64,000 nt of DNA from Sphingobacteriales bacterium 44-61 (lineage in GTDB: Bacteria; Bacteroidota; Bacteroidia; Chitinophagales; Chitinophagaceae), in the NCBI GenBank assembly GCA_001898405.1, contig MKTW01000020.1, positions 62,001-126,000 of the forward strand, given 5' to 3'. This document shows, piece by piece, positions 1-64,000 of this stretch. Position numbers and translations under genes: made by a program. Under the pieces are notes generated by a model, which ran no database searches, was not told the origin of the DNA, and worked only from the letters and a program-made list of their open reading frames with translations. Each line of letters opens with the position of its first letter. Position 1 is the first letter of the stretch.

Positions 1-1421
1 TCATGTTTTACCACTTTATGTTTTGGGGCCTTGCCTTCTACTGGTATCTTATAAGGGATGCTAAGTTGAAACCGGGTGCCAAGGCCAGGCTCACTTATTA
101 CTGTAATGCTGCCCTGTTGCAGGTCAACAAGGTCTTTTACAATCGCAAGTCCCAATCCTGTTCCCCCGTATTTGCGGGTAATGGAATCTTCCGCCTGCCT
201 GAAGCGATCGAATATGCCAGGCAGTTTGTCTTTTTCAATGCCTATGCCTGTGTCGCTGACAGAGATGAACATAGTGACCAGGCCGGTAGGCAGTGGCTCT
301 GCATTAATGGAAACATTGATGCTTCCTCTTTGGGTAAATTTCACTGCATTGCCGATCAGGTTCACCAGGATTTGTGTAAGCCTTACAGCATCTCCTTCGA
401 GTATATCAGGCACCTGCTCTTCCACAGAAGTGGTAAGAAGCAATCCTTTTTCCCTGGTCTTCTCTGTAAACATGGTCTCAACAGAATGCGCCAGGCTGCG
501 AACGCTGAAAGGTGCCGGCTCAATACGCATCATACCGGCTTCGATCCTCGACAGATCAAGTATATCGTTGATAATGGCCAGCAGGTTTTCGCCCGACTGA
601 CGGATGCTGTGTACATATGCTTCAGCTTCCGGTTCCAGTGTTTTCTTTTGCAGAAGATTGGTGAACCCGAGTATTGCGTTCATAGGGGTGCGGATCTCAT
701 GGCTCATATTGGCCAGGAAATTTTCTTTTATCCTTGCGGCTTCTCTTTCTTTCTTCTCCGACGCGTCTAGCTGGCGGATCAATTGATTCTGACTGGCAAT
801 GCGGTTGATGATATACCAAAACAGGCCGGCGCCGCTCAGCAGCACGATCACAATGAGAATAGTGCCCCAGCGCCGGGCATTGCGACCGCTTTCATCAATC
901 GATTCTGTTACCCTTGTAAGCAATACCTGCCGGCTGGTATCTATCTTATGCGCTACGGCGGTAATGGAATGCATCAACCGTTTTCCATGCTGGTTGGCCA
1001 TCAGTGCTTCTGCGGCTTTTTTTCCGGAATGGGCAAAAGTGTCGAGTACCTGGCGATTGAAAGAGATCTTTTCCTTCACCAGTTCATCCAATTCATCAAT
1101 GTACCGGATAGTGCTGTCATCGTCATTTACTTGCTGAAGGTGGCCCAGGTCTTTTTGCACATTCCCTATCTGTTGCTCAAGATTATCTGCTATGGAAACA
1201 TCCGACATGGCGATAGCGCCTCTCACATCGCTTTCCATGGATATCATATCTTTTTCCAGGTCGCGGAGCTGGCTGCCTGTCTTGAATTCATTCAGCAGCT
1301 TTTCATTGCCCAGGATAAGATCATCAATATTCCGGGCAGAATTATACTGCATAAAGATCAGGAGAAGATTGCCGGTAATGAAAGCGGCCAGCAGGTAGTA
1401 GATGATGCGTTTACTGGTCAT
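1..1421 (-). CDS. sensor histidine kinase, hybrid type, C-terminus cut by window edge
   Basis: Membrane histidine kinase read from 1421 down to the window edge; about 473 codons are present with no stop, so the C-terminus lies outside. Residues about 5-25 form a first membrane segment, a helical periplasmic region (4-helix/CHASE3-like) follows, and a second membrane segment lies near residues 183-203. The phosphoacceptor motif SHEIRTPMN (His about residue 241) and the ATP-binding DTGIGI and GGTGLGLAI motifs are intact. Family knowledge: this H-box form is common in hybrid kinases with receiver domains, so a receiver may follow off-window, but this cannot be seen. The stimulus is unknown. The gene runs in the same direction as the LytTR regulator at 1918-2613, but 500 bp and a small membrane gene separate them, so partnership is only possible. 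Confidence 0.9.
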   Translation of the reverse strand, partial: MTSKRIIYYLLAAFITGNLLLIFMQYNSARNIDDLILGNEKLLNEFKTGSQLRDLEKDMISMESDVRGAIAMSDVSIADNLEQQIGNVQKDLGHLQQVNDDDSTIRYIDELDELVKEKISFNRQVLDTFAHSGKKAAEALMANQHGKRLMHSITAVAHKIDTSRQVLLTRVTESIDESGRNARRWGTILIVIVLLSGAGLFWYIINRIASQNQLIRQLDASEKKEREAARIKENFLANMSHEIRTPMNAILGFTNLLQKKTLEPEAEAYVHSIRQSGENLLAIINDILDLSRIEAGMMRIEPAPFSVRSLAHSVETMFTEKTREKGLLLTTSVEEQVPDILEGDAVRLTQILVNLIGNAVKFTQRGSINVSINAEPLPTGLVTMFISVSDTGIGIEKDKLPGIFDRFRQAEDSITRKYGGTGLGLAIVKDLVDLQQGSITVISEPGLGTRFQLSIPYKIPVEGKAPKHKVVKH

Positions 1422-1499
1422 GCGGATTACTCTGCTGTAAGTTAAGGATTAAATTAAAAAGGAATGCAGCCGGGGTTTGCAGCGAAGGGTACCGCAACA

Positions 1500-1688
1500 T
1501 TATTTATGTGGCCTTATATACCTGCCCAGGAATGTTGCCAGCAGCATAATGCTTCCGATCAACCCCAGCAGCACAACGAGCATTAACCAGACATGACCGC
1601 CTCTGTCCATCAGCCTCAGCAGGAAATAAGAGAGGATGATCAGCACCAGCAGGTCAAGAAAGAATAATATCGTGTAGATTGTTTTCAT
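1500..1688 (-). CDS. small two-helix membrane protein, function unknown
   Basis: A 62-residue protein with two hydrophobic segments (about residues 4-22 and 34-52) joined by a short polar turn containing RGGH, and a basic tail (RYIRPHK). This is the layout of a small inner-membrane hairpin protein. I do not recognise a family. It lies 78 bp upstream of the histidine kinase start on the same strand and could be cotranscribed with it. Confidence 0.6.
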   Translation of the reverse strand: MKTIYTILFFLDLLVLIILSYFLLRLMDRGGHVWLMLVVLLGLIGSIMLLATFLGRYIRPHK

Positions 1689-1793
1689 TGTAAAAAAAGG
1701 GGCCGCATAGACATGCAGCCCGTAACCAAAACCAAACTGCTATGAGAATAAAAGCTTTTTTGAAGATTGAATACTGAACATCCGATTATCTCA

Positions 1794-1886
1794 TCACAAA
1801 CTGCCCGTATTCAATTGCTTCAACACCCCAAAGCTCTTATTTCCCGCCTCTTCCCTAAGGGCAGAATAGATGGAACGGGCAAACAT
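1794..1886 (-). CDS. possible 30-codon ORF after the LytTR gene
   Basis: Just downstream of the LytTR stop, the +1 frame is open with protein-like composition (SIYSALREEAGNKSFGVLKQ, an amphipathic helix). The first ATG of this frame is at 1886 and tandem TGA stops lie at 1791-1796. The frame also reads back through DPTDQFSRFTD to a stop overlapping the LytTR C-terminus. It may be a genuine microprotein, an old C-terminal piece separated by a frameshift, or chance. Confidence 0.2.
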   Translation of the reverse strand: MFARSIYSALREEAGNKSFGVLKQLNTGSL

Positions 1887-1917
1887 GTCGGTAAAACGGG
1901 AAAACTGATCGGTGGGA

Positions 1918-2613
1918 TCAAAGGATATTCATCCGCTTATTGAGGGCGGCCCTGTAAGCATCTGCTACAGGCAGGGGTTTGCCCTGGATAATAAGGGCTC
2001 CGTCCTGGATAGTGTCGATTTTGGGGATGGAAACGATATAGGACCGGTGCACGCGCAGGAACTGATCGGCCGGCAGCCGCTCTTCCACTGCTTTCAGGGT
2101 AGTATGGATGGCATAGAATTTACCCTGGGTATGAAGTTTTACATAATCACCCATGGCTTCCGCATACAGGATCTCATCGAGGCTGAGACGGCGGACAATA
2201 TTGGAATCGCGGATGAAGATAAACGCATCAGGGGCTATATTCACTTCTTCTTCCAGGCTTTGGTGGATATCCCTGGTTTTATCAATGGCTTGTATGAACC
2301 GGGGCAGGGTCACTGGTTTCACGATATAATCCACTACGTTCAATTCAAATGCTTCCACTGCATAGTCTTTCCTGGAAGTGGTAAAAATAATCAGGGGGCG
2401 TTTGGCACCGAGGTTCCTGGTCAGTTCCAGCCCGGTCATGCCCGGCATTTCAATATCAAGCAGCAGCAGGTCCACGGGTTCTTCCTGCAACACATTATAG
2501 GCGTCCATGGCATTTTCGCATTCTGCCACTACCACCAGGTCTTTTACCCGGGAGGCAAGCTGTTTGAGCGTGGTGCGGGCAATTTTGTTATCGTCAACAA
2601 TAACAACATTCAT
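1918..2613 (-). CDS. LytTR-family response regulator
   Basis: A 231-residue regulator: receiver domain at residues 1-115 with phosphoacceptor Asp53 (LLLLDIEMP) and the acidic pair DD at 7-8, then a LytTR DNA-binding domain at about 130-228 (FLRVHRSYIVS). Length and order are normal for the LytR/AlgR family, which binds direct repeats two helical turns apart. No LytS-type kinase adjoins it; the nearest kinase is the hybrid-type gene at 1-1421. The upstream lipoprotein gene at 2633 ends 19 bp before its start, so it may be the last gene of that transcript. Confidence 0.92.
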   Translation of the reverse strand: MNVVIVDDNKIARTTLKQLASRVKDLVVVAECENAMDAYNVLQEEPVDLLLLDIEMPGMTGLELTRNLGAKRPLIIFTTSRKDYAVEAFELNVVDYIVKPVTLPRFIQAIDKTRDIHQSLEEEVNIAPDAFIFIRDSNIVRRLSLDEILYAEAMGDYVKLHTQGKFYAIHTTLKAVEERLPADQFLRVHRSYIVSIPKIDTIQDGALIIQGKPLPVADAYRAALNKRMNIL

Positions 2614-2632
2614 GAACTGAAGATAGGAATTT

Positions 2633-4090
2633 CTACCTTATCGTATTCACTGTCATCACCTGCATTCCCCCTCTCCCGTTCACTTTTACGGGCACTGATG
2701 CAGAGGCACGTCCGCTAAGCTGAAGGTTGATCTGGTTCTCACCCGCCTGCAATGGAATGCGGGCATAATAGATCGTATGGGGCAGGCTTTGCCAGTTACG
2801 GGTATCTGCTTTTTCAGAAGCAAAATTGAAAATTTGCAGGCCAAGAGCAATGGCTTCCCGGGCCGCTTCTTCTTTCTTTTCCTTTTTTCTTTGCTCTTCG
2901 GTCTTGCTCTTGTCGTTGTCTTTTTTGTCGGAAGGCCTTATGGCTGCTTCAGCCAGTTTTTTAATAGCAAGACGGGTCAGTGTTGAAGAGAGTTCCTTCA
3001 GCATCCTTTCTTTTAAAGTAGCAAAGGCAAGATTATTTACATCTTCTGCCGGTTCCAGTTTGAACGATTGCGACCCGGCCAGTGCCGCAGCACCTGTATA
3101 CGCCGGAGCAACGGCTTCATATTTGGGAAGTGCAACACGGAAACTGCGCAGATCTTCCAGTTTGATATTATCACGGCTGTAACCACTGCTGAAATCGAAA
3201 GGTACTGTGAAAGAATTATTCGCATCTGTAAAGAAAAAAGCACCACCTGCATCTTTGAACAAAGAGAACCAGATATCCTGTTGTGCTTTAACAGGAGCAG
3301 AACCATTTTCCCAGAAAAGGATCAGCTCGCCGCCAGCCGGCTTTTCTTCTTTTTGATACGTTGTATTCAATAATCTTTCATAGCGGCCGAGCTCATCCAT
3401 AAACCCGTTCTGGTCTGCAGTCCGCAACAGATCTTTTTTCAACTGCTCGGGAATATCTATGCCATAGTATTTTCCCTGGTTGTCCAGAAATACGTTAGCA
3501 GCATTGCGATAGGAAATAAATGCGTTGTTTACATCTCCGCCTTTTTCATAAATAATACCCTGCACCATTAAGGAAAATGCGTCATCCTTGTATTTGTCCT
3601 TATTGCCTACTTTATCTTCCTGGGCATAGGTGCGGAGGCTGATGCGGCGGGCTTCCACGAGTGCATCATCGGTTTCACCAAGCTGCAGGTAATTGATGGC
3701 TTTGTAGTAATGCACGAGGTATTTTTCAAAATCTTCCGCTTTATAGGTTTGCATCATGGGATTAAGCAGATTTCCCAATGCAATGTCCTTTGCCGAAGTG
3801 CGGGCCGTTTCCATAAGCAGGTCTGCTTCGTTGAAATAGGTATTGCTGCTATCCCATTGCCCCATCAGGTGGCAAACCTTGCCACGCTCGAGAAGATAAA
3901 GCAGGCGGTTCCTGTTTTTCTTCAGCAGCTTGCTTTTATCCAGCTCTTTGGCAGCTTTAGTGTAATCACCTTCCCGGAGACTGCTGTAGTAGCTCTGCAC
4001 CTGTTGATTATAGGTAGCACAGGACGTCAGCATTACCAAAGGTAAAAGCGCAATAGCCCAACTCTTTATATTTTTGAATAAGAGGAACAT
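2633..4090 (-). CDS. COG3014-like TPR lipoprotein
   Basis: A 485-residue predicted lipoprotein. The signal peptide ends in a lipobox (MLTSCAT, Cys about residue 24). Residues 30-230 are helical, TPR-like and rich in Leu/Tyr/Ala, covering 'YYSSLREGDYTKAAKEL' and 'YYKAINYLQLGETDDALVEARR'. A Lys/Glu-rich linker (about 385-410) precedes a beta-rich C-terminus. This matches my memory of COG3014, a family often encoded beside LpoB-like lipoproteins. It lies 30 bp downstream of the LpoB-like gene on the same strand. The role is probably in the periplasm or outer-membrane inner leaflet and linked to the cell envelope; the exact function is not established. Confidence 0.75.
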   Translation of the reverse strand: MFLLFKNIKSWAIALLPLVMLTSCATYNQQVQSYYSSLREGDYTKAAKELDKSKLLKKNRNRLLYLLERGKVCHLMGQWDSSNTYFNEADLLMETARTSAKDIALGNLLNPMMQTYKAEDFEKYLVHYYKAINYLQLGETDDALVEARRISLRTYAQEDKVGNKDKYKDDAFSLMVQGIIYEKGGDVNNAFISYRNAANVFLDNQGKYYGIDIPEQLKKDLLRTADQNGFMDELGRYERLLNTTYQKEEKPAGGELILFWENGSAPVKAQQDIWFSLFKDAGGAFFFTDANNSFTVPFDFSSGYSRDNIKLEDLRSFRVALPKYEAVAPAYTGAAALAGSQSFKLEPAEDVNNLAFATLKERMLKELSSTLTRLAIKKLAEAAIRPSDKKDNDKSKTEEQRKKEKKEEAAREAIALGLQIFNFASEKADTRNWQSLPHTIYYARIPLQAGENQINLQLSGRASASVPVKVNGRGGMQVMTVNTIR

Positions 4091-4120
4091 TCACCCGTAT
4101 TGAGGGATACTCAAGTGGGT

Positions 4121-4708
4121 TTAGTTCTTTACATATTTAGCGATCTTCTTCTCGCCTATCCAAACCACTTCATTGGTTTCAATATTGGTGAGTTCAAGAT
4201 TTACCTGGTAGTAAACTACTTTTTTTCTTTTCTGGGAATCCACTATGGAATTGATAGAACCCTGGAGTATAAAATCGGCGCCTTGTTCCAATCCGAATTT
4301 TTTCATGGTGCTGGCGCTGGCATTGGTTTGCTGATCTGCTTTTTCTGCACGCAACTCTTCTCTTTTTTTACCGCCCTGCACCAACCGCACCCTTTGCGAT
4401 GTAACAAATGAGTTCTCTACATCCTTGATAAAAGTTTCTGCTTCGATATGCTCATGGCTTTTATTGGTTACCAGGCCAACGATCACGGTTGGACGTTGTC
4501 CATTTTTGGCAGCCATGTAATTAGTGAGCCAGTTAGCCCCAAGTATTGTTTTAGTCATATCTTCTGCTACAAGCCTTGAATCAGTATTGTTCCAGCGGCC
4601 GCTGAGATCGATCTGTTCGGAAGGATCGATGCGGGTGACTTTATGGGCGCAGTTACTGAACAAAAACAATGCAGTAAGAGGCAAAAAAATGAGTAAACCC
4701 TTTTTCAT
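4121..4708 (-). CDS. LpoB-like penicillin-binding-protein activator lipoprotein
   Basis: A 195-residue lipoprotein with a lipobox (FSNCAH). Recognisable LpoB-family features are IDLSGRWNDTDS-like residues 34-46, 'RPTVIVGLVTNKSHEHIEAETFIKDVENSF' in the middle, and the ending GADFILQGSINSIVD plus ETNEVVWIGEKKIAK. In E. coli LpoB stimulates PBP1b from the outer membrane; here the same role is inferred, not shown. The gene sits between the small secreted protein and the COG3014-like gene on one strand, a pairing seen in other genomes. Confidence 0.82.
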   Translation of the reverse strand: MKKGLLIFLPLTALFLFSNCAHKVTRIDPSEQIDLSGRWNNTDSRLVAEDMTKTILGANWLTNYMAAKNGQRPTVIVGLVTNKSHEHIEAETFIKDVENSFVTSQRVRLVQGGKKREELRAEKADQQTNASASTMKKFGLEQGADFILQGSINSIVDSQKRKKVVYYQVNLELTNIETNEVVWIGEKKIAKYVKN

Positions 4709-4762
4709 TATAAAGGAATTAATGGTTTATGATAATAAGAATGTATTGTTGTGCTGGTTCAA

Positions 4763-5179
4763 TCACCATCTCCACCACCAACCCAGGCCGAGGTTCCAGG
4801 AGAAATTACTGCGGCGGTTGTAGCGGTAAGGTGAATAGTAGTTATTGTAGTTTCCCCAACCGTTGCCATAATTCAGTGAATTATACCAATCGTAGGAAGA
4901 GTATCCATAACGTGCTCTTTCCAGTCGCAATTGCTGGCGGAATGCACGGCGGTTAGCTCTTGCTTCAGCTTTGTCGGCCAGGTAGTCAATAGCTTTATAG
5001 GTTTCCTGTGCGGTGGTGCCTTGCCAGGTATTGATGGAATCAGCTGTCTTCATATATTTTGCCCGGCTAACGGCGAAATCAGGATTTTGATCAGGGGCCA
5101 GCGTTGTCTGCGCCATGGCAGCACCGGCAAACAGCATGAATGCCAGTATCAATAAATTCCTGTGTATAGATATTTTCAT
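4763..5179 (-). CDS. small secreted Tyr/Asn/Trp-rich protein
   Basis: About 138 residues starting at the ATG at 5179, which gives a clean signal peptide (ILAFMLFAGAAMAQ). The middle is charged and helical (ARANRRAFRQQLRLERARYG); the tail is strongly aromatic (YNSLNYGNGWGNYNNYYSPY...) and ends WWWRW. A terminal Trp cluster of this kind suggests membrane or envelope interaction. An upstream ATG at 5224 is in frame but would bury the signal peptide. It heads a three-gene run with the LpoB-like and COG3014-like genes. No family recognised. Confidence 0.6.
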   Translation of the reverse strand: MKISIHRNLLILAFMLFAGAAMAQTTLAPDQNPDFAVSRAKYMKTADSINTWQGTTAQETYKAIDYLADKAEARANRRAFRQQLRLERARYGYSSYDWYNSLNYGNGWGNYNNYYSPYRYNRRSNFSWNLGLGWWWRW

Positions 5180-5425
5180 TGCATAGGTTTTAATCCTTAT
5201 CAAGATAACAGGTTTTTGGAACATTTTGTAGCCCGCAGGAGGGATTGAATTTTATTTAACAGGGAATCAACACTTCATGCGGGATTTTCCCTGTGAAAAC
5301 ACTGTTATGCAAAGCTACTATTTGCTCCGTTAACCGGCCGTTAAAACTTACACAGGTTGAGGAAAAGAGAGAACGGATTGAAACAAACTGTTTTGAACAA
5401 AGAAAGTTGGTACTGTCTAAAATAG

Positions 5426-5487
5426 CCCTTCCCGTCTTCCCGCCTTACCGGTAAGTTTTTACCGGTAAGGCGGGAAGACGGGAAGGG
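5426..5487. repeat. palindromic hairpin element, copy 1
   Basis: Perfect inverted repeat: 29-nt arms 5426-5454 and 5459-5487 with loop GTTT. Each arm ends at the loop in TTACCGGTAA, itself a palindrome. A second copy lies at 61648-61707 with identical arm sequence and a different loop. It lies in the 334-bp gap between the LytTR gene stop (5514) and the start of the small secreted protein (5179). No T-tract follows the stem on either strand, so it is not a typical intrinsic terminator. The rest of the gap (5180-5425) shows no gene. Confidence 0.9.
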
Positions 5488-5513
5488 TGTCTGAAATTTG
5501 TTAATGTATATTA

Positions 5514-6206
5514 TTATTTAAGTCTTTCGTAGAGTTTTTGCCGGTAGGTAATGCCGACGGGCATTTTCTGGTCATTGATCGTAACCGTGTCTTTACCGTA
5601 TTCGTGGATTTTGTTAAGGGATACAATAAAAGATTTGTGGATCCGTAGAAATTGATTGTCAGGTAATGTTTCTTCCAGTTCACTTGTAGTAAGCGAAACG
5701 ATATATGTTTTTTGGGAAGTGCAGATACGGATGAAGTTGCCCAGGCTTTGGGCGTACAGAATATCATCCAGTTCAATACGCGTGCTCACACCGCCTGTTT
5801 TTACCATAATAAATGACTGGCTTTCTTTTTCCGGTTCCTTTCTTACGGAAAGTTCAAAGTAACGTTCTGTGGCAGTAATAAAGCGGGGAAGATTGATTGG
5901 TTTCAGCAGGTAATCCACCACTCCATGATCATAGCTTTCCATTGCATATTCTGAATACGCAGTAGTAAGAATGGTGCGGGGAGGGTTCTTCAGGCTTTTG
6001 AGCATCTCCATGCCGGAGATCTCGGGCATGTTGATATCGAGAAACATCAGGTCAACCGGGTGCTGCCGCAGGTAATTAATGGCTTCGATAGCATTGTAAC
6101 ACTGTTGCACCAGTTCCAGTTGTGATACGTAGCGGATATGGCTCATCAACACATAATGCGCAGCCGGTTCATCATCCACAATTATGCAGGTCCTTCTCCC
6201 GTCCAT
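5514..6206 (-). CDS. LytTR-family response regulator, partner of the LytS-like kinase
   Basis: A 230-residue response regulator: receiver with DDE at 11-13 and phosphoacceptor Asp57 (LMFLDINMP), a switch region (TTAYSEYA), then LytTR DNA-binding domain at about 130-228 (FLRIHKSFIVS). Its start overlaps the end of the upstream histidine kinase gene by 35 bp, which indicates translational coupling and a cognate pair. The pair is divergent from the TolC-RND-adaptor operon, so control of that efflux operon is a natural inference. Confidence 0.94.
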   Translation of the reverse strand: MDGRRTCIIVDDEPAAHYVLMSHIRYVSQLELVQQCYNAIEAINYLRQHPVDLMFLDINMPEISGMEMLKSLKNPPRTILTTAYSEYAMESYDHGVVDYLLKPINLPRFITATERYFELSVRKEPEKESQSFIMVKTGGVSTRIELDDILYAQSLGNFIRICTSQKTYIVSLTTSELEETLPDNQFLRIHKSFIVSLNKIHEYGKDTVTINDQKMPVGITYRQKLYERLK

Positions 6207-7233
6207 ACTTTTCTATTTTCAGTTCCAAATGTACTTGAAAATCGGCAGGTCCGTCTTTAATCTCCAGGCGATGTTTATCAGGATAAAGGATCGCCAGCCT
6301 TTCTTTTGAATTCTTTAACCCAATACCTGTAGACACAACTTCCGCTTTTTTCCGGGGAAGGGAATTCCTGACATCCATTATAAACCATTCGTTCTCCATT
6401 TTTAAAGTCACCTGTACATGACATTGCTCCACGCTGCCTGTGCCATGTTTGAAAGCATTTTCAATAAAGGAGATCAGCAGCATGGCAGGCATTTTATACT
6501 GAGCAGGATTTTCGATTGACTGATTGAACACTACTTCACATCGATGACCTACTCTTTCCTTTTCCAGGTTAATATAGCTTTCAATAAACGAGATCTCGTC
6601 TTTCAGGGAAACACATTTTTTATTGCCGTTCTCCAACTGGTAGCGCATCAGTTGCGATGCCTGCATCAGCAGGTCGGGCACGCGGCCGGGGTATTGCAGA
6701 CTCACTCCATATAATGTATTGAATGTGTTGAAAAGAAAATGTGGATTGAGCTGGCTGCGCAGGGCGTTCAACTGCACTTCGCGCGCCAGGATGGTTTCCC
6801 TTTCCGCCGTCCGCTGCTCGCGGTAATACTTCAGTAACAGTAAGGGGCCCATGATACATATAGAAGTGGCAACCATTGTGGCAAGGTGATAGATATAACT
6901 TTGCTGCTTGATGGATTTGTAGAGATAGCAGTTCTTATACAGCCAAAGCGTGGCCACTTCATATAATATACCGGAAAAAATCAGCACCAGCCCAATGCTC
7001 AGCAAAGCATAAGTGAGCGGTTTTCCTTTTTCCAGTAAGACCGGGAGTAAAAAAATGCGGTTGAGTTGCGCATGGGTATAGAGGATCAAAAAATAAGTAC
7101 ACCCCTTCCATAGATTATTCCAGGAACTGATCAGCATCCAGTCGTTCAACGTGAATAAAATGAAGGTGAAAAACAAGACTACGATTTCCTGCAACCACTT
7201 GTTCTCAACAGTTTTCCGGATGGACACTTGCAT
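6172..7233 (-). CDS. LytS/YehU-type sensor histidine kinase
   Basis: A 353-residue kinase with about four N-terminal membrane segments (near 16-34, 43-63, 75-97, 116-135) and no separate sensor domain. The His_kinase (PF06580) motif QLNPHFLFNTFNTL holds His165; the ATPase part has ENAFKHG and GIGLKNSKERL. It overlaps the LytTR regulator by 35 bp. The start codon at 7233 lies inside the first of two 16-nt direct repeats. The signal is unknown; membrane-embedded sensing is typical of this family. Confidence 0.93.
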   Translation of the reverse strand: MQVSIRKTVENKWLQEIVVLFFTFILFTLNDWMLISSWNNLWKGCTYFLILYTHAQLNRIFLLPVLLEKGKPLTYALLSIGLVLIFSGILYEVATLWLYKNCYLYKSIKQQSYIYHLATMVATSICIMGPLLLLKYYREQRTAERETILAREVQLNALRSQLNPHFLFNTFNTLYGVSLQYPGRVPDLLMQASQLMRYQLENGNKKCVSLKDEISFIESYINLEKERVGHRCEVVFNQSIENPAQYKMPAMLLISFIENAFKHGTGSVEQCHVQVTLKMENEWFIMDVRNSLPRKKAEVVSTGIGLKNSKERLAILYPDKHRLEIKDGPADFQVHLELKIEKYGREKDLHNCG

Positions 7234-7263
7234 TATTCAAACTTTCTCTTGCATTATTCAAAC
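7227..7263. repeat. 16-nt direct repeats with 21-bp period in the divergent control region
   Basis: CTTGCATTATTCAAAC occurs at 7227-7242 and exactly again at 7248-7263. The period of 21 bp equals two helical turns, the spacing used by LytTR-type regulators (AgrA, AlgR). The first copy covers the kinase start codon. The second copy also holds an ATG, but it is followed by a stop after five codons. It may be a LytTR operator or a recent short tandem duplication. The remaining gap to 7398 holds no clear consensus promoter. Confidence 0.6.
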
Positions 7264-7398
7264 GATCATTAGCAAAGCAAAGGACGCGTTTAATAGCATA
7301 AAAGTCATGTGAAATATGATCAATTGCATTCGTCATTTATCAATCGGAGCTATCATTTTTCTTCATGCGTTCTGCTCACTTGTCGGTTGATTTGTAGG

Positions 7399-8811
7399 AT
7401 GAATCTACAGAGACCCTGCACTTCCTTCTCCGCACGGCTGTCTGTTTTCTTGCTTGCTTTTATGATCGCCTTTTCGGCCACTGCGCAGACCCTGTCGCTA
7501 AGGGAAGCTGTTGACACAGCCATGGCCCGTTATGGCATCATTCAAGCCAAAGAGAACTATGTAAAAGCCGGACAGGAACGAGTGACACAAAGTAAGAGGG
7601 ATTATCTTCCCAACTTCAATTTATCAGCCCAGCAGGTTTATGGTACGGTGAATGGCCAGAATGGCCCTTTATATGGTTTTGGCGGTTTGGGGGTAGCGTC
7701 TTCGGGTTTGCCATTGCCTTCGCAAAACTGGAATGCAGCCTTCGGTGCACTTTACCTGGCCAATATCAACTGGGAATTCTTCAGTTTTGGCCGCACCAAA
7801 GAAAGAATAGAAGTGGCCAAATCATCGCTGCATGTGAATGAAACCGACCTGGAACAGGAACGTTTTCAGCAGCAGATAAAAGTAGCTGCTGCTTATCTCA
7901 ACCTGCTGGTTTCGCAAAGGCTTACACGCATCCAGGAAAAAAACCTCGACAGGGCATTGATCGTAAAACGGACTGCCACGGCAAGAGCAGCGAATGGTTT
8001 GCTGGCAGGTGTCGATTCTTCGTTGGCGAATGCAGAAGTGTCAGCAGCCCGTATTGCATTAACGAATGCAATGAACCTGGAGCAGGAGCAGGCTAATCAA
8101 TTGGCGATCCTCACCGGGCTGCCGGCAACGGATTATCAACTGGATACTTCATTCATCAATAAAATACCACTGGCTTTTGCCGACAGCATTTCATTGAAGG
8201 AAGAAACGCATCCTGTATTGCAATATTACCGGAGCAGGATCGATCTCAGCAACCGCCAGGTGATCCTTAACCGGAAACAGTATTATCCGTCCTTTTCTTT
8301 TTTTGGTGTGTACCAGACAAGGGGTTCAGGATTTGAATCTTCCTATGCAACAGATCAGACTGCCTTTAGCCATGATTATTTTAACGGAGTAAAACCTACC
8401 CGCAGCAATTACCTGTTGGGAATAGGTCTGCAATGGAATATGACTATGTTGCTTCGCAACAAACCTGCGGTGCGTGCACAGGAATTGACCTCAAAAGGTT
8501 TGCAGCATGAATATGACCAGATCAAACTGCAGCTTAGTGCGCAGGTGAGCCTGGCCGATGCGAGGATCAGGAATGCACTGGCCAATTACCGCGAAGTGCC
8601 CAATCAGTTGAGATCTGCCTCGGATGCCTATCTGCAAAAGACAACACTATATAATAATGGGTTGACAACAATTGTAGATGTAACACAGGCCCTGTATGCA
8701 TTGAACCGTGCAGAAACGGACAGGGACATCACCTACAGCAATGTATGGCAGGCTTTGTTGCTGAAGGCCGCGGCCACAGGCAACTGGGATATTTTCATTA
8801 ACGAATTTTAA
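7399..8811 (+). CDS. TolC-family outer-membrane efflux protein
   Basis: About 470 residues from the ATG at 7399, chosen because it places a signal peptide (SVFLLAFMIAFSATAQ) at the N-terminus; earlier in-frame starts do not. The body has the two long helical repeats of the outer-membrane efflux family (LSLREAVDTAMARYG near the start, second repeat around 'ISLKEETHPVLQYYRSRIDLSNRQVILNRKQYYPSFSFFG'). It forms the outer-membrane exit duct for the RND pump. It is first in a three-gene operon, 8 bp before the RND gene. Confidence 0.94.
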   Translation: MNLQRPCTSFSARLSVFLLAFMIAFSATAQTLSLREAVDTAMARYGIIQAKENYVKAGQERVTQSKRDYLPNFNLSAQQVYGTVNGQNGPLYGFGGLGVASSGLPLPSQNWNAAFGALYLANINWEFFSFGRTKERIEVAKSSLHVNETDLEQERFQQQIKVAAAYLNLLVSQRLTRIQEKNLDRALIVKRTATARAANGLLAGVDSSLANAEVSAARIALTNAMNLEQEQANQLAILTGLPATDYQLDTSFINKIPLAFADSISLKEETHPVLQYYRSRIDLSNRQVILNRKQYYPSFSFFGVYQTRGSGFESSYATDQTAFSHDYFNGVKPTRSNYLLGIGLQWNMTMLLRNKPAVRAQELTSKGLQHEYDQIKLQLSAQVSLADARIRNALANYREVPNQLRSASDAYLQKTTLYNNGLTTIVDVTQALYALNRAETDRDITYSNVWQALLLKAAATGNWDIFINEF

Positions 8812-8819
8812 GAGATTTT

Positions 8820-11800
8820 ATGAACCTGATACGTTTCGCGCTCCGTAAGCCTATCACCATCCTGGTAATTGTTGCCGGCCTGTTCTTCTTCGGTATCAAA
8901 GCGGCTACAAGCATCAAAGTGGATATATTTCCCAAACTGGAATTGCCGGTTATTTATTTATCCCACCCCTTTTCGGGTTACACCCCTTCACAAATGGAAG
9001 CGATGTTTGCGAAGCAATACATCAACATCATGCTGTTTGTGAATGGTATCAAATCCATTGAAACAAAAAACATACAGGGGCTTACCCTGATGAAGATCAG
9101 TTTTTATCCCGGTACCAATATGGCGCAGGCAGCAGCAGAGTTAAGTGCGTTTGCGAACAGAATACAGGCCATATTCCCGCCAGGCTCCAACCCGCCGTTC
9201 ATTATACGGTTTGATGCATCCACTCTTCCGGTAGGGCAGGTAGTATTAAGCAGTGATAAAAGAAACAATAATGAATTGCTTGACCTGGCAAATGTATATG
9301 TCCGTTCTTCTTTCACCACCATTCCCGGTCTTGTATCAGCACCGCCATTTGGAGGCAGCGTGCGCACGATCGTAGTGAAAGTGGACCCGGAAATGTTACG
9401 CTCCCATAACCTTACGCCCGACCAGGTGGTAGAAGCATTGCGGGTGAATAACCAGACAACACCGTCAGGGAATGTGCGCATTGGTGATAAAAACTATATC
9501 ACACCTACCAATACATTGATCAGGGAAATAAAGGATTTTGAAAACATACCCCTGTTCAAAGGCGGTGTGCAAAATCTTTATCTGCGAGATATAGCTACCG
9601 TAGAAGACGGAGCAGATATAACAGCAGGCTATGGACTGGTCAATGGCAAACGTTCTGTGTATTTAAGCGTGGCCAAGAATGCGGATGCTTCCACCTGGGA
9701 AGTAGTACAAAACTTAAAGAAGGCATTGCCCAAAATGCAGGCCCAGTTGCCGGAAGACGTGCATCTCTCTTATGAGTTCGATCAATCCACGTATGTGATC
9801 AATTCCGTAAAGAGTTTATTATCTGAAGGCGCGATAGGTGCAATACTGACCGGTTTAATGGTATTGTTATTCCTGGGCGACCCAAGAGGTGCGTTGATCG
9901 TTATCCTGACCATCCCTACTTCCATTATTTCCGGTGTGCTGTTTCTGAGCTTATTCGGGCAAACGATCAATATCATGACGCTGAGCGGTCTTGCCCTGGC
10001 TATCGGGATATTGGTGGATGAGAGTACGGTGACGATAGAGAATATCCACCAACATCTTGATATGGGAAAACCCAAGGCACTGGCGATATGGGATGCATGT
10101 AAGGAAATTGCATTCCCCAAACTCCTGATCCTGCTTTGTATTCTTGCTGTTTTTGCTCCTGCTTTCACCATGGGGGGCATACCGGGCTCGTTATTCTTAC
10201 CCTTAGCATTAGCGATTGGTTTCAGCATGATCGTTTCTTATTTCCTTGCACAAACCTTTGTGCCGATCATGGCGAACTGGCTAATGAAAATTAAACACAC
10301 GAATGCCGCTAATCAAAACACCAATAATGCGAATGCAGGTTTGACCGATGCGGAGATACTAAAAGCCGCAGGTTTGCCGCCGGGAAGTGAAAAAGATACC
10401 TGGGACCAGAAAAAGATGTTGGTGGAAAGAGAAGACAGCAACCGTGATGGAAAGATCAGCCGGTTTGAAAAATTCCGTATGAGATATTTGCGTTTTATCG
10501 GACGCATAATGCCTTACCGTAAACCAATCGTGATCGGGTATGTCGTGCTGATATGCGGGCTGGCTTACCTGTTGATGCATTCAATCGGAAGAGATGTATT
10601 ACCGAAAGTGAACGGAAGCCAGTTCCAGGTAAGGTTGCGTGCACCGGAAGGAACGCGTATTGAAAGTACCGAGCAAAAAATACTGGCTGCTATTAATGGG
10701 ATTAAAGAAATAGTCGGCCCTGGTAATGTTTCCGTCACTTCTTCTTATGTAGGCACACACCCTTCATTATTCTCCATTGCTCCTATCTTCCTGTGGATGG
10801 CACAACCGCACGAAGCAGTGATCCAGGTGCAGCTGAACGAACATTATAAAACAGATCTCGATGAATTGAAAGAAAAGATCCGCACCCGTTTCAGCAAAGA
10901 CCTGCCTGATCTCACCCTATCTTTTGAGCCCATCGAATTAACGGATAAGATCCTGAGCCAGGGCTCTCCCACCCCTATTGAAGTAAGGCTTTCAGGAAGA
11001 AATAAACAGGTGAATGAAACGTATGCGCAAAAACTTATTGCAAAACTGAAGGAGATCCGTTACCTGCGGGATGTGCAACTGGGTCAATCAACAAAATACC
11101 CGGCTATCAATATTGAAATTGACCGCGTAAGGGCCGCGCAACTTGGATTGGATATGACGGACGTATCACGTTCCCTGATCGCTTCCACTTCATCATCACG
11201 CTACACAGATAAGAATATCTGGGTAGATGAAAAAGCAGGATACAGTTACAGTGTGCAGGTACAGGTACCGGAGAGTAAAATGCAAAGTGTGAACGATATA
11301 AGTGAGATACCTCTGCTGAAAAATGCGAGCCGGCCTGTACTGGGAGATGTGGCTACTATTACTCCCGGGACCACTTATGGCGAGAACGATAACCTTGGTG
11401 CTACACCTGTTTTATCGGTAACAGCTAACCTGAACAATAAAGACCTGGGTACTGCCGCCAAAGATGTGCAGGAGGCAATCAAATCCATCGGTGAACTGCC
11501 CAGGGGATTGAATATAGAAGTGATCGGGCTCAGCAATACGCTTATCGATACCATGAGCAGCCTCGAAAGTGGTTTGCTGGTCGCCATCGTCGTGATCTTC
11601 CTGATGCTGGCAGCCAATTTCCAATCCTTCAAAGTATCAGGCGTGGTACTGGCTACTGTACCTGCAGTAATTCTCGGGTCGCTTGCTTTATTGATGATGA
11701 TGGACTCAACACTCAATCTTCAATCCTATATGGGAATGATCATGTCGGTAGGCGTATCCATTTCCAATGCCGTTCTATTGATCACGAATGCAGAGCAATT

Positions 11801-12110
11801 GCGCAAGCATAGTGGCAATGCCATTACAGCTGCAACCGAAGCAGCGGCCCTGCGGATGCGCCCGATATTGATGACGGCCCTGGCGATGGTAGCGGGTATG
11901 ATACCGATGGCAAGCGGATTGGGAGAAGCAGGAGACCAATCATCACCGCTGGGAAGGGCCGTGGTTGGCGGATTGATCGCTTCTACTTTTGCAGCACTCT
12001 TTATTCTGCCGCTCGTATTTGCCTGGGCACAGGGAAAAGCAGGAACGCAAAGTGTATCGCTTGATCCGGAAGATGAGGAAAGCAAACATTATGTGAAACT
12101 GGAAAACTGA
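8820..12110 (+). CDS. RND-family efflux transporter permease
   Basis: A 1096-residue inner-membrane proton-driven pump of the AcrB/CusA superfamily. TM1 is at about 10-28, then a large periplasmic loop (PAEMxxFA-like 'YTPSQMEAMFAKQYI'), the TM2-6 block with GILVDESTVTIENI (TM4 acidic residue), a second periplasmic loop, and TM8-12 with 'MSVGVSISNAVLLITNAEQLRK'. Residues 539-550, in the cytoplasmic loop between the two halves, read DSNRDGKISRFE, which matches the 12-position EF-hand calcium loop. The surrounding loop (about 490-560) is longer than in AcrB and Asn/Ala-rich at its start. Substrate unknown. Confidence 0.95.
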   Translation: MNLIRFALRKPITILVIVAGLFFFGIKAATSIKVDIFPKLELPVIYLSHPFSGYTPSQMEAMFAKQYINIMLFVNGIKSIETKNIQGLTLMKISFYPGTNMAQAAAELSAFANRIQAIFPPGSNPPFIIRFDASTLPVGQVVLSSDKRNNNELLDLANVYVRSSFTTIPGLVSAPPFGGSVRTIVVKVDPEMLRSHNLTPDQVVEALRVNNQTTPSGNVRIGDKNYITPTNTLIREIKDFENIPLFKGGVQNLYLRDIATVEDGADITAGYGLVNGKRSVYLSVAKNADASTWEVVQNLKKALPKMQAQLPEDVHLSYEFDQSTYVINSVKSLLSEGAIGAILTGLMVLLFLGDPRGALIVILTIPTSIISGVLFLSLFGQTINIMTLSGLALAIGILVDESTVTIENIHQHLDMGKPKALAIWDACKEIAFPKLLILLCILAVFAPAFTMGGIPGSLFLPLALAIGFSMIVSYFLAQTFVPIMANWLMKIKHTNAANQNTNNANAGLTDAEILKAAGLPPGSEKDTWDQKKMLVEREDSNRDGKISRFEKFRMRYLRFIGRIMPYRKPIVIGYVVLICGLAYLLMHSIGRDVLPKVNGSQFQVRLRAPEGTRIESTEQKILAAINGIKEIVGPGNVSVTSSYVGTHPSLFSIAPIFLWMAQPHEAVIQVQLNEHYKTDLDELKEKIRTRFSKDLPDLTLSFEPIELTDKILSQGSPTPIEVRLSGRNKQVNETYAQKLIAKLKEIRYLRDVQLGQSTKYPAINIEIDRVRAAQLGLDMTDVSRSLIASTSSSRYTDKNIWVDEKAGYSYSVQVQVPESKMQSVNDISEIPLLKNASRPVLGDVATITPGTTYGENDNLGATPVLSVTANLNNKDLGTAAKDVQEAIKSIGELPRGLNIEVIGLSNTLIDTMSSLESGLLVAIVVIFLMLAANFQSFKVSGVVLATVPAVILGSLALLMMMDSTLNLQSYMGMIMSVGVSISNAVLLITNAEQLRKHSGNAITAATEAAALRMRPILMTALAMVAGMIPMASGLGEAGDQSSPLGRAVVGGLIASTFAALFILPLVFAWAQGKAGTQSVSLDPEDEESKHYVKLEN

Positions 12111-12179
12111 ATTGATCCAACAACCAATATTTAATGCTTAATAATGACGGTTTTATTCACCGCAAATAAAATGCAAGGA

Positions 12180-13289
12180 ATGAGAAAGATTTTTCTATTA
12201 GCAACGATCATTGTGCCGGGAATTATTCTTCAAAGTTGTGGGTCCGCAGAAAGCAGGGGCGAGAAACCTGTGGCTTCAGCATCCGAGCCTGAAGTGGAAG
12301 TTGTGCATCCGGCGCAGGGTTCGCTGATATCCTCTATCCGGTTACCCGGAGAACTGGTGGCTTTCCAGCAGGTGGACCTGTATGCAAAGATCAGTTCGTT
12401 CGTACGCAAGCTTTATGTGGATGTAGGCAGTGAAGTGAAAGCAGGCCAGTTGCTGGCCACTATGGAAGCACCGGAACTGAACTCACAATTATCCGGAGCA
12501 GAATCAAGGTTGAAATCGCAGGAAGCTTTGTATCTCTCCAGCAAAGCCACTTATGAGCGTTTGCTTGAAACCAGCAAAACACCCGGCACTATTTCACCAA
12601 ATGACCTCGACATCGCATTGGCCAAACAAAAATCCGATCTCGCACAGTTGGAAGCGGCCCGCGCATCTTACCGTGAGATCGGAGATAACCGGAATTACCT
12701 GGAGATAAGAGCCCCGTTCAGTGGCGTGATCAGTGCGCGTAATGTAAGTGCAGGCGCTTATGTAGGCCCGGCAGGCAAAGGCTCTGATGCACCGATCTTC
12801 ACTTTGCAGGAATATAAAAAGTTACGGTTGGTGGTAAGTGTTCCCGAATCATATATCCCTTATTTCAATGACAAAATGGAAGTGAAGTTCACAGTCAAAT
12901 CCATCCAGAACGACACGTTCACTGCTAAAGTATCCCGGGCTTCGGGGACGTTGGATACGCGTTTGAGATCACAGCGTACAGAAATGGATGTGGTGAATGA
13001 GCGGCGTTTATTGCCGGGGATGGTGGCAGAAGTGTCTATACCATTGACAGGGGATAGCAATACATTATTGGTGCCTTCCAAAGCGGTGTTGCGTTCTTCC
13101 ACTGGTACATTCGTGATCAAAGTCGAAGATAATAAAACTGTCTGGGTACCTGTTAAGGCCGGGCGTAGTGCAGATGGCAAAACAGAAGTGTTTGGGGATC
13201 TTTCAGCAACAGATATTATTGTGAAAACAGTCACGGAGGAAGTGAGGGATGGGACTGAAGTGAAGAAGATAAAGTTGTCGTCTGAATAA
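12180..13289 (+). CDS. RND periplasmic adaptor (membrane fusion protein)
   Basis: About 369 residues from ATG 12180; an in-frame ATG nine bases upstream is equally possible. It is a predicted lipoprotein (IILQSCGS lipobox). It shows the biotin-lipoyl halves (VDVGSEVKAGQLLATMEAPEL and IRAPFSGVISARNVSAGAYV) around a helical hairpin (about 105-160), then beta-barrel and membrane-proximal domains (LLVPSKAVLRSSTG...). It joins the RND permease to the TolC-like protein. Third gene of the operon; a strong hairpin follows it. Confidence 0.94.
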   Translation: MRKIFLLATIIVPGIILQSCGSAESRGEKPVASASEPEVEVVHPAQGSLISSIRLPGELVAFQQVDLYAKISSFVRKLYVDVGSEVKAGQLLATMEAPELNSQLSGAESRLKSQEALYLSSKATYERLLETSKTPGTISPNDLDIALAKQKSDLAQLEAARASYREIGDNRNYLEIRAPFSGVISARNVSAGAYVGPAGKGSDAPIFTLQEYKKLRLVVSVPESYIPYFNDKMEVKFTVKSIQNDTFTAKVSRASGTLDTRLRSQRTEMDVVNERRLLPGMVAEVSIPLTGDSNTLLVPSKAVLRSSTGTFVIKVEDNKTVWVPVKAGRSADGKTEVFGDLSATDIIVKTVTEEVRDGTEVKKIKLSSE

Positions 13290-13303
13290 TAACTAAGCAT
13301 ATA

Positions 13304-13351
13304 GATAAAGCCACATCATATCCTGATTCACAGATATGGTGTGGCTTTATC
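13304..13351 (+). terminator. long hairpin terminator after the efflux operon
   Basis: A 19-bp stem (13304-13322 with 13333-13351, one G-U pair) and a 10-nt loop, 14 bp after the adaptor stop. The T-tract is weak (ATTCATCC), so termination efficiency is uncertain. The right arm also forms the last codons of the decayed fragment on the other strand. Confidence 0.65.
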
Positions 13352-13677
13352 ATTCATCCTCATCAGTTCAACTTCTCCATTGGCTGAATTGACAGCCCAG
13401 CTAAAATAGCCTCCATAATTGTCGAGAAAATTCTTAAGCCATCCGCTTCCTGAGCCGGATCCGGCAACAAGGCGCACATTTGACCAGGCATTTTCAGTTG
13501 AAAGCTGGCTGCCATCAAAGAACATTCCTGAGGCAGAGGCGGAGGGAGATGTTCTTATGGAATGCTTTACTTCCAGTTGGCTTCGGGGGGGATGTTTCCG
13601 ATACCGACATAGCCGATGTTGGTGTTGTAGATGTTCCAGTCGATGGTTTGCCATTGGCGTGGAGGGAAAGTGTACTT
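13352..13677 (-). pseudogene. decayed fragment of a tail-fibre-like secreted protein
   Basis: On the minus strand one frame reads QWQTIDWNIYNTNIGYVGIG followed by NIPPEANWK, then a stop; a +1 shift continues as NAWSNVRLVAGSGSGSGWLK and GGYFSWAVNSANGEVELM before running into the terminator hairpin. 'NIGYVGIGN-PEAxWKL' is typical of the tail-fibre-like secreted proteins encoded intact at 14631 and 15993. There is a run of six G (13586-13591) just before the frame break. No start and no complete domain remain, so it is a pseudogene remnant. 13690-13839 is AT-rich and contains no gene I can support. Confidence 0.6.
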
Positions 13678-13839
13678 ATTATAAATAAGAAAGAAAAAGA
13701 AATCTTGTGGATATGATCGACGATTTTTTAGAATGGTTATCCTTCGCCCTAACCCAACGAATTCGGCTTACTCGAATACATATATATGTTCCTATGTAGC
13801 ATGTGAAATAAGATTCTTAAGGATATTATTTATTAATAC

Positions 13840-14457
13840 TTATTTCGCCATACTTCTAAAGATATTAAATTTCTCCATGAAGTCTTCTCCGTCAAAATTC
13901 TTGTCTATTTCATACTCATCTAGTAACTTCCATAAGCCGAACGTAAAACCCTGCCTACTTTCAACGTTAGGAATATCATAGACTATAAATGTATATATCC
14001 TATTAAATTTCCATCTAAGTTTATATTTTCGAACCAGATAATCTCCGATTACTACACCCAAGGGAACAATAAAATCGCGTTGTTTTGCCTCATTCAATTT
14101 TTTAAATAATTCGATTAAATCCTGGTCGCTATTTAAGAGAGCAATTTCCTTATTTAAAGCTTTACTTAATGCTGTATAGAAATAATCCACAGAAGCTTTG
14201 ATAGATTGAATATGATCTTTATAGCGATAAAAAAGCTCATTGGTTGGCTCAGGGAATTTTGGGGCAGTCTTGAAAAGATTAAACTCTTTTGCTGATTGAA
14301 ATAACATTGAGCTATCTCCTTCACTTGGCAGAATAATAACCTTTCCATCCTTTAGCAGATAGGCTGTTGCTTCATTTTCTGAAAACTCGTAGGCTATTTT
14401 AGCTTGTCCATTCTTGACAAGCTCTATTGCCTGGATATTACCTATCAGTGTGTACAT
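13840..14457 (-). CDS. hypothetical protein, AT-rich, N-terminus probably frameshifted
   Basis: The first ATG (14457) gives 205 residues with no recognisable family; the protein is mixed alpha/beta with a hydrophobic stretch 'DFIVPLGVVIGDYLVRKY'. The frame stays open 47 codons upstream (to 14598) with protein-like sequence (RLFGNSSEKYNIWKKKLTQS) but no ATG, GTG or TTG. An ATG AAA AAA ATA start in another frame lies at 14611; removing one A from the AAAA at 14587-14590 would join them as one ~257-residue protein. Base composition is clearly more AT-rich than neighbours, suggesting transfer. It may be a pseudogene or an intact gene with an internal start. Confidence 0.5.
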   Translation of the reverse strand: MYTLIGNIQAIELVKNGQAKIAYEFSENEATAYLLKDGKVIILPSEGDSSMLFQSAKEFNLFKTAPKFPEPTNELFYRYKDHIQSIKASVDYFYTALSKALNKEIALLNSDQDLIELFKKLNEAKQRDFIVPLGVVIGDYLVRKYKLRWKFNRIYTFIVYDIPNVESRQGFTFGLWKLLDEYEIDKNFDGEDFMEKFNIFRSMAK

Positions 14458-14630
14458 ACGCTTATATTGACCTACCTGAGGCGAAACGATTGCTGTTGAC
14501 TGGGTAAGCTTCTTCTTCCATATATTATATTTTTCTGATGAGTTTCCAAATAACCGCTTGCTTTCCGCAGAATCAACCCTTGCCAGTTTTCCTTGCAGCT
14601 ATTTTTTTCATGGATGTACTATCCTGCGGA

Positions 14631-15932
14631 TTATTTTTTAAGTTGGGCTTCCAGGTAGCTGATTTTCTTTTCTTGCGCCTCAATTCTTTTATTTTGCTCA
14701 ATCATATACAGGGTCAACTCTTCAATTTTTTTCAACAATGCGGCTTGATTATTTCCCAGATCCAATCCTTCGCTTTCAACAGTTGCTGCAGAAGGCACAT
14801 CAGGTAAATGTTTATGTTTATGAATAAATGCTTCCACTTCTTCCAAAGAAGGAATTTTATGCCCTTTTTCAAAAACATAATCCGGCCAGTTGCCATAGAG
14901 TTTCACCTTCATTTTTTCAGCAATAATGCTTCCATTCACTGCAAGCTTATGCTCTGCTATTGCATTGGTGCCAATACCAACATTTCCTGTTGCATAGGAG
15001 ATATTAGTACCAGAGTTTGTCCACTGCGAAGCGCCTGCACCTAACTCCTGCCAACCGCTTCCATTATAGTAATTGTACTTCCCAAGAGTGTTATCGTAGA
15101 CCATCAATCCTGCAGCCGGTGAACTGATCGCATTTTTTTGCGTGGTAGTCATCCGCGGAGGAAGAAAACCCTGCGTAGTGCTGGTAACTGAAAGTTTGGC
15201 GCTGGCATCTATAGTAGAACTGCCAACATTTACACTGCCTGCTGAATTGCCATACAAGAATGCAGTACCATTCGATTTCAATGAAACAAGACCGCTGCCT
15301 TCGAGTCCCATATCGGTGTAATCAGTACCGCTATTGCGGATACGGATATAACCGGCAGTTGTTCCAGCGTCGGTGAACTCGGCAAGCATGCCACCGCTGC
15401 CGCTGAGTTTCAATCTGGCTGTATTTTCTGTTTCTGTGCCAATCAACAAATTCCCATTTGTAGTAAGCCGCATTGCCCTGACTGTGCCAATTATCCAGCT
15501 ATATCTTTTCCCAACAGGTACCGAATGCCAAAGACCTTCATATTGATTGATGACCGTAGCTCCCCAGTTCGCAGATTCAAAAGTGATAGATGGGTAATAA
15601 TGATTGGTATTAGTGGTGGAAATGATCAGCCCGGGGTTGGATATGGCGTTCGCTCCATCGAGTACAAGTTTTGAGCCCCCGAGAGCACCGGAGTTAGACC
15701 TGATTGTAAGTATGGCATCATACCCCGGGAGACCAGCGCCAACCACCGTTTTCCCATCATTTGTGATATGGAAACGTTGTATATTATTCGTTCTGAACAG
15801 AAGGGGCTGATTATCGGTAGTACCGATAAAATTGGAAGAGGTAGTACCGCTATTACCTGACGTAAGCCAGTTTTGTGAATAAGCGGAGCAGAAAAAAGCA
15901 AATATAGAAAACAGGGTAAATATCAGCTTCAT
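14631..15932 (-). CDS. secreted tail-fibre-like repeat protein
   Basis: 433 residues with a signal peptide (MKLIFTLFSIFAFFCSAYSQ). It starts with NWLTSGNSGTTSSNFIGTTD, then short beta-rich units with TxGNVGIGT-like motifs, a 'GFLPPRMTTTQKNAISSPAAGLMVYDN' segment widely seen in Bacteroidota phage-fibre-like proteins, and a C-terminal module WPDYVFEKGHKIPSLEEVEAFI...HLPDVPSA plus a coiled coil (about 397-431). No T9SS sorting domain. It shares both ends with the paralogue at 15993. Probably surface-exposed trimeric fibre; function unknown. Confidence 0.75.
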   Translation of the reverse strand: MKLIFTLFSIFAFFCSAYSQNWLTSGNSGTTSSNFIGTTDNQPLLFRTNNIQRFHITNDGKTVVGAGLPGYDAILTIRSNSGALGGSKLVLDGANAISNPGLIISTTNTNHYYPSITFESANWGATVINQYEGLWHSVPVGKRYSWIIGTVRAMRLTTNGNLLIGTETENTARLKLSGSGGMLAEFTDAGTTAGYIRIRNSGTDYTDMGLEGSGLVSLKSNGTAFLYGNSAGSVNVGSSTIDASAKLSVTSTTQGFLPPRMTTTQKNAISSPAAGLMVYDNTLGKYNYYNGSGWQELGAGASQWTNSGTNISYATGNVGIGTNAIAEHKLAVNGSIIAEKMKVKLYGNWPDYVFEKGHKIPSLEEVEAFIHKHKHLPDVPSAATVESEGLDLGNNQAALLKKIEELTLYMIEQNKRIEAQEKKISYLEAQLKK

Positions 15933-15992
15933 AACTGGATTTTATGGTGGTTAAATCAATAATTGAATTTATTAATAGCACTTAAGTCATTG

Positions 15993-17651
15993 CTATTTTT
16001 TTTCCAACTGTATCAATCTTTCTTCAAACGAGTTCAGTTTTTTTGTAAGTTCATCAATCTTCTCTTGCTTTTGCTTTAAAGCCTTATCCTGTTCAATAAG
16101 ATACAAAGTCAATTCCTCAATCTTCTGTAACAAAAGCGCCTGGTTATTTCCCAGGTCAAGCCCCTCCTTTCTTACAGTATTTGCTGATGGCATATCCGGC
16201 AGATGCTTATTCTTACGGATAAAATTTTCCACTTCCTGTAAACCTTTAAGATGGTAACCTGGCTCAAACACATAATCTGCCCATGTTGCCAGGTCTACTT
16301 TCACTTTTCTTGTGCGGATGCCTGACTCAACGTATAGTTTGAAGCCGGGCTCAGAAACATTGGTAGTGCCGATACCCACACTTGTACCATTATCATACAC
16401 GATGCTATTTCCAATAGCTGTTGTCCCTGAGTATTTAGCGAGGTAATTATTTGTACCACTGATGGAGCCGCTGCCGCCGATTGTAGATGCATCACGATAG
16501 CTGAGATTACCACTTGCATCACTTACGATCACACGTGTCTGTGTACTATCATTGCTTAAACCTGCAAAGCGGACAGTGCCGGTAGTATGTAATTGAGCCG
16601 ATGGTGTGGATATACCCAGGCCGAGCCTTCCATCAGACATGATACGCATTAATGAGCCACTACCACTGCTTTGCCAATCCTGAAGGTAAGAAGTAGTGTA
16701 CTGTCCACTCAATGCCCTGACAATGATACCTGCCTGGTCAAGGCCTCCAGGTTGAATAAAAACCATTGGTACACTACTGAAACTGGGAATACTTCTTAGA
16801 TCCCTCGTGGCCATAATAAATGGCGGAATAACAGAGCTGCCTGCATTAGTAAACATAAGCCTGCCACCGTAGTCAAATTTACTTATTGGAGTTCCTACAG
16901 GATTCGAAATCTCCAGAAGATTGCTACCCGGTCTAAACGCACTCTGCCGGATCGATATACCGGCAGTATTGGTCGTATCAGTAACTACAGCCAATCTCGA
17001 ATTACTGCTGGCGGTAGTACCTATTAGTGTGTTGCCAGAGAACTGTCCACCACCAGTTGCGCTAATATAAGCCACTTCCGTACCACTTAACTTCGCCGAG
17101 AGAATTCTATACGTAGCAGGTACAGCGCTCTCTGTAGTATTGTCAAGAATTAAGTTTGCCTGAACCCCACCTCCTGCACCCGGGTAAGATCTGCTGATAA
17201 TAAGTGGTTTTTGATATGCCCTGATATAGGCGTCATTTTTAAATTCTACAATCCCCCCGTTGAAATAAGAAACGTTTGCTGCACTTGTAGAAAAATTCTG
17301 TGTTCTTAACTTATAAGCTACCAACTCACCGTTAACACCATCGTAAACCACATGTGGACTTGTAGCTGAATTACCCATACTGAACCCATCAGCAAGTGTT
17401 GTTTCAAAACGTATTCTGCCTGATACGTGCAACTTGTTACCTGCATCAGTTGTTGTACCAATCAATATATTCCCCAGATTGGATATCCTGAATACCTCAC
17501 TATTATTTGTTCTGAAAATCAAAGGTTGATTATCTGTAGTGCCTATAAAATTTGCAAATGAAGTGCCGCTATTTCCGAGAATAGACCAATCCTGAGCTGC
17601 AACTGCTCCGGCAAACATCAAGCAACTAAACAATGCTTTAATACTTTTCAT
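15993..17651 (-). CDS. secreted tail-fibre-like repeat protein, paralogue
   Basis: 552 residues from the ATG at 17651, which begins the signal peptide (SIKALFSCLMFAGAVAAQ); an ATG eight codons earlier would add a charged leader. The N-terminus (DWSILGNSGTSFANFIGTTD) and C-terminus (WADYVFEPGYHLKGLQEVENFI, HLPDMPSANTV, coiled coil at about 515-550) match the neighbouring gene; the central repeats differ. Upstream of the second gene by 60 bp on the same strand, so probably one transcript and a tandem duplication. Confidence 0.75.
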   Translation of the reverse strand: MKSIKALFSCLMFAGAVAAQDWSILGNSGTSFANFIGTTDNQPLIFRTNNSEVFRISNLGNILIGTTTDAGNKLHVSGRIRFETTLADGFSMGNSATSPHVVYDGVNGELVAYKLRTQNFSTSAANVSYFNGGIVEFKNDAYIRAYQKPLIISRSYPGAGGGVQANLILDNTTESAVPATYRILSAKLSGTEVAYISATGGGQFSGNTLIGTTASSNSRLAVVTDTTNTAGISIRQSAFRPGSNLLEISNPVGTPISKFDYGGRLMFTNAGSSVIPPFIMATRDLRSIPSFSSVPMVFIQPGGLDQAGIIVRALSGQYTTSYLQDWQSSGSGSLMRIMSDGRLGLGISTPSAQLHTTGTVRFAGLSNDSTQTRVIVSDASGNLSYRDASTIGGSGSISGTNNYLAKYSGTTAIGNSIVYDNGTSVGIGTTNVSEPGFKLYVESGIRTRKVKVDLATWADYVFEPGYHLKGLQEVENFIRKNKHLPDMPSANTVRKEGLDLGNNQALLLQKIEELTLYLIEQDKALKQKQEKIDELTKKLNSFEERLIQLEKK

Positions 17652-17788
17652 TTTTTTTATTTTATCGTTTATCACTTAAAATGGAACTGGTATCCCGGCA
17701 AATAGAAAACTTGGAAAGGATAACGTGGAGTTGATTTTTGCTGCCAGCAAAAAATAGCTTTATTATATAGCATGGTAGTGGTTTTAGG

Positions 17789-17800
17789 TTCGTATACGAA
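17789..17800. promoter_or_regulatory. 12-bp palindrome in the large divergent gap
   Basis: TTCGTATACGAA is a perfect palindrome, 138 bp upstream of the tail-fibre-like gene start, in a 552-bp gap (17652-18203). It could be an operator. Apart from this and the promoter-terminator pair near 18023-18120, the gap shows no coding frame. Confidence 0.3.
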
Positions 17801-18022
17801 TATGACGGAATTCCCTTATATAGCCAATAAGGCTAAATACTTAATACAACCATAACCCTCACAAAAGGCATCCTTTTTATAACCTGTACGATCGTGCTAT
17901 CCCTCCAGGATTCTATCTCATCCCAATCACTTTCACTTGAATTTATTAAATGATATAACCCTCTCAACCATTGTAAATCTTACATCTAAATCCTCCCCCA
18001 CCGAAATACCCTCCAAACGGTA

Positions 18023-18053
18023 TTGACCCATCCCCCATTCCTCCTTAATCTTG
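18023..18053 (+). promoter_or_regulatory. Bacteroidota-type promoter upstream of the kefF-like gene
   Basis: TTG at 18023-18025 and TAATCTTG at 18046-18053 with a 20-nt spacer match the -33/-7 pattern of Bacteroidota promoters with one mismatch in TAnnTTTG. Transcription would start near 18060 and reach the hairpin at 18092. Confidence 0.5.
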
Positions 18054-18091
18054 TATCGGTTTTTCATAGGATATTGGATTTTAAAAAAAGC

Positions 18092-18120
18092 GGGACTGGA
18101 TTTCTATCCGGTCCCTTTTT
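18092..18120 (+). terminator. intrinsic terminator inside the kefF leader (attenuator-like)
   Basis: A 10-bp stem (18092-18101 with 18106-18115, one G-U pair), loop TTCT, followed by five T and preceded by seven A, so it could act on both strands. No gene ends immediately before it on either strand. It lies about 30 nt after the expected transcription start of the kefF-like gene and 84 nt before its ATG, as expected for a leader terminator or the end of a very short RNA. Confidence 0.65.
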
Positions 18121-18203
18121 ATTCCCGCCCACACCAGAAACACTTTCTAATCTTCTCTTTCCCGCTTTGCTTAACTTCGGTTAAAATCACTCTCAGCCCC
18201 TCT

Positions 18204-18803
18204 ATGCCGAAAGTACTTGTACAATTCGCCCACCCTGCGTTCAGCCGCTCCCGGGTGCACCGGGTATTGCTGAAAAACTGCAAACAACTGGAAGGAGTCA
18301 CCGTCAATGACCTGTATGAACAATACCCCGATCTTTATATAGATGTGAAAAGAGAACAGGAACTCCTGCTCAGCCATGATATTCTTGTTTTGCAACACCC
18401 GTTTTACTGGTACAGCGGTCCTGCCATTATCAAACAGTGGCTCGACCTGGTGCTGGAATATAACTGGGCATACGGCCCAAAAGGGTATGCCCTTCTTGGC
18501 AAAAAGATGATCAATGCCATTACCTGCGGCAGCGGACATCATGCCTATACCTCTGAAGGACATCACCAGTTTCCCGTTAGCCAGTTCCTGCTGCCTTTCC
18601 GTCAAACCGCTTTGCTTTGCCGCATGGATTATATGCCGCCATTTATCGTTTATGGCACGCATCGCATGCAGCAGGACGCTATTGAAGAAGAAGGATTGGT
18701 TTATGCCGATATATTAAGCGGCCTGGCTTCGGGGAGGATACGCCCTGAACATTATGGAGGGCTGGAGATTATCAATAGCCTTGGCCATGGGGCCATGAGT
18801 TGA
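18204..18803 (+). CDS. kefF: KefF/MdaB-like NAD(P)H-dependent flavin oxidoreductase
   Basis: 199 residues starting at the ATG 18204 (MPKVLVQFAHPAFSRSRVHR). Flavodoxin-like fold: the N-terminal phosphate-binding strand, 'HDILVLQHPFYWYSGPAIIKQWLDLVL' (flavin-binding region typical of KefF/KefG/NQO), and 'NAITCGSGHHAYTSEGHHQFPVSQFLLPFRQTALLCRM'. Length equals KefF/KefG. It lies 60 bp before the KefC-like antiporter, where such proteins act as ancillary activators and quinone reductases. The gene symbol is by context. Confidence 0.88.
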   Translation: MPKVLVQFAHPAFSRSRVHRVLLKNCKQLEGVTVNDLYEQYPDLYIDVKREQELLLSHDILVLQHPFYWYSGPAIIKQWLDLVLEYNWAYGPKGYALLGKKMINAITCGSGHHAYTSEGHHQFPVSQFLLPFRQTALLCRMDYMPPFIVYGTHRMQQDAIEEEGLVYADILSGLASGRIRPEHYGGLEIINSLGHGAMS

Positions 18804-18863
18804 TACAACTTCCCGGCTGCCGATCTGTTATACACAAACATTATTCAACGCAAAACGACCTAT

Positions 18864-20753
18864 ATGCAGCAAACCTTTTTCTTTCAGGCCATGATTTATC
18901 TCGCAGCCGCAGTTATCATGGTACCCATTGCCAAAAAGCTGGGATTGGGATCAGTGCTTGGCTACCTGTTTGCCGGCATCGTGATCGGGCCGGTAGGGCT
19001 TCATTTTATTGGGGAAGAAGGACAAGACCTGATGCATTTTGCAGAATTCGGGGTGGTGATGCTGTTGTTCGTGATCGGGCTGGAACTGGAACCATCCAGG
19101 CTATGGAGAATGCGCCGCTCCATTGCAGGGCTTGGCGGCTTGCAGGTGGGCGCTACTACCCTGGTGCTGGCAGCCCTTTCCCTCGCACTCAAGCTCGACT
19201 GGAAGCAGGCGCTCGTGCTGGGTATGATCCTTTCTTTGTCTTCCACTGCCATTGTATTGCAATCGCTGACTGAAAAAGGGCAATTAAAATCTTCTGCCGG
19301 TGAAAGCTCCTTTGCTGTTTTATTGTTCCAGGACCTTGCTGTGATCCCCATGATGGCAGTTTTGCCTTTGCTCGCCAATGAAGTGATCAATGCAACAAGC
19401 GGCCACACAGAAACAGGACTGATCAGTGATTGGCCAGGCTGGGCGCAAACCCTGGCCGTGCTGGGTTCCGTGGCAGCACTGGTGATAGCCGGCCGTTACC
19501 TGCTTCGCCCTTTTTTCCGGCTGATCGCCAAAACCGGTTTGCGGGAAATTTTTACTGCCACTGCTTTATTGCTGGTCGTAGGGGCAGCTTCACTGATGAA
19601 TACAGTAGGAATGAGCCCTGCACTGGGCGCTTTCCTGGCAGGTGTTGTATTAGCCAACAGTGAATACCGTCATGAACTGGAAAGTGATCTTGATCCATTC
19701 AAAGGTTTATTACTGGGATTATTCTTTATAGCCGTCGGCGCTTCCATCAATTTCCATCTTATTCTTTCACGTCCCTGGCTGATCATTGAACTTGTAGCAG
19801 GAGTGATGCTGGTAAAAACATTGGTGCTCTTTGTACTGGGCCGTGCATTCAAACTCACCAATCCTCAAAACCTGACCTTTAGCCTGGGACTTAGCCAGAT
19901 CGGGGAATTTGCATTTGTATTGAGCAGTTCCGCAAGGGAAGCAGGTATACTTTCGCAGGAAAGCATGGACACACTGATCGCCGTAGTGGCTCTTAGCATG
20001 GTAGTAACACCATTGGTGATGCTGGTCAATGATAAATGGATACAACCACGGATCTGTGATCCTGATAAGCATAAACCCAAACGTGAACATGATGTGGAAG
20101 CCGAAGAAAACCCGGTGATCATTGCGGGATTCGGGCATTTTGGAAATACAGTAGGCCGTTTTCTGCGGGCGAATAATGTAAAAGCAACCGTGCTGGATAC
20201 AGATAGCGATAATGTTGATCTGCTCCGCCGCATGGGATTCAAAGTTTATTATGGTGATGCAAGCCGGCATGAACTACTGGAGATCGCCGGGGCCAAACAA
20301 GCCAAACTCATCATTATTGCTGTAGGTGATGAAGAGAAAAGACTGGAAATGATCGAAACCATAAAAAAACATTTTCCCAATCTGCGCATGCTGGTACGCG
20401 CCTCCAACCGGAATGATGCCTATTCATTGATGAATGCCGGCATGCTGCATATTTACCGCGAAACACTGGATACAAGTATCCGCATGGGAGTGGATGCAAT
20501 GAAATTCCTGGGCTTCCGGGCTCATGAAACTACACGGCTGGCAAAAATATTCTTCAAGGAGGATGAAAAACGGTTGAAATACCTGAGCTCGATCAGGAAT
20601 GCAGATGAATATGTGATCGCAGTGAGAAAGTATGTGGAAGAACTGGAAGAAACGTTGCGGGCCGACAGGGATATGCTGCGGTCAGGAGTGGATGAAGGGT
20701 GGGATGAGAGCCCCATGGTAGCCGAGCTCTCTCAGGCAATCGGGAAGGAGTAA
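18864..20753 (+). CDS. kefC: KefC-like CPA2 potassium/proton antiporter
   Basis: 629 residues: about 12 membrane segments over residues 1-385 with KefB/C-type motifs (YLFAGIVIGPVGLHFI, GAFLAGVVLANSEYRHELE with the acidic pair region, LGLSQIGEFAFVLSS), then a TrkA-N/RCK domain from about 413 with GFGHFGNTVG nucleotide-binding loop and 'VLDTDSDNVDLLRRMGFKVYYGDASR'. Family knowledge: glutathione-gated K+ efflux protecting from electrophiles. Inner membrane. The preceding kefF-like gene fits as its ancillary subunit. Confidence 0.93.
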   Translation: MQQTFFFQAMIYLAAAVIMVPIAKKLGLGSVLGYLFAGIVIGPVGLHFIGEEGQDLMHFAEFGVVMLLFVIGLELEPSRLWRMRRSIAGLGGLQVGATTLVLAALSLALKLDWKQALVLGMILSLSSTAIVLQSLTEKGQLKSSAGESSFAVLLFQDLAVIPMMAVLPLLANEVINATSGHTETGLISDWPGWAQTLAVLGSVAALVIAGRYLLRPFFRLIAKTGLREIFTATALLLVVGAASLMNTVGMSPALGAFLAGVVLANSEYRHELESDLDPFKGLLLGLFFIAVGASINFHLILSRPWLIIELVAGVMLVKTLVLFVLGRAFKLTNPQNLTFSLGLSQIGEFAFVLSSSAREAGILSQESMDTLIAVVALSMVVTPLVMLVNDKWIQPRICDPDKHKPKREHDVEAEENPVIIAGFGHFGNTVGRFLRANNVKATVLDTDSDNVDLLRRMGFKVYYGDASRHELLEIAGAKQAKLIIIAVGDEEKRLEMIETIKKHFPNLRMLVRASNRNDAYSLMNAGMLHIYRETLDTSIRMGVDAMKFLGFRAHETTRLAKIFFKEDEKRLKYLSSIRNADEYVIAVRKYVEELEETLRADRDMLRSGVDEGWDESPMVAELSQAIGKE

Positions 20754-20803
20754 AAAACATATGGATCTCGTTTTTTTCTCATGGAGCCGGGCAGCGGCGA
20801 ATG

Positions 20804-20811
20804 TAGCTTTG
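20804..20811 (+). promoter_or_regulatory. -7 box for the SymE-like gene
   Basis: TAGCTTTG matches TAnnTTTG exactly, 18 bp before the ATG at 20830. The -33 position reads ATGG rather than TTGG, so the box is only half convincing. It supports the shorter start of the SymE-like gene. Confidence 0.4.
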
Positions 20812-20829
20812 AGTTTTAAAACATATTTT

Positions 20830-21087
20830 ATGGAAACAGGAGTTCTAATCAACCAGGCCCTGCAGGCAATCGCAATGCAATCGGAAGGTGAAGAGCAAAA
20901 GATAAAAACATTAAAGATCCAACCACTGATAAGGGTTCATCGTTGGAGTGATGATACCACCGTCCCGGAAATACGTTTATCCGGCGCCTGGTTGCAAAAG
21001 CTGGGATTTTGTTATGGAGGAAAAGTGGAAGTGAGAATGAGTGCAGGAATATTGGTGATCACACCAGTAGCAGGGGATTGCTCTTGA
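20830..21087 (+). CDS. SymE-like protein (type I toxin family)
   Basis: About 85 residues from ATG 20830. The C-terminal half, TLKIQPLIRVHRWSDDTTVPEIRLSGAWLQKLGFCYGGKVEVRMSAGILVITP, is the SymE fold (AbrB-like: VPEIRLSG.WL...GF..G.KVEV). In E. coli SymE is an SOS-induced toxin controlled by the antisense RNA SymR. I saw no clear antisense promoter or LexA box here. Many Bacteroidota SymE-like genes are orphans. An ATG at 20875 is an alternative start. It ends 23 bp from the convergent GAF gene. Confidence 0.75.
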   Translation: METGVLINQALQAIAMQSEGEEQKIKTLKIQPLIRVHRWSDDTTVPEIRLSGAWLQKLGFCYGGKVEVRMSAGILVITPVAGDCS

Positions 21088-21109
21088 AACACATTGCTCC
21101 CCAAAGCAG

Positions 21110-23512
21110 CTATTTGCTTTCAAGAACCAAATTCTCAATATTCACCTTGGCCAGTTCGCTGGCCAGGTTTACCCCCACCCTCAATGCCTTCAATCCTGAA
21201 ACACCCTGTAGCTCTTCCAACTCCAGGTATTCCAGGTCATTGTTCAGCAGCTTCTCCCCTTGCAGGTAACGGATATAAGAAACGTATTCATCCGCTTCTT
21301 TCTGGTTAAAATATACCAGCGCAATCTTGTTAGGTTGGGTCAACCGCTCCCGAGAATCCTTGATATTCACTTTATCAATCCGCTTTTTGATAATATGATA
21401 ACGGATATTGTAGGCCCCTTCCACATCAAATCTTTTTTCATCCTTCCTGAACCGGATATCGATCGGATGTGAATGAATAAAAATAAGCTGGGTTGTTTCA
21501 ACCTTCCTGGACAAATGGGGTAATAAAGAATGAGAGTATTTTGCAATGGCCGCCATAGAGGTCAATTGCATCAGGCGGAGATTTTTTAGATAAATATTAC
21601 TGTATGGCCGGTCGGGTGTAATCGATTGGCCAATATAAATATCATATTCTACCCCATCTGTTCTGAATTTCTCAAAATAACAGGGATAAGCTTGCTGAAT
21701 TTCATCCTTCAGCATTTCAAAATAATTATTGACAGATGAGATCACCGTGGTCATAGAAGATTCTAATGCACGCCTGTTCTCGAAAGCTTCTCCCTGGCGC
21801 TCATTGATCGCAGAAAAATAGGTGTCTGCAATAGCGGTCAGATCAGGCCTGTTTTCGATGAACTGCAGCAAGAACGGTATCATATCATTTTCCAGGAATT
21901 CATTCAGCTTTATTTCCTGGTTGAAAAGTGCAGTATCCTTTTCTATTTTTCCAAGCCATTGCTGACTTACAAATATTTTTTCATCAAGCAAGCCAAAGCT
22001 TGTTGCTTCTTTCAGCTTCTTCAACACTTCCAGCAGCACCCTGAACTGTACACGAAGGTCTTTGCGTAAAGCAAGGTTCCGCTCAACAGTTGAGTTGCGG
22101 ATGTCTACTGCCCCATACAAAGGATACACATCTTCAAAAACGATCTCTTCCGTTTCTTTCCGTGGTTCCGGCTGATGCTCATTTTTCAGGTAATGCCAGG
22201 CTACTTCATTGAATTTCCATTGCACGGAAGGCTGCACTGCGGTAAATTTCTCCTTGATCACCTTTTCGATCGCATCATTGAATTGATCAATCGTGTTTTT
22301 CAGTAACTGCGACAGCAAAGGCATGGCCGGTTCAATCTTGGCAAGGAGGCTCTCATTTAACACGTCAGGCTTTTTACTGTATACTTCCGTAGCTCCAACC
22401 AATGCATTATTGAAATAGACAGGCATCATGGCAAAAGAACGCACTCCTGCTGCTTTAAGGGTTCGCAGCAGTTCATGCCTGTTCTCATCTTCCTCCATTA
22501 CGTCCCTGATAAAAGTAACCTTGGGGTTTTTTACATATTCTGTTGCAAGCATAGAATACGAAGTTTCCACAGAGCCATACTCCCGGGCAGAGTTCATCAG
22601 CACACTGTTGAGACATGCACCGTCAATATAAACCGGTTTATCATTTACCTGTAAAAAAGGGAGCGCTCCAAATTCCACATCGTTGTTTCCGATAAGTGAT
22701 TTGAGTGAGCCGGTAAGCCTTGAATAATAGTCGTCATCCTTCACTGTGCTATGATCAAGCAGTAGGGTTTTGATATTCTCCAAAGCATATTGCGCTGTCA
22801 CTTCTTCCACATTGATTATACCAAAACCTTCAAAATGGAACATATCAAGCGGCAATATTTCCTGCAATAAAGCCAATACATCCTTACTATCCTGTACCCT
22901 CGACTTAAACGTCGAAAGATTCAATTCGGGTAAAGGGCGTTTGGGATGTATTTCTATAAACCTGGTATCAATATTCTGCTTATAATATTTTGTCAGCCCG
23001 GTTTCTTTATCCACTACAGCATGCACAAGATGTTTATTCTGAAAATTGGAGATCTTATATAATCTTTCCAGGATGAATGAATAACAGTATTCCAGTTTTT
23101 CTTTGATGAGAGCTTCAACCGACTGTGGCAGGCGGTCGCTTTGCAGCTTATGCGATATCATGTCCTGTACAAAATGATGCACCGCATTGGTCGTATACAT
23201 GAGTACAGGTCTCATTGGCACACTCAGTGCCCAAAAATGTTTTTCTTCATCCTCTACAATGGGGGAAAGGCAGAGATAGATCAACTGCAATTGTTCGGCA
23301 TAATGCTCCACTTTTTCCAGCTTCACCGATTGCAACAATTCAGGATATTGCTCAAACTGTTCGATAACATAAGAAAAGAACCGGCTCTTATGGCAGTCAG
23401 ATTGCTCTTTACGTTTTTTTAAATAATCGATGAATGGGGCAAATGAGATCGTCGTTTCCGGAGCAGGCGCCGGAAATGGTATTGGCACAATATCAATAAT
23501 CTTTGTTTGCAT
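21110..23512 (-). CDS. large GAF-domain protein, last gene of the ppk1 operon
   Basis: 800 residues, no signal peptide, so cytoplasmic. A GAF-like section lies at about 285-425 (ARE.GSVETSYSMLATEYV...VTFIRDVMEEDENR...LLRTLKAAGVRSFAMMPVYFNNALVGATEVYSKKPD). The N-terminal 250 residues and the C-terminal 370 are helical and unassigned; the C-terminus includes an unusual region (HSHPIDIRFRKDEKRFDVEG). Only a 3-bp gap separates it from the upstream metallophosphoesterase gene, so it is translated in the same transcript. GAF domains bind small ligands such as nucleotides; the ligand here is unknown. Confidence 0.8.
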   Translation of the reverse strand: MQTKIIDIVPIPFPAPAPETTISFAPFIDYLKKRKEQSDCHKSRFFSYVIEQFEQYPELLQSVKLEKVEHYAEQLQLIYLCLSPIVEDEEKHFWALSVPMRPVLMYTTNAVHHFVQDMISHKLQSDRLPQSVEALIKEKLEYCYSFILERLYKISNFQNKHLVHAVVDKETGLTKYYKQNIDTRFIEIHPKRPLPELNLSTFKSRVQDSKDVLALLQEILPLDMFHFEGFGIINVEEVTAQYALENIKTLLLDHSTVKDDDYYSRLTGSLKSLIGNNDVEFGALPFLQVNDKPVYIDGACLNSVLMNSAREYGSVETSYSMLATEYVKNPKVTFIRDVMEEDENRHELLRTLKAAGVRSFAMMPVYFNNALVGATEVYSKKPDVLNESLLAKIEPAMPLLSQLLKNTIDQFNDAIEKVIKEKFTAVQPSVQWKFNEVAWHYLKNEHQPEPRKETEEIVFEDVYPLYGAVDIRNSTVERNLALRKDLRVQFRVLLEVLKKLKEATSFGLLDEKIFVSQQWLGKIEKDTALFNQEIKLNEFLENDMIPFLLQFIENRPDLTAIADTYFSAINERQGEAFENRRALESSMTTVISSVNNYFEMLKDEIQQAYPCYFEKFRTDGVEYDIYIGQSITPDRPYSNIYLKNLRLMQLTSMAAIAKYSHSLLPHLSRKVETTQLIFIHSHPIDIRFRKDEKRFDVEGAYNIRYHIIKKRIDKVNIKDSRERLTQPNKIALVYFNQKEADEYVSYIRYLQGEKLLNNDLEYLELEELQGVSGLKALRVGVNLASELAKVNIENLVLESK

Positions 23513-23515
23513 AGT

Positions 23516-26500
23516 CTAAAACCGTAATCCCATTGTAAAATAAGGATACCATCCTTCAGGCGAATTTCCCATCACAAAGCTCAGGGAAAGCATGGACGCA
23601 GGTGCAAAATAAATACCACCACCCACTCCATTATGCCATTTGCCTGAATTGTCAGCATTTTGCCAAACCCTCCCCACATCCCAGAAACCGCTAATGCCAA
23701 ACTGACCGGGAAGGATATAATTGGCAATATCTGCCAGCTTGATCCTCAATTCCAGGTTATTATAAAAACTATGTTTGCCGGCAAAGCGGAACTGGCGGTA
23801 GCCCAGCAGGTTTTCCTGGCCGCCCAGGAAAGCCGATTGGTAGAAAGTGGTTTCCCCTAAAGTGACTGTGCCGCCAAAACGCTCTGCCAGTACAATGGTA
23901 GACCTGGCATTCAGGCTTTTATAAAGAGCTACTTCAGGAATAAGCTGCATAAAATCCTTTGCATATGCCCCCATTCCTTTATATGCCTGCAAGCGGATAT
24001 TGACAAATGTTCCCCATTGCGGAATGATCTTATTATTACGCTTATCGTTTACATAAGCCATAACAACGCCCAGATGTAGTTTGTTTTCTTCCACTATCAG
24101 GCTATCATAGCTGCCGATCTGGGATGTATTATTAATAAACCGGCCTGCATTGTCGTCCGTATCAAATGTATAATAATAAGCAGAAGGGCCAATGCTGAAA
24201 GCAGAACCTTTGCTGCCTCTCCAACGGAAAGCGGGATCCAACTGGTAGGTACTGAACCTTGTACGGTAGTAACGGATATCACTTGTGCTTTTATCATAAA
24301 AAGTTTCGTTGCCCCTGCCAAAGAAATTCATTGTATTATTTGGTGCTTTGATCAGCGCCTGCAGCGTGATGTCGGCCTTGCCTGCTGCTTCTATCCATTC
24401 CGCATTATATTTCACCCGGTAAGCCTGGGTAGAAAATGAATGACCCGCCAGCAGTTGATGCATACTGCTGTATGGATACTTTCTAAAACCTTCCTGGTGC
24501 ATATACCTGAACCCTCCACCGAAAATAAAGCCATCATCTGCATTAATTCCCAACAATACCAGCGGCACCCAGGTATTATACAAATTAACCGGTGTGAAAG
24601 CAGTATTCAGACTGTCATTGGAGATATATTTTTTCAGCCGCGAAACATCCCCGCTATAGTTGGAACCATTATCCCTGTCATAAAGACGAACTTTCTTATT
24701 CGAAGCGATCACCTTATAATCTTTTTCATCACCACCACCGATCAGCCGGAGCTTAATCCTGGAGGATTTATTGTCCAGTACAATACTGTCGTTTCCATTT
24801 CCAATGAATACCCGTATTTCTTTCGTAAGGTGTGGCGAAAAAGTTTTATTCATCAGTTCATCTTCCAGTTCGCCGCTCTTGCTTATTTTATTAATACGAA
24901 CGTTAACACCGCCATCAGCAACATCTTTGATCTCTACAAATTCGCTTTTATCGCTGGTCCGGATATCAGCTACCTTCTGAATAAAATCGTAGTACTTCAG
25001 CATGGCATCCGGCAGTTTGTCCCTGCGCGATTTGAATTTGCTCAGCAACACATCATGCCTCAGATCATAAGAAGGTTGGGGTAAACGAAGCAATCCGGCT
25101 TCAAGTACCGAATCCGTTACCTGGGAGGCAAATTTTTCAGCCTGCTTTTTCCATTCCTCGCGGCTGAATTGCATTTCAGGATAAGCATTCACGAAGCGGG
25201 TTTTGAACAATACCCATTTTACATGGCTGATATTTGCATCAAAGTCGCGCAAGGTCGGTAATATAAATCCTGAAGATGCCAGTTTGGGGAATAATCCCTG
25301 GGTAAGATGGATCACCTGGTCACGGTCGCGCGGCACACCCATATATTTTTTTACTTTTCCTTTTTCATCGTCAAACCAGCGCCACTGATCTTCATGACGG
25401 TCCCAATCACCCAGCAACGCATCGAGCATTCGTGCACGGAGAAATTCTTTCGGATGAATGGAATTATCATTGTCCTTCTGCAAATTCTTCTTCATCTTTT
25501 CTGAATTGTCCGATTCTCCCAGTGGTTCGCGTTCTTCAAACAATACCACCATATTGGAGAATACTCTTTCATAAATGCCCAGGTTCTTATCGGGCGACAA
25601 TACACCGATCACAGGTTTTGCATGTGGCACATTTACTGCATTGGCAATTGGAGGCACGATCAATGCAGAAAAAGGATGCTGGGCACTGGTTACATCATCA
25701 AGCCAATCTCTTGCAAAAGTGCCGCGAAGTTCCGGTGGCAACAAGGCATCCGGTATCTTCTCCACGCTTCTTATCACCCATTCCTTTCCTTGAGGATCTG
25801 CCAGCCGCAGTGATCTTGACTGCATGCCACCACCTAATTGCAGCGGCTTCAAGCCTCCCTGTAATACTGAAATGCGTAGTACAGGCAGGCGCGTAGGTGC
25901 AGCCCATTCTTTGCGGTAATTCTCTCCAAAAAGAAAGCGATGAAATTTACCAGGCTTATCATAGGAAGGATGAACACTGACTGTTATGCTGTCTTCCGTG
26001 ATCACTTTACTTGCTAATTGCTCACTGGCTTTAACCGCTTCATAAGGAACTGCATAACTGAATGCCTGACGAACCGTATCTTTCTCATAGATATAATAAG
26101 TAAGCCGGAGACTGTTGTCCCGCAACTGATCCACGGTCACATATCCCTGTGTAGCATCCGCAAATAACGAATGCTTTCCTTTCTTTGCAATTGTCCTTTT
26201 AGATCCTGCGCCGCTTACAATCTGCAACTGGTCATCTTTTATTAACTGCAGGCCATGCTCATGCCCGGCAGCATAAACGATATTAGGGAAATCCCTGAAC
26301 ACATTGCTCACCCGTTTGATCATGTCTTTATATAAAGGATGCTTGAGATCTTCCGGGTTGGAAAAAGTGGAGCGCAGGATAGGATAAAGTGACCCTACAA
26401 CAGGTAATGGGATGTATAAATTCTTATTGGCAACCGTTAACGGGAATATATGGTCCTTGATCGTGTATTTGCCTCCATGCACACCATAGCTTTGAAAAGG

Positions 26501-27118
26501 ATGATGTGAAGCAAGAATGATCACTTTATCCTGGTTGCGATGGCGCAATTCATCGAGCCTGGCCAGCACATCATCTTTCGATTTGCAGTCGCATTCACCA
26601 TCTGTATTGCCTTTGTTGAAAGGGAATAACCACCATTCACTATCATAGGCGATAACCATCAACTTATCAGTGAGATGGATCTCGACCGGATCAGGACAGC
26701 CATTAGGAGGTATAAGCTTTAACAATGAGTCGCCCAACTCATCAAGGTATTGCCATTGGAATTTTATTTTGGCCAATCCCTGCGAACCCATTTTGTCCCA
26801 GTCATGATTGCCGGGAAGAAAATATACCGGTGCGCCTTTTGCCCGCATCGGCTCATATTGTGAACGGAGGATATCCGCTGTTTCCTGCACTTTCCCGCTT
26901 CCCGGCAATGCCATGCCACGCGGATAAATATTATCACCCAGGTAAAATACACTGGTTTTTCCTGTAAGGATATGACCCGCTGCATGCTGTAAAGCTTTTT
27001 GCTGCTCATCCGTCATTTCCCCTGCATCACCTATCAGGATAATGCGATAGCGGATACTGTCCTGCGCATAAAGCAGTGAGGAAAAACACAATGACAGTAA
27101 AACAATGAATGATCGCAT
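23516..27118 (-). CDS. metallophosphoesterase with kinase-like middle and Omp85-type barrel
   Basis: A 1200-residue secreted protein (signal peptide FIVLLSLCFSSLLYAQ). Residues 25-300 are a calcineurin-like phosphoesterase with GDAGE, YLGDNIYPRG, LPGNHDWD, ASHHPF and AAGHEHG motifs. Residues about 400-720 contain 'LLGDWDRHEDQWRWFDD' followed by 'MGVPRDRDQVI', which resembles the catalytic and metal loops of CotH/FAM20-type atypical kinases (D-x-H-x-x-N/Q then P-x-D-x-D); this is inference. Residues about 830-1200 are a surface-antigen (D15/BamA-like) barrel with repeated aromatic strands and a terminal Phe (FTMGLRF). The phosphoesterase would face the periplasm or surface beside the barrel. 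20 bp after the SdiA-regulated gene. Confidence 0.85.
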   Translation of the reverse strand: MRSFIVLLSLCFSSLLYAQDSIRYRIILIGDAGEMTDEQQKALQHAAGHILTGKTSVFYLGDNIYPRGMALPGSGKVQETADILRSQYEPMRAKGAPVYFLPGNHDWDKMGSQGLAKIKFQWQYLDELGDSLLKLIPPNGCPDPVEIHLTDKLMVIAYDSEWWLFPFNKGNTDGECDCKSKDDVLARLDELRHRNQDKVIILASHHPFQSYGVHGGKYTIKDHIFPLTVANKNLYIPLPVVGSLYPILRSTFSNPEDLKHPLYKDMIKRVSNVFRDFPNIVYAAGHEHGLQLIKDDQLQIVSGAGSKRTIAKKGKHSLFADATQGYVTVDQLRDNSLRLTYYIYEKDTVRQAFSYAVPYEAVKASEQLASKVITEDSITVSVHPSYDKPGKFHRFLFGENYRKEWAAPTRLPVLRISVLQGGLKPLQLGGGMQSRSLRLADPQGKEWVIRSVEKIPDALLPPELRGTFARDWLDDVTSAQHPFSALIVPPIANAVNVPHAKPVIGVLSPDKNLGIYERVFSNMVVLFEEREPLGESDNSEKMKKNLQKDNDNSIHPKEFLRARMLDALLGDWDRHEDQWRWFDDEKGKVKKYMGVPRDRDQVIHLTQGLFPKLASSGFILPTLRDFDANISHVKWVLFKTRFVNAYPEMQFSREEWKKQAEKFASQVTDSVLEAGLLRLPQPSYDLRHDVLLSKFKSRRDKLPDAMLKYYDFIQKVADIRTSDKSEFVEIKDVADGGVNVRINKISKSGELEDELMNKTFSPHLTKEIRVFIGNGNDSIVLDNKSSRIKLRLIGGGDEKDYKVIASNKKVRLYDRDNGSNYSGDVSRLKKYISNDSLNTAFTPVNLYNTWVPLVLLGINADDGFIFGGGFRYMHQEGFRKYPYSSMHQLLAGHSFSTQAYRVKYNAEWIEAAGKADITLQALIKAPNNTMNFFGRGNETFYDKSTSDIRYYRTRFSTYQLDPAFRWRGSKGSAFSIGPSAYYYTFDTDDNAGRFINNTSQIGSYDSLIVEENKLHLGVVMAYVNDKRNNKIIPQWGTFVNIRLQAYKGMGAYAKDFMQLIPEVALYKSLNARSTIVLAERFGGTVTLGETTFYQSAFLGGQENLLGYRQFRFAGKHSFYNNLELRIKLADIANYILPGQFGISGFWDVGRVWQNADNSGKWHNGVGGGIYFAPASMLSLSFVMGNSPEGWYPYFTMGLRF

Positions 27119-27138
27119 GATACAGTGGGTTTTAAAGA

Positions 27139-27999
27139 CTATGGTTTCAGCCTGGCAAACTTCAGGATATTACCAGCAGAAAGATCATCTCCCTCATTGG
27201 ATATATACATATTGCCGGATTTATCAAAAGCAATTCCTTCAGGTTGATTGAATGTATTACCGTTCAACGGGTACGCATTCTTTATTTTCCAGTTCTCATC
27301 TGCGATCACCAATAATTTATTGATCGCAGAAACGATGAACCATTCACCGGTAACAGGGTTCTTAGCCAATGCTGATGGGCGGAAGCCTTTCTTGACTTTT
27401 CCCGAAAAGGGTTTAATGGATTCCACATCCACATTAAACTGGCCGGCAGGTGCAAGGCTACTATCGCCCAGCTGATAAATATAACCGGTCACATTATCCT
27501 TATCATCCACCTTGCAGTTTTTGCAAAGGATATACAGCAGACCTGAATTTTCATCACCAAACATTCCTTCATACTCGCCTTCAGGCAAAAGGCGTGGCCA
27601 TTCCTGCACACTATCTATCTCTTCATAAATAGCATCGCTGAATGGAAAGGAATAAAGGCTGCCATTGCTTTTCAATACCACAACCCTATCCCGCAGGATA
27701 GACACATCTTCATAGTCTCCGCTCTTTCCAAACTTTACATGGTATTGTTTTTTATTGCCCCATGCCAGCCGGAACAATTTTCCTTCTTCGTCCTGTATGG
27801 CATAGACTGTATCATTATTCCCTTTATAAAAACTGATCCCGGATATTTCCAGCAGGCTTTCGGGCATGGCAAACCTTTCCGGCTTGTCGAGATTGTATTC
27901 TTTCGGCGTTTTTACTTCTTCCTGCCCGGAAGCACAACCTATTATTCCTGCAGTTGCCCAAAGAACTGCAGCCAGCATGATCAAACGTTGATATTTCAT
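27139..27999 (-). CDS. SdiA-regulated-type beta-propeller lipoprotein
   Basis: 286 residues with a lipobox (IIGCAS). It has the phytase-like beta-propeller pattern of the SdiA-regulated family (PF06977): ESLLEISGISFY, EYEGMFGD, RPSALAKNPVTGEWFIVSAINKLLVIAD and NQPEGIAFDKSGNMYISNEGDD. Its ATG overlaps the ppk1 stop region by 4 bp (ATGA type), so it is translationally coupled. It is probably periplasmic; a phosphoester-related role is suggested by fold and neighbours only. Confidence 0.85.
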   Translation of the reverse strand: MKYQRLIMLAAVLWATAGIIGCASGQEEVKTPKEYNLDKPERFAMPESLLEISGISFYKGNNDTVYAIQDEEGKLFRLAWGNKKQYHVKFGKSGDYEDVSILRDRVVVLKSNGSLYSFPFSDAIYEEIDSVQEWPRLLPEGEYEGMFGDENSGLLYILCKNCKVDDKDNVTGYIYQLGDSSLAPAGQFNVDVESIKPFSGKVKKGFRPSALAKNPVTGEWFIVSAINKLLVIADENWKIKNAYPLNGNTFNQPEGIAFDKSGNMYISNEGDDLSAGNILKFARLKP

Positions 28000-30038
28000 C
28001 CTTCCATTTTTTCTGTAGCGGCTTCCGGCACTTTACCGGACAGCCAATGATAAATTATTTCCTGCGAACGGATCAGTGGTGGTTCCTTCTCTACGGGTGG
28101 GTTAGCTTGTGCAGCATCTATCCAAACTGCCTGCACATTATCGCGCAGTTGCAGTGAGATCATTTCCTGAAGCTGCGCTTTCCATCGGGGGTTATACACA
28201 GGAAAACATACTTCAATGCGGCGGTAAATATTTCTGTTCATCCAATCAGCAGACCCCAGGTACACTTCTTCTTCTCCATTATTGTGAAAAATAAATACCC
28301 GCCCATGTTCGAGGTACCTGTCAACGATCCTTTTGATAGTGATATGTTCGCTTTGCTCCGGCAATCCGGGCACCAGGCGGCATATACCTCTCACCACAAG
28401 ATCGATCTTAACGCCTGCATTGGATGCTTCATACAGTTTATTGATCATGGTCTCTTCTTCCAGGTTGTTCAGTTTGATCCTGATTGAAGCAGGTTGTCCA
28501 TTTTTTGCAAATTGTATTTCCCGGTCGATCAGCTCAAGAAATCTTTGCTGCAGGTTGAACTGCGCTACCAGCAGATGCTGAAATGGCAAATGATCGCCAG
28601 GCTCCGGTTTCTTTCCCTTGCCTAAAAAAGAAAAAAGCTTTTCCATTTCCTGCAGCATCGGCTGGAAGGCAGTGAGCAGGATATGATCAGTATAAAAACG
28701 GGCTGTTGATTCATTCAGGTTTCCTGTAGCCAATAAGCCGGTAAACGGATGAGTTGGATGTTTTCTTTTTATCAAAGCGATCTTGGCATGTACTTTCAAT
28801 GCATTACTGCTATAAATGATCTTTACGCCTGCCGCTTTCATCCGCTTTGCCCAATGGATATTGTTCGCTTCATCAAACCGGGCTTTCAGTTCAACCAGCA
28901 CCGTCACTTTTTTTCCGTTTTTCGCTGCACTGATCAGGGCCTGTGCTATCCGGGAATCGCTTGCTACGCGATATAGTGTTGTGTAGATCTCTTCTACTGT
29001 TTGATCAATCACCGCTTCATTAAAAAAACGGAGCACAGTATTATAAGACTGGTACGGCGGATGGATCATTATATCACCTTCAATGATCTGCTCCAGTAAA
29101 CCTTCCCAGGGGGCATTGCCTGTTTTTAACTGGATAGCCGGCCAGGCAGGGTAAGACAATTCTTTTCCTACTACCGGCAATGAAGCCAGGTCTTTCAGGT
29201 TATGATGCCGGCCACCTTCTACCACGGATGCTTTTTTAAGATTGAATGTTACCACAATGTTCTGCAGTTGCCTTAGTGGTATTCCTGGTTCATACAGAAA
29301 TCTTGTGGCAAACCCTTTATCCCGTTTACTTAGTTGTTTTTCGATCTTTTCAGCCAGGTCTTCATCATATTCATCTTCCAAATCAAGTTCTGCATCGCGG
29401 GTGATCTTTACATTCCAGGAGCCTTTGATCTGCCGGTCAGGAAAAAGATGTACGAGATTATACCGGATGATATCTTCCAGGAAAATGATATAGTGCCCAT
29501 CTTTCCAGAACCTCGGAATGCTATTGCAGGGAACATTGATCAGGTATAATTCTTCCTCTGCTTTTTCCGGCTGCACTATTACGGCGATATACAATTGATT
29601 GTTCTCGGGGAAGAAATCCGTTTTACCAGTCAGCAACACTGGTTGTAAGAAACCAGCTACCTGCGTATAGAAATAATCTGTGACCATGGCAGACAGGCTT
29701 TCAGGTATCTCTTCATCATATAAAAGATGATATCCCTGTTCCCTGAGTGCTGGCAAAATATCTTCATACAGGATGCGGCCATAATATTCCTGTTGCCGGT
29801 TGATAATAGCAACAGCTTCCGCATATGCCGTGTCGGCAGCTTTTTCCCTGTTGATCTTCTGCAAAGCCATCATTGCAGGCATACGTACGCGGTAAAACTC
29901 ATCGAGATTGGAAGAATAGATCGAAAGGAATTTGATCCGCTCCAATAATGGCACAGTTTCCTTTGCCGCTTCAGCGAGTACCCTTCCGTTAAAAGAAAGC
30001 CAGCTGATATCCCTATCAAAAAAAATAGTACCACGCAT
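27996..30038 (-). CDS. ppk1: polyphosphate kinase 1
   Basis: 680 residues, full length for PPK1. The N-terminus FFDRDISWLSFNGRVLAEA is diagnostic. The phospholipase-D-like halves carry the catalytic histidines: KVHAKIALIKRK (equivalent of E. coli His435) and FIFHNNGEEEVYLGSADWMNRN. It reversibly makes inorganic polyphosphate from ATP. It is the second gene of a five-gene operon, 12 bp after the HD-PycTM gene and overlapping the next gene by 4 bp. Confidence 0.97.
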   Translation of the reverse strand: MRGTIFFDRDISWLSFNGRVLAEAAKETVPLLERIKFLSIYSSNLDEFYRVRMPAMMALQKINREKAADTAYAEAVAIINRQQEYYGRILYEDILPALREQGYHLLYDEEIPESLSAMVTDYFYTQVAGFLQPVLLTGKTDFFPENNQLYIAVIVQPEKAEEELYLINVPCNSIPRFWKDGHYIIFLEDIIRYNLVHLFPDRQIKGSWNVKITRDAELDLEDEYDEDLAEKIEKQLSKRDKGFATRFLYEPGIPLRQLQNIVVTFNLKKASVVEGGRHHNLKDLASLPVVGKELSYPAWPAIQLKTGNAPWEGLLEQIIEGDIMIHPPYQSYNTVLRFFNEAVIDQTVEEIYTTLYRVASDSRIAQALISAAKNGKKVTVLVELKARFDEANNIHWAKRMKAAGVKIIYSSNALKVHAKIALIKRKHPTHPFTGLLATGNLNESTARFYTDHILLTAFQPMLQEMEKLFSFLGKGKKPEPGDHLPFQHLLVAQFNLQQRFLELIDREIQFAKNGQPASIRIKLNNLEEETMINKLYEASNAGVKIDLVVRGICRLVPGLPEQSEHITIKRIVDRYLEHGRVFIFHNNGEEEVYLGSADWMNRNIYRRIEVCFPVYNPRWKAQLQEMISLQLRDNVQAVWIDAAQANPPVEKEPPLIRSQEIIYHWLSGKVPEAATEKMEG

Positions 30039-30050
30039 AAAACCAGGTTG

Positions 30051-31277
30051 CTAAAAGAAAATTGCTGCTATCATAAATGCCAGCACAGATATAACAATAC
30101 CAAACATGAATACATTATAACCTGTCCGCAATAGCCGGTATTTCCGGCCAAGTACTATTCCTTGCGAATACACATCGCGGGTAAGACTTCCATAAAGAAA
30201 ATCACGGTCGTTCATCATTTCCTTCATGCCTTTGTCGTACTCCTCGTAGCTCATGCGGTAAAAATTACCAAAGAATAGCAGGTTCACTTTTTTCTCATCT
30301 ATTTCCTTTTGGGTGAATATTCCTGGTGGCAGGGTGGGACGGGTGGCCAGGATGGAACATACCATAGTGATCACGCAAACGATCAGCAATAAGATGGTGG
30401 GTATAATCAGGTTCTGATTGTCTTCCAGCTTACGCAGCAATACGCTCAATAACACCGACAGAATGATAGAAGTAGTGGTGATCATGATATTGGCTTTGTT
30501 ATCGGCCATATCGCTCAACCGCTGGTGATTATTGGAACTGATCCGGAACATGGTTTCGATACCCCTTTCCGGTCGGTCGGTCTTTGCTTTTTTTGCTTCC
30601 CCGGTAGAAGGTTTAGGTACGTTCACCGGCTTTGGCGCCGGTGTTGCGGCAACTGCAGGAATGGTAGCTTCTTCCGTTTCATGAGTTTCTTTTTCAACCA
30701 GCTTTTGGAGATGTTGCTTTTTCTTTTGGGTAAGCAAAGACTGGCCATAATCCGTTTGAAAATGATGTGATTCCAGGAACCGGATTGTTCCCTCCCTCCA
30801 ATCATGCTTGGGTATTTTTCTATTCAGCCGCCATTCTGCTTCGCGGCGCATCAGTTTATTTTGCCCGGGAAAGTCATCAGTACCCAGGTGAAACAGATCT
30901 GCATCACAAACGATCTGTTCCAGCAGGTTTTTAGGTGATTGTGGCAGAGAGGTAGCCAGGATGCAGTTCTGGACAGAACCAATGATCTCCTCCTCTACTC
31001 CTTTTCCCTGTAAAAAAGCGGCAGCCATTTCAGCGCCTCTCACTTCATGATTGGTTGCCCCATTCACGTAATAGCCGGTATCATGAAACCAGGCTGCTGT
31101 AGAAACAATAAAGAAATCTTTGTCGTTCAACTGATAGTGCCGGGCCAGCAGGCCTGCATTGGTCACCACCCGTTCGGTATGCGACAGGTTATGATAAGTA
31201 AATCCTTCATTTCCGTGAAGGTGAAAAAAATGGGTTACTTCCTGTTTTACCTCCTCCAGCAATTGGGCATAATTCAT
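30051..31277 (-). CDS. HD phosphohydrolase fused to a Pycsar-effector-type membrane domain
   Basis: 408 residues. Residues 1-190 are an HD domain with the metal ligands visible (YHNLSHT, FHDTGY, CDADLFHLG). A linker rich in Ala/Pro/Thr/Lys (about 200-240) leads to a C-terminal PycTM/DUF5706-type domain (SSNNHQRLSDMADNKANIMITTTSIILSVLLS..., then FFGNFYRMSYEEYDKGMKEMMND and a last membrane helix), with three to four membrane segments. In Pycsar defence PycTM proteins respond to cCMP/cUMP; no pyrimidine cyclase lies near. First gene of the ppk1 operon. A housekeeping signalling role is more likely than defence. Confidence 0.88.
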   Translation of the reverse strand: MNYAQLLEEVKQEVTHFFHLHGNEGFTYHNLSHTERVVTNAGLLARHYQLNDKDFFIVSTAAWFHDTGYYVNGATNHEVRGAEMAAAFLQGKGVEEEIIGSVQNCILATSLPQSPKNLLEQIVCDADLFHLGTDDFPGQNKLMRREAEWRLNRKIPKHDWREGTIRFLESHHFQTDYGQSLLTQKKKQHLQKLVEKETHETEEATIPAVAATPAPKPVNVPKPSTGEAKKAKTDRPERGIETMFRISSNNHQRLSDMADNKANIMITTTSIILSVLLSVLLRKLEDNQNLIIPTILLLIVCVITMVCSILATRPTLPPGIFTQKEIDEKKVNLLFFGNFYRMSYEEYDKGMKEMMNDRDFLYGSLTRDVYSQGIVLGRKYRLLRTGYNVFMFGIVISVLAFMIAAIFF

Positions 31278-31364
31278 ACATCTCTTTTGTTTCCTTGTTT
31301 AATCCTTCCAGATATCTTAAAAGTACGCCGAATACGACTATTCAGCAAGAGATGTAACACAATT

Positions 31365-31988
31365 TCATGCCTTCCTGTTCAGTACCCATTGCTCAGCCTG
31401 CCTGATCTCTTCCGCAGTGATCGTATGTCCCATCATAGGATATACCTTTTCCAATACAGATGCATTCATTTTCCGGAGCAGGGCAGTGGAAGCCAGCACC
31501 CGGTCAACCGGCACATGCGGGTCAGGATCACTGGTGCCTATAAAAACCGGGGTTTGCTGAAAATCCCCTTTATAATTTTCTTCATATATCTTATCGCCAA
31601 TGAGTCCACCGGTAAAAGCTATCACACCCCCATATTTTGCAGCATTTCTTGTCACAAATTCGAGCGTAAGGCAGGCGCCTTGTGAAAAGCCCAAAAAACA
31701 GATCTGTTCTTTACTGATGCCTGCGGCTTCTGCTTCTTTTACTGCTTCACCCAATGCAATCAATGCAGATGATAAAGCCGGTTCATTATCTGAGGGAAGT
31801 GCCAGGAAAGAATAGGGGTACCAGCTATGCTGGGCAGCCTGTGGTGCAAACAGCGCATAATCTTTTACATCCAGGTGCTGGGCCAATGAAAGAATATCAG
31901 CAGCAGAGCCGCCGCGGCCATGCACCATGATAAGAGCTTTCTTTGCTTCCCCCGGTTTTTTACCGGCCGTATATATTTTTGTGTTCAT
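31365..31988 (-). CDS. mhqD: MhqD-like phospholipase/carboxylesterase family hydrolase
   Basis: 207 residues, alpha/beta hydrolase of the PF02230 type. The nucleophile elbow LGFSQGAC holds Ser (about residue 112), with GTSDPDPHVP (Asp) and YPMMGHT (His) completing the triad. It starts 13 bp after the ring-cleaving dioxygenase gene on the same strand; that pair matches the MhqO-MhqD arrangement for quinone/hydroquinone tolerance. The substrate is not known. Confidence 0.85.
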   Translation of the reverse strand: MNTKIYTAGKKPGEAKKALIMVHGRGGSAADILSLAQHLDVKDYALFAPQAAQHSWYPYSFLALPSDNEPALSSALIALGEAVKEAEAAGISKEQICFLGFSQGACLTLEFVTRNAAKYGGVIAFTGGLIGDKIYEENYKGDFQQTPVFIGTSDPDPHVPVDRVLASTALLRKMNASVLEKVYPMMGHTITAEEIRQAEQWVLNRKA

Positions 31989-32001
31989 AAATATTCAATC
32001 C

Positions 32002-32943
32002 TCAATTTTCAATCAATACAGGCAATACTTTTTCAATTGCTTTTCTCTGAGGTTCGTATTGAGCAGGCAGTTTGAGATCTTTTCCCAATTCACTTACCGC
32101 TTCATCCACTGCAAAGCCGGGATTATCAGTAGCCAGTTCAAACAACACTCCGCCGGGTTCACGGAAATAAAGAGAGAAGAAATAGTTCCTGTCTATTTTA
32201 GGTGTGATATGTAGTCCTTTGGCTGCGATCTTTTCCCTGAATTGCATCAGCACTTCATCATTTTTTACCCTGAAAGCAACGTGATGATTAGTACCACCAG
32301 CTACCAGCCCTGGTTTTTCATCAGGAGATTCAACCAGGTCAACGATACCGGCATTTTCTACAGCAGTTGTAATGAAACGGTAGCGGTTGCCTTCCTGTTT
32401 CAATAAGGAGTAACCAAATATATCTGTCAGTATCTCTGCAGTAGGTTTGATATCTTTTAATGTCAACACCACGCTATGAAAACCACGGGTGGCTTCAGTG
32501 GCGGTCACAGCATTTGTTGTCCAGGGTGCGCGGCTGTCTTCCTTTGCAGGAACGATGAGGTTCAGCTTTAAGCCATCGGGATCCTGGAAAGGCAGCAGTA
32601 ATTCACCAAACCTTTCAAGGGGTTCGCTTTGCTTTACCTTGTATTCATTGAACCGGTCGGCCCAGAATTTCAGGCTGCCGGCAGGAACTGCATAGCCGAT
32701 CTCAGTAGCCATACCTGTTCCGGTATACCCTGGCTTCACATGTGCCCACGGGAAAAAAGTAAGGATCGTTCCCGGCGTACCGGTTTCATTACCATAATAA
32801 AAATGGTAAGTGCCGGGATCATCGAAGTTGACGGTTTTCTTTACTAAACGCAGACCGAGTACAGAAGAATAGAAATTATAATTACGTTGGGCATCACCGG
32901 CAATAGCCGTGATATGATGTAAACCCTGTATCCTGCTTTCCAT
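32002..32943 (-). CDS. mhqO: MhqO-like ring-cleaving dioxygenase (VOC fold)
   Basis: 313 residues with two vicinal-oxygen-chelate halves: QGLHHITAIAGDAQRNYNFYSSVLGLRLVKKTVNFDDPGTYHFYYG at the start and GFHSVVLTLKD, GGTNHHVAFRV and PGGVLFELATD later, supplying His, His and Glu metal ligands. Family knowledge: Fe(II)-dependent cleavage of hydroquinone-type rings, induced by electrophiles. Together with the KefF/KefC pair 11 kb away it suggests electrophile defence. Confidence 0.88.
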   Translation of the reverse strand: MESRIQGLHHITAIAGDAQRNYNFYSSVLGLRLVKKTVNFDDPGTYHFYYGNETGTPGTILTFFPWAHVKPGYTGTGMATEIGYAVPAGSLKFWADRFNEYKVKQSEPLERFGELLLPFQDPDGLKLNLIVPAKEDSRAPWTTNAVTATEATRGFHSVVLTLKDIKPTAEILTDIFGYSLLKQEGNRYRFITTAVENAGIVDLVESPDEKPGLVAGGTNHHVAFRVKNDEVLMQFREKIAAKGLHITPKIDRNYFFSLYFREPGGVLFELATDNPGFAVDEAVSELGKDLKLPAQYEPQRKAIEKVLPVLIEN

Positions 32944-33077
32944 ATAAGTTCCTTTAGTTTTTTGGTTAATATCCCGGATTCCCGGAACAGGCTTTTTGTA
33001 AAAACCTGCACAAATTTCCGGCTTAAACAGGCGGTGGGCAATGTCGAATTAGAGGATAAGGATGTATATATTAAGGA

Positions 33078-33617
33078 TTACAATTTCAATAATTGGATAT
33101 CACAGTGAAGTTTCACTTCATCAGCGATCATTACACCGTATTTATCAATCACCTGGTTCCAACTGATATTAAAGTCCTTACGGTTGAAAACAGTATCCAT
33201 TTCAAAGCCGGCTTTTGAATTACCCATGGTATCTTTTGAAATACCCATCAGGCGGACATCAAACTCCAATGGTTGTGTCAGGTCCTTGATCGTAAGCAGG
33301 CCGCTTACGTGAAGGCCGGCTTCATTAACCATTACAGCCGTTGAACGGAATAAAATAGTGGGATAGCGGCGTGCATCAAAAAAGTCTGCGGATTTAAGGT
33401 GATTATCTCTTTCCTCATTGCCTGTGTACAGCGAATGGGTATAGATCGTTAGGCGGATATCGCTTTCACTGAAGTTTTCATCAGGCGCTACTATTGTTCC
33501 TTCAAACTCGGTAAACCATCCCGATACGGCTGTCAACAAAAGATATTTGCTTTCAAACCTGATGCGTGTATGCACCGGGTCTACCATCCAGATAATTGAA
33601 CCTTGCTGATCTTGCAT
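33078..33617 (-). CDS. YceI-family lipid-binding protein, no signal peptide
   Basis: 179 residues matching YceI (VDPVHTRIRFESKYLLLTAVSGWFTEFEGTIVA at the N-terminus, HLKSADFFDARRYPTILFRST, LTIKDLTQPLEFDV, NRKDFNISWN). These form a beta-barrel binding isoprenoid-type lipids. There is no N-terminal signal peptide, so it would be cytosolic, unlike the E. coli protein. It has its own promoter on the minus strand (33655-33685). Confidence 0.93.
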   Translation of the reverse strand: MQDQQGSIIWMVDPVHTRIRFESKYLLLTAVSGWFTEFEGTIVAPDENFSESDIRLTIYTHSLYTGNEERDNHLKSADFFDARRYPTILFRSTAVMVNEAGLHVSGLLTIKDLTQPLEFDVRLMGISKDTMGNSKAGFEMDTVFNRKDFNISWNQVIDKYGVMIADEVKLHCDIQLLKL

Positions 33618-33654
33618 GATGAACAGAATTAAAACAGAAACATTTTCTCCTTTA

Positions 33655-33685
33655 CAAATCTAAACAGAAAACAATTTTTGATCAA
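33655..33685 (-). promoter_or_regulatory. Bacteroidota-type promoter for the YceI gene
   Basis: On the minus strand TTG (33685-33683), a 20-nt spacer and TAGATTTG (33662-33655) match TTG/TAnnTTTG perfectly. The box ends 38 bp before the YceI ATG. Confidence 0.7.
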
Positions 33686-33714
33686 TTGCCAAACAACGGC
33701 AGCCGATGTATATA

Positions 33715-34602
33715 TCATCGAATATCCGATCCCTCCTGCAGGCTTTTCTTAAAATCCGTAAAGCTCATGCCAGATGCATTCTTAAAAAACTTACTGAAAT
33801 GAGCCGTATCATCAAACCCCAGGTTATACGCAATTTCTTTCATGGTAACATTGGAAAAAGCTGCCTGCCTTTTTGCTTCCAGCACAATCCGTTGCTGAAT
33901 ATGATGACTGGCAGGAAACCCGGATATCTTTTTCACCACTTCATTCAGATAGTTAGGCGTTACTACCAGTTCCTCTGCATAATCTGTTACCATTCTCTTC
34001 TGCGCGTAATTCTTTTCGAGCAGGGAAAGAAATTTGCGTATCAGTTCAATATTCCTTGATTGTGTTGGTTGCTGATTGGTCTTTTCGAACTGACGTGTGA
34101 GATAGATCAAAAATATTTTCAGATATCCCCGCAATATCTCTGAACGGAGCAAAAAGAAATTAGCATACTCCTTCAGCATCCGGCGGACAGCATCTTCCAT
34201 CTCATCCTTTACATCAGCATCCACTTTGATAACAGGAGAACGGGAAAATGCATTAAAAAGACCCGTATTGAACAGCAGGTCCAAATTGCTCTCTTCCATT
34301 CCCATAAAATCAGCCGTAAAAGAAATCACATATCCTTCTGTAGGGCCATCCTGCTTCAACAGATGCACCTGCCCTGGGGTGATGCAATAAACCGTATCAT
34401 TTTGCAGCTCAAATTTTTCCAGATCAATAAAGTGAGCACCCTTCCCTTTTTTCACCCATACGATCACAAAGTAATTATGCCGGTGAGGCACAGAATTCTG
34501 CTGCCAGCGGTTCCGATCAATCCACTCCATTGTATGTATCTCAAAAGGAATATTGGGCGTGGACCTACCGATTTCAAGTATGGGCGTAGCTGCTGTTGAC
34601 AT
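33715..34602 (-). CDS. AraC-family transcriptional regulator
   Basis: 295 residues: N-terminal cupin-like ligand domain (NSVPHRHNYFVIVWVKKGKGAHFIDLEKFELQNDTVYCITPGQVH) and a C-terminal pair of helix-turn-helix motifs (VTPNYLNEVVKKISGFPASHHIQQRIVLEAKRQAAFSNVTMKEIAYNLGFDDTAHFSKFFKNASGMSFTDFK). It is upstream of and codirectional with yceI and the mhqOD-like genes, so it may regulate them. The inducer is unknown. Confidence 0.93.
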   Translation of the reverse strand: MSTAATPILEIGRSTPNIPFEIHTMEWIDRNRWQQNSVPHRHNYFVIVWVKKGKGAHFIDLEKFELQNDTVYCITPGQVHLLKQDGPTEGYVISFTADFMGMEESNLDLLFNTGLFNAFSRSPVIKVDADVKDEMEDAVRRMLKEYANFFLLRSEILRGYLKIFLIYLTRQFEKTNQQPTQSRNIELIRKFLSLLEKNYAQKRMVTDYAEELVVTPNYLNEVVKKISGFPASHHIQQRIVLEAKRQAAFSNVTMKEIAYNLGFDDTAHFSKFFKNASGMSFTDFKKSLQEGSDIR

Positions 34603-34686
34603 CAGAGGCTAAATTAAGAAAGGAATAACAATCCAGTCACCTTTAATGAAGCACTACAGCAGGAAGAGGATTATCGGCTCCCGACT

Positions 34687-34719
34687 AAAAAGGCCCTTGC
34701 TTCAGCAAGAGCCTTTTTT
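34687..34719 (-). terminator. intrinsic terminator after the DUF4136 gene
   Basis: Stem AGGC-C-CTTGC / GCAAG-A-GCCT with one mismatch and loop TTCA, flanked by A-run and T-run on both sides, so it can work in both directions. It lies 23 bp beyond the stop of the DUF4136 gene. Confidence 0.85.
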
Positions 34720-34741
34720 CCAACCGTCCTTTCAATGAAAA

Positions 34742-35326
34742 TTATTTTTTAGCCACATCAAATTTGCGGAAGATCGCTTTCACACTGTTTTCAATTTCCT
34801 TGCTCGTCATTTTACGGCTGTCCACTTCTGCAGTTGACCAACCCTGCCACACTGTTTTATCTGTATCTGCATCAATCATGGAAATGGTAACGGTGCCTTC
34901 CCTTGTTGGAACATCATAATTATCATATCCCATAAACTGTGAAGGATAATATACATTGATGAATCTGCGGGAATAAGGGCTGTAGAACGTACGGGTGAAA
35001 GGTCTTGAATAAACCGGGTCGTTAACGGATTTAACAGATTTCTCAACCAGTACATCATAACTCAACAGCACATCGGGGTTCCTGGTCGTTTCTCTCCAAC
35101 CGGCTGTTTTTTCCAGTTCTTTATTCACTGCCTGCCTGATCTTCCTTTCTGCAAGATCATTGGCACTGCCGATCTTTGATTTACCGTCCCTGTCAATCCA
35201 TGCAAAGGATTTATACCGGCTAAAATCCGTGTTATCGTCTTTTTCAATATGCGCAGATGGAGCACAACTTGCCAGCAAGAAGACGATTCCCAAACTCAGG
35301 CTCCAAAGCGTCCAGTTCTTCTTCAT
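34742..35326 (-). CDS. DUF4136-family lipoprotein
   Basis: 194 residues with lipobox (LLASCAP). The DUF4136 pattern is clear: DFSRYKSFAWID near the N-terminus, AERKIRQAVNKELEKTAGW, PDVLLSYDV, and GTVTISMIDADTDKTVWQGWSTAEVD near the C-terminus. Members are outer-membrane-anchored lipoproteins of unknown function. Monocistronic, with its own terminator. Confidence 0.9.
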   Translation of the reverse strand: MKKNWTLWSLSLGIVFLLASCAPSAHIEKDDNTDFSRYKSFAWIDRDGKSKIGSANDLAERKIRQAVNKELEKTAGWRETTRNPDVLLSYDVLVEKSVKSVNDPVYSRPFTRTFYSPYSRRFINVYYPSQFMGYDNYDVPTREGTVTISMIDADTDKTVWQGWSTAEVDSRKMTSKEIENSVKAIFRKFDVAKK

Positions 35327-35432
35327 ATAATGTCCTTTGTTTTTAATCTGAGGCCATTATATAAACGGAAAAAATGGTGCCGCGTTTACTAAAGACTTGT
35401 GAAAGTTACCCTCCTTTACAGCCGGTTGATTG

Positions 35433-36836
35433 TCAGGTCAATCCTATTTCATAATGTCTTTCAGGTATTTGCACATCGAGAAAATCCTTTCTCAACAGGC
35501 GGTCTCTGAACGCCTGTTGCACTTCGTATTCTCCGTGCACCAGGAAAAGCTGTTTCACCTGGCGGGGGTCCTGGCAGGCAAGCCACTGGCTGAGATCTTC
35601 ATAATCACCATGTGCACTCATGCTGCGAATGGAGCCGATCTCTGCATGCACCTGATGATGCACGCCAAAAATGCTGACCTCCTGAGCTCCTGCCATCAGG
35701 CGGCCACCTAATGAAGTAGGTTCGCAATACCCTGTAAGTACAATAGAGTTGCGGCTGTTCTCGATCGAATTGCTGATATGGTGTTTTACACGGCCAGCAT
35801 CTGCCATTCCACTGGCTGATATGATCACCATAGGATTATCGCGGTAGTTGAGCATTTTGGATTGCTCCACAGTTTTGATATACTTCAGTCCTTTGAACAT
35901 AAAAGGATCACTGTCCGTTGCCAGTATCTTCTGAATATTACGGTTGAAATACTGAGGATAGCTTTTCACCACTTCAGTGGCTTCTATGCTGAGCGGACTG
36001 TCTACATAATATTCCACAGCAGGCAAATGACCTTCCAGTTCCAGTTGGTTCAGGGCAAATAATATTTCCTGTGTGCGTCCCACGCTGAATGCAGGCAATA
36101 CCAGTTTGCCTTTCTTTTCACCACAGGTATGATTGATCCATTTAAGCAGAAGATCAGGCGTGCTGTCTGCCGCATCATGAAGGCTATTACCATAAGTAGA
36201 CTCCAGGAGGATATAATCTGCCTGGGGAAATACATCCGGCGATTTCAGGATCACATCCCTGTAACGGCCCACATCACCACTAAAGCTCAACCGCGTTAGC
36301 TTACCATTTTCAGTGATCTTTAAATGAACACAGGCGCTTCCAATGATATGTCCCGCGTCGGTGAACATGGCTTCCACTCCATCGGTTACTGTAAACCAGT
36401 TACCATATTCCACTTTTACAAAATGGTCCATGCTTTTCTTAGCATCCTCCACCGTATAGAGCGGCTGAATATAGGGAAGGTCCTGTGCGGCTCTTCTTTT
36501 ATTGGAATACTTAACATCATCTTCCTGTATCTCGCCTGAATCTTCCAGCAAGATTGCAGAAAGCGTGTGTGTGGCAGGAGTACAGAATATTTTGCCGTTA
36601 AATCCATCTTTTACCAGTTTGGGTATAAGACCTGAATGATCGATATGTGCATGGGAAAGGATCATAACATCTACTTCACGCGGATCGAATCCAAACTCGC
36701 GGTTCAATGCATCAGTATCTTTTCCCAATCCCTGGAACATACCGCAATCAAGCAATACTCTTTTACCATTTTTTAGCGTAAGCAGGTGTTTGGAGCCAGT
36801 TACGGTACGGGCGGCTCCATGGAAAGCAATTTTCAT
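35433..36836 (-). CDS. MBL-fold beta-CASP nuclease (RNA exonuclease family)
   Basis: 467 residues. Metal-binding motif LSHAHIDHSG (about 58-67) and DAGHIIGSA, FSGDVGR, LLESTYG; the beta-CASP section has LPAFSVGRTQEILFAL and ISASGMADAGRVKHHI, and the C-terminus VHGEYE. Archaeal/bacterial relatives are RNA 3'-end-processing-type exo- and endonucleases (YSH1/KsgA-type family). Cytoplasmic. It is the last gene in a run after a C1 peptidase, a thioredoxin-like protein and a hotdog protein. Confidence 0.9.
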   Translation of the reverse strand: MKIAFHGAARTVTGSKHLLTLKNGKRVLLDCGMFQGLGKDTDALNREFGFDPREVDVMILSHAHIDHSGLIPKLVKDGFNGKIFCTPATHTLSAILLEDSGEIQEDDVKYSNKRRAAQDLPYIQPLYTVEDAKKSMDHFVKVEYGNWFTVTDGVEAMFTDAGHIIGSACVHLKITENGKLTRLSFSGDVGRYRDVILKSPDVFPQADYILLESTYGNSLHDAADSTPDLLLKWINHTCGEKKGKLVLPAFSVGRTQEILFALNQLELEGHLPAVEYYVDSPLSIEATEVVKSYPQYFNRNIQKILATDSDPFMFKGLKYIKTVEQSKMLNYRDNPMVIISASGMADAGRVKHHISNSIENSRNSIVLTGYCEPTSLGGRLMAGAQEVSIFGVHHQVHAEIGSIRSMSAHGDYEDLSQWLACQDPRQVKQLFLVHGEYEVQQAFRDRLLRKDFLDVQIPERHYEIGLT

Positions 36837-36863
36837 ATTTTATTTTATTAGTGAAGCGAATTA

Positions 36864-37355
36864 TTACTTCTTACTCTTTGTTTTAAACGACCATGTCACA
36901 TACATCTCACTCACCACTTCTCCTTCTTTATTATGACCAACTGATCTGGCTCTTACAGTCCTTGCCTCACCAGTAGCGATTGCCTCATCGATCATCTTTT
37001 TAAACAACTCGCCATCTTCACAAACAAAAGTGGTGCGCCCGGTTGCTTTCTTGAAATATTCCGATTCCACTTTCAGCACCAGCATCGACACAGCGGGTCG
37101 CATTTTATACAAATGCGCCATTCCTAATACCCCGGTGCTCATCTCACCCGCCATGCTCAGGCAGGCGAAGTAAGTGGAACGAAAAGGATTCTGGGAAAAC
37201 CATTTGAAAGGGACTGTTACCTCACAACGCTGCTCATTCATCTGCCTCACTCTTACACCGGCAAAAAATGCGCTTGGCAATTTTACCAACAGGAATAGCC
37301 GGAATTTGACCGGGCTGCTCATGAGCCGGATAAAGGAAGATGTGTGTTCACTCAT
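36864..37355 (-). CDS. DUF4442-type hotdog-fold protein
   Basis: 163 residues with the hotdog pattern of the DUF4442/PaaI-like families: RVRQMNEQRCEVTVPFKWFSQNPFRSTYFACLSMAGEMSTGVLGM and an alternating C-terminal strand set ending VTWSFKTKSKK. Most relatives lack a strict catalytic motif; acyl-CoA thioesterase or lipid binding is possible. It starts 3 bp after the thioredoxin-like gene. Confidence 0.8.
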   Translation of the reverse strand: MSEHTSSFIRLMSSPVKFRLFLLVKLPSAFFAGVRVRQMNEQRCEVTVPFKWFSQNPFRSTYFACLSMAGEMSTGVLGMAHLYKMRPAVSMLVLKVESEYFKKATGRTTFVCEDGELFKKMIDEAIATGEARTVRARSVGHNKEGEVVSEMYVTWSFKTKSKK

Positions 37356-37358
37356 GCT

Positions 37359-37853
37359 TTATTCTTTATACTGCGCAGGGTCAAGCGCGCCACGCGTCCA
37401 GTCCAGGAAAAAACCTTTTACTTTTTCCTCATCATAACTTTTACCACTTTCCAGGTAGCCGGAGTTTTGCGTATGCAGCAGTTTCCCTTTACCATCCAGT
37501 ATCAGGAACACAGGAAAACCAAAGCGCTGCGGGAATCCATATTTAGCCAGTATCTTACTATTCGTATTTTCTTTACTCCAATTAAGATGATACTCCACAT
37601 AATTCGCCTTCACCAGGGAATCAATTGATTTATTCTCTGTCACAAAATTGTTGAACCGCATACACCAGATACACCAGTTGCCACCGATCTGTATAAATAC
37701 ATGCTTGCCCTCCGCTTTTGCTTCTTTTATTGCTTTAGCGATTTCTTTTTCCGCGTTCTCTTCAGGTTTATACAGGTTGAACTTTGACAGGTCCTGGGCT
37801 TGTGTTACTGTAGTAGTTACAATAAGCAGCAGCAACAAAATACTTTTCTTCAT
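37359..37853 (-). CDS. secreted thioredoxin-like protein
   Basis: 164 residues with a signal peptide (ILLLLLIVTTTVTQAQ). A thioredoxin_7/DUF255-like fold: GKHVFIQIGGNWCIWCMRF contains the CxxC pair (CIWC), and GFPVFLILDGKGKLLHT carries the cis-Pro loop. Probably a periplasmic thiol oxidoreductase. It is 15 bp downstream of the C1 peptidase gene; a redox role in folding or activating that cysteine protease is possible. Confidence 0.87.
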   Translation of the reverse strand: MKKSILLLLLIVTTTVTQAQDLSKFNLYKPEENAEKEIAKAIKEAKAEGKHVFIQIGGNWCIWCMRFNNFVTENKSIDSLVKANYVEYHLNWSKENTNSKILAKYGFPQRFGFPVFLILDGKGKLLHTQNSGYLESGKSYDEEKVKGFFLDWTRGALDPAQYKE

Positions 37854-37868
37854 AATTCTTATCCTCTT

Positions 37869-39461
37869 TTATTTTTGTTTATCAAATGCCACGATAGTAG
37901 CAACGGCTTTATTATCATTGGCATTTACCTTAAAATAAATACGTCCATCCGATGTATTGTTGAACGATGCTGATCTTATCAGGATGCTTTGCAACGCTTC
38001 GTTCACTTTACCGGCATATGATGGCTGACGGCTACGGCTGATCGCACTGTTCAATTCATTATAGTTCAGTTCGTCTTTGCTGGCAACGATCGCAATATAA
38101 TCCCTGGTTCCGATCGTATCTGCTTCCATCGACTGATCACGGGGAAATAACCTGTAACCAGTGATACCGCAATAAGGCGAATGTTTGGAAACAGTTTCTC
38201 CCGGCTTCAGATAAGGGAATAATACATAACTGGAGCCGTCCTGTTCCTGCCCGAAGATATAAATATAACATTCAGTGGCATTTTCGATAGACATCTTAAA
38301 CCGTGTGCCAGCACGTATAGGCGATACGGTTTGAAAATTATTGGTGCCTGCAGATCTTAACTGTATATATTTCCCATCTGCATTGTTCACCAGCCCAATG
38401 GAACATTCCAGTGGGATATTGGCCACTTTTCCTCTTTTTGGCAATGGATCTATACCATAAGCTTCTTTTACATAATTTTTAAAATCACCATAGCGCACCC
38501 AACCTACTCCATCTTTTCCCCATTCAGGACCCCAACTGTTCATGATCTGGAATGCACCGCCAAACTTGCGGTCATCATAGCCTATCACGCACATAGCATG
38601 GCCGCCCATACCTACCTGTGAGGCGTCCATTCCCTGGGGCTGCCATAATTCCCTGCCCATCATGTCCTGCATAAAGCTTTGTCCTACCATCATCCCGATC
38701 ACTACCGGCGCATCTTTGGCAAGGTGTTCCTTCACTGCGCGAACATTGATGGAGCTTACATTATCACCGTTGGTCAGTCTTGTAAAACCATGTATTTTAT
38801 ACTGTCCGGCTTCCTGTTTCTGGTTGCCGTTAGGCTGAGTAGTGCAGTCCTGATCAGAATAAGGAAACTGATTCAATGGCAATGCACCCTGTTTAGACAT
38901 CTGTTCCATTGCCCTTTGTATATAAGAACCCTGGCAATCGTCGAGCCCGATCTGGTTATACATAAAGGAAGGGCTGAATTTTATCTGGTTAGGGTCAACG
39001 CCTGTGGATGCTGCTTCCAGCACTGTCCTAGCTCCATAAGCACTGCTCCAGGCTACGCAACTGCCCTGTTGGCCCTGGTTGCCTCTTGCAGGAGCAAATT
39101 TCAGGAGCGATACAGACTCAGGCAGGGGATTCTTTCCGGCATCATCTTCCAGGCCTTCATAAACAGATGCTTTGTTGAATTCATTCGGGTTAAAATTATA
39201 GCCGCTTTGCGAAAACAGTGATTGTGCCACCTGGGCCACATTACAACCGCCACCTTTGCCCAACAGGAAGTAAGCAGCTCCCGCCAATACCACCAGCACG
39301 ATAATCCCTTTCCCCTTGAATAAACCCAACAGTAAAGGCAATAAAGCTCCTAAACCACCACCGCCGCCCGGAAAATTTGACCGGCCTCCGCCACCTCCGC
39401 TATCATCGTTATAATCATTCTGATTAGGGTCTTTGGGATCATCTGTCATTCGGATAGGCAT
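37869..39461 (-). CDS. membrane-anchored papain-like (C1) peptidase with DUF4384-like tail
   Basis: 530 residues. N-terminus is Asp/Asn/Gly-rich (DDSGGGGGRSNFPGGGGG), then a single membrane helix (about 48-68). Papain-type domain: GNQGQQGSCVAWSSAYG (nucleophile Cys), GGHAMCVIGYD (His), IMNSWGPEWGKDGVGWVRY (Asn). The C-terminus (RAGTRFKMSIENATECYIYIFGQEQDGSSYVLFPY) resembles DUF4384. The peptidase is predicted to face the periplasm. First gene of a four-gene run. There is no clear pro-peptide. Confidence 0.88.
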   Translation of the reverse strand: MPIRMTDDPKDPNQNDYNDDSGGGGGRSNFPGGGGGLGALLPLLLGLFKGKGIIVLVVLAGAAYFLLGKGGGCNVAQVAQSLFSQSGYNFNPNEFNKASVYEGLEDDAGKNPLPESVSLLKFAPARGNQGQQGSCVAWSSAYGARTVLEAASTGVDPNQIKFSPSFMYNQIGLDDCQGSYIQRAMEQMSKQGALPLNQFPYSDQDCTTQPNGNQKQEAGQYKIHGFTRLTNGDNVSSINVRAVKEHLAKDAPVVIGMMVGQSFMQDMMGRELWQPQGMDASQVGMGGHAMCVIGYDDRKFGGAFQIMNSWGPEWGKDGVGWVRYGDFKNYVKEAYGIDPLPKRGKVANIPLECSIGLVNNADGKYIQLRSAGTNNFQTVSPIRAGTRFKMSIENATECYIYIFGQEQDGSSYVLFPYLKPGETVSKHSPYCGITGYRLFPRDQSMEADTIGTRDYIAIVASKDELNYNELNSAISRSRQPSYAGKVNEALQSILIRSASFNNTSDGRIYFKVNANDNKAVATIVAFDKQK

Positions 39462-39586
39462 AAGTGTAAGTTTTAGTAATTAAATGTAGGAAGTTCAGGG
39501 CAGATTTGTATCAATTCATATTTTTTACAAACCCTTGCACCTTTTTCAAATAAGTTTTGCCAAATTTGATAAACGCTTACGGAATC

Positions 39587-40471
39587 ATGCAAAAAACCAC
39601 CTTCTTTTTCTTATTGTTTTTATTGGCAGGTATTTACTCCAATGCGCAAAAAATTACGGGTAAACTGAGCTTTCACCAGGGCGATACGCTTGCGATCAGT
39701 GTTGAGGTAAAACAAACAATTGCCCAGCAGGCTATGGGCCAGGCCATTGATTTTAACCTGAATGGTCAGGCCGGTCATTATTATAATGTCACCAACAGCA
39801 CGGAAGACAATAGCACCCTTCATCATAAGGTGCAGAAATTGCAATTCGATTTTGATGGAATGGGTCAGAAAAAAGGGTTCAATTCAGACAATAAAAAAGA
39901 TATTGACGGGCAATTCGGAAAGCCGATCAAAGAAATGCTGGGCAAAGAATTTGATATCATCATTGACCCCAATGGTAAAACCCTACTGGTAAAGCCCGAA
40001 AAAGTTTCACTGGAAAAACCTGATGAGCGCTTTGCCCTTATCGCTAATATGCTGAAAGACCTGACCAGCGTGGTATATCCGCCGGAAAAAGGGAATGCCA
40101 GCTTTTTTAAGGTGTTACCGGAAGAAGGCGCTGCTATTGGTGAGAGCTGGCAGGAAACATTCAAAAACGAAAATGAATCAGGTATTACCACCTATACCCT
40201 TTCAGCGGCAACAGATTCCACTATTACCGTTGATTTCAAAACAGTTTCTTCTTCCAGCTCCAAAGCGGAAATGATGGGAATTGAGACAAATACCACCATG
40301 AAAAGCAATGCTGCCGGCAGGATCATTCTTGATAAAACTACCGGCATCATCCGCGAAAAGACAAATATGATTGAGGCAAACGGTGCCACAGAAGCTATGG
40401 GCAACACTATGCCGATCAATTCGAAAACAACGATCTCAATTGTTGTAACCCGTTTGCCTGCCGGGCAATAA
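39587..40471 (+). CDS. secreted DUF6263-like protein
   Basis: 294 residues from ATG 39587, which opens a signal peptide (TTFFFLLFLLAGIYSNAQ); an earlier in-frame start is less likely. The body is beta-rich with repeats of polar strands (GESWQETFKNENESGITTYTL, SNAAGRIILDKTTGIIREKTN). This resembles DUF6263; I hold that assignment loosely. It ends 8 bp before the convergent phytase gene. Confidence 0.65.
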   Translation: MQKTTFFFLLFLLAGIYSNAQKITGKLSFHQGDTLAISVEVKQTIAQQAMGQAIDFNLNGQAGHYYNVTNSTEDNSTLHHKVQKLQFDFDGMGQKKGFNSDNKKDIDGQFGKPIKEMLGKEFDIIIDPNGKTLLVKPEKVSLEKPDERFALIANMLKDLTSVVYPPEKGNASFFKVLPEEGAAIGESWQETFKNENESGITTYTLSAATDSTITVDFKTVSSSSSKAEMMGIETNTTMKSNAAGRIILDKTTGIIREKTNMIEANGATEAMGNTMPINSKTTISIVVTRLPAGQ

Positions 40472-40479
40472 AACAGAAC

Positions 40480-41571
40480 TTACTTTGTCAGTACTTTCAA
40501 TCCCCCTTTCTCTGCAAGGTCTTTCCATGCATAGAACTGGAATGTTCCTCCTTCGCACATGGCGGCAAACAGCCCTCCGGGAAAACCGGGCAGGGTTATA
40601 GAAGTAATATCACTGCCATCACTCTGAAGAGTGGAAACAGGAATAGATACCAGCAGGGAATGTTCATGCGGTTTACCTGCAGAGCCTTCACGCGGATATA
40701 CATTGAACTTATTGGCCGATTGGTCAGACACTAAAATATAACCGGTGCCATCAGGGAATTTGTAAATGGAAATACCTTCATTATCTTCTTTGAACTGACC
40801 CTGACCAAATAAAGCCAGTTCTTCATTTCCTTTTTGTGGATCTGCATAATATTTCCTGATGCCTATCTGTTCATCGGAATAATATACATAGCCCAATTCA
40901 TTGTCAACTGCAATGGATTCTATTTCCTTTTTGCCTGAATATTTACCGAATTTCCGGACCAGTTCGCCAGTGACCATTCCTTTACCATTATCTTTTAAAA
41001 GATATTGTTCGAGATAACCTTCTGCAGGGCCGCTTTTACGGCTAACGATTGCGAAAATGCTTTTATCAGACGGGCGTGTGTATAAGGCAATACCCATCGG
41101 AGCGCGCGCTGCTTCACCTTTGAACACTTCTATACCACCGCCATCTATTGCTTTCATGGCCGGCAGGCTGAATACACGGACCTGGTTCAGATCGCGTTCC
41201 GTGGCAACGGCAATATCCACTGTTGTATCCCTCCAGGGCAGGCCATAGGCAATATCCACATTATTCATCCGGTGCAGGCCGGTAACGCTGCGCTGCCTGT
41301 CTATCTTTCCGTTCAGATTGAACACGTACAAGCCTCCATTGGAAGAGCTTTTATCCGTGCCGATTATCAGGCTGCTGTCAGGCATTGCAGCATTGATCCA
41401 GATGGCAGGATCATCACTGTCATCAAATACTTTTTCCGTAACCACAAGAGGTTTTATCGTCGTCGAGTCCTTTACGGATGTGGCACCGGATTGTCCATTT
41501 TGTTTACAGGCAGTGATCAGCATTGTAAGGACCAGCCCGCTGAAGAGTCTTTTATGCAGTGAGTTCATCAT
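40480..41571 (-). CDS. beta-propeller phytase, lipoprotein
   Basis: 363 residues with lipobox (MLITACKQ). Diagnostic phytase motifs: DDPAIWIN, SLIIGTDKSSSNGGLYVFNLNGK, ERDLNQVRVF, APMGIALY, VDNELGYVYYSDEQIGIRKY, EDNEGISIYKFPDGTGYILVSDQSANKFNVY, SDGSDIT. It releases phosphate from phytate with Ca2+ in the family. Surface or periplasmic lipoprotein. It follows the TonB receptor gene by 7 bp, forming an uptake pair. Confidence 0.94.
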   Translation of the reverse strand: MMNSLHKRLFSGLVLTMLITACKQNGQSGATSVKDSTTIKPLVVTEKVFDDSDDPAIWINAAMPDSSLIIGTDKSSSNGGLYVFNLNGKIDRQRSVTGLHRMNNVDIAYGLPWRDTTVDIAVATERDLNQVRVFSLPAMKAIDGGGIEVFKGEAARAPMGIALYTRPSDKSIFAIVSRKSGPAEGYLEQYLLKDNGKGMVTGELVRKFGKYSGKKEIESIAVDNELGYVYYSDEQIGIRKYYADPQKGNEELALFGQGQFKEDNEGISIYKFPDGTGYILVSDQSANKFNVYPREGSAGKPHEHSLLVSIPVSTLQSDGSDITSITLPGFPGGLFAAMCEGGTFQFYAWKDLAEKGGLKVLTK

Positions 41572-41578
41572 TAAACTT

Positions 41579-44434
41579 CTATTTACTCAAGTCAAATTTG
41601 ACACCCATATTAAAACGTGGGCCATAATATTCCAGCTGTGCAGTCCTTTCTGAAATACCCTGATAATAACGCAAAGGCTGATTGGTGAGGTTATTCGCTT
41701 CAGCAAACAAACGGAATTTGGGAGTGAATGCATAAGAAGCATTGGCATCCAGGAAAAACTGCTTGCTGTAATAGCGGTCGAAGAAAGCATCTTCATTGTA
41801 CCCTGCATCATCACCGTCATCCACATAGGAAGAAGTGAAATTGCCAGACAGGCGCACTACCACTTTTTTGTTTTCATAAGACAGTGATGCATTGAACATA
41901 TGCGGAGCAGCACCAGGCAGTTTCACATTGCTGCGGATCAGCTTGCCCGATCCGTCGTAGATACCTTCTGCTTTGGAATGCGTGTATGTATAATTCAGAT
42001 ATACGCCAAACCCTTTCCAGAATCCAGGCAGGAAGTCCAACTGGCGCTGAATAGCTGCTTCAAAGCCCCATACAGTAGCACCATCGCCATTACGACGCTG
42101 GGTGAAATCCCAGTTATCACCGGCAGCAATAGGATTGGTTACGCCAGGGAAGTCGCTGGCGAATTTAGCCTGCGTATAATTTTTGTCGATATAAGTGTAA
42201 AAGAACCGGTTGATCTTTTTGTAGAACACACCACCCGAAATAATACCAACTGATTTAAAGTAGTTTTCAGCCATCAGGTCAAAGTTGGTAGAGCGTACAG
42301 GCTCCAGTTTGGGGTTGCCGGCACTCAGTTCCAGGTCGCTGGGAACGATGTTGAAATAAGGAACAAGATCATAGTAGCGTGGACGGGCCAATGAAGTGGT
42401 CCATGCACCTTTCAACACAAAATTGTCAGTCACCTGGTAGCGGAGGTTAATATCAGGCAATACATCTGTATAATCATTTTTAAGATTAGCAGTTCCTTTC
42501 AGGTCTTCCTCGTCTTCAACAATATTACCGGTGTAATCGATATGCGTACGTTCTACACGCAAACCGATATTGGCAGAGAACTTATCAGTGAAATGCTGGC
42601 GCAGTTCTACATAACCTGCAATGATCCGTTCCCTGGCGTTGTAATTGCCTGCCAGGTATTCTGCAGGTGCATCAGATTCCTCATACCGGGAAGCATTCCT
42701 GAAATCAAGACCACCGAGATAAGCAGCACTAACAAATTGGCCAGCTGCATACTCCCTTGGGAAAAAGTTGCTGTAAGAACGGTCAACTAATGGAAGCTGA
42801 CTGATATCCCCTAATGAGGTCAGCGGCTCATATTCGAAGAAGTTGTTGTTCCTTACTTTCTTCTTTGTGCGCAGCCTGGCGCCGAATACCAGATTCCCTT
42901 TCTGGCCGTTCACGATAGAAACAGGCAGGCTGAAATCAAGTCTTCCGTTAATATCCTGCTCATACTGGTCCTGGAATTGTTCAGTCAGCTCATTCAGGCG
43001 GGTATAAGAAGTGAGTGGCGTATTATCAGTCAGCAAAGGATATTCAGGTTCCGAAATATGCTGATTGATCGTGATGCTTCTTCTGCCCATGGAGATATAG
43101 CGTTCATTCGGCCTTTTCTCTGATGCTTTGGCATATTGAATACTCCAGTTGGTTTTCAGTTTGCCAAACTGGTGATCACCTTTCAGCGCAAGGGAACGTA
43201 CTCGCTGATCTTCGAGGCGGCGGCCTTCATTGCGGCCATTGTCTAAACCGCCTTTGGTTTGGCGAAGTACTTCACCATTGGTGTAGCCGGTGATATTGCC
43301 TGATCCATCATAGATAAGATCATCCGGATAATCTTCTTCATCACCACGGTAGCGGTGGCGAAGACGGAAGCGATTCTCCTTATCATCCCTCCAGTTATAT
43401 ACACCGGTAAGATAGATCGTGTTCAATTTATTGATTGAAAAATCGAATGTAGCACTCAGGCTTCTGCGGATGCGCAGTTCGTCATAAACACGTATATCGT
43501 GATCGCCGATGAAAGGCTTACCATTAGCATCTTTCAGCCAAACAGACTCCAGGTTGTCTGAACCGAATTTATTACGGTTGAAAGAACCACTTACAACAAA
43601 GCCTAATTTTTGATTAAGCACACGGTTACCAATAATAAAATTGGCTGTACCGATAAATCCATCACGGATAGGATTGAAACCTCCTGCCAGGGTACCAGAT
43701 ACACGAAGGCCATTGGGAGCCGAGCGTGTTACAAGATTAACTGACCCGCCAATTGCATCCGCATCCATATCCGCCGTCAGTGTTTTATTCACTTCCACCG
43801 TTTGTATCATGTCTGTAGGGATCAGGTCCATCTGGATGCGACGGTTATCTCCTTCTGCAGAAGGAATCCTTTCTCCATTCAATGTTACAGAGTTGAATTC
43901 AGGTCCCATACCTCTCACTACTATGTTACGCGCTTCGCCCTGGTCATTTTGCATGGTAATGCCAGGAACACGTTTAATGGCATCACCTATATTACCATCA
44001 GGAAAACGGCCCATCTGATCGGCACTGATGATATTGGTAACACGTTCACTGTTTTTTTGCTGGTTCAGTGCGCGGGCCTGGCCTTTCAGCCTGTCGCCCA
44101 TTACCACTACTTCCGAACCGGTAGTAATGGCCTTACCGGAGAGAGTTTCAATAAGCTCTGTACCTTCAGCGCCAATATTTATTTTTCTTTCTACAGGGCT
44201 GTAGCCGATATAAGAAATACTAAGAGTGTAATTACCGGCAGGAATATTAGATAGTACCAGCTCCCCGTATTGATTGGTTACACCAGCGAATTTACCAGGA
44301 GTAAGTGCTACTGAAGCGCCGGGAAGATTCAGGTTATCTTCATCCTTTACTTTCAGTTTAAAAGCACCTTTTTGTGCTGTTGCAGTAAAGCAATACAACA
44401 GCAGTATGCCGCATAGCGAGATTAATTTACTCAT
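41579..44434 (-). CDS. TonB-dependent receptor, phytase partner
   Basis: 951 residues: signal peptide, CarboxypepD_reg-like domain (about 22-100: GAFKLKVKDEDNLNLPGASVALTPGKFAGVTNQYGE), plug with QGEARNIVVRGMGPEFNSVTLNGERIPSAEGDNR, then a 22-strand-type barrel ending in FNMGVKFDLSK. It has no SusD partner. The barrel shows a typical IroN/TonB-receptor aromatic pattern (YSNFFPREYAAGQFVSAAYLGG). The adjacent phytase (7 bp downstream) points to import of phytate, its breakdown products or bound metal. Confidence 0.93.
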   Translation of the reverse strand: MSKLISLCGILLLYCFTATAQKGAFKLKVKDEDNLNLPGASVALTPGKFAGVTNQYGELVLSNIPAGNYTLSISYIGYSPVERKINIGAEGTELIETLSGKAITTGSEVVVMGDRLKGQARALNQQKNSERVTNIISADQMGRFPDGNIGDAIKRVPGITMQNDQGEARNIVVRGMGPEFNSVTLNGERIPSAEGDNRRIQMDLIPTDMIQTVEVNKTLTADMDADAIGGSVNLVTRSAPNGLRVSGTLAGGFNPIRDGFIGTANFIIGNRVLNQKLGFVVSGSFNRNKFGSDNLESVWLKDANGKPFIGDHDIRVYDELRIRRSLSATFDFSINKLNTIYLTGVYNWRDDKENRFRLRHRYRGDEEDYPDDLIYDGSGNITGYTNGEVLRQTKGGLDNGRNEGRRLEDQRVRSLALKGDHQFGKLKTNWSIQYAKASEKRPNERYISMGRRSITINQHISEPEYPLLTDNTPLTSYTRLNELTEQFQDQYEQDINGRLDFSLPVSIVNGQKGNLVFGARLRTKKKVRNNNFFEYEPLTSLGDISQLPLVDRSYSNFFPREYAAGQFVSAAYLGGLDFRNASRYEESDAPAEYLAGNYNARERIIAGYVELRQHFTDKFSANIGLRVERTHIDYTGNIVEDEEDLKGTANLKNDYTDVLPDINLRYQVTDNFVLKGAWTTSLARPRYYDLVPYFNIVPSDLELSAGNPKLEPVRSTNFDLMAENYFKSVGIISGGVFYKKINRFFYTYIDKNYTQAKFASDFPGVTNPIAAGDNWDFTQRRNGDGATVWGFEAAIQRQLDFLPGFWKGFGVYLNYTYTHSKAEGIYDGSGKLIRSNVKLPGAAPHMFNASLSYENKKVVVRLSGNFTSSYVDDGDDAGYNEDAFFDRYYSKQFFLDANASYAFTPKFRLFAEANNLTNQPLRYYQGISERTAQLEYYGPRFNMGVKFDLSK

Positions 44435-44527
44435 AAGTCTGCGTTAATTTGCGGCGAAAGTAAAGGCGTGGTATTACCTCAATGTTAGAGAAGTGTGACC
44501 AAAACGTTACGGCGAAGAAGCAACAAG

Positions 44528-45733
44528 TTATATTTCAACAACATTACGCAGAAGATCATCCATTACATCCCTTTTCCTTATTAAATGCGCTTTGCCTTCT
44601 TTGATCAAAACTTCAGCAGGTTTAAACCGGGAATTGAAATTGGATGACATTTCAAATCCGTATGCCCCTGCATTATAAAATACGAGATAATCCCCTTCCC
44701 GTATTTCATTCATCGTTCTGTCCCAGGCAAACGTATCCGTTTCGCAGATATTTCCTACAATAGAATAGGTCTTTTCGGCACCATCGGGATTGCTGATATT
44801 TTGTATGCGGTGATAAGCGTCATAAAACATTGGGCGGATCAGGTGATTGAACCCGCTGTTCACACTTGCAAAAGTGGTAGCTTTTGTTTCCTTGATCACA
44901 TTCACCTGCGTAATAAGATAACCGCAGGCGCTAACCAGGAATTTACCCGGCTCAAACCATATCTCCAGGTTTTTAGCCTGTGGATGATTATCGAATGCTT
45001 CTTTTACTTTTTGTGCCAGCACATTGATATCGATCTCCTCATCACCCTGGCGATAGGGTACTTTAAATCCACCGCCAAGGTCTACTGACTTCAATTCAGG
45101 AAAATGCGGAATGATATCAAACAGCACATCGATGCCTTTTACAAATACATCCGCATCTTTTATATCGCTGCCGGTGTGGATATGAAGGTCAGTAATAGCG
45201 ATATGGTATTCTTTTACTATAGCGAGTATACGGTCCAGCTGCTCCACCGGTATGCCAAACTTGCTTTTATCATGCCCGGTCGATATTTTGAGATTGCCTC
45301 CTGCCAGGATATTCGGTCGCAGGCGAATGCCTACGGGGTAAGTATGTCTATAAGCTTTTCCGAATTTTTCGAGATTGGACAGGCTGTCAATATTGATATT
45401 CACACCAAGCTCTTTCGCTTCAGCGATCTCTTCGAAACCGATGCCATTGGAAGTATATAAAATACGTTGTGGGGGAAATCCTGCGTGTAAAGCCAGTTTC
45501 ACTTCGTTGATAGAACTGCAGTCGATATTGGCACCTAACGAATGAACGTATTTCAGCACATTGATATTCGTGAGGGCCTTGCAGGCATAAAAGAAAACCA
45601 CCTTGCTGCCATTGAAAGCACTGGTCAGTTTTCCGTATTGTTCTTTGATCTTTTCTGCGTGATAAACGTACAGGGGCGTACCGAACTCTTTAGCGGCTTC
45701 CTGTAACTGGCGGGATGATAATTGCTCAGACAT
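44528..45733 (-). CDS. lysA: diaminopimelate decarboxylase
   Basis: 401 residues. The PLP lysine lies in VVFFYACKALTNINVL (about residue 47); other motifs are HTGSDIKDADVF, DLGGGFKVPY, EPGKFLVSACG, and GNICETDTFAWD with the catalytic Cys-Glu region. It catalyses the last step of lysine synthesis, meso-diaminopimelate to L-lysine, in the cytoplasm. 33 bp after scpB on the same strand. Confidence 0.96.
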   Translation of the reverse strand: MSEQLSSRQLQEAAKEFGTPLYVYHAEKIKEQYGKLTSAFNGSKVVFFYACKALTNINVLKYVHSLGANIDCSSINEVKLALHAGFPPQRILYTSNGIGFEEIAEAKELGVNINIDSLSNLEKFGKAYRHTYPVGIRLRPNILAGGNLKISTGHDKSKFGIPVEQLDRILAIVKEYHIAITDLHIHTGSDIKDADVFVKGIDVLFDIIPHFPELKSVDLGGGFKVPYRQGDEEIDINVLAQKVKEAFDNHPQAKNLEIWFEPGKFLVSACGYLITQVNVIKETKATTFASVNSGFNHLIRPMFYDAYHRIQNISNPDGAEKTYSIVGNICETDTFAWDRTMNEIREGDYLVFYNAGAYGFEMSSNFNSRFKPAEVLIKEGKAHLIRKRDVMDDLLRNVVEI

Positions 45734-45766
45734 AGCCAGCGAAGATATTGATTATTCGGCGTTGAT

Positions 45767-46465
45767 TTATTCTCCGCTCTCTTCAGCTTTGTCTACCAAT
45801 TCGCCCTCTTCAGATACAGACAATACTGTATCCTCTTCGTTGCCCTCGGTTTTGTTTTCTGTAGTATCCTCATCGGTTACTTCAGCATCTTTGATAACAG
45901 TGGGCTGCACCAGCTGCTCTGCCAGCACTTCTTTGATCTTTGGCAGGTCATCAGCAGAGTTGATACCGAAATAATCCATGAAGTTTTTGGAAGTGGAATA
46001 AACCAGCGGGTGACCCGGCAGTTTTTCATTCCGTCCGCTGATGATGATCAGTTCCTTTTCCAGCAGTTTTTGCACGGCATAATCAGAGCTTACACCGCGG
46101 ATGGCTTCTATTTCTCCTTTGGTTACGGGCTGTTTATAGGCAATAATGGCCAGTGTTTCCAGTGATGCAGCGGATAATCGTTTGAGGAATTTATCGCCGT
46201 TGAGCTGGGCGATGGTTTTATGATAATCCTTTTTGGTAAGGAATTGCCAGCCTCCGCCGCTTTGCCTCATTTCAAAGGGATAAAACTCAGAGTCATATTT
46301 TTCTCTGATGCCTTCCATGGCTGCTTCCACCTGGTCGAGAGAGATCTTATCTTCCATAAAACCAAATGCATTGTTCACCAGTTCCGTCACTTCCAGTGAT
46401 GTCAGGGCTTTGTCGCTCGCAAAGATCAACGCTTCTATATGAGGTATCAGATTGGTTATTTCCAT
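45767..46465 (-). CDS. scpB: segregation and condensation protein B
   Basis: 232 residues. Two winged-helix domains: IPHIEALIFASDKALTSLEVTELVN..., SLETLAIIAYKQPVTKGEIEAIRGV.SSDYAVQKLLEKELIIISGRNEKLPGHPLVYSTSKNFMDYFGI. The last 60 residues are an acidic, disordered tail (EDTTENKTEGNEEDTVLS), longer than in B. subtilis. It works with SMC and ScpA. Starts the scpB-lysA pair; scpA is not in the window. Confidence 0.96.
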   Translation of the reverse strand: MEITNLIPHIEALIFASDKALTSLEVTELVNNAFGFMEDKISLDQVEAAMEGIREKYDSEFYPFEMRQSGGGWQFLTKKDYHKTIAQLNGDKFLKRLSAASLETLAIIAYKQPVTKGEIEAIRGVSSDYAVQKLLEKELIIISGRNEKLPGHPLVYSTSKNFMDYFGINSADDLPKIKEVLAEQLVQPTVIKDAEVTDEDTTENKTEGNEEDTVLSVSEEGELVDKAEESGE

Positions 46466-46593
46466 AATCGAAAAATCATATTGTAGTACCGGCCAAATTA
46501 GTCATCCCTTCCAAACAGGACAAATGAGATTATACACATTATTCCTGTTCCAGGCTTGAACTTGTGCATAAAAACCCAGCAATAATGGTGGAA

Positions 46594-47475
46594 TTATCCC
46601 TGTAATGCCGCAGCGCCGCTAACGATCTCTGTCAATTCGGTTGTAATGGCAGCTTGTCTTGCTCTATTGTAAGATATTTTCAGGTTGCGCAACATTTCAT
46701 TGGCATTCTCACTGGCCTTGTCCATTGCTGTCATCCTGGCTCCATGTTCAGAGGCATTGGAATCAAGCACGGCTTTATATAATTGTGTGTTGAGGATCTT
46801 GGGCATCAGTTCCGCCAGCAATTCAGCCTGTGTGGGATCGAAAATGAAATCTGCTTTCTTAGCACCTTCTTTCTTTTCCACTTTGGGAATAGGCAGAAAG
46901 CGTTCTGATTCGAAACGCTGGGTGGCTGCATTCTTGAACTGGCTGTAAATAATTTCCACCGCATCAAACTGCTTTTCTTCAAAAGCCTTCATGGCTGCAG
47001 TAGCGATCTTCTGCACATTCTCAAAAGAGAGATGGAGGAAAGTATCTTTAAACGTAGCGTCAGTTTTATAACCGTTCTTGGTAAAATGCTCATACCCTTT
47101 TTTGCCGACGTTCCAGATAGTCACTTTACCGGCTTTTTGCTGGGCAGCATATTTTTCTGCGATAACGGTTTTAGTCAGCTTGATCACATTGGTGTTGAAA
47201 GCGCCTGCCAGACCGCGATCGCTGGTCAGTACGATCAGCAGCACATTTTCTACCGGGCGTTCCTGTGCCAATGACATTCCTACTTCACCTTCACTGTTAC
47301 TGACAATATTGCTCAACATCTCCTGCAATTTCTTGGCATAAGGACGCATTTGCAGGATAGCATCCTGTGCCCGGCGCAATTTTGCAGCACTTACCATTTT
47401 CATCGCCTTAGTGATCTGCTGTGTACTTTGTACCGACTGGATCCTGTTACGTACTTCTTTTAACTGACCGGGCAT
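46594..47475 (-). CDS. atpG: ATP synthase F1 gamma subunit
   Basis: 293 residues, full length. N-terminal RNRIQSVQSTQQITKAMKMVSAAKLRRAQ and C-terminal MTAMDKASENANEMLRNLKISYNRARQAAITTELTEIVSGAAAL are diagnostic for the rotor shaft. Unlike in most genomes no other ATP synthase gene lies beside it: upstream is a lipoprotein gene on the same strand, with an independent promoter between them. Confidence 0.97.
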   Translation of the reverse strand: MPGQLKEVRNRIQSVQSTQQITKAMKMVSAAKLRRAQDAILQMRPYAKKLQEMLSNIVSNSEGEVGMSLAQERPVENVLLIVLTSDRGLAGAFNTNVIKLTKTVIAEKYAAQQKAGKVTIWNVGKKGYEHFTKNGYKTDATFKDTFLHLSFENVQKIATAAMKAFEEKQFDAVEIIYSQFKNAATQRFESERFLPIPKVEKKEGAKKADFIFDPTQAELLAELMPKILNTQLYKAVLDSNASEHGARMTAMDKASENANEMLRNLKISYNRARQAAITTELTEIVSGAAALQG

Positions 47476-47537
47476 GTTGGGTGTTGATCTTTAACAGTTT
47501 ATGTAATCAGCGCATAAAGAGCGCCTTCTTATGGGCG

Positions 47538-47568
47538 CAAAGGTATGGGGGGGAGGGGGATTTTCCAA
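47538..47568 (-). promoter_or_regulatory. Bacteroidota-type promoter for atpG
   Basis: On the minus strand TTGG (47568-47565), a 19-nt spacer, and TACCTTTG (47545-47538). This is an exact TAnnTTTG box, 63 bp before the atpG ATG at 47475. Confidence 0.65.
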
Positions 47569-47582
47569 GTAGATTGGGTCTG

Positions 47583-47624
47583 TTCTGAGCCGGGAGTCCG
47601 CCTCCCAATGAAACCGCCTCAGAA
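47583..47624 (-). terminator. nested hairpin after the lipoprotein gene
   Basis: TTCTGAG (47583-47589) pairs with CTCAGAA (47618-47624), enclosing GGGAG/CTCCC. It begins 5 bp beyond the stop of the lipoprotein gene at 47629. There is no clean T-tract. ATTGGG (47573-47578) and CCCAAT (47604-47609) give an alternative fold. It could be a weak terminator or RNA-stability element. Confidence 0.35.
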
Positions 47625-47628
47625 TCAA

Positions 47629-48357
47629 CTATTCTATCAGCACAAACTCTCTGCTGAGATTGTAGGAAAGATATAGCCTTCCTCCCTGCCGGCTTGTCTG
47701 GTTAAGTCCCAGTTCTTTTTCCCGGTAAAATTCAAGGTGAACAGGGCCATTTTTTAACTTGTCCAGATCCTGTTGGGTAAACACCATTTTTCCTTCTTTC
47801 AGCGTATCCAACCTGTCAATTCCTCTGCCATAGAAAGACGTATCCGTCAGCATGACGTGCAGTTCATCTTTTTCTTTTAATCCGTCTATTTCCAATTCCA
47901 GGCCCTTTGTACGGCTTACCGTAGCCGGTAATCCGGCAGATCTTAGAGAAAAGAATGGGAAGCTAAAAGTATCAACATAGACTTTTCCCACGCCATCCTT
48001 GTATTCTATCTGATGCAGGCCTTCAAATCCCTGTGCCAGGTAGCGGGCTTCATAATAAACCCCTCCCATTTTCGAGCTGTCGGCTGCTAATTGTTGCCCG
48101 TCAAAACTCACGCTGGCAGAGGTATCCAGTAACATGCCCCTGCCCTCAGGCCCGCCATATCGAAAAACGAGCCTCACCGTTATCTCGCCTCTTTCCTCTT
48201 CCCCGGTAACCTGGTAATCCATGTAAAGCATATCTGCCGACGCTTTAAATTTTTCCTCCTGCTGCACAGCGGCATTACAACTGACAAGCGATGCTATGGC
48301 GGCTCCTGCCAGAAAAAAAACGATCAGGAAAAATAAAAAACGGTGTCCGGAAATCAT
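47629..48357 (-). CDS. hypothetical lipoprotein
   Basis: 242 residues with a lipobox (ASLVSCNAA). The remainder is beta-rich: MDYQVTGEEERGEITVRLVFRYGGPEGRGMLLDTSASVSFDGQQL and later VHLEFYREKELGLNQTSRQGGRLYLSYNLSREFVLIE. I do not recognise a family. An outer-membrane or periplasmic location is expected. Confidence 0.7.
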   Translation of the reverse strand: MISGHRFLFFLIVFFLAGAAIASLVSCNAAVQQEEKFKASADMLYMDYQVTGEEERGEITVRLVFRYGGPEGRGMLLDTSASVSFDGQQLAADSSKMGGVYYEARYLAQGFEGLHQIEYKDGVGKVYVDTFSFPFFSLRSAGLPATVSRTKGLELEIDGLKEKDELHVMLTDTSFYGRGIDRLDTLKEGKMVFTQQDLDKLKNGPVHLEFYREKELGLNQTSRQGGRLYLSYNLSREFVLIE

Positions 48358-48575
48358 GTAGACTTTATTTACAGCAGCAAGGTAAGATTTTGATCGAAAG
48401 TCAGTCAGAGCCGGTTCCGGGTAGGGAGTAAGAAACTTCTAAAAACATTAACAGACTTTGCTATATCTGAAGATGAGTATTCGAATATAGATTCTGTTCA
48501 GACTACCGACTGCCTGCTATCGACTCCTGACTCAGGATCGACTCAGAACAAGCCTCTGACTAACTAACCTTCCCT

Positions 48576-48583
48576 TATCTTTG
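48576..48583 (+). promoter_or_regulatory. -7 box for secA, within a 341-bp gap
   Basis: TATCTTTG is an exact TAnnTTTG box, 116 bp before the secA ATG. The -33 position is weak. The gap (48358-48698) also holds a repeat of ATCGACTC (near 48519 and 48537) and a short hairpin in the leader (TAGCAT/ATGCTA, about 48628-48650), near where SecM-like control acts in other phyla. No ORF recognised. Confidence 0.45.
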
Positions 48584-48698
48584 CTTTCCCCTGTGCAGCA
48601 ACTGCCAAATTGGCCTGCTGTCCTGGTGTAGCATCTTTTTTGACATGCTAAATGCTTAAATAATAACTATTCATACAATACCCCATAATAAATAAACC

Positions 48699-51600
48699 AT
48701 GCTTGGTATTCTTTCCAAACTTTTTGGCGGCAACAAATCGGACAAGGATGTAAAAAAGATCATGCCGGTTGTTGAAAAGATCAATCAGTATTTTGCCTCT
48801 TATGCATCACTGAGCAATGACCAACTCCGTCAGAAAACACAGGAGTTCCGTCAGCGCATCAAAGAATATTTAAAAGAAACAGACGATTCCATTCTTGCTA
48901 AAAACAAACAGGCAGATGAATTGCCTTTCAGCGACCTCACCGGTAAAGACGCTATTTACCAGGAAGTGGACAAGCTGAAAAAAGAAAGGGATAAGAAGAT
49001 CGAAGAGGTGCTGAATGATCTTTTACCCGAAGCATTTGCCGTAGTAAAAGAAACAGCCCGCCGCTTTAAGGAAAATACAGAGATCGTTTCCAGCGCTACA
49101 CAACTGGACCGTGATCTCAGCGTAAAGAAAAATTATATCACCATACAGGATGATAAATCCATTTTTCAGAATACCTGGTCAGCAGCCGGTGGACAGGTAA
49201 CCTGGAACATGGTGCACTATGATGTGCAGCTGATCGGTGGTGCTGTACTGCATTCCGGCAAGATCGCAGAAATGGCTACCGGTGAAGGTAAAACCCTTGT
49301 GTCCACCTTACCTGCTTACCTGAATGCACTGGCAGGAGAAGGCGTACATATCGTAACGGTGAACGATTACCTGGCCCGTCGTGACCAGGAATGGAACGGT
49401 ACCATCTTTGAATGGCTTGGCCTGAAAGTGGATTGCATTGATAAGCACCAGCCTAATAGTGAAGAAAGAAGGCAAGCCTATCTCGCGGATATTACTTACG
49501 GCACCAACAATGAATTCGGTTTTGATTACCTCCGCGACAATATGGTGCACACGCCTGAGGAAATGGTACAACGCAAACACCATTTTGCCATGGTGGATGA
49601 AGTTGACTCCGTATTGATCGATGATGCAAGAACCCCTTTGATCATCTCCGGCCCTGTAGCCCGTGGCGAGGATCAGCAATTCCACGTTCACAAACCAAGG
49701 ATCCAACAATTGGTGCAGGAGCAGGAACGTATTGTACGTAACTGTCTCAATGAAGCCAAGAAGCTGTTTGAAAAAGGAGAAGATGATCCTAAAACAGGTG
49801 GCTTATACCTCTATCGTGCTTACAGAGGCCTGCCTAAATACGGCCCGCTGATCAAATTCCTGAGTGAGCCGGGCATTAAAGTAAAAATGCAGAAAGCAGA
49901 GAACTATTATTTGCAGGACCAGCAACGGAACATGCATATAGTAGATGCCGATCTGCTTTTCCAGATAGACGAAAAACAAAACTCTGTTGATCTTACGGAA
50001 AAAGGGTTGAACATGATCACCCACTCCGGTGAGGATCCCGATTTTTTTGTGCTCCCTGATATCGGCGTACGGCTGGCTGAAGTGGAAAAAAGCCAGGGTG
50101 CTGCAGAAGAAAAACTGCAACTGAAAGAAACCATCCTGAATGATTACGCGCAAAAAGCTGACCGTATCCATACTGTTCAGCAATTGCTGAAAGCTTACGC
50201 TCTCTTCGAGAAAGATGTGGAATATGTGATCATTGATGGCGCTATCAAGATCGTGGATGAGCAAACAGGCCGTATCATGGAAGGCCGCCGTTATAGCGAT
50301 GGCCTGCACCAGGCTTTGGAAGCAAAGGAAAACGTGAAGATCGAAGCGGCTACACAAACCTATGCTACTGTTACACTGCAGAACTATTTCCGTATGTACC
50401 ACAAATTATGTGGTATGACAGGTACAGCGGAAACAGAAGCAGCAGAGCTTTGGAGCATCTACAAACTGGATGTGGTAAACGTGCCCACTAATCTGAAGAT
50501 GGTCCGGAACGACAAGCAGGACCTCGTTTACAAAACCAAAAGGGAGAAATATAAAGCTGTTATTGATGAAGTGGAAGCTCAGCGCAATGCCGGAAGGCCG
50601 GTGCTCGTAGGTACCACATCCGTTGAGATCAGTGAATTGCTGAGCCGCATGCTGCAGCAGAAAAAGATCCCGCACAATGTACTGAACGCAAAACAACACG
50701 TGCGTGAAGCGCAGGTGGTGGCTGAAGCAGGTCTTGCAGGAGCTGTGACCATTGCCACCAACATGGCCGGCCGTGGTACGGATATCAAACTCGGCCCCGG
50801 CGTAAAAGAAGCAGGAGGTTTGGCGATCATTGGTACCGAAAGGCATGAAAGCCGCCGTGTGGACCGCCAGTTGCGTGGCCGCGCAGGCCGCCAGGGCGAC
50901 CCCGGTAGTTCACAATTCTACGTTTCCCTGGAAGATGACCTGATGCGTATGTTCGGCAGCGAACGTATTGCCTCTATGATGGACAGGCTCGGCTATAAGG
51001 AAGGAGATGTGATCCAGCACAGCATGATCAGCAACAGCATTCAGCGTGCGCAGAAAAAAGTGGAGGAAAACAACTTTGGCATCCGCAAACGCCTGCTGGA
51101 ATATGATGACGTAATGAATAAGCAACGGAACGTGATCTACGGAAAACGTCAGCATGCTTTGTTTGGTGAACGCCTGGCGCTGGATATAGACAATGCATTC
51201 TCTGTAGTGTCAGAAAGCCTGGTAAGTGGTTTCCGCGAGCAGGAAGATTATGAAGGGTTCAAGATGGCTTGTATCGTAAACTTTGGTTTGGATACCGCTA
51301 TAGATGAAGAAGAATTCAAAAGAGGCGATCTGAATACGGTAATTGAGAAATTGTATACAGAAGCCACGAATAATTTTGCCCGTCACAAAGAAGATGTGCA
51401 GAAACAGGCCGTACCTGTTTTCAAGAATATCCGCCTCACACAAGGCGCGCATATCGAAAACGTGGTAGTGCCATTCTCTGACGGCCGGAAAGGATTGAAT
51501 GTGCTGGCTTCACTCGACAAGACCCTTAATACAGAAGGCAAAGAACTGACAGGATCACTGGAAAAGACCATTACCCTCGCAGTGATCGATGAGGCCTGGA

Positions 51601-52028
51601 AAGAACATCTCCGCGCCATGGACGATCTGAAACAGAGCGTACAAACGGCTTACCTGGAACAAAAAGACCCGCTGGTAATATATAAGGTAGAGGCATTCCA
51701 GCAGTTCAAGAACATGGATTCGGAGGTGAATAAGGATATTGTTTCCTTCCTCAGCCACGCCTCCATTCCTGTGCAGCAGCAAAATGCCCCGCTGAAAGAA
51801 GGCCGTCCTGAAAAGACGGATTACAGCAAAATGAGGGCGAATAAGGAAGAGATCGATGCCGCCGGTGAGGATTATGCAGCCAACGAAAGAGACCGGTTTG
51901 AGCCGGGCGGTGCAGACACTGCGGTGAAACAGGAACCTATCAAAGTAGCCCCCAAGATCGGGCGTAATGATCCCTGCCCTTGCGGAAGCGGCAAAAAGTA
52001 TAAAAACTGCCACGGTAAAGACGCCTGA
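48699..52028 (+). CDS. secA: protein translocase ATPase SecA
   Basis: 1109 residues; long for SecA because of insertions between the DEAD motor parts (for example residues 330-470 '[32 protein letters not shown]'), as is usual in Bacteroidota. Motifs: [19 protein letters not shown] (Walker A), [21 protein letters not shown] (DEVD), [38 protein letters not shown], and the C-terminal SEC-C zinc finger [17 protein letters not shown]. Cytoplasmic/membrane motor for Sec secretion. An intrinsic terminator follows. Confidence 0.98.
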
Positions 52029-52057
52029 CCCCAGGATAACCCATAACCTAAAAAATG

Positions 52058-52093
52058 AAGAGTAAAAGAGCCATGCTTTTTTACTCTTTTTTT
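52058..52093 (+). terminator. intrinsic terminator after secA
   Basis: AAGAGTAAAA (52058-52067) pairs perfectly with TTTTACTCTT (52079-52088), followed by T-rich sequence, 30 bp after the secA stop. Confidence 0.85.
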
Positions 52094-52232
52094 ATGCCTG
52101 CCCTACAGGTGACCTTTTAAAGCAGGAAAATTCACCATGGGAAAATACGGGCATAAGTGCCCAAAAAGACCCATGAAACAGCCCAAATTCATAAGTGTAT
52201 ACCATAAAAACATCAGTAAATACCCTTATTTG

Positions 52233-52246
52233 TTGACATATGTCAA
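52233..52246. promoter_or_regulatory. CRP/FNR-like palindrome upstream of the T9SS gene
   Basis: TTGACATATGTCAA is a perfect 14-bp palindrome matching the TTGA-N6-TCAA layout of CRP/FNR-family sites. It lies 38 bp upstream of the -33 element of the T9SS gene promoter, a usual activator position. ATCAGTAAATACC occurs before it (52212-52224) and again inside the promoter (52289-52301). Confidence 0.5.
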
Positions 52247-52275
52247 AAAAAACGATGTTTTTCGCTAAATAGTGA

Positions 52276-52314
52276 ATTTACTATTGCATATCAGTAAATA
52301 CCACATAATCTTTG
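52276..52314 (+). promoter_or_regulatory. promoter with inverted-repeat -33 region, T9SS gene
   Basis: ATTTACT (52276-52282) and AGTAAAT (52293-52299) form a 7-bp inverted repeat around CTATTGCATA. TTG (52284-52286) would be the -33 element and TAATCTTTG (52306-52314) the -7 region. The same arrangement occurs at 54075 and 54357. The leader is about 75 nt. Confidence 0.6.
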
Positions 52315-52394
52315 TCCTGCAATTACGAAGTACATCCTCCAATATCTCCACAGAAAAAATACTCCGTAAAATTTAATTCATCACCCTAAAGAAA

Positions 52395-53996
52395 ATGAAT
52401 ATGAAGTGTAATTCTACGCTATGGAATCTTTTTGCCCTTACTTTAGCTTTAACTTTCAATACGTTAGCAAATGGTCAGGCAGTATATGTGGATAATGGAA
52501 GTTCTACGACTTACAGCCTTGCCAGCGGCGACAGCCTTTACATCCAATCCGGTGTTTATCAGGGTAAAATCAGCAAATTTGACGCAGGTGCGAAAATCAC
52601 TGTGGCATCCGGAGCCACCTTTCAACCCACTGGGATCACTAACCCCCGCGGCATCCTGACCAACTCAGGTTCTGTTAAACTTTCCACCCTTTCTACCAAT
52701 GGCGGTTTTACCATGTATAATTATGGTAGCCTTTGGGTAACAGGCTCTGCTACCCTGAGCCAGGGCATTCAACAATGGACCAACTTCTATGGCGGTATCA
52801 TGAAATTCGATATGGGCCTGGAGATCAATAAAAATTGTGCCCTTTTGAACCGGGGAACCATCACCAGCCTGGGTAATATGACCGTTAATAAAGACGCTTC
52901 CTTCATGAACAATAATACGGTGAAGGTTACAGGTAATGTCACTCTCAATAGTGCTGATTTCTCTAACGGCGGTAAGTTTGATGTTTCCGGCAGCTTCACT
53001 GTCAATGGCACAAGTTTCTTCACGAACAACTGCCGCGTGGTGGTTGGAAACGGGTTCACGAATAATGGCTCTGTAACTGTTTTCAATCTTGGTCTGATCT
53101 GGTGCCCTGCATCCGGTACAAGCAGCATCGTTACTATCAACGGTAGTGCTACTATCACCAATAACGGAACAATTAAAAGCGTAGACCTGACCAACTACGG
53201 CAACATGGCCGGATCAGGAAACTGGTACCTTACAGGTCATACGATCAATACCGGGAATGTGGGAATAAACGGCTCGGCAAGTGATACTGTCAAGATCTAT
53301 GATGTTACCAGGACCAGCACCTCTACCATTTTTGATGAGCAGTATAAAAAGCCTTATCCCAATGCAATCTTTGCACTTCTTAGCCCGCCCGATACTACTA
53401 ACCTTTTGTCTTCCTGCTCTCCTGAAGTTATTTCCAATATTACACTGCCTGTAAAATGGGAATACTTCTACGTGAATTTGTCTGACAACACACCTGTACT
53501 TACATGGGCTGCTGAGCAGGATCCCGGAACAGTATTCACTGTACAGCGCAGTTATGATGCGGTAAATTTCACCACTATCGCTTCTATCAATGGTGAAGAG
53601 GGAAAAAGGGTTTACAAGTTTGAAGACAAACAGGTAAACACGCAAAGCAGATCAGTATACTACCGCATCAGGGCAGTTGAGCCTACCGGCGCCATCACCC
53701 TTTCTGATACCAGGGTATTGATGTTCACCACCAAAGCCGGCATTTCTGTTCAGGCAACACCAAACCCTTTTACAAGCCAGCTGAATATCAGCTACCAGTC
53801 AACCACCCGTGAAAGGATCAATATCCGCATCGTTAGCATGTCTGGTGCGGTAATGGCCAGCAAAGCAGTGAATGTAAGCACAGGCTACAACAGCATTGCC
53901 ATCACTGAAGCAGCTTCACTGACCAAGGGTATATACCTGGTGCAACTGATCAGCGAGAACACAGTAATCGCTACAGAAAGAGTAGTTAAACAATAA
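52395..53996 (+). CDS. T9SS-secreted repeat protein
   Basis: 533 residues with a signal peptide (LTLALTFNTLANGQ). The middle is a run of short beta-helix-like units rich in Asn, Gly, Thr ('NNGTIKSV', 'NYGSLWVTGSATL', 'NNNTVKVTGNVTL'). After a fibronectin-like segment (VKWEYFYVNLSDNTPVLTWAAEQD) the last ~80 residues are a type A Por-secretion sorting domain (VQATPNPFTSQLNISYQS ... GIYLVQLISENTVIATERVVKQ). Cell-surface or secreted; ligand unknown. Its regulation is unusual: see the shared promoter motif and upstream CRP/FNR-like palindrome. A start two codons later (52401) is possible. Confidence 0.85.
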   Translation: MNMKCNSTLWNLFALTLALTFNTLANGQAVYVDNGSSTTYSLASGDSLYIQSGVYQGKISKFDAGAKITVASGATFQPTGITNPRGILTNSGSVKLSTLSTNGGFTMYNYGSLWVTGSATLSQGIQQWTNFYGGIMKFDMGLEINKNCALLNRGTITSLGNMTVNKDASFMNNNTVKVTGNVTLNSADFSNGGKFDVSGSFTVNGTSFFTNNCRVVVGNGFTNNGSVTVFNLGLIWCPASGTSSIVTINGSATITNNGTIKSVDLTNYGNMAGSGNWYLTGHTINTGNVGINGSASDTVKIYDVTRTSTSTIFDEQYKKPYPNAIFALLSPPDTTNLLSSCSPEVISNITLPVKWEYFYVNLSDNTPVLTWAAEQDPGTVFTVQRSYDAVNFTTIASINGEEGKRVYKFEDKQVNTQSRSVYYRIRAVEPTGAITLSDTRVLMFTTKAGISVQATPNPFTSQLNISYQSTTRERINIRIVSMSGAVMASKAVNVSTGYNSIAITEAASLTKGIYLVQLISENTVIATERVVKQ

Positions 53997-54021
53997 AATC
54001 ATTTTCATACCTACACAAATC

Positions 54022-54046
54022 GCCCCGCTTTCTAGCGGGGCTTTTT
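54022..54046 (+). terminator. intrinsic terminator after the T9SS gene
   Basis: GCCCCGCT (54022-54029), loop TTCT, AGCGGGGC (54034-54041), then five T. It lies 26 bp after the stop. Confidence 0.92.
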
Positions 54047-54074
54047 ATTTCAAAAAAACTTATCAAAATCGTAG

Positions 54075-54113
54075 ATTTCCTATTGCATACTAGTAATTAC
54101 TGCAATACTTTTA
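54075..54113 (+). promoter_or_regulatory. promoter of small-RNA unit A
   Basis: ATTTCCT (54075-54081) and AGTAATT (54092-54098) flank TATTGCATAC. TTG (54083-54085), a 20-nt spacer, then TACTTTTA (54106-54113), one base from TAnnTTTG. Confidence 0.55.
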
Positions 54114-54119
54114 CTCTCG

Positions 54120-54227
54120 TTGACGGTAAGCACACAAGTAGAAAAACAATCCGATAGGATTTCAAAATATTCAGCAATGGACGGTTGAAAAAAATCAAGT
54201 CCTGCCAAATGGCAGGACTGCTTTTTT
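54120..54227 (+). ncRNA. candidate small RNA A
   Basis: An unannotated transcript of about 108 nt is predicted between the promoter at 54075-54113 and an intrinsic terminator with core GTCCTGCCAAATGGCAGGAC (54199-54218) and six T. A second unit at 54402 is homologous: CAATGGACGGTTGAAAAAA (54175-54193) and the terminator core are identical in both. The stretch CAAGTAGAAAAA is also shared. Relative to unit B there is a one-base indel inside the body and no shared reading frame, so RNA is favoured over protein. It lies in a 537-bp region between convergent genes, not upstream of any gene. Confidence 0.6.
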
Positions 54228-54356
54228 ATAAGACAGTCAATGCTTTATGTGGTAAGATACAGAACCGATCATCACCCATATACCTCCTGGATCAGACCTT
54301 ATTCCCCTTAAGTAGTATGAACTGACGATCTAGATAAAAACTCTTAATTATCGTAT

Positions 54357-54395
54357 ATTTCCTATTGCATAATAGTAAATCGTGCAATATGTTTG
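54357..54395 (+). promoter_or_regulatory. promoter of small-RNA unit B
   Basis: ATTTCCT (54357-54363) and AGTAAAT (54374-54380) flank the TATTGCATAA core. TTG (54365-54367), a 20-nt spacer, and TATGTTTG (54388-54395), an exact TAnnTTTG box. Confidence 0.65.
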
Positions 54396-54401
54396 TAGCA
54401 C

Positions 54402-54514
54402 CAAATACGGTAACACAACAAGTAGAAAAAACATCCGAAAGGAGCCAAGATATTCAACAATGGACGGTTGAAAAAAGCGTAAAGGTCCTGCCAAATGGCA
54501 GGACCTTTACTTTT
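54402..54514 (+). ncRNA. candidate small RNA B
   Basis: Predicted transcript of about 113 nt ending at a perfect 14-bp stem (54479-54492 with 54497-54510, loop AAAT) followed by TTTT. It repeats unit A, 282-286 bp downstream. The same terminator has an A-run before it and so could also stop the convergent amidohydrolase transcript. 54228-54350, between the two units, shows no gene. Confidence 0.62.
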
Positions 54515-54533
54515 GATCTTATCTTATAGGTTC

Positions 54534-55850
54534 TTAGAACGGCTTCTTCAGGTTGTATTTCTGATTGTAGCGGTCGTTCAGTTGTTTTTGCTTATCGTTC
54601 AAGTCAATTTTCCTTCCCTGGATAAATGCATCGGTCACATTGCTGCTCTTCATATCAAGGATATCACCTTCGCTGATCACGATATTGGCATCTTTACCAA
54701 CTTCAATGCTGCCGGCTTTGTCTGATACACCCAGCATTTTTGCGGCGTTCAGCGTAATGGCCTGCAGGGCTTCTTCCTTGGTGAGGCCGTAAGCTGCTGC
54801 TGTGCCTGCGTTGAAAGCGAGGTTACGGCCGCGGGTCTGGCTGTCGTCGTCGGAGATAGCAAACATGACACCGGCTTTTTGCAGGGCCGCTGCTGTTTTA
54901 TAAGGCTGGTCCACATCGTCATCCTCTGCTGTTGGCAGGCTGTGGGGCTGTTGCAGGATCACGGAAATATTATGCTGCTTCAGCAGGTCCACGATCTGGT
55001 AGCTTTCGCTGCCGCCAACGATCACCACATCAAAACCGAATTCTTTTACAAAATCGATAGCCACCAGCATTTGCCTTACAGTGCTAGCATGCACATATAA
55101 TTTCTGGGTTTTGTTGAACAAACCTTTAACGGCTTCCAGTTTCAGGTTGGTTTCATCATGCTTTTCAACAGCGTTATAGGCTTTGGCTTCGCGGAAGAAA
55201 TCCTTTACTTCTTCCACTTTTGCCAGGTCAGCTTTTACAGGATCGCCGCCAGGAGCCTGTGGACCGCCGCCAAAGCCGCCACGGCCAAAGCGTGGGCGGG
55301 CCATCATCAGCGGCATATAAAGATGCATGCCCTCATCTGTTTTATAAGCTGCGTCTTTCCAGTTCCATGCATCCAGTTGCACTACTGAAGAAGAACCTGC
55401 CAGTAGGCTTCCCTGGGGAACGATATTCGCCATCAGTACGCCGTTGGAACGGAGGGTATTGATCACTTTGGAATCCGTATTGTACGCAACTATAGAGCGG
55501 ACGCTGGGATTCATATCGCCGATCTCACGCACATCGGAAGTAGCGCGGATGGAAGACATTTCCACCAGGCCCAAGCTGCTTGTTGCCAATACCAACCCGG
55601 GATATACCTGCTTGCCTTTGGCATCAACAGCAGTAGCATCGGCAGGAACTACCACATCAGCACCCACTTCTGCAATTTTACCATCAGCGATCTTGATCGT
55701 ACCATTCTCGATCACTTTGCCATTACCAACATGGATAGTGGCATTCTTGATATAGGTAACGCCTGTCTGCGGTTTGGCAGGCAGCACGTTTGACTGGCCA
55801 TTCGCCACAGCGAACAGACCTATCGATAAGATGAAAAATAATATTCTCAT
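54534..55850 (-). CDS. secreted amidohydrolase
   Basis: About 438 residues from ATG 55850, which begins a signal peptide (ILFFILSIGLFAVANGQ); starts further upstream would overlap the previous gene's end and bury it. Amidohydrolase-superfamily ends are clear: TYIKNATIHVGNGKVIENGTIKIADGKIAEVGADV and GTAAAYGLTKEEALQAITLNAAKMLGVSDKAGSIEVGKDANIVISEGD. The central metal motif HxH is not evident (it has 'YVHASTVRQMLVAIDF' and 'ILQQPHSLP'), so catalysis is doubtful. It overlaps or closely follows the larger amidohydrolase gene. Confidence 0.85.
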   Translation of the reverse strand: MRILFFILSIGLFAVANGQSNVLPAKPQTGVTYIKNATIHVGNGKVIENGTIKIADGKIAEVGADVVVPADATAVDAKGKQVYPGLVLATSSLGLVEMSSIRATSDVREIGDMNPSVRSIVAYNTDSKVINTLRSNGVLMANIVPQGSLLAGSSSVVQLDAWNWKDAAYKTDEGMHLYMPLMMARPRFGRGGFGGGPQAPGGDPVKADLAKVEEVKDFFREAKAYNAVEKHDETNLKLEAVKGLFNKTQKLYVHASTVRQMLVAIDFVKEFGFDVVIVGGSESYQIVDLLKQHNISVILQQPHSLPTAEDDDVDQPYKTAAALQKAGVMFAISDDDSQTRGRNLAFNAGTAAAYGLTKEEALQAITLNAAKMLGVSDKAGSIEVGKDANIVISEGDILDMKSSNVTDAFIQGRKIDLNDKQKQLNDRYNQKYNLKKPF

Positions 55851-55860
55851 ATCAGTTGTT

Positions 55861-58800
55861 TTATTCATTAGTAAATTCCTCAGCATCTACCACCAGCAGG
55901 CCGTGGCTATGACCATGATCGCTGCAGGTAAACATAAGCTGGTAGCTGGGTTGTGCAGGCATTACTGCGCCGCCATTTCTCTTTTCACCGTTCATTTTAC
56001 GGATCAGGCGATTCCTTTCCAGGTCAACCAGTTTCTGCATTTGCTCATCTTTCGCACGGTCAAAGTAGATGGTACCGTCAACAATGGTATAAAGGGATTT
56101 TGCATAAATGCTCAGCGGATGATCGCTCCAGAGCACCACGTCACCATCTTTACCTACTTTCAGGCTGCCTACGCGGTCATCCACATGCAGCATTTTAGCA
56201 GGGTTCAGCGTTACCATTTTCCATGCATCTTCCTCTGACACACCACCGTATTTCACGATCTTGGCTGCTTCCTGGTTAAGGCGGCGGGCCATTTCAGCGT
56301 CATCAGAATTGATAGCTACATTCAGACCAACATTGTGCATGATAGCAGCATTGTAAGGAATAGCGTCTTCCACTTCCATTTTATATGCCCACCAATCAGA
56401 GAAGGTTGCAGCATTCGCTCCGTGTTCTTTCATTTTATCTGCTACTTTATAGCCTTCCAGGATATGGGTAAATGTATTGTATTTGTAACCCATCCTGTTG
56501 GCTACTTCTATAGAGCCCAGGATCTCGCTTTGCACATAAGAGTGACAGGTGATAAAGCGTTTGTTGTTCAGGATCTCCACTAAAGCATCCAGTTCAAGGT
56601 CGCGGCGCGGAGCTACAGCCGTTACACCTTTCTTGCCTTTATTGGCCTCATATTCCTTCCAGGCTTTCTGGTAATCTTTTGCTCTGGTGAAAGCATCTAC
56701 CAGCACCTGTTCAACACCCATACGGGTATCGGGATAGCGGATATTATTATTGGAGCCATTGGAACGTTTTACGTTTTCACCCAGGGCAAATTTGATCTGG
56801 CCATCCCAGTTCTTAAACTTCAATCCATCATCATTGGCACCCCAGCGCAGTTTGATCAGTTGTGTTTGTCCACCGATCACGTTGGCTGAGCCGTGCAGGA
56901 TATGCGAGGTGGTAACGCCACCGCTCAATTGACGATAGATATTGATGTCTTCAGGATTCAGGTTGTCACCAATCCTCACTTCAGAAGTCACGCTCTGGCC
57001 ACCTTCGTTAATAGAAGCAACAGCAATATGAGAGTGTTCGTCGATGATGCCTGCTGTTACGTGCTTGCCTGTTCCGTCAATTACACGGGCACCTGCGTCA
57101 GAAAGGTTTTTGCCTACACCGGCGATCTTGCCACCTTTGATCAATACATCTGCGTTCTGGAGGATACCATCTTTTTCGTTGGTCCATACGGTCGCATTCT
57201 TGATCAGGATGGTTTCTTGCCTGGGCGCCTGGTCTTCTTCCCATCCAAATGGTTCGAAGGGATATACCACTTTACCTAAAACCGGCATTTCTTTTTTACG
57301 GGTAGTGGTATCAGGTTTTATCTCGGCGGCTTTTACCAGTGAGGCAGTCCACGTTAATGAATTACCGGAAGAGTCGAGGCCGGTACCATTCCATTCAGAA
57401 CCGGTGCTTACACCACTGAGGCGTATGGCAGAAGCGGGCAATTGGTCAGCACCACCCATCATACCACCACGGCCAAATCCGCCTGCTCCTGGTCTTGCGC
57501 CACCGGCAGGGGCTGCATCGGCAGCAGGGCGTTGACGGCGGGCCTGGGGAGCATAGCTCAGTTTTACCATTTTACCATCATAAGTAAATTTGGTATTCAG
57601 GGTGTCTCTGCCATAGAGGGAAACAGCGTTGGCACTTTTTACTTCCAGTGTATATTTCTCCTGTCCGGAAGGTGTATTCACCGTCAAATTGTAAGTACCG
57701 GCTATTTCGCTGACATCATCTTTCACTTTGTAGGCGATACCCTGAACATAGTTGGTAACGATCACTGATTTTTCGTTGAAGATCGGTCCGGTAGTTACCA
57801 GGAAGTTAGCCAGTTTGCCGGCTTCCAGGCTTCCTACTTTATCATAAATACCCAGCAGGGTTGCAGGTGTTTTGGTCAGCGCTTCCATCACTTTGCCTTC
57901 GCTCAGGCCATAATCCATCGCTTTGCGGAGATTGGTCCAGAACTGACCCACATTGCGGAGGTCGGAAGTGGTGAGGCAGAAAGGAATACCGGCTTTTTCA
58001 AATGCAGCAGCATTGGTGGGGGCCAGTTCCCAGTGCTTCATGGTATTGAGGGATACAAAACGTGCATCGCTAGGATCTTCCACATCCATTGCCTGTGGAA
58101 ATTCGAGTGGTACAATGAAAGTAGCATTGGTCGCTTTCATTTCTTTGATACGCTGGTATTCGTTACTACCGGCTTTAATAACATATTGAACGCCGAATTC
58201 ATCGCCGATACGGTCAGCGCGCAGGTCATTCCATTTATCATTTGCTTCAAAAATCTGGGGAAGCCCCTGGTTATCGTTCCATGATTTCAGGCTAAGGTTA
58301 AATCCTTCGCTGGAAGGTTGGGTCTTGTACCACTGGGCGTCCAGGTAAGATTGGCGCAGCAGGGCGATCGTACCCATGAGGGAACTGGGATAGCTTTGCG
58401 TGGAGGTTCCTTTACTAAAGGAATAGTGAGCAGAGGCCTTGTCTTTAATGATCACAAGGTTCTCTTTTGCATTGGCGAGTGATACCACTACGCCTGTGCC
58501 ACGGGCAATACCATCGCGGACATGAGAAAGTACGGTACCAAAACCAGCTTCCCTTAAGGGTTTGGCCTTAGCATCGTCTACAGCAAATTCTTTAACGGCA
58601 TCCACATCCGCTTTGATGGCCTGGTTCCAGCCATAGGGTCCTTTGATATTTGAGGTCAGTTGCGCCTGTCCGAAACCACCGAATCCGCCCGGGCCACCGG
58701 CACGTTGAGGAGCGGGGATCCCGTAATCAGCATAGATATCTATGAAAGAAGGATAGATGTATTTGCCCTGGCAATTTACTTCTACAGCGCCGGCAGGAAC

Positions 58801-59031
58801 TTTCAATCCTGCGCCTATGGCTGTGATCTTTCCATCTTTGATAACGAGAGTAGCATTACTTAATGTGGTTGCACCGTCCTTTACGATAGTGGCATTGGTG
58901 AAGGCATAGTATCCGTGCCGTGGATCGGCCACCCCATTTACAGGAAAGGTTTCCTGTGCAGAGAGTCTGGGTGCTACGGAAATAAGAGCCCACGCAAAAA
59001 CCAATTCGTAGATGAATTTGGATTTTCTCAT
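55861..59031 (-). CDS. large secreted double amidohydrolase
   Basis: 1056 residues with an N-terminal signal peptide. Two amidohydrolase domains: residues about 30-430 (ending KVMEALTKTPATLLGIYDKVGSLEAGKLANFLVTTG) and about 600-1020 (ILIKNATVWTNEKDGILQNADVLIKGGKIAGVGK, ITAGIIDEHSHIA with HxH, HSYVQSEI, and AWKMVTLNPAKMLHVDDRVGSLKVGKDGDVVLWSDHPLS). The second carries the metal motif; the first appears less conserved (FIDIYADYG in place of HxH). Periplasmic or surface peptidase/imidase is likely. Ten bp upstream of the single amidohydrolase, in one transcript. Confidence 0.9.
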   Translation of the reverse strand: MRKSKFIYELVFAWALISVAPRLSAQETFPVNGVADPRHGYYAFTNATIVKDGATTLSNATLVIKDGKITAIGAGLKVPAGAVEVNCQGKYIYPSFIDIYADYGIPAPQRAGGPGGFGGFGQAQLTSNIKGPYGWNQAIKADVDAVKEFAVDDAKAKPLREAGFGTVLSHVRDGIARGTGVVVSLANAKENLVIIKDKASAHYSFSKGTSTQSYPSSLMGTIALLRQSYLDAQWYKTQPSSEGFNLSLKSWNDNQGLPQIFEANDKWNDLRADRIGDEFGVQYVIKAGSNEYQRIKEMKATNATFIVPLEFPQAMDVEDPSDARFVSLNTMKHWELAPTNAAAFEKAGIPFCLTTSDLRNVGQFWTNLRKAMDYGLSEGKVMEALTKTPATLLGIYDKVGSLEAGKLANFLVTTGPIFNEKSVIVTNYVQGIAYKVKDDVSEIAGTYNLTVNTPSGQEKYTLEVKSANAVSLYGRDTLNTKFTYDGKMVKLSYAPQARRQRPAADAAPAGGARPGAGGFGRGGMMGGADQLPASAIRLSGVSTGSEWNGTGLDSSGNSLTWTASLVKAAEIKPDTTTRKKEMPVLGKVVYPFEPFGWEEDQAPRQETILIKNATVWTNEKDGILQNADVLIKGGKIAGVGKNLSDAGARVIDGTGKHVTAGIIDEHSHIAVASINEGGQSVTSEVRIGDNLNPEDINIYRQLSGGVTTSHILHGSANVIGGQTQLIKLRWGANDDGLKFKNWDGQIKFALGENVKRSNGSNNNIRYPDTRMGVEQVLVDAFTRAKDYQKAWKEYEANKGKKGVTAVAPRRDLELDALVEILNNKRFITCHSYVQSEILGSIEVANRMGYKYNTFTHILEGYKVADKMKEHGANAATFSDWWAYKMEVEDAIPYNAAIMHNVGLNVAINSDDAEMARRLNQEAAKIVKYGGVSEEDAWKMVTLNPAKMLHVDDRVGSLKVGKDGDVVLWSDHPLSIYAKSLYTIVDGTIYFDRAKDEQMQKLVDLERNRLIRKMNGEKRNGGAVMPAQPSYQLMFTCSDHGHSHGLLVVDAEEFTNE

Positions 59032-59128
59032 TGCAATTTAGTTTTTTAATTAGATGATTTTTCGATGTGATACTTGCGCTTAAACGGGAGTCGAATGTAA
59101 TGCAATTAGAGGAAAAATGGCGATGTGT

Positions 59129-59166
59129 GTTGTTCGATGACCATCGAACAACTTTAATTACCTTTG
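59129..59166 (+). promoter_or_regulatory. deoC promoter with 24-bp palindromic operator
   Basis: GTTGTTCGATG (59129-59139), spacer AC, CATCGAACAAC (59142-59152): a perfect 11-bp inverted repeat. TACCTTTG at 59159-59166 is an exact TAnnTTTG box, 21 bp before the deoC ATG. The palindrome covers the -33 region, as for a repressor or class II activator. No good TTG sits 20 nt upstream. Confidence 0.65.
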
Positions 59167-59187
59167 ATCTCCTTAACCTTATACATT

Positions 59188-60108
59188 ATGGCTACTGCCA
59201 AAAGCTTGCTCACAGTCCCTGACTTTGCTCTCTCTCCCCGCATCGACCAGGTAGGTGTGGAAGAAAGGGCTGCCCGCTTCACCACCCGGAGCATCAAAAA
59301 AGAATCCAAGCTCAATGGACTGAAGTTAGTGTTGAATATGATCGATCTTACCACACTGGAAGGGAAAGACACGGATGGAAAGGTGAAACAGCTTTGTTAT
59401 AAAGCCATTCACCCACATGATGCTGTACCCGGCATTCCTACCGTGGCAGCCGTATGTGTGTACCCTTCCATGGTAAAAGTGGCCAAAAAAGCCCTGGGCG
59501 ATTCAGGTATCCGCGTCGCTTCCGTTGCTACAGCCTTTCCCAGCGGTCAGGCCCCCCGTGATGTAAAGATCAGGGACACCCGCTATGCCGTGAATGAAGG
59601 AGCTGATGAAATTGATATGGTGATCAGCCGGGGAAAATTCCATGCAGGTGAATACAATTTTGTGTTTGACGAAATAGCCGCTATCAAAGAAGCCTCTGGC
59701 GAAGCCAGGCTGAAAGTGATCCTTGAAACAGGTGAGCTCGGCAGTTTTGATAAAGTAAGACGCGCCAGTGAGATCGCCATGTATGCCGGTGCCGACTTTA
59801 TCAAAACCTCTACCGGCAAAATACAACCAGCTGCCACCATGCCCGTAACACTGGTGATGTTGGAAGCTATCAGGGACTTTTATTACAAAACCGGCAGAAT
59901 GGTGGGAATGAAACCAGCCGGTGGCATTTCCAAATCAAAACTGGCCTTGCACTACCTGGTGATGGTGAAAGAAGTGCTGGGTGAAGACTGGCTCAATAAT
60001 GAATGGTTCCGCTTTGGCGCCAGCAGCCTGGCGAACGATGTGCTGATGCAGATCGTTAAAGAACATACCGGGCTGTATCAAAGTGGAAATTATTTCAGTG
60101 TAGACTGA
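59188..60108 (+). CDS. deoC: deoxyribose-phosphate aldolase
   Basis: 306 residues from ATG 59188. Class I aldolase: VKQLCYKAIHPHD.VPGIPTVAAVCVYPSMV, VILETGELGS, and ADFIKTSTGKIQPAATMP with the Schiff-base Lys in FIKTSTGK. It splits deoxyribose 5-phosphate to glyceraldehyde 3-phosphate and acetaldehyde. It is long for DeoC (the N-terminal ~50 residues are extra). 24 bp before an aldehyde dehydrogenase, the probable acetaldehyde consumer. Confidence 0.94.
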   Translation: MATAKSLLTVPDFALSPRIDQVGVEERAARFTTRSIKKESKLNGLKLVLNMIDLTTLEGKDTDGKVKQLCYKAIHPHDAVPGIPTVAAVCVYPSMVKVAKKALGDSGIRVASVATAFPSGQAPRDVKIRDTRYAVNEGADEIDMVISRGKFHAGEYNFVFDEIAAIKEASGEARLKVILETGELGSFDKVRRASEIAMYAGADFIKTSTGKIQPAATMPVTLVMLEAIRDFYYKTGRMVGMKPAGGISKSKLALHYLVMVKEVLGEDWLNNEWFRFGASSLANDVLMQIVKEHTGLYQSGNYFSVD

Positions 60109-60132
60109 TGTTTAAAATTTAAACTTATATCA

Positions 60133-61641
60133 ATGGCTGTTACCAAGAAAAAAGCTGCTCCTAAAAAATCCAACACGGTCAAACTGAAGTTTGATACAAG
60201 CTGGAACTATGCCCCGGCTCCGGAAAGCAAAAGCGCGGCCACCATACATAAGCAATACGATCTTTTTATCAATGGCGAATGGCAGAAACCATCCGGGAAA
60301 AAATATTTCGATACCATTAACCCCGCTACAGAAGAAAAGCTGAGCGAAGTGGCCATGGCTAACGAAGCTGACACCAATAAAGCAGTGACTGCCGCCCGTA
60401 ATGCTTATGAAAAAGTGTGGAAGAAAATGCCTGCCAAAGAAAGAGGAAAATATATCTTCCGCATTGCGCGCATGATACAGGAGAAAGCACGCGAACTGGC
60501 CGTGATAGAAACGCTTGATGGAGGCAAACCCATACGCGAAAGCCGCGACTTTGATGTGCCTACAGCAGCCAATCACTTTTTTTATTATGCAGGCTGGGCC
60601 GATAAGCTGGAATATGCATTCCCTAACCGGCAGGCTTCTCCATTAGGCGTAGCCGGCCAGATCATTCCCTGGAATTTCCCTTTATTAATGGCTGCCTGGA
60701 AAATAGCCCCTGCACTGGCTACCGGTAATACCGTCGTCTTAAAACCTGCAGAAACCACCCCGCTCACTGCCCTGAAACTGGCAGAGATCATACAGGAAGC
60801 AGACCTTCCTCCGGGCGTGGTAAACATTCTGACCGGTGCAGGAGAAACAGGTGCCTCTATCGTTAATCACCCCGGCATCGATAAGATCGCCTTCACCGGC
60901 TCCACAGAAGTGGGCAAACTGATACAAAGAGCAATAGCCGGCACAAATAAAAAAGCCACACTCGAACTGGGCGGAAAAGCCGCCAACATCATCTTTGAAG
61001 ATGCACCGATCGACCAGGCAGTGGAAGGCGTCATCAACGGAATATTTTTTAACCAGGGACATGTATGCTGCGCAGGCTCGCGCCTGTACGTGCAGGAATC
61101 CATTGCCAAACAGGTGATCCGCAAACTGAAAGACCGTATCGAAACATTGATCGTAGGCGACCCGATAGATAAGAATACAGATATCGGCGCCATCAATTCA
61201 AAACAGCAACTCGATACCATCCACAAATATTTAAACATTGGGAAAAAAGAAGGAGCAGAAATGTACGAAAGCTCCTGCCCTTTACCACGCAAAGGCTACT
61301 TCTGCCGGCCTACCATTTTTACCAATGTGGCGCAAAGCAGCCGGATTGCACAGGAAGAAATATTCGGACCAGTGCTGGCAGTGCTCACTTTCCGCACAGA
61401 TGATGAAGTAATTGAAAAAGCCAACAATTCACCCTACGGACTGAGTGCCGGTGTCTGGACCGACAAAGGCTCTAAAATATTCAATATGACAAAGCGTATG
61501 CGAGCCGGCGTCGTTTGGGCCAACACATTCAACAAATTCGATCCCTCTTCTCCCTTCGGTGGTTACAAAGAAAGCGGCTTTGGACGAGAAGGTGGATTAC
61601 ACGGCTTAATGCCCTACATCAATTTAACGCATCAATCATAA
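60133..61641 (+). CDS. aldehyde dehydrogenase, catalytic
   Basis: 502 residues with a Lys/Ala-rich start (TKKKAAPKKSNTVKLKFD). ALDH motifs: GQIIPWNFPLLMAAWKIAPALATGNTVVLKPAE, LELGGKAANII (Glu), FFNQGHVCCAGSRLYV (nucleophile Cys), EEIFGPVLAVLTF. It probably oxidises acetaldehyde from DeoC. Second in the deoC cluster. Confidence 0.95.
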   Translation: MAVTKKKAAPKKSNTVKLKFDTSWNYAPAPESKSAATIHKQYDLFINGEWQKPSGKKYFDTINPATEEKLSEVAMANEADTNKAVTAARNAYEKVWKKMPAKERGKYIFRIARMIQEKARELAVIETLDGGKPIRESRDFDVPTAANHFFYYAGWADKLEYAFPNRQASPLGVAGQIIPWNFPLLMAAWKIAPALATGNTVVLKPAETTPLTALKLAEIIQEADLPPGVVNILTGAGETGASIVNHPGIDKIAFTGSTEVGKLIQRAIAGTNKKATLELGGKAANIIFEDAPIDQAVEGVINGIFFNQGHVCCAGSRLYVQESIAKQVIRKLKDRIETLIVGDPIDKNTDIGAINSKQQLDTIHKYLNIGKKEGAEMYESSCPLPRKGYFCRPTIFTNVAQSSRIAQEEIFGPVLAVLTFRTDDEVIEKANNSPYGLSAGVWTDKGSKIFNMTKRMRAGVVWANTFNKFDPSSPFGGYKESGFGREGGLHGLMPYINLTHQS

Positions 61642-61647
61642 ACGATC

Positions 61648-61707
61648 CCTTCCCGTCTTCCCGCCTTACCGGTAAAAATTTACCGGTAAGGCGGGAAGAC
61701 GGGAAGG
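61648..61707. repeat. palindromic hairpin element, copy 2
   Basis: Perfect inverted repeat: 28-nt arms 61648-61675 and 61680-61707, loop AAAT. Arm sequence equals copy 1 at 5426-5487 (which has one more pair at the outer end). It sits 6 bp after the ALDH stop and 41 bp before the second ALDH-like gene. No T-tract follows on the plus strand. Confidence 0.9.
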
Positions 61708-61748
61708 ATGACACTCAAATTGTCTGAACACTCTTTAATAAATTGTAT

Positions 61749-62699
61749 ATGTCAAAAACTTCTGTTCATACCACTTCCTTACATACAAACGGTAACGGAA
61801 CCGGTACTACTGAAACAAAAAGACTTGAAGTGCTGAAGACATACAAAATATACATCGGTGGCCAGTTCCCGAGAACTGAATCCGGCCGTTACTATATTCC
61901 TGTAAACAACGAAGGAAAAAAATTAGCTAACGTATGTTTAAGCTCCCGTAAAGATTTTCGCAATGCAGTAGTAGCCGCCCGCGCTGCATTTGGTGGCTGG
62001 AGTGGAAGAGCTGCTTTCAACCGCAGCCAGATACTGTACCGGATGGCTGAAATGCTGGAAGGAAGAAGAATGCAGTTCATTGATGAATTAATGCAGCAAG
62101 ACGCTTCAAGAGCTGCAGCTGAAAAAGAAGTTGACCTTGCTGTTGACCGGCTTATTTATTATGCCGGCTGGTGTGATAAATACCAGCAACTGTTCAGCAG
62201 TGTGAATCCCGTGGCCAGTTCGCATTTTAATTTCTCTGTGCCGGAGCCCACCGGTGTTGTCTCCATCATTGCTCCACAGCAGGATTCATTGTTGGGACTT
62301 ATTTCCGTAATCTCACCGGTGATTGCCGGCGGCAATACCTGTGTGGTACTCGCATCGGAATCCAAACCGCTCTGTGCCGTCACTTTTGCTGAAGTGCTGA
62401 ACTCTTCCGATCTGCCCGGAGGTGTGGTAAATATCCTTACCGGTAAGCCTTCTGAACTGGCATCCTGGTTTGTGGACCACATGGATGTGAATGCAACCAT
62501 TTATTGCGAAAAAGACACTGATATACAGAGAATGATGCGGGAAAAATCGGCGCTCAACCTGAAAAGGGTCTTTTTTTATGACCAAACGGATTGGACAGCC
62601 GCTGAAAGCCAGTCGCCTTATTTCATTTTTGACACACAAGAAATAAAAACTACCTGGCATCCGGTTGAAAATATTGCAGGCGCCGGCGGCGGATATTAA
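61749..62699 (+). CDS. truncated ALDH-family protein lacking the catalytic domain
   Basis: 316 residues. It covers only the N-terminal ALDH half: IYIGGQFPRTESGRYYIPV, FRNAVVAARAAFGGWSGRAAFNRSQILYRMAEMLEGRR, PTGVVSIIAPQQDSLLGLISVISPVIAGGNTCVVLASESKPL, GVVNILTGKPSEL. The domain with the nucleophilic Cys is absent, and the Glu motif also. The frame is otherwise intact and codon use is normal, so it is likely a pseudoenzyme partner of the upstream ALDH, not a fresh pseudogene. DeoC-ALDH-ALDH clusters with such a short member are known in other genomes. It ends in AGAGGGY. Confidence 0.85.
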   Translation: MSKTSVHTTSLHTNGNGTGTTETKRLEVLKTYKIYIGGQFPRTESGRYYIPVNNEGKKLANVCLSSRKDFRNAVVAARAAFGGWSGRAAFNRSQILYRMAEMLEGRRMQFIDELMQQDASRAAAEKEVDLAVDRLIYYAGWCDKYQQLFSSVNPVASSHFNFSVPEPTGVVSIIAPQQDSLLGLISVISPVIAGGNTCVVLASESKPLCAVTFAEVLNSSDLPGGVVNILTGKPSELASWFVDHMDVNATIYCEKDTDIQRMMREKSALNLKRVFFYDQTDWTAAESQSPYFIFDTQEIKTTWHPVENIAGAGGGY

Positions 62700-62816
62700 G
62701 TTTGCCATTTATCCCGGTACATGGATTTTTATTTAAATAATCATAAAAACCCTGCATTTTACTCATCCGGGAAACCCTGATTCCTGTTTTGGTAAGATAT
62801 TTGGAAATAAGATCGC

Positions 62817-63260
62817 ATGAAAAAATTGTTTACCCTGCTTTGCACGCTTTTCTCGCTGGCCACTTATGCCCAGAATACGTTAACGACGGACAGTGGACAG
62901 GTAACTGTTCATAAAGACCCCCGCCTGGACTTGCTGATCACCAAACAGGCAGAGATCAATGAAGTAACCAGCCGCGATGCGCGGAAAACCGGTAAGGGAT
63001 TCCGTTTGCTGATCATCAGCACTACCAGCCGGGAAGAAGCGATTGCTGCGAAAACAAAAGTGTATACCTATTTCCCGGAGTTGAAACCTTATCTCTGGCA
63101 TCAATCTCCTTACTATAAACTGAAGGCTGGTAATTTTAAAGACAGAAAAGACGCAGAGACCTACCAGCAGAAATTGAATACCTATTTTCCCAAAGGAGTA
63201 TTTGTAATGAATGATATAATTGAGCTGAAGCCGGAGAAGAACCGGTTTGAAGATCAATAA
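62817..63260 (+). CDS. secreted SPOR-like protein
   Basis: 147 residues with a signal peptide (FTLLCTLFSLATYAQ). The last ~80 residues look like a SPOR domain (GFRLLIISTTSREEAIAAKTKVYTYFPELKPYLWHQSPYYKLKAGNFKDRKDAETYQQKLNTYFPKGVFVMNDII). SPOR domains bind denuded peptidoglycan. Periplasmic. A terminator follows. Confidence 0.82.
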   Translation: MKKLFTLLCTLFSLATYAQNTLTTDSGQVTVHKDPRLDLLITKQAEINEVTSRDARKTGKGFRLLIISTTSREEAIAAKTKVYTYFPELKPYLWHQSPYYKLKAGNFKDRKDAETYQQKLNTYFPKGVFVMNDIIELKPEKNRFEDQ

Positions 63261-63282
63261 CCTTTTGACATCAGCATATAAT

Positions 63283-63313
63283 AAAACCCATTTGCTTTTG
63301 CAGGTGGGTTTTT
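63283..63313 (+). terminator. intrinsic terminator after the SPOR-like gene
   Basis: AAACCCA (63284-63290) pairs with TGGGTTT (63305-63311), with an inner TGC/GCA step and a T-run. It lies 23 bp after the stop. Confidence 0.85.
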
Positions 63314-63325
63314 AGTTTGCAGAGA

Positions 63326-63363
63326 GTATCGCAAAGAGCGCAACCTAGCGCTCTTTGCGATAC
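63326..63363. promoter_or_regulatory. 16-bp perfect hairpin overlapping the M20 gene promoter
   Basis: Arms 63326-63341 and 63348-63363 are perfectly complementary (GTATCGCAAAGAGCGC and its complement), loop AACCTA. The right arm contains the TTTG that would be the -33 box of the next promoter. It has no T-tract. It could be an operator or RNA element. Confidence 0.6.
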
Positions 63364-63383
63364 AAATCCTTTAAGTACTTTTG
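63354..63383 (+). promoter_or_regulatory. Bacteroidota-type promoter of the M20 gene, near-leaderless
   Basis: TTTG (63354-63357), an 18-nt spacer and TACTTTTG (63376-63383), an exact TAnnTTTG box. The ATG is only 5 nt downstream, so the transcript would start at or next to the start codon. Confidence 0.55.
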
Positions 63384-63387
63384 TTCC

Positions 63388-64000
63388 ATGCTAGAAAAGA
63401 TCAAGTCCCTCGCAAAGCAATACGCTCCTGAGTTTGTTGATATCCGTCATCACCTGCATGCGCATCCGGAACTAAGCTACCAGGAATTCGAAACAGCCCG
63501 TTTCGTACAGCAAAAGCTACAGGAGTTCGGTATCCCTTTTGAAATAAAAGCCACTACCGGCGTTATCGGGTTGATCAAAGGAAAGAACCCTGATAAAAGG
63601 ACCATTGCTTTAAGAGCGGATATGGATGCCCTTCCCATCCAGGAAGAAAACAATATTCCTTACAGATCCACCCGCGAAGGGGTAATGCACGCTTGCGGGC
63701 ATGATGTGCACACAACCTGTCTTTTAGGAGCTGCCAAAATATTGAATGAACTGAAAGATGAATGGGAAGGTACTGTGAAACTGATCTTTCAGCCGGGTGA
63801 AGAAAAAAATCCTGGCGGTGCCAGCCTGCTGATCAAAGAAGGAGTACTCGAAAACCCCAGACCTTCCTGCATATTCGGATTACATGTGCATCCGGGACTG
63901 GCTGTGGGAAAAATGAGTTTCCGCAGTGGTAAGGTAATGGCCAGCGCCGATGAATTATATATCACTATCAAAGGAAAGGGGGGGCATGCTGCTTCTCCGC
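63388..64000 (+). CDS. M20-family amidohydrolase, cut by window edge
   Basis: The first 204 codons are visible. M20/amidohydrolase motifs: RHHLHAHPELSYQEFETARFV, TIALRADMDALPIQE, HACGHDVHTTCLLGAAKIL, LIFQPGEEKNPGGASLLIKEG, GLHVHPGL. This is an N-acyl-amino-acid or hippurate-type hydrolase with two metals. Cytoplasmic. It continues past 64000. Confidence 0.93.
   Translation, partial: MLEKIKSLAKQYAPEFVDIRHHLHAHPELSYQEFETARFVQQKLQEFGIPFEIKATTGVIGLIKGKNPDKRTIALRADMDALPIQEENNIPYRSTREGVMHACGHDVHTTCLLGAAKILNELKDEWEGTVKLIFQPGEEKNPGGASLLIKEGVLENPRPSCIFGLHVHPGLAVGKMSFRSGKVMASADELYITIKGKGGHAASP

Follow-up and report, generated by a model that had tools for sequence, protein, structure and literature searches.

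Which kind of element occurs twice in tandem behind a protein gene, between this gene and a convergent neighbour? A preliminary description of the locus had proposed that the two units form a duplicated, regulated small RNA family. We analysed them in the window, i.e. the whole 64,000-nt stretch of DNA under study (G000:C20:62001-126000), which is part of a 5.58-Mb genome, probably that of a Terrimonas relative (Chitinophagaceae). The gene order in the window is a gene at 48699-52028 that, judging from its sequence, we take to be secA, followed by a gene for a protein with a sorting domain, units 1 and 2, and two amidohydrolase-like genes on the opposite strand. The features of the locus are as follows.

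52266-52394, + strand: promoter and leader of the sorting-domain gene, with the module also present in the units (10-orthologue profile matches 52276-52337, E 1.9e-6)
52395-53996, + strand: sorting-domain gene, encoding a 533-aa protein with a C-terminal type IX secretion sorting domain (PF18962, E 7.9e-9; TIGR04183, E 7.6e-10; orthologues)
54022-54041, + strand: terminator of the sorting-domain gene (terminator scan; aligns with G001)
54067-54127, + strand: promoter module of unit 1, with the near-palindrome TTTCCTATT-N4-ACTAGTAAT at 54076-54097 (orthologue-only profile, E 6.9e-11)
54083-54085 and 54106-54113, + strand: promoter boxes of unit 1, TTG and TACTTTTA, separated by 20 nt (read from the sequence)
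54119-54227, + strand: predicted RNA of unit 1, ~108 nt, ends estimated from promoter and terminator (fold z -3.6)
54164-54192, + strand: conserved 3' block of unit 1, with the core TGGACGGTT at 54178-54186 (orthologue 3'-UTR profile, E 2.5e-4; alignment)
54198-54227, + strand: intrinsic terminator and T run of unit 1 (terminator scan; sequence)
54351-54396, + strand: promoter module of unit 2, with the near-palindrome TTTCCTATT-N4-AATAGTAAA at 54358-54379 (orthologue-only profile, E 7.2e-10)
54365-54367 and 54388-54395, + strand: promoter boxes of unit 2, TTG and TATGTTTG, separated by 20 nt (read from the sequence)
54401-54514, + strand: predicted RNA of unit 2, ~113 nt, ends estimated (fold z -6.6)
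54447-54475, + strand: conserved 3' block of unit 2, with the core TGGACGGTT at 54461-54469 (orthologue 3'-UTR profile, E 2.8e-5)
54479-54514, + strand: intrinsic terminator of unit 2 (terminator scan)

The two tandem repeats cover about 54067-54227 and 54351-54514 on the + strand. The direct repeats D1-D4 are spaced 282, 284, 283 and 286 nt apart, in line with the offset of 282-286 bp given in the preliminary description. Its other statements on the layout were likewise recovered, namely two tandem units each with a promoter, a shared body and a terminator, TTG-N20-TAnnTTTR promoters in both, an identical 20-nt terminator core, and a position between convergent genes, which end at 53996 (+) and 54534 (-). 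The stretch CAATGGACGGTTGAAAAAA is also identical between the units. Six terminator-like sites were detected, as three stems that each score on both strands, and shuffled sequences gave 0.5; the terminator stem of unit 2 scores on the - strand too, where it faces the convergent amidohydrolase-like gene. A sigma-70 scan, which does not cover the promoter type of the units, gave one promoter-like site against 2.0 in shuffles. Both predicted RNAs fold better than dinucleotide shuffles (z-scores listed above), and the longest helix is the terminator stem. When unit 1 was searched against the whole 5.58-Mb genome (E <= 0.001), it matched itself and unit 2 (E 7.6e-28) and nothing else.

To compare the units with the neighbouring gene, we built profiles from orthologues of the sorting-domain gene only, without any unit, to avoid circularity, and searched the window plus L058, L059 and L060 with them. 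The promoter profile comprises the promoter and early leader of ten orthologous genes, none from the genus of the window (g1). Its matches in the window were unit 1, unit 2 and the gene itself, with the E-values listed above, while the next best match (0.68) was noise. In G001 (Terrimonas ginsenosidimutans NA20, also of genus g1), which has the same arrangement of gene and two units, it matched the units (1.2e-9 and 1.3e-5) and the gene (2.4e-8), and it also matched the units of G125 (7.4e-11) and G201 (3.1e-13). The similarity of the unit promoters to those of the gene extends to the spacer bases between the two boxes.

The second profile represents the first 32 nt past the stop codon in ten orthologues that were picked for carrying the core. 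It matched all six units then known (E 7.9e-6 to 2.1e-3; next best match 1.2). Within the window only units 1 and 2 were matched, and there was no match behind the window's own sorting-domain gene, where the element TGGACGGTT does not occur within 100 nt past the stop codon. The conserved block stands at most 16 nt from the stop codon of the orthologous sorting-domain gene, ahead of a terminator-like stem, in G142, G004 (Terrimonas ferruginea DSM 30193), G052 and G176. Moreover, AAGATAT, the start of the block in five of the seven units, directly follows the stop codon in G301, G205 and G257.

Beyond the promoter, the similarity between unit bodies and gene leaders is modest: 16 of 77 pairs reached p <= 0.05, uncorrected and with near-duplicate genomes included. 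The best pair, unit 2 of the window with the leader of G332, shares AAGTAGAAAAAACA and a short stretch beyond it (p 0.003, the lowest value obtainable with 300 shuffles). Judged from their sequences, units 1 and 2 look like the neighbouring gene minus its coding sequence, and we presume that this gene is their parent.

The leaders of the sorting-domain gene have features of their own. In genus g123 (G301, G205 and G130; L126:895-1006, L127:3362-3473 and L128:3363-3473) they contain a short open frame, MMTIPRKKSESQP, with an extra K in G130; its stop codon abuts the start codon of the gene or overlaps with it. In G301 and G205 this frame lies partly between the complementary segments CTTACGG and CCGTAAG. 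From its position the short frame looks like a leader peptide or a case of translational coupling. Complementary segments TTACG ... CGTAA are also found in the leaders of the window (52323-52369), L130 and L134, and a 5'-UTR structure formed by them is possible.

The core TGGACGGTT is identical in 16 aligned copies, comprising all seven units and nine gene 3' UTRs; these UTRs were picked for carrying the core, and G317, the repeats (G205, G257, G052) and all core-less genes are not part of the alignment. We therefore also counted the core in the close orthologues, defined as 19 genomes with a best match of E <= 1e-60. It was present without change, 10-16 nt past the stop codon, in 10 of the 19, and with one change (TGGATGGTT) in G317. 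It was not found in eight: G000 and G001, both of which have units, and six others. Neither the core past the gene nor, by the promoter-model search, a unit was found in G298, G099, G239, G162, G029 and G277, although the reading frame used for G277 ended early and its true 3' UTR lies outside the stretch inspected. Two further named orthologues, L135 and L137, have the core 10-16 nt past the stop codon, and none of four more distant orthologues (E 1e-29 to 1e-37) has it. A terminator-like stem follows the core in the core-bearing orthologues wherever sequence was read. For comparison, a given 9-mer is expected by chance in 100 nt about once per 2800 sequences at equal base frequencies. In G257 (L107, G257:C32:16280-17862) an intact core follows the stop codon of a sorting-domain gene that is split in two.

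Directly ahead of the block, all seven units have a short predicted hairpin, with a sequence that differs between them. The core itself can supply the loop and the first bases of the stem in a weak predicted hairpin (-3.8 to -5.3 kcal/mol in the units), which was not predicted in G253 and L135 (two of 18 copies predicted unfolded). One pair of this core hairpin changed on both sides; pairing stood at 81.8% against 79.0% in shuffles, a value reached by 83 of 500 shuffles. Because covariation was no better than in shuffles, we treat the core as a conserved sequence rather than as a proven structure.

We used a promoter-module model of 19 sequences, units included, to map the element across 394 genomes of the family. 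At E <= 1e-9 there were 21 matches in 17 genomes, 14 at the gene and seven at units; 19 of the 21 belong to the training set and so match by construction, and the G257 gene and the G360 unit are outside any training set. The next match (G233, 5.3e-7) precedes an other-looking reading frame. At E <= 0.01, 96 of the 394 genomes were matched, mostly weakly, and the three matches in the window's own genome were the gene, unit 1 and unit 2. Among the weaker matches inspected by eye, that of G360 is a unit and those of G233 and G028 precede other-looking frames. Weak units may have been missed, because the filters were strict and 12 candidates were scored per genome.

Altogether, seven units were found in five genomes of two genera: two each in G000 and G001 (g1) and one each in G125, G201 and G360 (g118). 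The homologues in related genomes that the preliminary description called for thus exist. A pattern search (at most three mismatches) matched 35 of 394 genomes; of 15 loci inspected, seven are the element (G004, G125, G201, G142, G052, G176 and G001) and at least five lie in open frames (L023, L025, L026, L044 and L050). Some BLAST matches (G007, G017 and G025) reflect similarity to the terminator only.

The sorting-domain gene was found in genera g1, g4, g29, g52, g92, g118 and g123. In g118 it is present in three of seven genomes (G253, G332 and G298) and was not detected at E <= 1e-20 in the other four, all drafts (G125, G201, G360 and G385). Three of these four gene-less genomes carry a unit (G125, G201 and G360), and the fourth (G385, 64% complete) gave a weak promoter match only (0.0091). 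The unit of G125 and of G201 faces an amidohydrolase-like gene, in the place held by the sorting-domain gene in G253 and G332; the unit of G360 is at a contig end, with only its secA side visible. The secA side of the locus is variable. The gene adjoins secA in g1, g123 and G298, and about 11-12 kb separate secA from the gene in G253 (L209) and from the unit in G360 (L210), both of the same genus as G298, with no shared genes found between those two stretches.

Several searches for a known family, a partner or a target gave no support for a particular function. With the 4227 families of Rfam 15, the whole window had no match at or above the gathering threshold. We dismissed the eight sub-threshold matches as chance; the lowest E-value (0.0021) was for SurA, with 20 bits against a threshold of 100, on the - strand over a terminator. 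FopS and GibS, as far as this Rfam copy has models for them, were not among these eight. The GGA in the core raised the idea of a CsrA sponge, which was abandoned since PF02599 had no match in G000, against matches in three of 14 control genomes.

In 11 of 11 orthologues, the core was predicted to pair with the leader of the same gene no better than shuffles do (p 0.38-0.98), and the same held for the cores of units 1 and 2 and the leader in their own genome (p 0.64-0.90). The full complement of the core, CAACCGTCCA, was not enriched, with nine sites in G000 and ten in G001 (two in units in each) against 13 and 13 in controls. Of the 15 sites outside units, none is near the ATG of a same-strand frame of at least 90 codons (at most 80 nt upstream of it, or shortly downstream): eight have no such frame, and seven are at least 105 nt behind the frame start. 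The core may act by short or imperfect pairing, or by protein binding.

The palindrome TTTACTATT-N4-AATAGTAAA (at most three mismatches) exceeded its reversed control in six of 16 genomes and did not in ten, and we set aside a regulon of this palindrome. In G000, with 17 sites against 8 per strand in the reversed control, it may mark a small regulon. An earlier operator pattern gave 53 forward and 34 reverse matches in the same genome, against 23 and 36 in the control, and its best match (no mismatches) was at the sorting-domain gene. The proposal of a duplicated, regulated small RNA family is partly supported: homologues exist and no reading frame is conserved, and regulation fits the conserved promoter spacer and the near-palindrome, but no regulator or regulon was found.

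Our preferred explanation, which we rate slightly above an even chance, is that the units are paralogues of the adjacent gene that lack its coding sequence ('ghosts'), each a stand-alone, promoter-driven version of its 3'-UTR RNA that acts in trans. A unit would then combine the promoter of the gene, some of its leader and its 3' UTR, and end in a terminator. This reading starts from what can be read directly in the DNA, namely the anatomy of the units, their similarity to the gene at both ends, their conservation and the lack of a conserved reading frame. Each unit is probably transcribed from its gene-type promoter into an RNA of ~110 nt, presumably co-regulated with the gene. Acting in trans, the RNA would use the core UGGACGGUU either to pair with other RNAs or to titrate a partner that, in relatives, also recognises the core within the mRNA of the gene. 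Since the gene of genus g1 has lost the core, the units there would have assumed its role. Because covariation, leader pairing and the simple target search gave no support, the functional step is one that we infer. The modest similarity of bodies to leaders also speaks against this reading, as do the six of 19 close orthologues whose genomes yielded neither core nor unit.

Alternatively, the units could be scars, i.e. dead remains of gene copies, possibly still transcribed, that have no function of their own. Their anatomy is that of a gene stripped of its reading frame, no target was found, and their distribution is patchy. The comparison of G000 with G001 argues against this. The SecA proteins of the two genomes are 90% identical, and their intergenic regions align at the gene's terminator and the two units, whereas the best match to the 108-nt spacer separating them has an E-value of 0.65; both g1 genomes have thus kept two units between the same neighbours. 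Unit 2 is most similar to its positional counterpart in G001 (77.6% over 183 columns). Unit 1 aligns with its positional counterpart over 71 columns (85.9%, 77 bits) and with the second G001 unit over 168 columns (73.2%, 86 bits); as it matches both, its one-to-one orthology is not clear, which lends the scar explanation slightly more weight. In unit 1 of G001 the terminator is replaced by unrelated sequence, yet this still reads as a stem followed by a T run. Furthermore, the block around TGGACGGTTGAA has changed little across two genera, while bodies and terminators have diverged. We regard the scar explanation as unlikely, at roughly one chance in five.

A cis-acting role is less probable still. 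The block would then serve only the stability, processing or termination of the mRNA 3' end, and the units would be insulators between convergent genes. The position of the core shortly past the stop codon in ten of 19 close orthologues, L135 and L137, before a terminator-like stem where read, suits such a role, as do unit terminators that score on both strands; a full promoter, however, would be superfluous in an insulator, and the units have kept theirs.

That the units are independent small RNA genes, unrelated to the gene by descent although they have a promoter type and a 3' element in common with it, seems very improbable. The modest leader similarity beyond the promoter agrees with independence, but two genera have both ends at the same locus and in the correct order, and the likeness of the promoters includes the spacer bases between the boxes. 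A small peptide encoded by each unit is scarcely credible. An open frame of ~50 codons in unit 2, which runs through the terminator, would suit a peptide, but the WTVEK frame lacks a start codon before the core in five of seven units, terminators differ, and indels break any common frame, as the preliminary description had stated for units 1 and 2, with none conserved across homologues.

Returning to coding-sequence-less paralogues as the preferred reading, we asked in which direction the change went. The gene occurs in more genera than the units, which favours the gene first and loss of the coding sequence later. We tentatively suggest, at somewhat less than an even chance, that the gene gave rise to a regulatory RNA by losing the coding sequence and keeping promoter, leader and 3' UTR; gene and RNA would have divided the work in g1, and the RNA would have outlived the protein in relatives. 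A recent deletion in each genome is not borne out, because the 3' block of g118 units has its nearer counterpart in g1 units rather than in the 3' UTR of g118 genes, and because unit-bearing and gene-bearing g118 genomes are mixed in the SecA tree. In this tree of 15 genomes (G332, G385 and G301 outside), the gene-bearing G298 groups with the unit-bearing G125 (support 96/95). A better fit than separate recent deletions is an ancient unit next to the gene with later loss of one of the two, or else exchange between lineages.

The birth of bacterial small RNAs is unsettled; PMC8557413 names de novo emergence, duplication and horizontal transfer. If our reading is true, the locus illustrates one way for a protein gene to become a regulatory RNA. 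A presumed parent gene, copies beside it without coding sequence, and relatives with the RNA only can be compared here within one bacterial family, and the origin and function of the units can be tested in the named strains T. ginsenosidimutans NA20 and T. ferruginea DSM 30193. The results also point to a conserved RNA element, UGGACGGUU, past the stop codon of the gene for a type IX sorting-domain protein. Among the open-licence matches listed, judged by title and start of abstract, none dealt with these units, with an origin of a bacterial small RNA by loss of coding sequence, or with small RNAs of Terrimonas.

Among known systems, FopS and GibS are multicopy small RNAs with this promoter type that regulate surface proteins in Bacteroides, according to PMC11697453. 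These noncoding RNAs of Bacteroidota combine a sigma-ABfr-type promoter and an intrinsic terminator with a short conserved core, and the units resemble them in these respects as far as their sequence tells: there are two paralogous copies, each with a sigma-ABfr-type promoter (boxes by eye) and a terminator. In contrast, B. thetaiotaomicron has 14 FopS copies spread over multiple loci, and their seed is in a single-stranded 5' part (PMC11697453), whereas the units are two tandem copies with the core near the 3' end and both ends in common with a neighbouring protein gene. Small RNAs such as OppZ and CpxQ are made from mRNA 3' ends by processing, in the account excerpted from the review PMC9438474. 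The units are like these in that the element stands right behind the mRNA stop codon in ten of 19 close relatives, and unlike them in that it is also found in free-standing units that each carry a copy of the gene's promoter. Units 1 and 2 of the window bear promoter-like sequences themselves and are located beyond the gene's terminator rather than in its 3' UTR. Rfp18 and other independent small RNAs of Flavobacterium psychrophilum (PMC9723704, available part) are likewise conserved independent RNAs of Bacteroidota, a likeness by description only. The units thus share features with FopS and GibS and with 3'-UTR-derived small RNAs, and are assigned to neither group; we consider them candidate small RNAs whose two ends appear to be those of a protein gene.
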